A stretch of DNA of 32,433 bases from Leptospiraceae bacterium (GTDB lineage: Bacteria; Spirochaetota; Leptospiria; Leptospirales; Leptonemataceae): positions 1 to 32,433 of the forward strand of contig JAGRNA010000079.1 of assembly GCA_020441005.1 (NCBI GenBank), written 5' to 3'. The notes under the pieces were generated by a model, which was given only the letters and a program-made list of their open reading frames with translations, was not told where the DNA came from and did not search any database. Shown piece by piece: positions 1 through 32,433 of the stretch (position 1 is the first letter of the stretch; the number at the start of each line of letters is the position of its first letter). Position numbers and translations under genes: made by a program.

Positions 1-2778
1 GAACCCGAGGAGGAATCCAGACGCAAGCTGATCGAGCTGTTTGTCGAGGTGCGCGCCTATCTCAAAATCAGTGTGGAAGGCTTGAATATTTATATCAAAA
101 GCGACGGACAGAGTCCCCCCGGGGATGCCAGTGCGCCAGCGGCGACCGTGCGGCCCCAGGCCTGGAGCCTGGCCCTCGAGGATCTGGAGCTGCACCTGGG
201 TTTTCTGAGCCGCCCCTTTCATACGATTCCGAAAGACATCCGGGCGCTGGCGCTAATAGACACACTGATGCTGGCCCTCAACCCGGCTCGACCGGTCCAA
301 ATTGATTTTCAAGCCGACCGGCGCTTGAAGGGTCCCTTGCAGTTGCAGCTAATGCTCTACCATGAGAGCGCTGATCAGTCCTTTCCACACGATAATCCGG
401 CCCCGAGCGCCTTTGCGTTGCGCCTGCTTTTGGATAGCAGTCGCCTGGCTATCTATAATCGGGCCGGGGGACTGGTGGGCCATAGCGGCCTGAAGCTGCG
501 TCTGGACAGTTCCTTTGCGCCAGACCGGGATCAGCTGGTGTTACACGAGCTCAGCCTGCGCTATCGCGAGCAGCTTTGGCTGGCCTTGCGGGCTAGCCTG
601 TCCAACATCAGTGTTCCAGAGCGCCATTTGGCGCTGCATTTCGCCCGAACGCATATCAATCTGGCAGATGTCAACCAGGTGCTGGCCAATCTGAATACCA
701 GCGCCCTGGAAAAGCCATGGATGGGTGGCCAGGTGTATCTGGATCAGCTTGGAATCGCCGGTCCGCTGGATCAATTGCGCTTGCAGGGTCAACTGCGGGC
801 TGATGAAGTTTTCTTTGAGGCCGGCGGTCGTCAACAGCTGCGGCGTCTTTTCTTGCCCTTACAGGCAGAATTGGACCTGTATCACGATGTGCTGCCGTTG
901 CAAAAGCCGACCGCGTATCGTGACAGTCCCCGGCCGGCCTTTGGCCTGCTGCGCTTTTTGCATCTACCTGATTTACAAATTGCTTACAATGGGGCTGAGC
1001 TGCGGGGGTCCGCTGATTTGCGCGCTGCACAGGGGCTCAAGGCCGATCTGGAAATTCGCAACTTTGACTGGGCCCATTATTTTGCAGACCTGATTCAGGG
1101 TCGCAGCACGGCTCGCCTGCAGATCACCGCTCCGCTTGATTTTGGGTTCCTCGATTTCAACGCACGTATTCAAATGGCCCAGGGACGCTATTTTTTCAAG
1201 CGTTCGCGTTCTCAACCCCATAATCTCGATCTAGAGGGTCAGGGCCGGCTTGGTTTTGACAGTCCATTTACCGTTGATCTGCACAAGGTCAAGCTGGTTG
1301 GTCGGGCCCTGAATGGCCAGCGCCTGCTGGACCTGAGCGGCGCGAGTCGCCTCAGTTTTGGCAAGGATTCTAGCTATCGAATGCAAGTTCACGCCCTGAA
1401 TGTGTACAAGGATCGCCTGATTGCGCATATGCCGGGGGTGTTGCAAGACCAGTTGGGCGAGTTGCGCCCCTACCTGGCTGAGGGGCTGGCGCTCAGAACG
1501 AATACCAGTATCCAGAGCGGCGCGGTTTTGCGTATTCAGGGCAAGACCAGTCTGCAACTGCCGGATTTGCATTTGACTGATTTGGAATTGAGCCACAATC
1601 TTGGAATCACAGAGAAAGGCATTGATTTGCAAAGCCTCACCCTGCAGGGTTTAAAGAACTCGCTTGTAGCCAGCGTGCAGGGTAAACTGAGTCGCGCAAA
1701 CAAGGACAGTGAATACCGCCCGGATGTCAGTGTGAAATTTCGACTGGCCCAACAGGAATTTCTAAAGGTACATGACAATATCCGACTGCAGGGCAGTTTG
1801 AAGGCGGACTTCAGTATCAAAAACAATCTGATTGCCGGCAACCTGCGCGCCCGGGACCTTGATCTGGCCTTCGCCAATGGGAATTGCCAGGCAGCCCAAA
1901 AAGAAACGTGTCAAAACTGGAACCTGCACGGACTCAATCTGGCTCTGCCTGTGCAGCACCAGCTGGGCAACGTCCGCCTGGTCTCGGTCTCGGAAAATCC
2001 CGCCCGGGAATACGCCCAGATCGCCAATCAAAGTGGAACCCGTAACTTCAGCCTCAAGGCTCTTTATTCCAGCCATGACCCGCGGGGCGCTTACCGGCCC
2101 GGCGGCTTCTACTACCTGGGCTCGCCGGCTGAAACAGAGCGACCGGGGATCGAAGCCTACCTGCGTTACAGCGGCAACATTCTGCTAATCGAACAGTTGA
2201 TGGCCCGTTTGTTCAAGCTACAGCGGCAGCCGGATAACACTACGGTCTGGCAATCCAGCGGGATGATCAACGGGCGGGATGTTTTTGTGAATTTAGCGAA
2301 TCTCAAGAGCAAGCATATGCAAGCCGGTCTGCGTTTGCAGATCAAGAACCTGGACCTGGAGCCGTTTTTGCCTGAGTCACAAAGCTCCTATGATGGCATT
2401 ATTAGCGGGGACGTGAGTGCGCGGGTGAACAGCTTTCATGAGCCTTTAAATAATATGAACGGCATTTTATCTATTTACCGCATCAGCCGCGAGTTTTCAG
2501 GCTTTGTGACCCGCATTATCATGCCCGCCCAGGTCGTGGCCATGATCGTGCGCAATACGGTGGAGATTCCCGGTATCAAGGTCGAATTGAATCAGGGACT
2601 GGTCTATTCTGCTGTGCAGGTCCGGCGGGCCCATATTTTCCCGGGCATTTTTGTCGCCCCGGGCGCGGATGAAATCAAGCAGGAGCGGATGCCGCTGGCG
2701 CGCTTCCTCCAAAAGGCCCGGGATGAAGTTCGAACTCTGGATGTACAGGAACCTGATCATGAAAGCGATATCGAGTAA
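1..2778 (+). CDS. AsmA/YdbH-like envelope protein (5' end outside window)
   Basis: The reading frame is open from base 1, with protein-like residues before the first internal GTG at 49, so the gene starts upstream; at least 925 residues are visible. The protein is a long run of alternating beta-strand patterns with repeated phrases of the type L-x-L-x-x-L-x-L and few Cys. This is typical of AsmA-clan repeat-beta-groove proteins, which span the periplasm and move lipids between the membranes. Near the C-terminus, around bases 2455-2650, comes a hydrophobic stretch (R-I-I-M-P-A-Q-V-V-A-M-I-V) and then strands, as at the end of AsmA-type C-terminal domains. The next gene carries a YdbL-like domain, and E. 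coli ydbH lies in a ydbH-ynbE-ydbL operon, so YdbH-like is the preferred label. The AsmA-like fold is fairly secure; the YdbH subgroup and lipid transport are inference. It overlaps the next gene by 20 bp. Confidence 0.7.
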   Translation, partial: EPEEESRRKLIELFVEVRAYLKISVEGLNIYIKSDGQSPPGDASAPAATVRPQAWSLALEDLELHLGFLSRPFHTIPKDIRALALIDTLMLALNPARPVQIDFQADRRLKGPLQLQLMLYHESADQSFPHDNPAPSAFALRLLLDSSRLAIYNRAGGLVGHSGLKLRLDSSFAPDRDQLVLHELSLRYREQLWLALRASLSNISVPERHLALHFARTHINLADVNQVLANLNTSALEKPWMGGQVYLDQLGIAGPLDQLRLQGQLRADEVFFEAGGRQQLRRLFLPLQAELDLYHDVLPLQKPTAYRDSPRPAFGLLRFLHLPDLQIAYNGAELRGSADLRAAQGLKADLEIRNFDWAHYFADLIQGRSTARLQITAPLDFGFLDFNARIQMAQGRYFFKRSRSQPHNLDLEGQGRLGFDSPFTVDLHKVKLVGRALNGQRLLDLSGASRLSFGKDSSYRMQVHALNVYKDRLIAHMPGVLQDQLGELRPYLAEGLALRTNTSIQSGAVLRIQGKTSLQLPDLHLTDLELSHNLGITEKGIDLQSLTLQGLKNSLVASVQGKLSRANKDSEYRPDVSVKFRLAQQEFLKVHDNIRLQGSLKADFSIKNNLIAGNLRARDLDLAFANGNCQAAQKETCQNWNLHGLNLALPVQHQLGNVRLVSVSENPAREYAQIANQSGTRNFSLKALYSSHDPRGAYRPGGFYYLGSPAETERPGIEAYLRYSGNILLIEQLMARLFKLQRQPDNTTVWQSSGMINGRDVFVNLANLKSKHMQAGLRLQIKNLDLEPFLPESQSSYDGIISGDVSARVNSFHEPLNNMNGILSIYRISREFSGFVTRIIMPAQVVAMIVRNTVEIPGIKVELNQGLVYSAVQVRRAHIFPGIFVAPGADEIKQERMPLARFLQKARDEVRTLDVQEPDHESDIE

Positions 2779-3406
2779 ACACCTGGTATGGATTGTCTCC
2801 ATGCTGCTGCTACAGCAATGCGCTGTATTACAATCCGTGCAAGGACCCGTCATGCGGATCCTGCGCAAGGGCTCCTGCGTGGCGATTGATCTGCCAGCGA
2901 TTACGCTGACCCCGGCCCGCACAGCAGCGGAGCGCCAGCTGGTGGGCGAGGATGTACAGCTAGAAAGGGATGGCTGGCTGGTGGCCTCCGCTCATAGCTT
3001 GCGGCCGCTGACCGAAACAATCGGCGATTCCCGGGACAACGCCAGCGAAGGCAACAAGGCCGGGATTGTGCGTCGCTATTATATTGAACTGGGTGTGCTG
3101 GATTTTTATGAGCCGGCTTTGCGCCATTATCGGGAAAGCGGGCTTTTGGGGGAGGCGTACAATGGCCTGGTCATGACTGTACCGGTTGGCTTGCTAGAAT
3201 CCGCGCGCCGGCAGGCACTACTGGACGAACGTTCAGCGGCCATCCAGGTGGCCAATGCTGTCAATCAGGCGCGGCGCTGGCTGGCAGAATTCCAACAGCA
3301 AAAATCTGACATCCAGGCGAATTACGCTTCCGGTCAGGAGTATCGCGAAGCCTTGCCGGGTGAGTGGATTTACACCAACGAAGAGCGATGGGTCCGGGTT
3401 AAATAA
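2759..3406 (+). CDS. Lipoprotein with C-terminal YdbL-like (DUF1318) domain
   Basis: I chose the ATG at 2759 because it follows an AGGA at 2747-2750 and begins a lipoprotein signal peptide: a K-containing start, a hydrophobic core, then LLLQQC with Cys21. The product is 215 residues. Residues 45-75 hold a T-A-A-E-R-Q-L-V-G-E segment followed by E-R-D-G-W, which I recall from spirochaetal DUF1318 lipoproteins. Residues 122-215 resemble E. coli YdbL: G-L-L-G-E-x-x-x-G-L, then an N-A-V-N-Q-A-R helix, and finally P-G-E-W-I-Y-T-N-E-E-R-W-V. In E. coli, YdbL and the small lipoprotein YnbE sit beside the AsmA-like YdbH and support its bridging function. Here one protein carries both a lipid anchor and the YdbL-like part. 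The stop codon shares a base with the next start (TAATG), so the three genes are probably translated as one unit. Confidence 0.75.
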   Translation: MKAISSKHLVWIVSMLLLQQCAVLQSVQGPVMRILRKGSCVAIDLPAITLTPARTAAERQLVGEDVQLERDGWLVASAHSLRPLTETIGDSRDNASEGNKAGIVRRYYIELGVLDFYEPALRHYRESGLLGEAYNGLVMTVPVGLLESARRQALLDERSAAIQVANAVNQARRWLAEFQQQKSDIQANYASGQEYREALPGEWIYTNEERWVRVK

Positions 3407-6400
3407 TGACGATCCGGCCCACAGACTTTATAGCGGACCGGGTCGAGCCAGGCCCGGTGATCTACTCCCGCCAGCATCCGCACAAAGAGCACCCGATCGC
3501 GGTCGCTCAGCCGGGGGGACGCTATGCCGCCGGGCTAAAAGCACTCTGCTGGCCAATGCTGCTGTACGTGCTGATGAGCCTGCCGGGCTGTCAGGAGGCC
3601 CAGCTGATCCGGCCACCCGAGTATGACTATGCCAGCCTGGCCGATCAATTCTTCAAAACACGCCTGAAAGAGCACTTTCCCCTGACGGTGCAGCGCGGTG
3701 CCAATCTGCATCCGGTCAGCACGCAAAACGGGTATTTGTTTTTTACCGCCAATAAAAGCGGCTCTGGCGATATATGGATGCGCAGTCTGCAAAACAGTAT
3801 TTCCATGCCAGTGATTCAGCATCCGGCGGAGCAACACCAGCCGGCCCTGTCAGCCCAGGGTGAGCTTCTGGTATATGTATCCGAAGACCGCGATTCCGAG
3901 GGCGATCTGATGTTGACACCCCTGTCCCCGGACGACATGGTCCAAAACGCGTTACGCGGTTTGCCTCCGGTCAATTTTTGGGATGATAGCATCAATCTGT
4001 CCCTGGCGATTGAGAAACTGGCCCAGTCCTTGCCGGCCGCCTGCCAGGGGACGGCCAGCGAACGCGAACCGGTTTTAGCGCGTGACGGCCGCTATTTGAT
4101 TTTTAACAGCGATCGTTGCCAGGACGGCCAAAGCAACATCTGGCTGCTGGAGCTGGATGCAGACGCCAATCCAGTGCAGTTGCGCCAGGTAACGACTGCC
4201 GGCGCCTACCAGGCTAGTCTGGGAGCCAATCAGAAACAGATTTATTTTATGTCTAGACGCGACAATTACAAGGGCGGTCGCATCTATCAACTGGACCTGA
4301 CGGAGGTGCTGGCATCCGGGAGTTCGTTGCCGCCGTCCAAAGACCAGGCGCGTTTGATTCAACTGGATTACAGTCGCTTGCGGCAGTTGATTGCCTTTCC
4401 TTCTGTCAGCAGCGATGGTCGGTTTTTGATTTATCATCGGATTGACCAGGACAGCAATTACAACGGGTATCTGGATCTGGATGACGCTGGTTCCGTTTTC
4501 AAGGTTGCTTTGGGCCGTACTCCGGATGGCCAAATTCGGACTAGCAAGGCGCAGCGCTTGACCGGCAACCCCCTGGGAATTCTCTCTGTCATTTGGTCCG
4601 ATTTTGCGGGCGGATCCATTCTGTATGCCAGCCGCATGTTCAATCATGTGAATATTTATTTTGTACGGGCTGACGGGATCATCCCGCGTCAACCAGGCAT
4701 CGAACAACAATATCAACTCACACGCGTTTACCTGAACCAGGCGCCGGAGCGCTACCTTTTGGCTCTGGATGCGGTGTACGATTTTTTCGGCGAACAGGAT
4801 GCATGGGAGCTGTACGAGGGCCGCGTTTTGCTCGATCGGCTGGACTTTTTTATCAAGAACGGTCAAGGCGACCAGGTTGACCTGACCCGTCGGCAGTTGA
4901 ACGAGGCGGCTCGCTACAATGCCTATGTGCAGCTGGAACAGGATTTGCTGGGCCAAAAAACAAGTCGCGTCATTCAATTATTAAAAGAATTTATTGATAC
5001 CCAAAGCAGGACTAACTCCGGCGGGACTGATACGAATATGGGCATTTTGCAAGCCGGTGCCATGTTCCGACTGGCTGGTATCCATGCGCGCCAGTCAAAT
5101 TACAGTGCGTCCCTCGGACTGTTAACCAGGCTGAATCAAAACCGGGTGAATTTTTTTCGACGCACAGAAGCGCTGCTTTTGGAAGCGGAGGCCCGTAGTG
5201 CGACTAGCGGTCGCATTGATCCCCTATTTGTAACCTTGTTGAATGATGCCGCCATTCCTCCCGGGATGCAGGACCAGGTCCACGCGCAGGTCTATCGCTG
5301 GTTTGGTCGGCCGGCCGAAAAAAGCGCGCGCCGTCAATTACTGGATCAAAACCAGGATAGGGCGGGGCAGCATCCCTTGCTTTTGGCCACCTGGCGCCTG
5401 GCAAAAGCTGCATTGGAATTTGAAGAAGCCAGGGCCCAAAATGCCCTGGCTTTGACCGATCAAATCCTGGCGGCAGTGCCCGTGGAGCCTTATCGCAATC
5501 GGACCCGGCCGTTACTTGCCTGGAACGGCCTGTTTGTTCGCACCTGGCAGCTGCGCGAGCGTATGGCCGAAGCGCGGGGAGACTTTGGGGAGGCCTATTT
5601 TGCCCGCATTTCCTATGGTGGATCGTATTATGAGGGCAGCAGCGCCGAGCTAAAGGTTTCCGTTTTTGAACGTATGGTACAGGAATCCGAAGATCATATC
5701 GGCACCTACGTGCATTCAGCCCGGGAACTGGCAGGGCTTGCGGCTGATCATGAGGAGTTGCAGATTAGCAAGGGTTTGCTGGATAAAGGTTTGAGCGTTC
5801 TGGAGCAAGATAGCGTGCGCATCAGTAGCAACAGCCTCGACGTGTTGCAAGAGTTCTGTCAGAATGGTTCGCGCAACAATCGGCTGTTTTTTTCTCTCGG
5901 CGGCAGTCACCTGAAAAGCTATCAGGATTTTTGCGCTAATCAGACAAAAGAAGCTGTCTCCTTGCCCGGAGCCACTTTGGCGCTCAGTCGTGTCAAGCAA
6001 GCGTCCAGTTTGTTGTATACGGTCGCTTATGCCAATGCCAGCATGCTCAACCTGCTTTTCTTTAATATGAATCAAAGCAGTATCTTTAGCGATTTGTACA
6101 GGCGCAAGGCCTATCAAATTCACAAGCTGAAAATTGATCTCGCCAAAGAAAAGCAGCAAATCGAAACGGAGCGGGCCCAAAAACGCTTTTTCCTGCCTGG
6201 CCAGGAAGAAGCCCTGCAACTTTTAACCGAATCAGATCCGTTTTTGTCCGAGACTTATGATGAACTTGCCTATGGATATGATTTGACCAGAGCTGAAAAT
6301 GTGCAGGTGGGCGATATGTCTATGTGGTATGGGCACGCCTATTTATTGGTTACCCGGGCCATGGAGCGGGAGCGCTACTACGATCAATTCCAGGCCAACG

Positions 6401-9400
6401 GCGGTCAGCTTTCGACAGAATTTCTGCGCAAGGCCAAGGAAGAAATTCTGATCGATCTAAAGAATGCAGAGTATTTCTTAAAATACATTATGAATGTGGA
6501 TACCCGCACGACCGAGGCCTATTTGCTATTGGGCTGGATGTACCAATACCTTGATCAACGCCAGGATCGGGTTTTACCCCTGGAATCCGGATATCTGGAA
6601 CAACTCTTTGCCTGGGCAACCAATACGGAGCAGCAGGTCCTGGATGGGCTATTGTATCGGGACTATTATCAGGCCTGGTTTAATATTCGGTTTTATGAAG
6701 AAAACGTGGAGTTGTACCGCCAATTACTGGAGACTCGCAGTAAGGAGCAACTAGGTCGGCAGGCCCTGGCGGCAGTTCACTTGAACCTGGCAAATAATTA
6801 CTTTCGCCTGCTAAGTTTTTCCCGGGCGATCGAGCACTACCAGGAACTGGAGACGCTGGTGGCTGCAGCCGAGACTGATCTTTTTGAAAGCTACCAGCAG
6901 CGAGCCCTGTTTTATGTGAATTATGGTCGCGCCAATTTCTTTGAGAATCGTTCCGCTACAGCGGCCGTATTGATGCAAAAAGCCGCTCAGATCTACCATG
7001 TAATGGAGCTGGATCCGGTCCAATCGCGTCTGAAAACACTGGAGTTTCAATTGGCTGACCAGAACGCGGATACCTATGAAACCAATATGCTCAAATTGCG
7101 TCGCGAGCAGTTAGGTCGGCGTTTGCAGGCCACCCGCTCCCGTCTGGCACTAATTGCCGCTTTGCGGGGACTTGCCCTGTGGGACGCCGGCCGTTACCAG
7201 GAGTCGGTGATTGATTACCGCCAGGCATTGGATGATTTGTTTGGCGACGACGCCATCGAAACCAGTCATGGGATGAACCAGGCGGCCTTGCTGAATTTTC
7301 TGGCCATGGCCCGCCAGGGTGCCGGCCAGTACAATCAATCGATCGAGGTTGCCGCAGAGGCCGCTCGCCTGGCACGTGATCAGCAAATGATCCATCCGGA
7401 AGAACGCTACCTGCCAAATACAATTGGCGGCAAGATGCTGGGTTGCATTCTCGATTATGGCGAAGATTTCAGCGTGATCGGCGAGGGGCGCAATCCCTAT
7501 GGCTTTTCCCCGCTACGTCAATATGAACTATCTCTGGGCATTCGTTTTCAAAGCCTTGTCTTACAAGGCGACCTGGATGGCGCTGCTTATATCCTCCGGC
7601 AGCGGGGTCAGGTTTTTGGCAGCCTGGACGCCAAACGCAAGCAAGGGCAAAGCGGACTGATTCATGTTCTCAATCAAAGCGGTGCCCAGGCCTATCAGGC
7701 ATCCGATTTTACTGCTGCCATTGAGAGCTTTGGCGCGGCGCGTGACAAGGCCTTCCAGACGGCCGATATCGACGGATTCCGCCGGAATTATCAAAATATG
7801 ATGCATACAGCCTTTGCCCGGATTGAGCACCAGCTGTACGATCGTTCGCAATCGGGCATCAGCCCGGCGGATCAAATTGCGGACTGGTTGGCTGAATCTG
7901 TGGAATTTCGCCAGCAGTTGCGCGAAAAGATTGAGCAAGACTACATTACTGACATGCAGACGGAATACCCGGACTATGAATATGACGCCGAAGCCGAGCG
8001 CGGCGTAATTGATCAGCTGATGCTGCAAAACGCGAGCGAATTACGGGAAATTGAATTGATGCTGCTTTTCTACCAGGCCTTGTTAGAAAAACGGCATGCG
8101 CGCAATGCCGCAGATTTGCAGCAGGCCATGGCCAGTCTGCGCCAAACCCAGCTGGAATACGGTCGTATCGTGAACGCCCAGGTCCAATCACAATCAGAGT
8201 TGCGCCATCCGCGCCAGTTTCGCCTGAAGTTGAATCTGGCCCGCATGGCCCTGGCGGCAGCCAATTACCAGGGTGCCATGCAGATTCAAAGAGAAATAGC
8301 AGAGAGCAGTTATGAGTTTAATCTGATTACCGAGTCTTTTTTCGCCAGCGTGCTCAAAGCCGAGATACTGTATGATCAATCCTTGTACCAGCCTGATCAG
8401 GCAACTGCCGCTGAAATCGCTCAAAGCCTGCTGCACGCCCGTCAAATTTTGATAGATCGTCCGGAGGTCTTTGACGAGTTGCGTTCCAGGCTGGAACCCT
8501 TTTTTCAATTAGCCATCGAGTTTTTTAATGCGCGTCGGGATCACCAACAGACCATCAGTTTCCTGGAGCTGGAATGGGAATCGCGGCTGCAGGTGGAATA
8601 CTTCCGCTACCCCCTGGTTTTCGCGGATCAGGCCGTGCAGGTTCTTTACGATCAGATTCGATCGAAAAGGCGTCAACTGTTGCAGTTGGACCATGATGAA
8701 GCCGCCTTGCGCGTTGCGCGCCAGTCGGTCAACCGGATTGTGCAGCAAAAAGCCTTGTTGCGGGTGCAGATCCACACACAAACAGCTGCTTTGCTTGAGA
8801 CAGCCCCCCTGCATGAGCCCTTTGTGCGTCCGCGCAGCATTGCATCGGTAGAGCCCCTGCCTGTTCCAACTGGTAAAGTAGCCCTGCGTTATTATTACTC
8901 CGCCGGACGGCTGCATCAATGGTGTTTGCGGGGAAAATCGATTCAATACCGTCCGCTAGCCTGGTCACAACCCAACCCGGCTCTTTTAGCACAGGCCATG
9001 CAGACTTGCAGTAGCGCCTATCCAAAGGATCAGTTCTTTATTATTCCGGACCATTTCGTTGATCTAAAACTGTATCAACAGGCATGGTCGGCGCATGATT
9101 CCCGGGCCCGCCGACCACTGGTCTTTGTGAACCGGGGGAGCGACCTCTTTCAGGGCTTTGTACGCACGGATACAGATATCCAAAGCAGCTATCTTAATCT
9201 TTTCAATGTCCAACAGATGCGACCGGCCACCGAGGCTATGCAAAAGCCAGGCGATGTGCAGGCTGTCTCCATTGACCTGTCACAAAATCGGCCTTTGTTT
9301 ATTCAGGGTACGAATCGCCCCTTTGATCCCCGTCATTGGCTGACCCAGGAGCAATTCACGGCACTGGTGTACATAGACGAGCGCAACCGGCCAGCTCTGG

Positions 9401-12018
9401 CGCTACGCCAGAAAATGCTGTATGAGTTTTTTCGTTTAAACGGTACTGCCACCGTTTTGTATTCCAATCAGGACTGGTCTGCTATGCAGCCGCAACTTGC
9501 AGCCAGCCTGGGGCGGACTACCCTCGATACCAAACAGGGCATTGTTTTTGGCGCGGCCGGATTCAATGCAGATCAACTGCATCTGACGCTCAAGGCGCGC
9601 TCGATTGCCAGGATGCTGGTCGGTGAGGCCCTGGAACACAAAGGGCAGTATATGCAGGCGTTGCGCTATTACCAACTGGCGGAATCCTATCAACAGGCAA
9701 TCGATCAGACAAAAACAGTACTAAATTTTCGCAATAAATTGAATCTATTGCGCCTGCAGCTAAAGTTGATGATCGACGAGGATCGTGATGTCTTGATTGA
9801 AACTGCGCTGGCCAGTGTCCCGGCCCAGACAGTCTATCAGGCTCCCATATATAGCACTGCGGCCAATGCCTTGACAGAGTTGGCGGATTACGAAGCGGCT
9901 CGTAAATACCAGCAAAAGTACGCTCAATTGCTTCCCGATCAGGTGGATCGCCTGGAAGGGGATATGCAAGGTATCATCTTTTTGCAATCCTTACAGGCAA
10001 CGCGCGGTTTTGGTTTGCCTGGGCGGATCGGCGATCTAGAGCAATTATTCCAGCGTCTGTTGCCGGACTTTATTCGCCAGAACCAGACAGACCAGCTTTT
10101 TAGACTGCTGTGGAAACATGGCTTTGATGGTTTGATCCAGATCCAAAAAGCAGCCCAAAAGGAACAATGGCAAGATGGCGGTAGCCTGCAAGACGAATGG
10201 CAGCAGTATCGCCTGGACCAGATCCTGTTAGACACCAGCCACAAACCAGGCTCGGCAGATTATGAGCAATTGAACCAGGCTTTAGCGCCCGAAACAACAG
10301 ATCGCTGGGAAGTCAGGCAGTTTCGAACTCTGTTGCAGCGCGAGTGGCAAAAAGCAAGGCAGCAGCAGGCCCTGGACTGGTCCATGCTCGGTGATCGGCC
10401 ACTCGAAGAGAATCAGAGTCTCTTTGCCCGCCTGGATCTATTGGAACAAGCGATTCTGTTTCGACTTTATGTGGAACAAATTCCGGTTGATGAGGATCTA
10501 AATGCTTTAAATTCTTTGGAATACCTGATACAGTTTGTAGCCCGACACTCCTCTGTGAACCGGGCCAGCCGCATGGCCCTCGAGGTATCCCGGGTCTATT
10601 TGCAGCTGCAGGATCTGGACGCAGCCTGGCGTTTTTGCGCCCTGCAATACCAGCTACAGCCCAATTATCCCGATGCGCCGGATTTCATCGGCTTGAAAGA
10701 ATGGGTTTTGCCTGCGCTCATCCATCTGGACACTGCAGGGAGTGCGGGATCTGACTGGGCTCATTTAAAAACAATGCCGGCTTTCCAGGGCCCCTATGCG
10801 CGGCTGATGCAAAGCATCCCGGGCACCTTTCATGCCAGCGAATTGCAAGGCTTTGGGGCGGCAATCGCTGGCTATAATCAAAGGGACGCGCGACCCTGGC
10901 CGGCAAGCCACAGCATAGACCTGGCCTTGCAGCTGGCCAAACGCAAGGCCATTGATCGCAAGGACTGGTTTATGACGCTGGACCTGGATATTTGGGCCTG
11001 GCAGTTGCATCAGGAAAGATCGCTGCAAGGCACGTCCCGGGCAGCCTTTCTTCCTCGCGCGCGGGAATTGTTGCAAGCCGTCCCCCCCGGCCAGCTTTTT
11101 TACAGTATAGTGGAAGACTCGCGGGCCAGCTGGCGCTTTCTCTGGAAAGATAATAAATTACAAGTAAACCGCTTTTCGGATTTTGATCGCCGTTTGCAGG
11201 CCAGTATGCGCTTGTATTTGCAGAATAAAAACCGGCCTGACCCGGCCCGCTGGCGCGGTTTAACCGATGCGTTTCGACAGGTGCTGGGACCCCAAACCGG
11301 CAAGGTTGCCTATTTTTGGAGCAATAGCATCTTTGCCTGGCTGCCCATGCGCTATGCCAATCAAGATCGATTGCTGCAAGTCCTGAGTCCGATTGCCTTG
11401 TTGGAAGAGAGTCGCGCGGGCAATCAGTTGGAACCCTCCGCGTTTCAATCCGGCGCCAACAGGGCGGTGCGCCTGATGGACCGCCTGGATCCAAAAATAG
11501 AACCGGTATCGGCGTGCCCCTTTGACGTGGACGATCCCGATGATGCGTTCATACGCGATCGCCTGGGCGGGATGGAGGCCTGGCTCTTGCATGCGAGCCG
11601 GGCTGCAAGCGGTGAGGAGGCCTGGATCGGGCACCTGGTGCCGGATCTAAACTCATGCGATCTGCAAAAAATTCGCTTGTCGGCAAAAGAAAGCCGACAT
11701 GGTCCCTTGTTTGTATCGCGCCTGGAATTGCCGGCGGAATGGTCGGACACGGAACAATTTTATAAAGGACTATATGATTGGCTGGCTTTGCAGGAAGTTC
11801 CCTGGGCGGTGATCAATTTACGCCTGCCCGATCAGCTGGGGCATGCACGATTTGTGCAGCGCTTTTATGACCAAACCCTGGCACTGACCCCTGTAGATCG
11901 GCGCTTCATATTGGCATGGCAATCGCTTGAAAATTATCAGGCGAGTCAGGGGGCGCCTAGTGGAAGCTATCGTCTGGTGACCCGGCTTTTTTTGCATCTA
12001 GAGCAGCCGGAGCGCTAA
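3406..12018 (+). CDS. Giant lipoprotein: TolB-like propeller, TPR-like arrays, two degenerate CHAT-like modules
   Basis: A single uninterrupted frame of 2870 residues. The ATG overlaps the preceding stop codon. A hydrophobic segment ends in SLPGC with Cys62, a lipobox after an unusually long 45-residue lead, so a later start is possible. Residues about 100-370 contain four or five PD40/TolB-like blades (phrases such as F-T-A-N-K-S-G-S-G-D-I-W and F-N-S-D-R). Residues about 470-1810 and 2060-2550 are helical with TPR-like pairs, for example Y-x-x-A-L-R-Y-Y-Q-L-A. Residues about 1822-2045 and 2562-2855 each read like a CHAT (caspase-like) domain: a T-G-K-V or S-I-V-E opening strand, then I-I-P-D-H or W-S-N-S-I-F-A-W-L-P-M, and an ending like the CHAT G-A-x-x-V-x-x-x-W strand. 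Neither has a clear HG plus SAC dyad, so both look non-catalytic. I infer an envelope scaffold working with the two upstream genes; its true function is unknown to me. Confidence 0.8.
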   Translation: MTIRPTDFIADRVEPGPVIYSRQHPHKEHPIAVAQPGGRYAAGLKALCWPMLLYVLMSLPGCQEAQLIRPPEYDYASLADQFFKTRLKEHFPLTVQRGANLHPVSTQNGYLFFTANKSGSGDIWMRSLQNSISMPVIQHPAEQHQPALSAQGELLVYVSEDRDSEGDLMLTPLSPDDMVQNALRGLPPVNFWDDSINLSLAIEKLAQSLPAACQGTASEREPVLARDGRYLIFNSDRCQDGQSNIWLLELDADANPVQLRQVTTAGAYQASLGANQKQIYFMSRRDNYKGGRIYQLDLTEVLASGSSLPPSKDQARLIQLDYSRLRQLIAFPSVSSDGRFLIYHRIDQDSNYNGYLDLDDAGSVFKVALGRTPDGQIRTSKAQRLTGNPLGILSVIWSDFAGGSILYASRMFNHVNIYFVRADGIIPRQPGIEQQYQLTRVYLNQAPERYLLALDAVYDFFGEQDAWELYEGRVLLDRLDFFIKNGQGDQVDLTRRQLNEAARYNAYVQLEQDLLGQKTSRVIQLLKEFIDTQSRTNSGGTDTNMGILQAGAMFRLAGIHARQSNYSASLGLLTRLNQNRVNFFRRTEALLLEAEARSATSGRIDPLFVTLLNDAAIPPGMQDQVHAQVYRWFGRPAEKSARRQLLDQNQDRAGQHPLLLATWRLAKAALEFEEARAQNALALTDQILAAVPVEPYRNRTRPLLAWNGLFVRTWQLRERMAEARGDFGEAYFARISYGGSYYEGSSAELKVSVFERMVQESEDHIGTYVHSARELAGLAADHEELQISKGLLDKGLSVLEQDSVRISSNSLDVLQEFCQNGSRNNRLFFSLGGSHLKSYQDFCANQTKEAVSLPGATLALSRVKQASSLLYTVAYANASMLNLLFFNMNQSSIFSDLYRRKAYQIHKLKIDLAKEKQQIETERAQKRFFLPGQEEALQLLTESDPFLSETYDELAYGYDLTRAENVQVGDMSMWYGHAYLLVTRAMERERYYDQFQANGGQLSTEFLRKAKEEILIDLKNAEYFLKYIMNVDTRTTEAYLLLGWMYQYLDQRQDRVLPLESGYLEQLFAWATNTEQQVLDGLLYRDYYQAWFNIRFYEENVELYRQLLETRSKEQLGRQALAAVHLNLANNYFRLLSFSRAIEHYQELETLVAAAETDLFESYQQRALFYVNYGRANFFENRSATAAVLMQKAAQIYHVMELDPVQSRLKTLEFQLADQNADTYETNMLKLRREQLGRRLQATRSRLALIAALRGLALWDAGRYQESVIDYRQALDDLFGDDAIETSHGMNQAALLNFLAMARQGAGQYNQSIEVAAEAARLARDQQMIHPEERYLPNTIGGKMLGCILDYGEDFSVIGEGRNPYGFSPLRQYELSLGIRFQSLVLQGDLDGAAYILRQRGQVFGSLDAKRKQGQSGLIHVLNQSGAQAYQASDFTAAIESFGAARDKAFQTADIDGFRRNYQNMMHTAFARIEHQLYDRSQSGISPADQIADWLAESVEFRQQLREKIEQDYITDMQTEYPDYEYDAEAERGVIDQLMLQNASELREIELMLLFYQALLEKRHARNAADLQQAMASLRQTQLEYGRIVNAQVQSQSELRHPRQFRLKLNLARMALAAANYQGAMQIQREIAESSYEFNLITESFFASVLKAEILYDQSLYQPDQATAAEIAQSLLHARQILIDRPEVFDELRSRLEPFFQLAIEFFNARRDHQQTISFLELEWESRLQVEYFRYPLVFADQAVQVLYDQIRSKRRQLLQLDHDEAALRVARQSVNRIVQQKALLRVQIHTQTAALLETAPLHEPFVRPRSIASVEPLPVPTGKVALRYYYSAGRLHQWCLRGKSIQYRPLAWSQPNPALLAQAMQTCSSAYPKDQFFIIPDHFVDLKLYQQAWSAHDSRARRPLVFVNRGSDLFQGFVRTDTDIQSSYLNLFNVQQMRPATEAMQKPGDVQAVSIDLSQNRPLFIQGTNRPFDPRHWLTQEQFTALVYIDERNRPALALRQKMLYEFFRLNGTATVLYSNQDWSAMQPQLAASLGRTTLDTKQGIVFGAAGFNADQLHLTLKARSIARMLVGEALEHKGQYMQALRYYQLAESYQQAIDQTKTVLNFRNKLNLLRLQLKLMIDEDRDVLIETALASVPAQTVYQAPIYSTAANALTELADYEAARKYQQKYAQLLPDQVDRLEGDMQGIIFLQSLQATRGFGLPGRIGDLEQLFQRLLPDFIRQNQTDQLFRLLWKHGFDGLIQIQKAAQKEQWQDGGSLQDEWQQYRLDQILLDTSHKPGSADYEQLNQALAPETTDRWEVRQFRTLLQREWQKARQQQALDWSMLGDRPLEENQSLFARLDLLEQAILFRLYVEQIPVDEDLNALNSLEYLIQFVARHSSVNRASRMALEVSRVYLQLQDLDAAWRFCALQYQLQPNYPDAPDFIGLKEWVLPALIHLDTAGSAGSDWAHLKTMPAFQGPYARLMQSIPGTFHASELQGFGAAIAGYNQRDARPWPASHSIDLALQLAKRKAIDRKDWFMTLDLDIWAWQLHQERSLQGTSRAAFLPRARELLQAVPPGQLFYSIVEDSRASWRFLWKDNKLQVNRFSDFDRRLQASMRLYLQNKNRPDPARWRGLTDAFRQVLGPQTGKVAYFWSNSIFAWLPMRYANQDRLLQVLSPIALLEESRAGNQLEPSAFQSGANRAVRLMDRLDPKIEPVSACPFDVDDPDDAFIRDRLGGMEAWLLHASRAASGEEAWIGHLVPDLNSCDLQKIRLSAKESRHGPLFVSRLELPAEWSDTEQFYKGLYDWLALQEVPWAVINLRLPDQLGHARFVQRFYDQTLALTPVDRRFILAWQSLENYQASQGAPSGSYRLVTRLFLHLEQPER

Positions 12019-14233
12019 GACTTTCATGCTCCTCAGCCTGCGAAGGATCGATCGGAATTTCAGGATTCATGACCGGTTGAAATATTGTGCGCCGCTTGGC
12101 CTCGCGATCCTTTTCCTTGCGTTCAAATTCTTTCATGGTTTCCTCGCGGAAAAAGCGCTGCGACGAGAAGCGTTGTTCGCTTTTCGCTGGTCGAAGTCGT
12201 TCATAGGAGCCGTCGCTTTGCAGTTTGCGGGCATTATGGTTATCGTCGAAGGTTTTTTGCAGGATCCACTTCAGTTGCTGAATCTGGTCTGCATCACGCA
12301 CCGGGAAGAGTACTTCAATGCGCCGATTGAGATTGCGGGGCATCAAGTCGGCGCTGGAAAGATATATCGATTCATTGTTGTTGTTAAAAAAATAGTATAT
12401 TCGGCTGTGTTCCAAAAAACGGCCCACAATGGAGACCACCTTGATGTTTTCACTCAAGCCAGGGATTCCTGGTCTGAGGCAACAGATGCCACGGATGTTC
12501 AAGCGAATGCGCACACCGGCGCGTGAGGCTTTATACAACATCAGGATCATGTCCGGATCAACCAGCGAATTCATTTTGAAAATGATCTCGGCCTTTTTGC
12601 CGCTGCGGGCGTGGCGGATCTCCCGATTGATCATCCCCCCCAGCTTTTCGCGCAGGTTCAGGGGTGCGGCTGCGATCTGGTGAAATTTCAGATGCGTTGA
12701 ATATCCGGTCAGGGAATGAAACAGATTGGTGACATCCGTATTGATGTCCGCCTTGTTGGTGATTAATCCGATGTCGGTATAAATCTTGGAAGTGCCGGGA
12801 TTATAATTGCCGGTCGCCAGGTGACAGTAAGATCGCACAATCCCCTTTTCGCTGCGGATGATTTGCAGCATCTTGCCATGAATTTTCATACCCAAAAGTC
12901 CGTAAATAACATGGATGCCGTGCTTCTCCATCTGTCGGGCCCAGGTAATGTTGCGCTCCTCATCAAAGCGGGCCTTCAGCTCGACAACTGCCGTGACCTG
13001 CTTGCCGTTTTCCGCCGCTTCAATCAGGGAGCGAATCACGGGGCTATCGGTGCCGGTGCGATACAGGGTTTGCTTGATGGCCAGCACTTTCGGGTCACGA
13101 GCCGCCTCGGCCAATAAATCGGTAACAGCCTGAAACGAATCATACGGATGATGCAGCAGGATGTCTTTTTCACGAATTTTGGAAAACAGGCTGCCACCCT
13201 TTTCATTGCTGAAGGTGTTGCGGGGAATAAAGACCCGGTCCTTCAGTTCGGGACGGTTTTGGACAGCCCCATAAATCTGCCAAAGATCATCCAGATTGAT
13301 AATGGCTTCGCGTTCATATAATTCCCATTCTTCCAGATCCAGCTCCTGTCGCAAAAACTCGCGCATATTGGGCGGCATGCCCTTGCGATAGAACAGGCTG
13401 ACGGCTTCTCCCCAGCGTCGATTGCGCAATTCCGATTCGATCGTCGAAAGCAGATTATCGCTGGCCACCTCGTCGATCGCCATATCATTATTGCGAATCA
13501 TCTTGAAACCATGAATGCTTTTGACCCGCGTGCCTGCTAAAAGCTCGTTTGCGTGCAGTTTGATGATTTCTTCAATCGGGATGAATCGATAGCGCTCATT
13601 TTGACCGCGGCGGCTGGGCAGGGGCACAAAGCGGGGCAATACTGCCGGTGCCTCCAAAATGGCAAAGTGATCGTGTTTGTCCTTGCCGCTGCGGTGCTCC
13701 AGGCTAATGGCCAGGTAGAAGCTGTTGTTAATAATATGCGGAAAGGGATGCCCGGGATCAATTGCCATGGGTGTGAGCACCCGAAAGATGTCCCGGCGGA
13801 AGTACTCCGCGATGTGTCGTTTCTCGCGGGGTGCCAGTTCCTGATGACTGTCCAGGATGGTAACATCCTGAGCAGCCAGGCTTTGACGCACATCCTTGAA
13901 ATAACGGTACATGCTTTTCTCCTGCTGGTGCATGATCCGCGAAATCTCTTCCAGTGTTTCCAGCGGGGTGCGGCCATCCATCTGGATCTCGTTTACTTCA
14001 GATGCCTTGACCTGCTTGAGGCCGGCAACCCGAATCATAAAGAATTCGACCATATTGGATTCATAAATCGCCAGGAATTTCAGCCGCTCCAGCAGGGGAT
14101 TGTCCTTGCGGGAAGCCTCATCCAGGACGCGCGCGTTGAACTTTAACCAGGACAGTTCCCGGTTAAAAAACAGTCTGGGGTTACTGCGGGTCAAGGGCCC
14201 GAGATTGTTTTTTTTGACTTGTTTGCTGGCCAT
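11957..14233 (-). CDS. ppk1: Polyphosphate kinase 1
   Basis: PPK1 reversibly makes inorganic polyphosphate from ATP, normally at the inner face of the membrane. The 758 residues start with the family signature F-F-N-R-E-L-S-W-L-K-F-N (22-33). The phosphate-accepting His452 is in M-K-I-H-G-K-M-L, and the second conserved His609 is in F-L-E-H-S-R-I-Y-Y-F. R-G-I-C-C-L-R-P-G-I (581-590) and the Y-L-S-S-A-D-L-M-P-R-N segment (624-634) are also intact. After about residue 670 there is a charged, variable tail of some 90 residues, longer than in E. coli PPK1 (about 688 in total). The gene follows the upstream 218-residue gene by 11 bp on the same strand, so it is probably cotranscribed with it. Its last 62 bp overlap the 3' end of the convergent giant gene, with no space for a terminator between them. 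Confidence 0.96.
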   Translation of the reverse strand: MASKQVKKNNLGPLTRSNPRLFFNRELSWLKFNARVLDEASRKDNPLLERLKFLAIYESNMVEFFMIRVAGLKQVKASEVNEIQMDGRTPLETLEEISRIMHQQEKSMYRYFKDVRQSLAAQDVTILDSHQELAPREKRHIAEYFRRDIFRVLTPMAIDPGHPFPHIINNSFYLAISLEHRSGKDKHDHFAILEAPAVLPRFVPLPSRRGQNERYRFIPIEEIIKLHANELLAGTRVKSIHGFKMIRNNDMAIDEVASDNLLSTIESELRNRRWGEAVSLFYRKGMPPNMREFLRQELDLEEWELYEREAIINLDDLWQIYGAVQNRPELKDRVFIPRNTFSNEKGGSLFSKIREKDILLHHPYDSFQAVTDLLAEAARDPKVLAIKQTLYRTGTDSPVIRSLIEAAENGKQVTAVVELKARFDEERNITWARQMEKHGIHVIYGLLGMKIHGKMLQIIRSEKGIVRSYCHLATGNYNPGTSKIYTDIGLITNKADINTDVTNLFHSLTGYSTHLKFHQIAAAPLNLREKLGGMINREIRHARSGKKAEIIFKMNSLVDPDMILMLYKASRAGVRIRLNIRGICCLRPGIPGLSENIKVVSIVGRFLEHSRIYYFFNNNNESIYLSSADLMPRNLNRRIEVLFPVRDADQIQQLKWILQKTFDDNHNARKLQSDGSYERLRPAKSEQRFSSQRFFREETMKEFERKEKDREAKRRTIFQPVMNPEIPIDPSQAEEHESLSAPAALDAKKAGSPDDSFH

Positions 14234-14244
14234 ATCCTGATTGC

Positions 14245-14901
14245 TCAGGAGTGTTTGGCCGCCATCTGATGGAGCAAGCCTTTTTCTCGTTCGGCGAAGG
14301 CGGTTGCAAATACCTTCATGTCCCGAATGCCGCGCGAAAGCTCATATCCGGCTTCCATCGTAGAAATCAGCTCGGATGCGCCGACCATGGAGGCGGCGAC
14401 CTTGATGGGGGCCATCACCAGGCGAATCAAGGGCAGCTTCGACAGATTAAAAAAGAAATTCAATGTCTCACAAATTAAATCGATTTGCTGTTCGCGTTCG
14501 GTCAGGCGGCCGGCTTGCACAATCGCGATGTTCAACTCTTCAATTTTCAGATCGTTTTCCGGCGGCAATCCCCGGGGCCATTTCTCTTGCAGCAGATGCC
14601 GGGCGGTTAGCAGATCCAGCTCATCGGTCAGTTTGTTCAGGCGAATGAGCTTGTGGATATTCTCGGTCATTTCAGGACCGGTAACCGACTTGAGCTTTTC
14701 ATACAAGCTGTCCAGCGCCGCGTCCCGGGCTTCTTTATTGGAGGGGGAATACAGGTGCTGACGAAAGAACCAGGGGATTTTATCAAAGCCTTTCACATCG
14801 GCGATAAAATCGGCGTACGTCCCTTCGATGCGGTCGATCATCTTGCTGACGACCCATGCCTTGGCTGTTTTCTCGTCCGCAGTCACTTTAATTACATTCA
14901 T
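14245..14901 (-). CDS. FFLEELY-motif-like conserved protein upstream of ppk1
   Basis: The product is 218 residues, with no signal peptide and mostly helical. Residues 28-60 read T-Y-A-D-F followed by W-F-F-R-Q-H-L-Y-S-P and E-A-R-D. This closely follows the pattern of the 'FFLEELY motif' proteins known mainly from proteobacteria (T-Y-x-D, then F-F-L-x-x-L-Y-G-P, then R-D). Residues 153-180 form a moderately hydrophobic segment (L-P-L-I-R-L-V-M-A-P), and that family has a similar C-terminal stretch. No biochemical role is established that I know of. The gene sits 11 bp before ppk1 and 40 bp after the SPOR gene, so a link to polyphosphate is possible but rests only on position. The start ATG at 14901 has only a weak GAG in front of it. 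The family link is from memory. Confidence 0.8.
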   Translation of the reverse strand: MNVIKVTADEKTAKAWVVSKMIDRIEGTYADFIADVKGFDKIPWFFRQHLYSPSNKEARDAALDSLYEKLKSVTGPEMTENIHKLIRLNKLTDELDLLTARHLLQEKWPRGLPPENDLKIEELNIAIVQAGRLTEREQQIDLICETLNFFFNLSKLPLIRLVMAPIKVAASMVGASELISTMEAGYELSRGIRDMKVFATAFAEREKGLLHQMAAKHS

Positions 14902-14918
14902 TGCACTCTGTGATGCCT

Positions 14919-14950
14919 GACAAGTGAAAAATCCGCTGTTTTTACTTGTC
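14919..14950 (-). other. Intercistronic hairpin across the SPOR-gene stop codon
   Basis: GACAAGT (14919-14925) plus AAAAA (14927-14931) pairs with TTTTT (14939-14943) plus ACTTGTC (14944-14950). This gives a 12-bp stem with one bulged G at 14926 and a 7-base loop. It includes the stop codon of the SPOR gene and ends about 18 bases before the next start. It is A/T-rich in the upper stem and has no U-run after it, so it is not a standard terminator. An mRNA-processing or 3'-stability hairpin is more likely. Confidence 0.4.
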
Positions 14951-15829
14951 CGCCGAGACTTTCAAAACCGGGTATTTTTGCGCCTTGAGTCGATTCCAGA
15001 GCGGCCAGAGCTCTTTCGTATTGCTGGGCTGGCCCACTCGCACCACCCACTGACTGGCGGAGCGTTCCAGGCGGGCCGGGAAGCCCTGTTTTTGTAAATC
15101 CGCGCTCATGCGCGCGGCAGCCTCGCGCGAGTGAAAGGAGCCGGTCTGCAGGTAATAGCGTGGCGTTTTGGTCTTTGTTGTTTGTGATGTCGCAGCATCG
15201 CGTTTACGGGCGGGATTATCATCTTTGGCATCCGGGCGGTCGGTCGAATCAGCGCGGGCGTTTACAGCTTCCGATCTGGTCTGGCCCACATTGGCCAGGC
15301 TTTGGCTGTTCGGTTTGCCCGCATTTTTTTGGGGTGCAGTTTGCAGCGCCGTTACCCTGGAAGCAGTATCGCTTTTGCGTTGCCGGGTGTCTGCTTTTGG
15401 GGGGCTCTTTGCGGCCAGGCCCTTCGTCTTTTGCCTTGTTTTAGGGTTTTTCTTTACGGGCCGGCTGGCTGGTTTCTCTGTTGGCGAGACCTTGCTCTGG
15501 AAGGGCAGCGCATGGGTTTGATTCGATTCATCGTCATTGCTTGTCAGGCGCGCTGCCTCGGGTCGGGCTGCGTACGATAGCGGTTTTTCATAGACACTGG
15601 CGCCGCGAGAGTCTGATTCGGTCTCTGCATCCGTTCGGTCAAGTGGATCCGGGCGACTCTCTGACTGAGGTCCCGTTGCCTCCATCAGGGTGTCTAAAGG
15701 TCGCTCCGTCGGACCGGCCTGGTGCTTGCCAGCCAAATAGCTGCCAGTCAGGGCCAGAATACTCACCAGAGCGATCGCGATCATGCGCCTTTGATCCAGA
15801 TGAATACGGTAAAAAACTCTTTCTTTCAT
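14942..15829 (-). CDS. SPOR-domain inner-membrane protein
   Basis: I chose the ATG at 15829 (product M-K-E-R-V-F, 295 residues) because it begins 16 bp after the coaE stop. An upstream start at 15907 would bury 62 bp in coaE. Layout: a short cytoplasmic N-terminus; one transmembrane helix at residues 16-33; a long low-complexity linker rich in K, R, P, S and T (35-222); and a C-terminal SPOR domain at 224-292 beginning Y-Y-L-Q-T-G-S-F with the typical A-x-x-M-x-x-x-L-x-x-Q-G-F and V-V-R-V-G. SPOR domains bind denuded peptidoglycan glycan strands at division sites, and this one-helix, linker and SPOR architecture is like FtsN or DamX. A role in septal wall binding is therefore likely, but the exact identity cannot be told. 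It follows coaE in the same operon. Confidence 0.88.
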   Translation of the reverse strand: MKERVFYRIHLDQRRMIAIALVSILALTGSYLAGKHQAGPTERPLDTLMEATGPQSESRPDPLDRTDAETESDSRGASVYEKPLSYAARPEAARLTSNDDESNQTHALPFQSKVSPTEKPASRPVKKNPKTRQKTKGLAAKSPPKADTRQRKSDTASRVTALQTAPQKNAGKPNSQSLANVGQTRSEAVNARADSTDRPDAKDDNPARKRDAATSQTTKTKTPRYYLQTGSFHSREAAARMSADLQKQGFPARLERSASQWVVRVGQPSNTKELWPLWNRLKAQKYPVLKVSADK

Positions 15830-15845
15830 ACTACAGAGCGCCTTG

Positions 15846-16502
15846 TCAGGAAAATGTGATTCGCGGGGTGGCCGCTCGAATACATTTGCAAACTGTCTGG
15901 ATTGCAAGCTGCAAATCTGAGCGGGCCGCCTCGTTGTCTATCACAAGATCGGCAAGTACGATCTTTTGCTCGATTGGAATTTGGCGTCGCTCCCGGGCCT
16001 CGAATTCCGATTCGCTCCAGCCGCTGCGGGCTTGCACGCGTCCCATTCGCAGGCTACGCGCAGCATGAATAACCACAGTCAAATCAAACTGGTCCTGCAT
16101 GCCGTTTTCAAAGAGCAGGGGCACATCGTAGACTCCAATGGTTCCGGCCGGCTGGAGGGACCAGCGGGATGCCACCTGCTTTTGCACGGCCGGGTGCACG
16201 AGCTGATTTAAACGGGCAAGTTTGGCCGGATCGGAGAAAACAGATGCGGCAATCACATCGCGACGGATGCTATGGTCGTCTGCCACTATAGCTGGTCCGC
16301 AGAGTTCCAGCAGCCCGGGTCGGAGCGCGCTACTGTTTAAAACCTGGTGGGCGATTTGATCGGCATCCAGCACGAAGCAGCCGTTTGCCTGGAAATCCTG
16401 CCTGGCGGCGCTTTTTCCGGAACCGATCGCACCGCTGAGCCCAATCCAAAAACGGTTTGTCTGCCAGACAAATGGCGGTAGTTGTGGGTAGCGAACACCC
16501 AT
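15846..16502 (-). CDS. coaE: Dephospho-CoA kinase
   Basis: Catalyses the last step of coenzyme A synthesis, ATP-dependent phosphorylation of dephospho-CoA at the ribose 3'-OH, in the cytoplasm. The 218 residues carry a P-loop G-A-I-G-S-G-K-S at 24-31, the L-D-A-D-x-I-A-H family motif at 45-52, and the D-V-P-L-L-F-E segment that positions the acceptor substrate. The length is normal for the family (about 200), with about 15 extra residues at the N-terminus. The start at 16502 is supported by AAGGA eight bases upstream, inside the end of znuB. The two genes are separated by 4 bp. Its place after a metal importer looks like genomic convenience rather than a functional link. Confidence 0.95.
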   Translation of the reverse strand: MGVRYPQLPPFVWQTNRFWIGLSGAIGSGKSAARQDFQANGCFVLDADQIAHQVLNSSALRPGLLELCGPAIVADDHSIRRDVIAASVFSDPAKLARLNQLVHPAVQKQVASRWSLQPAGTIGVYDVPLLFENGMQDQFDLTVVIHAARSLRMGRVQARSGWSESEFEARERRQIPIEQKIVLADLVIDNEAARSDLQLAIQTVCKCIRAATPRITFS

Positions 16503-16506
16503 CGAT

Positions 16507-17394
16507 TCAATCCTTGTCCGTCAAACTGGCCGTCCGTCTATCTCTGGCCTTATGGCGCAAGTGGTGGCGATGGTGCCAATAGTACAAACCAAAAGAGATT
16601 GCTCCGGTGAGTACGAGGATCAGACTGCTGGTCGGCAAATGCAGGGTTTCGGGTCCGTTGTTGATTTCCAGAAAAGAAAACCCGAAGGCTAGCGTGGTGG
16701 CGCCGATACTGATTAGTGCCGCCAGCAGCATGGCGCGCGGGACGCTGCGCGCGAGGGGGATGGCCGCCAGGGCCGGTACGATTAAATGGGTCATACTGAC
16801 AAACATGCCCGTCATCTGAATGGACCATATGAGCAGCGGCCCTAACAGCAAGAAAAAAAGCGTATTCAGCCACTCGACTGGCAGACCGGCAACGCGCGCA
16901 TACTCACTATCGGTGCTTTGCAACAAAAGTGCTGGATAGCTGAAAAACAGGACCGCAGCCGCAGCCGTACCAAGCAAGACACTCGGGATGATGTCGTCGG
17001 GTGCGGTTGTCAAGACATCGCCGAACCATGCCTGGACAAAATGCATCCGTACGTGCAGGGCGGCTGCAATCAGTTCGGAAAGACCGGCATAGACCAGCAT
17101 ACCGCCTAGTAAAACGACCTCACTGTTACGGCTGCGCAGTGAATAGCGATAAAAGGGCCAGGCGAGCAAGAGGCCAATCGGCCAGGCTAAAAAATGCTGT
17201 CCCCACATAGCGCTTTGAAATACTCCCTGACTGATAATACTGGCACTGACCGCAGCCTGTGATGCGACCAGACTGAATGTAACCTGCCGTCGCATTGCCA
17301 GCCAGATGCCGGCCGCCGCCATCAGAGCGGCCAATAAAGCGGCCTGCGCAATTTGCCACTCATAAAATAACAGACTCTCAAGTATTGCGTTCAT
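16507..17394 (-). CDS. znuB: Metal (zinc/manganese) ABC transporter permease, ZnuB type
   Basis: Inner-membrane channel subunit of an ABC importer of the ABC-3 family (ZnuB/MntB/TroC). The 295 residues are strongly hydrophobic with eight or nine predicted membrane segments. The family features are present: an N-terminal segment ending in A-M-R-R-Q-V-T-F-S-L-V-A; a central G-D-V-L-T (residues about 126-130); and M-T-H-L-I-V-P-A-L-A-A in the region that contacts the ATPase. The C-terminal tail is charged and His-rich (H-H-R-H-H-L-R-H), which is common in zinc permeases. The start overlaps the znuC stop by 4 bp (ATGA). Zinc is favoured over manganese because of the His-rich neighbours, but metal choice cannot be read from the sequence. 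Confidence 0.92.
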   Translation of the reverse strand: MNAILESLLFYEWQIAQAALLAALMAAAGIWLAMRRQVTFSLVASQAAVSASIISQGVFQSAMWGQHFLAWPIGLLLAWPFYRYSLRSRNSEVVLLGGMLVYAGLSELIAAALHVRMHFVQAWFGDVLTTAPDDIIPSVLLGTAAAAVLFFSYPALLLQSTDSEYARVAGLPVEWLNTLFFLLLGPLLIWSIQMTGMFVSMTHLIVPALAAIPLARSVPRAMLLAALISIGATTLAFGFSFLEINNGPETLHLPTSSLILVLTGAISFGLYYWHHRHHLRHKARDRRTASLTDKD

Positions 17395-18083
17395 GGCTGC
17401 TTTGGTTCCTTTAGCACATGATCGGTCCCGACCGCTAGCGTGCGGCCCCGTAAATCTTGCGTTATGCGCTGGTCATGGGTGCTGAGCAGAACAGCGCAAT
17501 TTCGGGCCAAAGTGCGCTGTAACAAGCGATTCAACTTGATCGTGTTTTTTTGATCCAGACTGGCGCTCGGCTCATCCAGAATCAAAAGGTCCGGACAACT
17601 ATAAAGAGCGCGAGCGATCAAGGCCCGCTGATACTGTCCGGCAGACAGGGCGGCGATGCGCTGGCGGGCCAGGGCTTGCAAATCCAGATCCGCCAGGCAT
17701 TGCCCCAGCCAGTCCGAATCGGGGTTTCGGTGCAGGCGATCTTTTTGAAAGACGTGCGCTTGCACCTTGCCCAGGCGCACAAAATCGGCGACTGTCAACG
17801 GCAAATCGGCGGCATGTCCCTGGCGTTGGGGCACATAAGCCAGTTGTTTACAATGCCAGACGATTTGACCCTGCAGCGGCGGCCGAATCCTTGCCAGGCA
17901 ATGCATCAGGGTGCTCTTGCCGCTGCCATTGGCGCCGGCCAGCACAATACACTGGCCGTAGGGCAAGGTCAATTGTTCCACGGTGATGGCTGGTCGTCCC
18001 TGGTAGCCGACTGCCAGGTCGCGACATTCCAATGCTGCCTTGTCTTCGGCTATGCTGGTCGCTTGTATCGAAGTTCGGCCCAT
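17391..18083 (-). CDS. znuC: Metal ABC transporter ATP-binding subunit, ZnuC type
   Basis: The cytoplasmic ATPase that powers the ZnuB channel. The 230 residues hold a Walker A G-A-N-G-S-G-K-S at 50-57, a Q-loop glutamine near residue 86 (V-P-Q-R), the signature L-S-A-G-Q at 146-150, a Walker B L-L-I-L-D-E-P at 166-172, and the switch His203 in S-T-H-D-Q. All catalytic elements are intact. The signature is LSAGQ rather than the commoner LSGGQ, a change seen in many active ATPases. The start shares a base with the znuA stop (TAATG at 18081-18085), and the end overlaps znuB by 4 bp. The three subunits are therefore tightly coupled. A 20-residue N-terminal lead precedes the domain. Confidence 0.95.
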   Translation of the reverse strand: MGRTSIQATSIAEDKAALECRDLAVGYQGRPAITVEQLTLPYGQCIVLAGANGSGKSTLMHCLARIRPPLQGQIVWHCKQLAYVPQRQGHAADLPLTVADFVRLGKVQAHVFQKDRLHRNPDSDWLGQCLADLDLQALARQRIAALSAGQYQRALIARALYSCPDLLILDEPSASLDQKNTIKLNRLLQRTLARNCAVLLSTHDQRITQDLRGRTLAVGTDHVLKEPKQP

Positions 18084-19132
18084 TATTCTCTATTGATTTG
18101 ACGCGTTGCAACGGCGCCATTCACATCGGCAGCATCGCGTAATTTCTTTGCGATCAGCCGGATTAAATCCTCGTACGTGTTGATTCCTTCAGCGGGGTTG
18201 ACACTATCCGGCAGCACCAGCACCTGGGCACCGCTGAGGCGGGCGACGGTGTCGGCGTACGAACGACGATGATAGGGGGTCACAAGGATGATCCGGATCC
18301 GGGACTGCTTGATTTGCTCGCTGACCTTTTTGAGCCAGGCGGCCGAAGGCGGGATACCTGGTATCTCTTCTATGCTGGCCGCCTCTTTGAATCCGAGGCG
18401 GTTGGCTACATATGTGAATTCCTTGTGATACACTGCCACCGGCAGTTCGCGCAGGTTCGCGGATTTACGAATCTCGGTGGTTATCAGATCGCGCAGGCTG
18501 AGAGCCAGTTCCTGGTAACTTTTTTTGTAATAGTCGGCATTCGCGGGGTCGAGTCGAATCAAACTGCGGCCAATATTACGGGCAGCGATGGCCGCATTCA
18601 CCGGGTCCAGCAGATAGTGCGGATTGCCAAAAGCGTGCACGTCGCCTTGCTTGCGTGAAATCTGTTCCGTGGGCTTTTCGAGTACGTGGATACCGATGCT
18701 AGCGTCGCAGTAGCCCGGTTTGCCGCGTTGGATGGCCGCGTTGCGTGAACGCTTCTGGATCAAGGGCGCCCAGCCAACCTCCAGCTCCAGTCCGTTTTCA
18801 ATAAAAAGATCGGCGCGATTGACTGCGATAATATAATCGGGCCGGGCATCCTGGTAGTGCAAGTCTACGTCCGGTGGCATGAGCGAATGTACTTGCACAT
18901 GCTCGCCGCCAATTCGTTCGGCCAGGTGAGCCAGGTTGACATTCGTGGTCACCACTCGCAGTTTCGTTTGACTGGCCAACTGCAACGGGAAAGCCGCTAG
19001 AAAGAGTAGCAAAGCCACTCTGGTAATTTTGCCAAAGCGTGCGCAGCCTGGAGTGGAGTCGGATCGTTGTTTAATCGGAGTCTCCGCCGGAGGGTAGACC
19101 GGCCGTGCCTGGTAATTAGATTCTGTATTCAT
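18083..19132 (-). CDS. znuA: Periplasmic metal-binding protein, ZnuA type
   Basis: Solute-binding protein of the cluster A-I metal family that hands zinc or manganese to ZnuBC. The 349 residues include a long N-terminal lead, a signal peptide with core at about 38-52, and mature protein starting near Gln55. Metal-site counterparts visible are His92 (V-D-L-H-Y), His172 (G-N-P-H-Y-L-L-D-P, the usual D-P-H-x-W-L-D-P with changes) and His236 (V-Y-H-K-E-F). The fourth ligand, usually Glu or Asp, is not clear; His288 and Asp309 are candidates. No long His/Asp-rich loop of the E. coli ZnuA kind is present. AAGGAG lies about 14 bases before the ATG, farther than ideal, so the true start may differ. 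A 60-bp gap separates it from the barrel gene upstream. Confidence 0.9.
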   Translation of the reverse strand: MNTESNYQARPVYPPAETPIKQRSDSTPGCARFGKITRVALLLFLAAFPLQLASQTKLRVVTTNVNLAHLAERIGGEHVQVHSLMPPDVDLHYQDARPDYIIAVNRADLFIENGLELEVGWAPLIQKRSRNAAIQRGKPGYCDASIGIHVLEKPTEQISRKQGDVHAFGNPHYLLDPVNAAIAARNIGRSLIRLDPANADYYKKSYQELALSLRDLITTEIRKSANLRELPVAVYHKEFTYVANRLGFKEAASIEEIPGIPPSAAWLKKVSEQIKQSRIRIILVTPYHRRSYADTVARLSGAQVLVLPDSVNPAEGINTYEDLIRLIAKKLRDAADVNGAVATRQINRE

Positions 19133-19192
19133 GTTTCTGTGTATTACTCCTTTGCTTGTGTCGGCGTATATCAGTTCACCATGCGTTCCGGT

Positions 19193-20539
19193 TTAATACG
19201 AATGCGCCGGATGCATGCCGATGATAAAAGTCCCCTGTAGAAAGAATTGATAGGTGTTTTTACCCGTCTCAATAGTGGTGTTCCTTTGGGCCGTGGCTCG
19301 GAAGTAACTGAACTCGGACGGACGCCAGGTGAGCTGCAACATATTACCGGCATGGCCGTTTTCTTTTTGTTTAATACCATCTTCATTGATATAGTTCGGG
19401 TTTGTGTAAAAGTCATAGCGATACCCTGCCGACCATTGACGATGAAACTGAAACTCAAGCAGGCTGTACACCCCGACCCGGGTTTCGACCGGGGTGGCCG
19501 CCGGATCGTAGGGTCGTTCATTTTTTTCGCGTGTTTCACGGTACCAAACCTCGGTTTGAAATATGAGTGAGCGATGCACGTCTGGCTTCCATTTTAAAAA
19601 CCAGTCCAGTCCGCTTTGATGCATGACTTTGTGCGGTTCCACACTCGGGTGGTAGCGCAGATAACTGAAACCGAACTGCGTACCCCAGGCATTGTTAAAG
19701 CCAATAAACTGCTTCAGGTGCGCTGTGTAGAGCGGGTTATTCTTGTTGTCACCATCATTATGGGTATGTCCAAAAGTACGCCCGTTAAAGGCCCCCACTG
19801 TTAGCTCCTGCACGAAGCTTTGCCAGGGCCATGGGATCAGGTAGCTGAGTTCCAGGCCGCTGTCTTCGGCTCCTTCTTCATCCAACATTTCTTCGTGGAC
19901 TTCAGGTGCGACGCTAAACAGCCAATCGTGGCGGTGTATCGTGTTTAGACGGCCCACGTCCAGAAAAAACTGCCCGACTCTGGCGCTTAGATTCGGGATT
20001 GGTGTACTCGGAATATAGAAATAAGCCTCGTGCAGCTCAAAAACAGTCTCCCCGGCTTCCTGATGGGCGGCGGCCATTACCGTGCCTTCGGCGATGTGAT
20101 CTATATCGGCCATGAAGCCAAATTCGACCTCACGGGCGTCAAAGCGGTTGCCGGTGGTGTGCGGTTCATCGTTATCCCATTGGCCTAAAAAATCCGCTGC
20201 GGCCATGATATCCAGGCTGTAGCTACGGCCGCTTTGATCGTTAAACTGTAGCAGGCTTTGGGTAGTCTGGCCGCTTGAAATAGCATTCACCTGGCGATCT
20301 GCTGCCGCCGGGTCCTGATCAGTATCCAGGCTGTCTTCTGACAAATCATCCGGAATCAGATTGGCGGGATCATTACCGGCTGGCTGTTGCGGATTGGTCG
20401 GGGATTTTTGCGTGCTATCAGGACTGTCGGGGTTTTGCTGGGCCGCTAGCGGTACTGTCATTGCAAAGCTCACTAGACAAATAGTAAAGAGGCCCAGCCA
20501 GGGACCTCTTCGTATTGCGTTGTTCATAAGCGAGCTCAT
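19193..20539 (-). CDS. Outer-membrane beta-barrel (porin-like), probable metal uptake
   Basis: The 448-residue product has a signal peptide (core about 15-30, cleavage near L-A-A-Q-Q at 31-35). A Pro/Asp/Gln-rich linker runs to about residue 85. After that come alternating aromatic beta strands ending in a C-terminal aromatic residue (H-S-Y), as in outer-membrane barrels. No TonB box or plug is visible. Predicted loops contain I-H-R-H-D-W, V-H-E-E and G-H-T-H-N-D-G-D, rich in His and acids. The gene stands directly before znuACB, so I infer a porin that lets zinc or a zinc chelate through the outer membrane. An alternative is a phosphate/anion-type porin unrelated to metals. The start ATG shares a base with the preceding stop (TAATG); a second ATG 12 bases on is also possible. 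Confidence 0.8.
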   Translation of the reverse strand: MSSLMNNAIRRGPWLGLFTICLVSFAMTVPLAAQQNPDSPDSTQKSPTNPQQPAGNDPANLIPDDLSEDSLDTDQDPAAADRQVNAISSGQTTQSLLQFNDQSGRSYSLDIMAAADFLGQWDNDEPHTTGNRFDAREVEFGFMADIDHIAEGTVMAAAHQEAGETVFELHEAYFYIPSTPIPNLSARVGQFFLDVGRLNTIHRHDWLFSVAPEVHEEMLDEEGAEDSGLELSYLIPWPWQSFVQELTVGAFNGRTFGHTHNDGDNKNNPLYTAHLKQFIGFNNAWGTQFGFSYLRYHPSVEPHKVMHQSGLDWFLKWKPDVHRSLIFQTEVWYRETREKNERPYDPAATPVETRVGVYSLLEFQFHRQWSAGYRYDFYTNPNYINEDGIKQKENGHAGNMLQLTWRPSEFSYFRATAQRNTTIETGKNTYQFFLQGTFIIGMHPAHSY

Positions 20540-21204
20540 TAGTCGGTGAAAATTGCGCTGCTATAGACGGTGACATTGGTAACGCTTGCGTTATTCAGTA
20601 CGAAACCCCAGGCACCGCCGCTGGTTTCACGGGTTGTACCACCACCTTCCGCATCCGCTTTCGCTGAACTGGCCGCTTTGCTGGTACAAGTGGTATTGTC
20701 AAAGACCAGGTGGTCCGGGTTTTCACCAAAGTGCGCTTCAAAACACCAGGTTTGGGTCGTATTACCGGGGACCGTGCTGGTATTTGTACTGGCGGCCCCT
20801 TCGATAGTGGTGGCGGTGGGGGTCATCTTGAAGTAATTGGCAGCAGTGCTGTCGGCAACAACAGTGCCGCCGGCCACAAGCTGGATACTGGAATCGGCGG
20901 CTGGTAATTGGAAGGTGACCTGCAATGACAGGCGGTCCGTTTTAGTGCTGAGAGCTGTCAGGGTGCCAGATCCGGTTGCATTGTTGAGGGAACAGCTGAC
21001 CCCGCTGCTGGTAAAGGACGCTCCACCCAGGTTGCACTGACTGTTGTTTAAAAACAATAATGCCAATAGCTCCTCGTTTTGATCAGCTTCATCGTCAGCG
21101 ACCAGACCCAGTTCAGTGCAGTTTTGGCTGAGCAGTAGTGCCGCGGCCATGCTGAGCATAATCGCGCAGCTCTTAAAATGATGATAAAATCGGTTTAAAT
21201 ACAT
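20539..21204 (-). CDS. Lipoprotein of unknown function before the OM barrel gene
   Basis: A 221-residue product with a signal peptide and the lipobox L-L-L-S-Q-N-C (Cys29). Asn at position -1 is not allowed in the E. coli consensus but fits relaxed spirochaetal lipoboxes. The mature part starts with an acidic segment (D-D-E-A-D-Q-N-E-E), then a Ser/Thr/Ala-rich beta-type region with four further Cys (near 57, 70, 153 and 170), which could form disulfides. T-W-C-F-E-A-H-F and an Asn/Thr-rich end are the only distinctive stretches. I do not recognise the family. GAGGA lies five or six bases before the ATG, which supports the start. The stop overlaps the barrel gene start (TAATG), so the two are coupled and the lipoprotein may act with the barrel, for example as a plug or surface partner. 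Confidence 0.8.
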   Translation of the reverse strand: MYLNRFYHHFKSCAIMLSMAAALLLSQNCTELGLVADDEADQNEELLALLFLNNSQCNLGGASFTSSGVSCSLNNATGSGTLTALSTKTDRLSLQVTFQLPAADSSIQLVAGGTVVADSTAANYFKMTPTATTIEGAASTNTSTVPGNTTQTWCFEAHFGENPDHLVFDNTTCTSKAASSAKADAEGGGTTRETSGGAWGFVLNNASVTNVTVYSSAIFTD

Positions 21205-21257
21205 AATTTCCTCGTTTTGTGTGCCGGTTTCGTCCGCAAGCGCCTCATTGCGGGCGC

Positions 21258-21286
21258 TGCATAGGCAAAATTCTGACTAGTGTAAA
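21258..21286 (-). promoter_or_regulatory. Candidate sigma70 promoter for the lipoprotein-barrel-znuACB genes
   Basis: Read on the minus strand, TTTACA (21286-21281) is separated by exactly 17 bases from TATGCA (21263-21258). The -35 matches 5 of 6 consensus bases; the -10 matches only the leading TAT. Transcription would start near 21251, giving a leader of about 47 bases that contains the GAGGA ribosome site. Three inverted repeats lie just upstream. Weak -10, so only a candidate. Confidence 0.3.
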
Positions 21287-21305
21287 CAGTGGCCTCGAGC
21301 CAATG

Positions 21306-21329
21306 CAGGCAGTTTTGACCGACTGCCTG
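21306..21329. repeat. Inverted repeat, 8-bp arms, upstream of metal-uptake genes
   Basis: CAGGCAGT (21306-21313) and ACTGCCTG (21322-21329) are perfect inverted arms around 8 bases. It lies about 20 bp upstream of the candidate -35 for the minus-strand metal-uptake genes. It could be a regulator site or an RNA hairpin after the small His/Cys-rich gene. There is no T-run on either side, so it is not a terminator. Confidence 0.4.
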
Positions 21330-21385
21330 TCAAATAGATGGCTCCGATTCGACAGCGGTTGGCAAACCGCAGCGCCAGGTCATTA

Positions 21386-21401
21386 TTTCGGTCTACCGAA
21401 A
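21386..21401. repeat. Palindrome TTTCGGT-CT-ACCGAAA, operator-like
   Basis: Two perfect 7-bp arms around a 2-bp centre, in the 234-bp gap between the small His/Cys-rich gene and the lipoprotein gene. The compact shape is like a dimeric repressor site. A further 6-bp-arm repeat, GCGGTT/AACCGC, lies at 21355-21370. No match to a known Zur or Fur box is evident to me. Confidence 0.35.
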
Positions 21402-21438
21402 CCATAACTGTCGGCAGGTTAGAAGTAATACTGGCTGT

Positions 21439-21795
21439 CTAGGCGAAGCGAGCCGCGGGCGGGCCGCGGGCGTAGTAGCTGTGAAAGGAATCGTGTGAAT
21501 AATGTGCAGTGTCGGGTAGTTCAATTTGCCGGGCAGCAATATCGATCCGATGCGTATGGGCCGCGGATTGCACCGCATGGACAGACGGACTGTGGATGGC
21601 ACACCAGTAACAATCGGTATGGTTCTTGAGCGAGTCCAGGGCCGCTGATTTGTGTGCAGCACAGTGCTCAAGGGTCTCTTGATGACTGCTGCAATCCCGC
21701 TGCAGGGCATGGGCAAACATGTGCAGGCTGGTGCTCATTGGAGCAATCAGCATGCCACTCAAGGCGAACAGGGATATCAACGCGCGCCAGCTCAT
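21439..21795 (-). CDS. Small exported His/Cys-rich protein, DUF2946-like
   Basis: A 118-residue product with an N-terminal hydrophobic segment (residues 5-20) suited to export. It contains 13 His and 4 Cys, concentrated between residues 25 and 105. The pattern runs H-M-F-A-H-A, C-S-S-H, H-C-A-A-H, then N-H-T-D-C-Y-W-C-A-I-H-S. A C-x-x-C next to His in a short exported protein resembles DUF2946 proteins, which often lie beside metal-transport or TonB-receptor genes. It likely binds a metal ion in the periplasm or at the membrane. It is the first credible gene of the minus-strand block, 234 bp before the lipoprotein gene, and may belong to the same regulon without being in the same operon. No ribosome-binding site is obvious. 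A TTGACG (-35-like) lies at 21835-21830. The family call is tentative. Confidence 0.6.
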   Translation of the reverse strand: MSWRALISLFALSGMLIAPMSTSLHMFAHALQRDCSSHQETLEHCAAHKSAALDSLKNHTDCYWCAIHSPSVHAVQSAAHTHRIDIAARQIELPDTAHYSHDSFHSYYARGPPAARFA

Positions 21796-22019
21796 TTATA
21801 TGCATGCAGCAAAATAACGATGTAGAAGACGTCAATTAAAAAAGCTGGCCCGGTTTGACGGCAGAACGCACGGATTGTCCTTGCAGGTTCGGAATGGCAA
21901 TCCACTGGCCAGTCTTTCCGTGCATCTGGATGGGCTGCGGCTATCATGCGGTCATACGGGGCCAGCCCGGCCTTGAGCCACTGTAAAAATTGTGGTAGAA
22001 AGCGCCAAAAGCCCCGAAA

Positions 22020-23387
22020 ATGCACATGAGACCCCGACTGCGTGGCGGCCTGTCCCCGGCACGCTACGATCAGCGCATTATGCCAATAAACTTACAAAGA
22101 CCCAATCGGCTGCTTGTGCCCAAACCATGCGGGTTTCTCCAGCTCGACCAGCCGGAATGCTCCAGGCCGTTCCGGCGTCCGGACGGCTGCTGGACGCGTT
22201 TGATAGCTCCCGTATCGCTTGCGGTTTTTTTGTTCACGCAACCGATCCCGGCCCGAGTGGGCGAAACGATCTTTGCCTTTCGCAACTACAGTCGGCCCAA
22301 GCCCGAGCGTATGATCCTGGTAGGCGAGATCCAGAACAAGACCAAGATGCCGGAGTTGAAAAATCGGGAATCGCCATTCCTGGGCTATGACAGTCGCCTG
22401 GATCAAGTCACAGTCAAGATCCTGGACCGCCGTGGTTTGAAAGTCGGCCAGAAGCTGTATGTCATTGATAAGGATCCCTTCCATAATCAGTTTCGGGATG
22501 GTTTGATCGTTGGCGAGATCGAGGTCGTGTCCATCCTGAACAGCCCTTTTTATGGCTGGGTGTTGACGGGTAAGGGCATCATGCTACGGGTGCGCAAGGG
22601 CCACTTTGTGGCGCGGACTCTGGAAACCGAGCGACTGGAAAGGGCTTATATCCTCAAAAAAAAGGGCGATCATTTTCGGGAACGCGGCGCTTTCAAAGAG
22701 GCCTTACGAAGCTACAATGAGGCCCTGATTGCGGACCGGACTCTACCGGAAGCAAACGCCGCCCTCGGTGACTTGTATTTGGAAATGGATCAGGGATCGC
22801 GGCGGGCCACTCCCGAACGCAGCCTGGCAGCATTTGAGCGGGCCTGGCGTAGCCGAGTCAATTTTAAATATGATTTTGATGCTTTGCACTTTTATGAGCA
22901 ATATGCGCGCACTTTGTTATTGCAATATGAACTGCGCCAGTTGGAGTCATCGCGCGAGGATCATCTGGAGCGCTACCTGGAACAGGTATTGGCAGTTGCC
23001 AACGCCGCCCGTCGGGTGGCCGGCCACGACCACTGGCCAGACCTTCTGGAGGCCCAGGCTCGTTTTCAGCGCTATCAGCTCTTGGCCAGCGAGCGTAACG
23101 CCGCGGAGCGCAGGCAACGCGATGAGGACTATGAGCGTTGCGGCCAGATTTTAAAAGCCGCCCTGGATCAGGGCCAAAGCAGTGCGGATCTGGCTCATAT
23201 TGGTATTCTCTATTACTATGCCATGCTGGTCAAGGGTGGCCGACAAACCAAAGCGGATCAGGATCGAAGAGAGCGTTTGCATCGGGTGCTGGCTCGCCTG
23301 GTGCGGGACTATAACCGCCACTTTGCACGTCGGCAGCGCGATCCCAGGGTGGACCAGATCATCCGTGACCTGGAGTCGAATCCGTAA
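22020..23387 (+). CDS. Exported TPR protein preceding tgt
   Basis: Up to 455 residues; the start is unsure. ATGs at 22020, 22026 and 22080, a GTG at 22119 and a TTG at 22200 are all in frame and none has a good ribosome site. The hydrophobic segment near residues 61-76 (bases 22200-22250) looks like a signal peptide, which would favour one of the later starts. Next comes a small beta domain (about 125-200) with G-L-K-V-G-Q-K-L-Y-V and G-L-I-V-G-E-I-E-V-V. After that a TPR region begins with A-Y-I-L-K-K-K-G-D-H-F-R-E-R-G, then S-Y-N-E-A-L-I-A-D, with helices to the end. TPR proteins are protein-binding scaffolds; the specific partner is unknown. The gene ends 6 bp before tgt and is probably cotranscribed with it. 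Confidence 0.75.
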   Translation: MHMRPRLRGGLSPARYDQRIMPINLQRPNRLLVPKPCGFLQLDQPECSRPFRRPDGCWTRLIAPVSLAVFLFTQPIPARVGETIFAFRNYSRPKPERMILVGEIQNKTKMPELKNRESPFLGYDSRLDQVTVKILDRRGLKVGQKLYVIDKDPFHNQFRDGLIVGEIEVVSILNSPFYGWVLTGKGIMLRVRKGHFVARTLETERLERAYILKKKGDHFRERGAFKEALRSYNEALIADRTLPEANAALGDLYLEMDQGSRRATPERSLAAFERAWRSRVNFKYDFDALHFYEQYARTLLLQYELRQLESSREDHLERYLEQVLAVANAARRVAGHDHWPDLLEAQARFQRYQLLASERNAAERRQRDEDYERCGQILKAALDQGQSSADLAHIGILYYYAMLVKGGRQTKADQDRRERLHRVLARLVRDYNRHFARRQRDPRVDQIIRDLESNP

Positions 23388-23393
23388 GCGCTG

Positions 23394-24533
23394 ATGCAAA
23401 CCCGGCAATTGTATGAACTCGCCGGTCAAGCCGGCCGCGCCCGCCACGGGCAGCTACGCTTGCATCCGGATCTACAGTCGGTCGCCTGTCCGGTGTTTAT
23501 GCCGGTCGGAACTGCGGCCACTGTCAAGGGCCTTTGGCAATATCAACTGGATGAAATCGGCTACCGGCTCATTTTGGGCAATACCTATCATCTGTCGCTA
23601 CGACCCGGCAGTGCTGTGATTCAGAGTGCGGGCGGTGTGTGCTCCTTTCAAAACTGGCCGCACGCCCTGTTGACCGATAGCGGCGGTTATCAGGTTTTCA
23701 GTCTGGCCGAGCGGGTCCGGTTTGTCGAGCAGGGCGTTGAATTCGCCAGCCATATTGACGGTAGTCGCCAGTTGTTTACCCCGACCCGAGTGATTGATTT
23801 ACAGCGTGATTTTGGATCCCATATTATGATGGTCCTCGATGACTGTCCGCCTGCGTCAGCCGATGCAGCGCGCGTGCGCGAATCGCTGGATCGCACCCAC
23901 CGCTGGGCCCAGGCAGCTATGGATTACTACCAGGCGTGCGTGGCCGAGGGGCGGATCGATCCCCACCGCCAGCATTTGTTTGGCATTGTGCAGGGTCACT
24001 TGTCGCAAACGGCGCGCCTTGAATCGCTGGAGCGTATTCAGGAGCTGCCTTTTGACGGGATTGCGATTGGCGGGTTGAGTGTGGGCGAGAGTCGCGCCGA
24101 ACTGCATGACATGCTGGCTTTTCTGGGGGAGCATCTCGATCCATACCGACCGCGGTATTTAATGGGGGTGGGTACCATACCGGATATGCTAGCCGGAGTG
24201 GAAAACGGTATTGACATGTTTGATTGCGTGCTGCCGACCCGCAATGCCCGCAACGGACAACTACTCACCTCGCAGGGCAAGCTGAATATTCGCAATCAGG
24301 CCCATCAGTTCGATCAGTCACCGCCCGATCCCGCGTGCGCTTGCCGGGTCTGCCAAAACTATAGCCGTTCCTATCTGCGCCACCTTTTTGTCAGTCAGGA
24401 AATGGCCGGCCCCATGATGGCCAGCTACCACAATCTATTTTTTTACTTTCAATTTATGCGCGCTCTCCAGGAATCGATTCAGCAGGGCACATTTGCAGAT
24501 TTTTGCGCGCACTGGAAAAAAATCCCGTTCTAA
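23394..24533 (+). CDS. tgt: Queuine tRNA-ribosyltransferase
   Basis: Exchanges the wobble guanine of tRNAs for Asp, Asn, His and Tyr with preQ1, starting queuosine formation. The 379 residues hold all key features: Asp95 in L-L-T-D-S-G-G-Y-Q for base recognition; L-D-D-C-P-P at 148-153; G-I-V-Q-G at 197-201; G-G-L-S-V-G at 226-231; and the nucleophile Asp277 in M-F-D-C-V-L-P-T-R-N-A-R-N-G. The zinc site is formed by Cys315, Cys317, Cys320 and His346. The length matches bacterial TGT (about 375). The start ATG lies 6 bp after the TPR gene's stop, with no strong ribosome site, so translation probably depends on the upstream gene. The sequence indicates a normal, active enzyme. Confidence 0.97.
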   Translation: MQTRQLYELAGQAGRARHGQLRLHPDLQSVACPVFMPVGTAATVKGLWQYQLDEIGYRLILGNTYHLSLRPGSAVIQSAGGVCSFQNWPHALLTDSGGYQVFSLAERVRFVEQGVEFASHIDGSRQLFTPTRVIDLQRDFGSHIMMVLDDCPPASADAARVRESLDRTHRWAQAAMDYYQACVAEGRIDPHRQHLFGIVQGHLSQTARLESLERIQELPFDGIAIGGLSVGESRAELHDMLAFLGEHLDPYRPRYLMGVGTIPDMLAGVENGIDMFDCVLPTRNARNGQLLTSQGKLNIRNQAHQFDQSPPDPACACRVCQNYSRSYLRHLFVSQEMAGPMMASYHNLFFYFQFMRALQESIQQGTFADFCAHWKKIPF

Positions 24534-24623
24534 GATCAATTTTTTATGTTGACAGAGACGATTGTACATAAGGTTGTTAATGACCTGGACGCATTTGATG
24601 GAGGGGCCTCGGCCTGAAGTGTA

Positions 24624-24959
24624 ATGGAAATATCAAAAAGAGAAAATGGCGATATTAGTATTCTGGATGTAAACGGCGAAATCGACCTGTATAACGCTCC
24701 AGAGATCAAGGAAGTCATCAACAAGCTCATCGAAGAGCAGAAATACAATGTAATCATCAATCTGGATCGGGTATCCTATATCGATTCATCAGGTATCGGG
24801 GCGCTGATTTCCAGTCTGTCCAACCTGAAGAAATACCAGGGCGGACTCAAGATCACCAATGTCTCCGGGTCCGTTCGCAAGGTCTTTGAATTAACGAAGC
24901 TGACCTCATTTTTCGACATCTATGAAACCGAGGATGACGCTGTCGCGGCTTTCAAGTAG
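24624..24959 (+). CDS. STAS-domain anti-sigma-factor antagonist
   Basis: The 111 residues form a single STAS domain. In partner-switching systems such a protein binds an anti-sigma kinase and so frees a sigma factor; phosphorylation of its conserved Ser turns it off. The motif Y-I-D-S-S-G-I-G-A-L at 52-61 carries the phosphorylatable Ser (55/56). The N-terminal G-E-I-D-L-Y-N-A-P and the final F-x-I-Y-x-x-E-D-D-A-V are also typical. Neither the partner kinase nor the phosphatase is encoded in this window. The gene sits 90 bp after tgt. TTGACA at 24549-24554 may be the -35 of its own promoter, though a matching -10 is poor. A strong terminator follows at 25019. Confidence 0.93.
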   Translation: MEISKRENGDISILDVNGEIDLYNAPEIKEVINKLIEEQKYNVIINLDRVSYIDSSGIGALISSLSNLKKYQGGLKITNVSGSVRKVFELTKLTSFFDIYETEDDAVAAFK

Positions 24960-25018
24960 CCGTTTTCATCGCCCGGATCCGGTCCAATTCATTCCAATTT
25001 GTGCTTCCAGGCATAGAG

Positions 25019-25053
25019 AAACCGGTCAGTGAACGCTGGCCGGTTTTGTTTTT
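25019..25053 (+). terminator. Rho-independent terminator after the STAS gene
   Basis: AAACCGGTCAG (25019-25029) pairs with CTGGCCGGTTT (25036-25046): 11 pairs including one G-T, with a six-base loop TGAACG. It is followed by TGTTTTT. This is a strong, textbook intrinsic terminator. Confidence 0.85.
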
Positions 25054-25470
25054 GGCGTCTGAACCAGGTACATGGCTGTGCCCTTGCATCGATCATGGTC
25101 GCGTTTTGAGCTGCCCGGGCGGCGTGTCTGGCCAATGCAGGGCCGCTGTCCGACCCATGGCCGGGGTGGACTGCGGGAGGCAGGTACTGGCCGGGCACTA
25201 AAGGAATCCGGGCCATGGCGCCAGCCGGCTCGCAGCTGTTGATAATAAATGCGTTTGCAGCACTGTGCGAGGCGACAAAATCCTTGCCAAACTGACGGCA
25301 CTCACTTAGCTTGTTTCTAAATCGGGCATGGGAGCGCCGGTGCACACTGACGATCCTGGCAGGAGGTGCATGTTTTTAGCATCCGCCTGATGAAACCACT
25401 GTCCTTAAAAAAATGGAGAGAAGGCCGGCTCCTGCAGGGTGCTGGCCTCACTTTTAGGAGGAAAGTCAAA
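25054..25470 (+). other. Non-coding stretch and leader of the LysM lipoprotein gene
   Basis: About 417 bases without a convincing gene. The longest minus-strand frame (25345-24989) runs through the STAS terminator and has no protein character. Near the 3' end, AGGAGG (25361-25366) precedes a seven-codon frame (ATG 25370, TGA 25388-25390). That stop overlaps an ATG at 25390 that is in frame with the LysM gene. TTGCCA at 25284-25289 with TAGCTT at 25307-25312 is a weak promoter guess. I see no tRNA or known riboswitch. Confidence 0.5.
25456..25461 (+). promoter_or_regulatory. Ribosome-binding site deciding the LysM-gene start
   Basis: A perfect AGGAGG lies nine bases before the ATG at 25471. 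It supports that start over the in-frame GTG at 25366 and ATG at 25390, which would add a charged, non-signal N-terminus ahead of the lipoprotein signal peptide. A CTCCT at 25429-25433 could pair with it and hide it in the mRNA. Confidence 0.75.
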
Positions 25471-26928
25471 ATGACTTCACACAAACTGATTCAATCAGGA
25501 CTCGGACTGGCATTCGGCCTTGGTCTTGTCTTCGTAACTGCCTGCGGCAGCGATATTCCGGTGCAGGAACTGGACATCGCTCACCAGCAACTGGAATCGG
25601 CCAGGGCGGAAGACGCCGCGCAGTATGCCGCTGATGACTACAATGCCGGTCGGGAGGCCCTGCTGGCTGCTCACCAAAAGCTGGCCGATGATGATACCTC
25701 CGGCGCTCGTAGCAGTGCTGGCGAGGCCAGCGCATTGGCCATCAAGAGCCGTCAGACTGCCGCCCCTCAATTTACAGCCAAACAAGCCGACAGCGCTAAA
25801 ACGGAACTGGCTCAGGCCGATGAGGCCTATGCCGAGGCCCTGGCGCCGCGTGATTTCGATGCCGCTACCAGGCTGTATAATGACGGCAATAGCCTGTATG
25901 GGAACGCTAAAAGCATGCAGGAAAGCGGCAATGATCCCCTGGCTGTGCTGGATCAATACAGCGCGGCGGCCAACAAGTTTCAAGCCTCAACGGAGGCCAG
26001 CGCCAAGGCACGCAACCTGGCCTTGTCGCAGAAAGGCGATATCCTGGATTCACTGGCCGGTATCGAGTCCGACCTGAAAAAAGCGGAAACCTACGGCGCC
26101 GAGCAGGAAAACCCGGAAGTGCTTGCCAGCGCCCGTGATCGCTTGCAAAAGGCGCGCAGCCTGATTGAAGCCGACAAGCTGAAGGACGGTCATGCTGAAA
26201 TGAAGCTGGCTGAAAAAGAAGCCGCGGAACTGCTGGCGCAAGTCGAAAGCAAATACGCGGACAGCAAGCTCACTGAGGCGCGCGAAGCGGTCACGAAATC
26301 ACAAACCCTGTTCAAGGAAATTGATGTGCCGGCCAATAAAAAGACGGCCGAACAGCAAGCCATTATTGCCACTCTGAACGAGCAGGTGGGTGCTGCGGGA
26401 GAAGCGCTGAATTCCTCAGAAGGCTTTTATAATGACAAGAAATATAGCGATTCCATCAATGAATCCGAGGAAGCGATCCGCTTGAGTCAAATCATTTATG
26501 AGCAATCCAATCTGCTGGCCACCGCGCGCAAGGCCGACCTGGATACAGGTGGATCGGATGAAAAAACCAGCCTGGATGGTGAGGCGTACACCGTACGCAA
26601 GGCACGCCCGGCTGATTCCCTTTGGCGTATTGCGCAGAAAAAAGAGCACTATGGTAACGGCCATCTATGGCCGCGTATTTATAAAGCCAACAAATCCAAA
26701 ATCAAGAACCCCAACCTGATTTACCCGGGTCAAAAATTTGTGATCCCGCCCAAAACCGGTGAAGTCAAAGAATCGGTCACAACCGAAGAAAGCCAGACCA
26801 CTGAAGAGGGTAAAACTCTGGAAGAACAGCTGAAAGAAGAAGCTGCCAAAAAAGCTGCTGAAGCTGCGCAAGAAAAAATGGAAGAAGTGGACGAGGATGC
26901 CGAGCAGCCTCGCGAGAATATGGAATAA
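25471..26928 (+). CDS. LysM-domain peptidoglycan-binding lipoprotein
   Basis: A 485-residue product. It has a signal peptide with lipobox V-T-A-C (Cys25). Residues about 30-360 are a long, Ala/Glu/Lys-rich helical region with repeated alanine-zipper-like phrases, probably coiled coil or bundled helices. A single LysM domain lies at about 372-429 (Y-T-V-R-K, then D-S-L-W-R-I-A, then N-P-N-L-I-Y-P-G-Q-K-F-V-I-P). Last comes a highly charged E/K tail (430-485). The LysM domain binds peptidoglycan glycan chains, and the lipid anchor would hold the protein to a membrane, so it probably links outer membrane and cell wall, like a functional Lpp or Pal analogue. That role is inference. The gene stands alone between two terminators, with a strong ribosome site, and is probably well expressed. 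Confidence 0.88.
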   Translation: MTSHKLIQSGLGLAFGLGLVFVTACGSDIPVQELDIAHQQLESARAEDAAQYAADDYNAGREALLAAHQKLADDDTSGARSSAGEASALAIKSRQTAAPQFTAKQADSAKTELAQADEAYAEALAPRDFDAATRLYNDGNSLYGNAKSMQESGNDPLAVLDQYSAAANKFQASTEASAKARNLALSQKGDILDSLAGIESDLKKAETYGAEQENPEVLASARDRLQKARSLIEADKLKDGHAEMKLAEKEAAELLAQVESKYADSKLTEAREAVTKSQTLFKEIDVPANKKTAEQQAIIATLNEQVGAAGEALNSSEGFYNDKKYSDSINESEEAIRLSQIIYEQSNLLATARKADLDTGGSDEKTSLDGEAYTVRKARPADSLWRIAQKKEHYGNGHLWPRIYKANKSKIKNPNLIYPGQKFVIPPKTGEVKESVTTEESQTTEEGKTLEEQLKEEAAKKAAEAAQEKMEEVDEDAEQPRENME

Positions 26929-26973
26929 ACCATTTTCGCGCCTGAAGAACAATTGTTCGCTGAACCAGAAAGG

Positions 26974-26998
26974 GCCCCGCCAAAGCGGGGCTTTTTTT
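26974..26998 (+). terminator. Rho-independent terminator after the LysM gene
   Basis: GCCCCGC (26974-26980) pairs perfectly with GCGGGGC (26985-26991) around the loop CAAA, followed by seven T. It lies 45 bp after the LysM stop codon. Confidence 0.92.
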
Positions 26999-27168
26999 GT
27001 TTGTCGGCACGACCAACCAATCTGCTGGCTTGAGCGAAGCCGGGCACGCAAGTGAATCCTGGAGCAGGGCGCAAGGGCATTTTCTGCCGCCCGGTCTGCC
27101 TGTCCCGCCTTGCAGCTGCATGGACCGACCCAACAGGCTCCAGGCTTTATAGCCGGTCAAAATGCCGG

Positions 27169-29019
27169 TCAAGCACGGTCAAGGGGCGCAGCGCTCAAAA
27201 AACCGCCAAAATCGTCATGCAGGACCGCCTTGCCAAAAAAGAAGCCTTGGGAGTATGGAATCTGAATCTCCTGAATAATGGTCGCGATGGCCCGGGAATG
27301 CACGTACTCGGCAATAATTTCAATGCCGATCTCGGTCGCCATTTTCATAATTCCCTGAATTACGATCCGGGATTTTGGATCCTGATCAAGATTTTCGATC
27401 AGGGAGCCGTCCAGTTTCAGATAATCAATCTGTAAGTCCATCAATCGTCTAAAGTTGGAATAACCGGCGCCAAAATCATCAATAGCGATTTTGCAGCCCT
27501 CGGCCTTGCAGAAGGCGATCAGATCGTCCGTTCCTTTGCGGTCGTGCAATGCGTCATCCTCCACAAGTTCGAAGGTTAATAATTTGCGCTCCTTGATGCC
27601 AAAATGGTGTTGCACTGTTTCGAACAGATGACTAGAGCTTTGCAAATCCATGCCGGCGATGTTCACCGAGCAGGGAATCTGATAGAATTCAATAAACCGG
27701 GCTGCCGAAGCCAGTATCTTGCCGGTTAAAGCCGGATACAAACCAGCCCTGCGGGCTACTGGCAGATAGGGTCCGGGATTCAGCAGGTCGCCATTTTGAT
27801 CCTGGATACGCAGCAGCGCTTCCGCCCGGTCGACCTTGCCGCTGTTATTGTTATGAATGGGCTGGAACACGGCCCGGATTTGTTTGTTCTGGATACTATC
27901 ATTTAGAATATTTAGCAAGCGCAGATTGTCAAAATAATAAGGACGTCGATCAAAGGCGCTACTGTACTGGATAACCGTTTGATTGCTGCTTCTGGCCTGA
28001 GTGAGGGCCATATCAGCGGTCTCAATCTTGTTAAAAGCCTCGGCAGATATGCCGGCGTAGAGTCGGATGCGAATGTGCTCGTTTTGTCCCTCGAAGGTAG
28101 TCGCCTGAATTTGGTGTATGATTTTGAAAGCCACGCTTTCGGCAACCGTATGCGAAACGCCTTGCTTGCTGAGTAATGCGAATTCATCGCCGCTGAGGCG
28201 GTAGCGATCCCAGATATACTCATCGCTCAGTTCACGCAGACGGCGGGCGAACTGCTTGAGAATCCGGTCACCCAGATCCTTGCCATAAAAATTATTGATT
28301 GCCGCAAATTCCTTGATATTGAATAGAATCAGACTGCAGCCTGGCCCGGCCTGGGACAGGTGCTCTTCTAGTTTCAAGCGATTAAATAGCCCGGTCAGGC
28401 TGTCTGTGTAGTAGCGATGTTCGAAAATCCGGGTCACTAACTGATAGCGTCGCATGAACAGATATCCGATCAATTGCAACAAGAGATGAACCAGAATAAT
28501 TTTAAACCAGGCGGCGTCCGAATATACGGCGGGTACCCGCTCTGTTTTGCCGGCAATAAAAAGGGTCAACACCAGTCCAAAAGACACCCAGGTGATGATC
28601 TGTCCGTTTTTTTCCCCCAGGCTGTATAGTAAAAAAAGCACCAGGGCGAAAATCCAGACGATGCCGAATTCCTGCGCCGGCATGCCATAGATAAAATAGA
28701 TATAAATCCCGAATGTAATCGGCAGCATCAGAAAGACGGCCTGGTCCAGCTTCTCTTTCCAATACAGGTACAGCTGGACTGCAAAAATCCACACAAAGGC
28801 CACCGCATCAAAGATCATGCCGTAGTAGCGCCCAGCGTGCCAGTTGACAAAAAAGAAGCCACCCAGATAGAACAAAAAGAGGGTGCTGACGAATTGAAAG
28901 AACCGGGTCCGGTAAAAAAGATAGATTTCCAGGTAGTCCGTTTCCGGGTGAAAGCGATACACAAAGATTCGCTCTAAGCCTTGTCTCAACCGGGCGAACA
29001 TGCAAATACCAGATGTCAT
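27169..29019 (-). CDS. Membrane GGDEF-EAL protein, probable c-di-GMP phosphodiesterase
   Basis: I chose the ATG at 29019 (616 residues); longer forms would run into leuS. Six or so membrane helices (residues 40-190) form a probable sensor region. The GGDEF domain (about 205-350) is degenerate. The motif is L-S-G-D-E-F (275-280). The metal-binding Asp of D-x-D-x-F is Asn (F-N-I-K-E-F, 233-238). The nucleotide-binding Asp of I-N-D is also Asn (I-N-N, 241-243). No RxxD I-site is seen. The EAL domain (about 375-605) keeps E-A-L-L-R (400-404), S-V-N (451-453), F-E-L-V-E (483-487), D-D-F-G-A-G-Y (514-520), L-K-L-D (534-537), Glu571 in A-E-Y and Q-G-F (591-593). The protein should therefore break down c-di-GMP, with the GGDEF part serving at most as a GTP or dimer sensor. 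It diverges from leuS across 83 bp. Confidence 0.88.
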   Translation of the reverse strand: MTSGICMFARLRQGLERIFVYRFHPETDYLEIYLFYRTRFFQFVSTLFLFYLGGFFFVNWHAGRYYGMIFDAVAFVWIFAVQLYLYWKEKLDQAVFLMLPITFGIYIYFIYGMPAQEFGIVWIFALVLFLLYSLGEKNGQIITWVSFGLVLTLFIAGKTERVPAVYSDAAWFKIILVHLLLQLIGYLFMRRYQLVTRIFEHRYYTDSLTGLFNRLKLEEHLSQAGPGCSLILFNIKEFAAINNFYGKDLGDRILKQFARRLRELSDEYIWDRYRLSGDEFALLSKQGVSHTVAESVAFKIIHQIQATTFEGQNEHIRIRLYAGISAEAFNKIETADMALTQARSSNQTVIQYSSAFDRRPYYFDNLRLLNILNDSIQNKQIRAVFQPIHNNNSGKVDRAEALLRIQDQNGDLLNPGPYLPVARRAGLYPALTGKILASAARFIEFYQIPCSVNIAGMDLQSSSHLFETVQHHFGIKERKLLTFELVEDDALHDRKGTDDLIAFCKAEGCKIAIDDFGAGYSNFRRLMDLQIDYLKLDGSLIENLDQDPKSRIVIQGIMKMATEIGIEIIAEYVHSRAIATIIQEIQIPYSQGFFFGKAVLHDDFGGFLSAAPLDRA

Positions 29020-29102
29020 AAGCGGATTTCTTTGTAAAGAATGTATGTCAGGCTGCTTTAAAAACTGGTAGTCAGATGGCCTAAAATGCCAGAACTGGAT
29101 GC

Positions 29103-31667
29103 ATGAGTTATCCATTCGCAGCAGTTGAAGCGCGCTGGCAAAAATATTGGGCAAAGGATAAAACCTTTGCAACACCGCAGCAGCCTGGCGGTCCCAAGTA
29201 TTATGTCCTGGACATGTTTCCTTATCCATCCGGTGCCGGACTACATGTCGGCCACCCGGAGGGCTATACCGCAACTGACATTATGGCGCGCTATAAGCGG
29301 GCGCAGGGCTTTCAGGTGTTGCATCCTATGGGTTGGGATTCATTTGGTCTGCCAGCCGAGCGCTATGCCATGCAGACCGGTATTCATCCGGAAATAACAA
29401 CTACGCAGAATATTAATAATTTCAGGCGTCAGCTCCAGTCCCTGGGTTTCTCCTATGATTGGGATCTGGAGATCGCTACCAGCAAGGCGGATTATTACAA
29501 ATGGACCCAATGGATCTTTCTAAAGATTTATAATACCTGGTATGATCCACAAGCCGGGCGCGCGCGCCCCATAGATGAGCTGCCCGTCCCGGCAACTATC
29601 CAGCAAAACCTCCGGCAGAAGGCGGACTATATTAATCAACACCGACTGGCATATATAACCGAGGCGCCGGTGAACTGGTGCGCCGAACTGGGCACTGTTC
29701 TGGCCAACGAGGAGGTCGATGAATGGGTTTCCAAGGGCTACGAGGTCGTGCGTAAACCGCTCAAGCAATGGATGCTGCGTATAACAGCTTACGCAGAACG
29801 ATTGCTGGCCGACCTGGAGGGCCTGGACTGGCCGGCGGGTACCCTTGAATTGCAACGCAACTGGATTGGTCGCAGCGACGGAGCGCGCATTGATTTTCGC
29901 CTGGCGGGCCACGATGAAACCCTGACTGTGTTTACCACCCGGCCCGATACCTTGTTTGGCGCGACATATATGGTGTTGGCACCAGAGCATCCGCTGGTGT
30001 CAAAAATTAGCACAGATAGCCAAAAAAAGGAAGTAGAACGTTATGTGCAGGCGGCCAGTTTGCGCTCCGAGCGCGATCGCATTGGCGCAGATGCTAGCAA
30101 GGAAAAGACCGGTGTGTTTACCGGCGCCAATGCCCTGCATCCCATTACAGGGGCATTGATCCCGATCTGGATCGCAGATTATGTGCTGCTGAGCTATGGC
30201 ACTGGTGCGATCATGGCGGTGCCGGCGCACGACTCGCGCGACTTTGAATTTGCCAAACGCTTTGACCTGCCCATTGTTCAGGTTGTTAGCCCGCAAAAGG
30301 GTGTTATTCATAACGAACAGAAGGAGGCTTTTAGCATCGACGGTTTTGCAGTGAATTCAGAGTTCCTGGATGGTCTGCAAACTGCAGAGGCCAAAGTTAA
30401 AATGATTGAGCATTTGCAAGAACGGGGTGTCGGGCAAAGTCAGGTTAATTATAAACTACGCGACTGGTTGTTTTCGCGGCAACGCTATTGGGGCGAGCCT
30501 ATTCCGATCAGTTTTGATGCAGAGGGCCTCTACTATGATGCTGATCCGGAAAGCTTGCCCTTGACCCTCCCCCAAACCGAGGATTTTCAACCAGCTGAAA
30601 GCGGCGAATCGCCCCTGGCGCGCCTGCCAGATTGGATGAGCCATGAGACCGAGGATGGTCGCCATCTGCGACGTGAAAGCAACACGATGCCGCAATGGGC
30701 CGGCAGTTGCTGGTACTACTTGCGTTTCATCGATCCGGCCAATGACGCGGCAATGGTCGACAAGAAAAAAGAGAGCTACTGGATGAGCAACGGTGGTGTT
30801 GATTTATATGTCGGCGGCGCCGAACATGCTGTGCTGCATTTACTCTATGCCCGTTTCTGGCACAAGGTGTTGTTTGATCTGGGGTATGTGAGCGGACCGG
30901 AGCCTTTCAAAAAGCTGGTACATCAGGGGTTGATTATGGGCGCTGATAATCGCAAGATGTCCAAGTCCCTTGGAAATGTTGTCAATCCGGATGATGTTGT
31001 CGCCGAGCATGGCGCGGACGCCTTTCGATTGTATGAAATGTTTATGGGTCCGCTGGAGCAATCGAAACCCTGGTCCGAGCAGGGTATTGAAGGAATCGTG
31101 CGTTTTTTGAATCGAGTCTGGCGCTTGTACACTACAAACGCCGAAAATGTGGAGCTGGACGGGGTGGATCCCCAATTATTGGCCGAAAAGGATAGCACTC
31201 AAATGGCGGCAACGAATCGCACCATTCATGCCACGATTAAAAAAGTTACTGCCGATATCGAGAAGTTGTCATTCAACACGGCCATATCGCAGATGATGAT
31301 CTTTGTCAATGAGTTCCTGCAGACGAAACAAATCGGGCAATTTGGCGCGCGCAGCTTCGTGCAGCTGCTGGCGCCCTTCGCGCCCCATCTGGCGGAAGAG
31401 CTGTGGTCGCGATTGGGAGAAACAGATAGTCTGAGTTACGCCCCATGGCCCCGCTTCGATCCGGCCCTGATCGTGGCCGATGAAATCGAGGTTGTATTTC
31501 AGGTGAACGGCAAACTGCGCGGCAAGACCCTGGTTGCAGCCGACATCACCGAGGAAAAACTCAAGACCCTGGCCTTTGCGGATGAGTCGGTCCAGCGGGC
31601 CATGGCCGACAAAGAGCCGCGCAAGGTTATCGTGGTGAAAAAGAAATTGGTAAATATAGTCGTTTAA
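29103..31667 (+). CDS. leuS: Leucyl-tRNA synthetase
   Basis: Charges tRNA-Leu with leucine and edits mischarged products. The 854 residues (E. coli about 860) show the class I HIGH element as H-V-G-H at 48-51, within [12 protein letters not shown]. The editing domain has the threonine-rich [12 protein letters not shown] (about 279-290) and V-P-A-H-D-S-R-D-F (about 373-381). The C-S-W-like segment and K-M-S-K-S at 618-622 are followed by L-G-N. The C-terminal anticodon-binding and tail domains end in V-N-I-V-V. All catalytic parts look intact. There is no clear ribosome site before the ATG; an out-of-frame ATG lies four bases upstream. TAAAAT at 29082-29087 is a possible -10, which would leave a very short leader. 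Confidence 0.97.
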
Positions 31668-31683
31668 ACCGGCATACACAAAC

Positions 31684-31719
31684 GGCCCCGGGCGGCAGAT
31701 TGCGCTGGCGGCCTTTTTT
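31684..31719 (+). terminator. Possible terminator after leuS
   Basis: GGCC (31684-31687) can pair with GGCC (31710-31713) around an imperfect GC-rich stem (GGCAG with CTGGC inside), followed by six T (31714-31719). The stem is interrupted, so strength is uncertain. Confidence 0.4.
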
Positions 31720-31756
31720 CTTTCAAGCTCGTCAGGCAACAGCCGATCTTGCTTTT

Positions 31757-32431
31757 ATGAAGCGTCGTGCGTTCCTGCTATTGATTTCGATTGTGACTGT
31801 CTCTGGAATGATGCTTGCGCTGGCAAGCTGCGGTCAAAAAAACAAAACTCCGCGGCTACCGCAAGCGGCTGACTTCAAGTGGGGGCAAAATCCAGAGCTA
31901 AGCGCTGAAGCGCTTGTAGCGGCTGGCTGGGAGCGTAAGCTAAAAATCGATGATGAACTCCGGCTGGTCGTTCCGGTGGATGAAGAGGCCCGTGCAGCGG
32001 CCAATGCGGTCTTTAGCAGCGACATCCCCGAAAATCATCAAATTACATTGTACAGTCAGGATGGTCGGCTAGTGATCGTCAGCCTTTTTTATCGCGACAG
32101 TCCGGCGAACATGGCACCGGCAATGGAGCAGATGCACGCTGACTTTAAACTGGATGCCATGATCTGGCAATCTCCCGTCCAGATTGAAAAGACGGCTGTG
32201 GGCACTACTATTGAGCATCAGAGCGCAATCTATGATACAGGTGAGCTGTTCGTGGTGGTCCATGACAGTCGGCTAAAGCCGCATGAATCAATTAAAACCG
32301 AAGATATTCAGATTGATATGGCTAGTGGAGCCAATGCCGAGGTGGAAATGCGCTTTTTTCACAAGCATGAAAACGAGGGCTTGAGCGGTGAAGCCCTGAT
32401 AGAACGAGTCAAGGCTGGCCTGGCAAATTAA
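31757..32431 (+). CDS. Lipoprotein of unknown function downstream of leuS
   Basis: I chose the ATG at 31757 because it starts a clean lipoprotein signal: M-K-R-R, a hydrophobic core, then L-A-S-C with Cys25. A longer frame from 31700 would start inside the probable leuS terminator. The mature part (about 200 residues) is mixed alpha/beta with no Cys after the anchor. Residues 75-130 hold alternating strands (I-T-L-Y-S-Q-D-G-R-L-V-I-V-S-L-F-Y-R), and the end is acidic and helical. I do not recognise the family. No strong ribosome site precedes the start. The gene ends two bases before the window edge, so what follows it is not visible. Confidence 0.8.
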   Translation: MKRRAFLLLISIVTVSGMMLALASCGQKNKTPRLPQAADFKWGQNPELSAEALVAAGWERKLKIDDELRLVVPVDEEARAAANAVFSSDIPENHQITLYSQDGRLVIVSLFYRDSPANMAPAMEQMHADFKLDAMIWQSPVQIEKTAVGTTIEHQSAIYDTGELFVVVHDSRLKPHESIKTEDIQIDMASGANAEVEMRFFHKHENEGLSGEALIERVKAGLAN

Positions 32432-32433
32432 AC

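Follow-up and report, generated by a model that had tools for sequence, protein, structure and literature searches.

Beyond TonB-dependent receptors, it is poorly understood how zinc crosses the outer membrane, and our literature search found no published outer-membrane zinc entry system for leptospire-like spirochaetes. A block of six genes in a Leptospiraceae bacterium raises the question of whether a barrel without TonB dependence could serve as such an entry point. We analysed this block within a stretch of 32,433 nucleotides (the window), which belongs to a genome of 4.36 Mb that is 89.9% complete. The initial annotation had read the block as a route for zinc from the outside to the cytoplasm, and that reading is supported by the comparisons reported below. 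The features are as follows:

16507..17394 (-): znuB, permease (PF00950 match)
17391..18083 (-): znuC, ATPase (PF00005 match)
18083..19132 (-): znuA, periplasmic metal-binding protein, ligands H92/H172/H236 (PF01297, E 1e-48)
19193..20539 (-): barrel, 448 aa, proposed zinc-selective porin (AlphaFold2, Foldseek, 52-sequence alignment)
19868..19963 (-): segment between barrel strands 5 and 6, residues 193-224 (AlphaFold2 element positions and conservation)
20539..21204 (-): lipoprotein, 221 aa, lipidated Cys C29, predicted beta-sandwich (34-sequence alignment, model, Foldseek)
20710..20733 (-): lipoprotein codons for HFGENPDH, with the invariant His pair H158-x6-H165 (alignment and sequence)
21439..21795 (-): His/Cys-rich protein, 118 aa (a similar tail in 14 related proteins from barrel loci)

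All six reading frames were found where they had been placed, on the minus strand, and are transcribed in the order His-rich protein, lipoprotein, barrel, znuA, znuC and znuB; coaE lies downstream of znuB, after the block. The TAATG said to couple the lipoprotein and barrel genes is indeed present, the stop of the former overlapping the start of the latter, and the same overlap occurs between the znuA stop and the znuC start.

A ZnuA-family binding protein, an ABC-3 permease and an ATPase, all encoded in one operon, together constitute a zinc ABC importer. The best NCBIfam models for ZnuACB are AztA, AztB and AztC, at 157/220, 48/280 and 96/350 bits and thus below the equivalog cut-offs (AztA being the best model for ZnuC). 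Among the ZnuAs linked to a barrel, H92 and H172 are each conserved in 48/48 aligned sequences and H236 in 44/48, and these proteins have, as judged from the alignment, a three-His site of the zinc type. In its family matches and its three-His site the window importer resembles known ZnuABC/AztABC systems; however, those act at the inner membrane, whereas the operon described here adds an outer-membrane barrel, in most cases together with a lipoprotein. No described system combining barrel, lipoprotein and ZnuACB was found in the literature search.

Association of the barrel with ZnuA

Besides the window, 52 distinct barrel loci were examined: 33 in whole genomes of the class Leptospiria, and 19 named loci from MAGs, mostly Oligoflexales, Bacteriovoracaceae and Halobacteriovoraceae (L086 and L088 being near-duplicates). 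A contig scan with a single barrel protein as query gave no match, and a scan with an alignment of conserved motifs gave 34 loci, about half of them on contigs already counted from the whole genomes. Barrel relatives are present in 33 of the 48 Leptospiria genomes as well as in Bdellovibrio-like MAGs, and relatives carrying the barrel locus include Leptospiraceae, Leptospirales and Turneriella parva MAGs; the genus Leptospira was absent from the named matches, which were obtained with narrow search patterns. This spread of barrel relatives, together with the conservation of their His motifs, shows that the observation made in the window goes beyond chance.

Had the barrel served other substrates, its homologues might have been linked consistently to other genes, a possibility that the initial annotation had raised. 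Instead, znuA lies directly downstream of the barrel on the same strand at 48 of the 49 loci at which the following gene can be seen, in Leptospiria and Bdellovibrio-like MAGs alike; in the one exception (L042, genome G023) the barrel and znuACB are on different contigs. Across the 48 class genomes, 32 have both a barrel and a ZnuA-family protein, 12 have neither, three have only the ZnuA-family protein and one has only the barrel, on a contig that ends inside the barrel gene. The 30 near-complete genomes comprise 23 with both, seven with neither and no mixed case. The co-occurrence is significant in both sets (Fisher p 8e-8 for the 48 genomes and 5e-7 for the 30), although shared ancestry inflates these values.

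The distances between barrels correlate with those between the ZnuAs (r 0.85, to which a common species history contributes), and the barrels of the Bdellovibrio-like group fall into a single clade, which indicates that the barrel-ZnuA unit is old and has mostly been co-inherited. Some of the genomes also contain a second ZnuA-family system (L106, L108, L110 and L111), which shares 23-26% identity with the window ZnuA and lacks a barrel, so that just one ZnuA lineage is coupled to the barrel. The core unit is the barrel with ZnuACB, while the lipoprotein, and still more the His-rich protein, is frequent but not universal. The idea of a lipoprotein-barrel module for metal entry across the outer membrane is supported as far as the tie between barrel and ZnuA is concerned, but not for the lipoprotein as a fixed partner, which is missing directly upstream of the barrel at some loci (e.g. 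L093, L095-L097).

Predicted fold and conserved residues of the barrel

The AlphaFold2 model of the barrel, built from 26 aligned sequences, has 16 strands (residues 110-441, mostly at pLDDT >90) preceded by a disordered N-terminal linker (residues 28-106), and contains no plug. The strands are antiparallel and a long loop joins strands 5 and 6, as is characteristic of 16-stranded porins. In Foldseek the best match is the chitoporin VhChiP (E 1.4e-12), followed by DcaP, OprP/OprO, OmpU and PorB, while sequence identity to OprP/OprO, DcaP and chitoporin is about 10%. Neither the barrel nor the lipoprotein has a solved relative by sequence-profile search. The window barrel has no Pfam or NCBIfam family match, and its homologues are likewise without an ordinary family name. 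A few weak matches were seen: BBP2 (PF07642) in 7/26 alignment members with E of 0.1 or lower, 3.5e-6 being the best, with none for the window barrel, and the LbtU model NF033652 in one homologue (E 2.7e-4, under the cut-off), again with none for the window barrel. An FlhC match (E 0.008, residues 300-330) is seen in one sequence only and is due to chance.

The absence of a plug had been noticed from the sequence, and both a domain-model search, which found no plug or TonB-receptor domain in the window barrel or 25 homologues, and the structure prediction bear it out. The missing plug and the porin fold rule out a TonB-dependent receptor of the ZnuD type. ZnuD-type receptors (PMC4557270) carry zinc through the outer membrane when it is scarce, a role that the barrel may share, but ZnuD is a plugged TonB receptor, whereas the barrel is plug-less and 16-stranded and has no sequence match to it. 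A porin fold without a plug agrees with TonB independence; counted against that reading are three TonB-receptor barrels encoded in the genome that holds the window, through which zinc might also be taken up.

Conservation was counted over 52 barrel sequences, which come from two phyla and have low overall identity. The longest conserved segment outside the strands, by model and alignment, is residues 193-224, between strands 5 and 6. In porins this is the site of the constriction loop L3, and by analogy the segment probably folds into the pore as L3 does. It contains H202 (52/52), H204 (51/52), E222 (45/52), D205 (44/52) and H215 (37/52). Other conserved histidines are H159 (50/52), H258 (49/52) and H260 (44/52), as well as H443 and H446 at the C-terminus, present in all 50 sequences that reach those positions; the acids D116, D147, E171, D312 and E330 are invariant. 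The two motifs first singled out as His/acid-rich loops, HRHDW (residues 202-206) and GHTHNDGD (residues 257-264), are real and conserved; candidate metal-binding residues are best placed in the L3-position segment and the C-terminus, and not in outer loops alone.

Among the porins recovered by Foldseek, OprP/OprO, DcaP and chitoporin share the predicted fold of the barrel, and strands 5 and 6 are joined by a conserved segment in them too. The selectivity of OprP is due to an arginine ladder, whereas the selective residues of the window barrel would be His and acidic ones. Metal uptake by a barrel without TonB-receptor architecture, as proposed here, has precedents in LbtU of Legionella and FslE/FupA of Francisella (PMC5378763), and FupA is also predicted to have 16 strands (PMC5378763). 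These proteins, however, handle iron or siderophore, are not linked to ZnuA and have no or negligible sequence similarity to the barrel.

Regulation, the proposed zinc route and its alternatives

Genes flanking the barrel loci point to zinc. Fur-family regulator genes adjoin many loci (e.g. L047, L060, L079, L081 and L084), and genes for cobW-type COG0523 GTPases adjoin L033, L047, L079 and L086; COG0523 proteins are listed as common Zur-regulon members in part of a review of Zur regulons (PMC6103462). Exact TGCAA-N5-TTGCA sites occur nine times upstream, against 0.7 expected from the surrounding loci, a count that is suggestive since the motif was chosen after viewing palindromes and then tested. 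The same sequence stands in front of the Fur, COG0523 and MerC-like genes as well, and of two lipoprotein genes from Leptospiraceae. It equals the core and spacing of the predicted Zur box of Desulfovibrio, ATGCAACnnnGTTGCAT (PMC545781), and this match to a published box, being independent, is the stronger point in suggesting a Zur-like site. Other clades have different palindromes upstream. The window itself has no convincing Zur box; the single near match, at 21690-21704, falls within the gene of the His-rich protein. From the Zur-like boxes in its relatives, the operon would be expected to respond to zinc limitation.

We consider it probable that the barrel is a zinc-selective porin, induced by zinc starvation and independent of TonB, which feeds ZnuA, and that the lipoprotein assists it by handling zinc. 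The analysis shows residue conservation, predicted folds, gene order and co-occurrence; from these the position of the histidines in the pore, the preference for zinc, the direction of transport, the partnership with the lipoprotein and the control by starvation are inferred. When zinc is scarce, a repressor of the Zur type, as predicted from relatives, would release the operon, and Zn(II) would be drawn through a constriction lined by the His and acidic residues of the segment between strands 5 and 6 (H202, H204, H215, D205 and E222). The predicted topology would put H258/H260 into an outer loop, and the HPAH of the C-terminus would face the periplasm. The three-His site of ZnuA would then take the Zn(II), and ZnuBC would pump the ion inward with ATP. 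That this amounts to an undescribed TonB-independent zinc importer of Leptospira-like spirochaetes and Bdellovibrio-like bacteria, consisting of a porin with a His-cluster constriction loop and a zinc lipoprotein of lectin fold, we put at about even chances. The hypothesis names residues conserved in two phyla and is testable with a handful of mutants; if true, it would explain how zinc enters through the outer membrane in leptospire-like spirochaetes.

One may also consider an ordinary porin of low selectivity, co-expressed with ZnuABC and raising the permeability of the outer membrane when zinc is scarce, with the histidines having a structural role. The general 16-stranded porin fold would fit such a protein, and there is a parallel in the mycobacterial MspD, an unrelated type of porin that is under Zur control and plays an accessory part (PMC13098993). 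Furthermore, oprD is listed in Zur regulons, and in that part of the review of these regulons it is the sole porin named, TonB-dependent receptors being those described (PMC6103462). However, one would not expect an ordinary porin to be strictly coupled to ZnuA. Nor would it be expected to keep His and acidic residues almost unchanged across two phyla despite low overall identity, as is seen in the L3-position segment, in an outer loop and at the C-terminus, and we regard this explanation as unlikely.

A zinc-selective porin must also be weighed against other cargoes. The barrel might import zinc in chelated form or in a complex resembling a siderophore, independently of TonB, in the way that LbtU takes up legiobactin; the lectin-like lipoprotein would then bind this chelate or else a glycan of the surface. 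Siderophore receptors that work without TonB are known (PMC5378763), the modelled lipoprotein is similar to carbohydrate-binding modules, and the LbtU-model match of a single homologue mentioned above, weak as it is, points the same way. Yet the window barrel lacks that match, the flanks that were read, whose annotation was not systematic, contained no recognisable genes for making a chelator, and the conserved ligands of barrel, lipoprotein and ZnuA suit a bare ion, all of which makes a chelate quite improbable. Homology as such does not tell whether the zinc is free or chelated. Manganese, iron or cobalt as the cargo would be very improbable indeed: cluster A-I binding proteins are common to zinc, manganese and iron systems, and several PDB matches of the window ZnuA are manganese proteins, but the third ligand is His in 44/48 linked ZnuAs as opposed to Glu in the manganese protein MntA, and COG0523 genes and Zur-like boxes flank the loci.

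The lipoprotein and the small His-rich protein

The lipoprotein had been described as belonging to no known family, which agrees with the lack of any Pfam or NCBIfam match for the window protein and of an ordinary family name for its homologues. An alignment of 34 sequences, with a mean identity of 17%, has just three invariant columns, the lipobox cysteine C29, H158 and H165; one further related lipoprotein, at L072, has lost the first His of the pair. In the model (pLDDT 81) H158 ends one strand and H165 begins the next, and Foldseek assigns a ConA-like jelly roll or beta-sandwich fold, nearest to CBM66. Because of the invariant His pair and the ConA-like fold, the comparison suggests a surface or periplasmic zinc-handling protein, which might capture or relay zinc beside the pore. 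Such a role would be similar to that of AztD, a periplasmic zinc chaperone (PMC6689063), in binding zinc and transferring it to a solute-binding protein, although the lipoprotein, unlike AztD, has a predicted ConA-like jelly roll, is lipidated and has no family match.

The 118-residue protein does contain the 13 His and four Cys originally counted, together with an N-terminal hydrophobic segment, a C-x2-C motif and a C-terminal RGPP tail. It heads the block in the window, as had been noted, but 234 bp separate its gene from the lipoprotein gene, and no more than 14 loci, counting the window, have a recognisable small His-containing protein of this kind. The protein is an optional component that might act as a zinc buffer. 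The nearest Pfam model is DUF2946, at 12.1 bits (E 0.35) for the window protein, below the gathering score of 23.7, and at E 0.006 for the best homologue. All 14 proteins end in a [GA]R[AGSD]PP-like tail, and most have the C-x2-C motif.

Histidine-containing proteins near the barrel

Among relatives carrying barrel homologues, we observed lipoprotein-like proteins with regularly spaced histidines (EEHEKLEETHQKMEEAH) adjoining the barrel at two loci; these are probably helical, and zinc buffering is a possible role for them. Locus L083 encodes a large secreted-looking protein. Bdellovibrio-like loci encode a second one, of about 200 aa, whose gene lies immediately ahead of that of the lipoprotein and which, in the case of L084, had no Pfam match.

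L047:5824-6294, regularly spaced His
L062:6660-7208, regularly spaced His
L083:5509-7617, 702 aa, secreted-looking, containing Gly/His; TGCAA-N5-TTGCA site 81 bases upstream
L084:7609-8241, ~200 aa, secreted-looking, His-containing
L080:7545-8156, likewise
L083:7707-8297, likewise
L082:3952-4632, likewise

MerC-like proteins and a second transporter set

A MerC-like membrane protein may belong to the zinc regulon of Bdellovibrio-like bacteria.

L084:6607-7035, PF03203; Fur-family gene and Zur-like box alongside
L079:1926-2318, assigned by eye; Fur-family gene alongside

One genome with a barrel-linked set also encodes a second, distant one, with neither barrel nor lipoprotein, whose ZnuA is 23% identical to that of the window.

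L106:5813-8326, ZnuA/ZnuB/ZnuC-type set

Other features of the window

Two short palindromes, which read GCGGTTTGCCAACCGC and TTTCGGTAGACCGAAA on the minus strand, lie in the intergenic stretch (21205-21438) that separates the gene for the His-rich protein from that for the lipoprotein. Elsewhere, a 2870-aa protein (3406-12018) seemingly starts with beta-propeller-like repeats, followed by TPR-like repeats.
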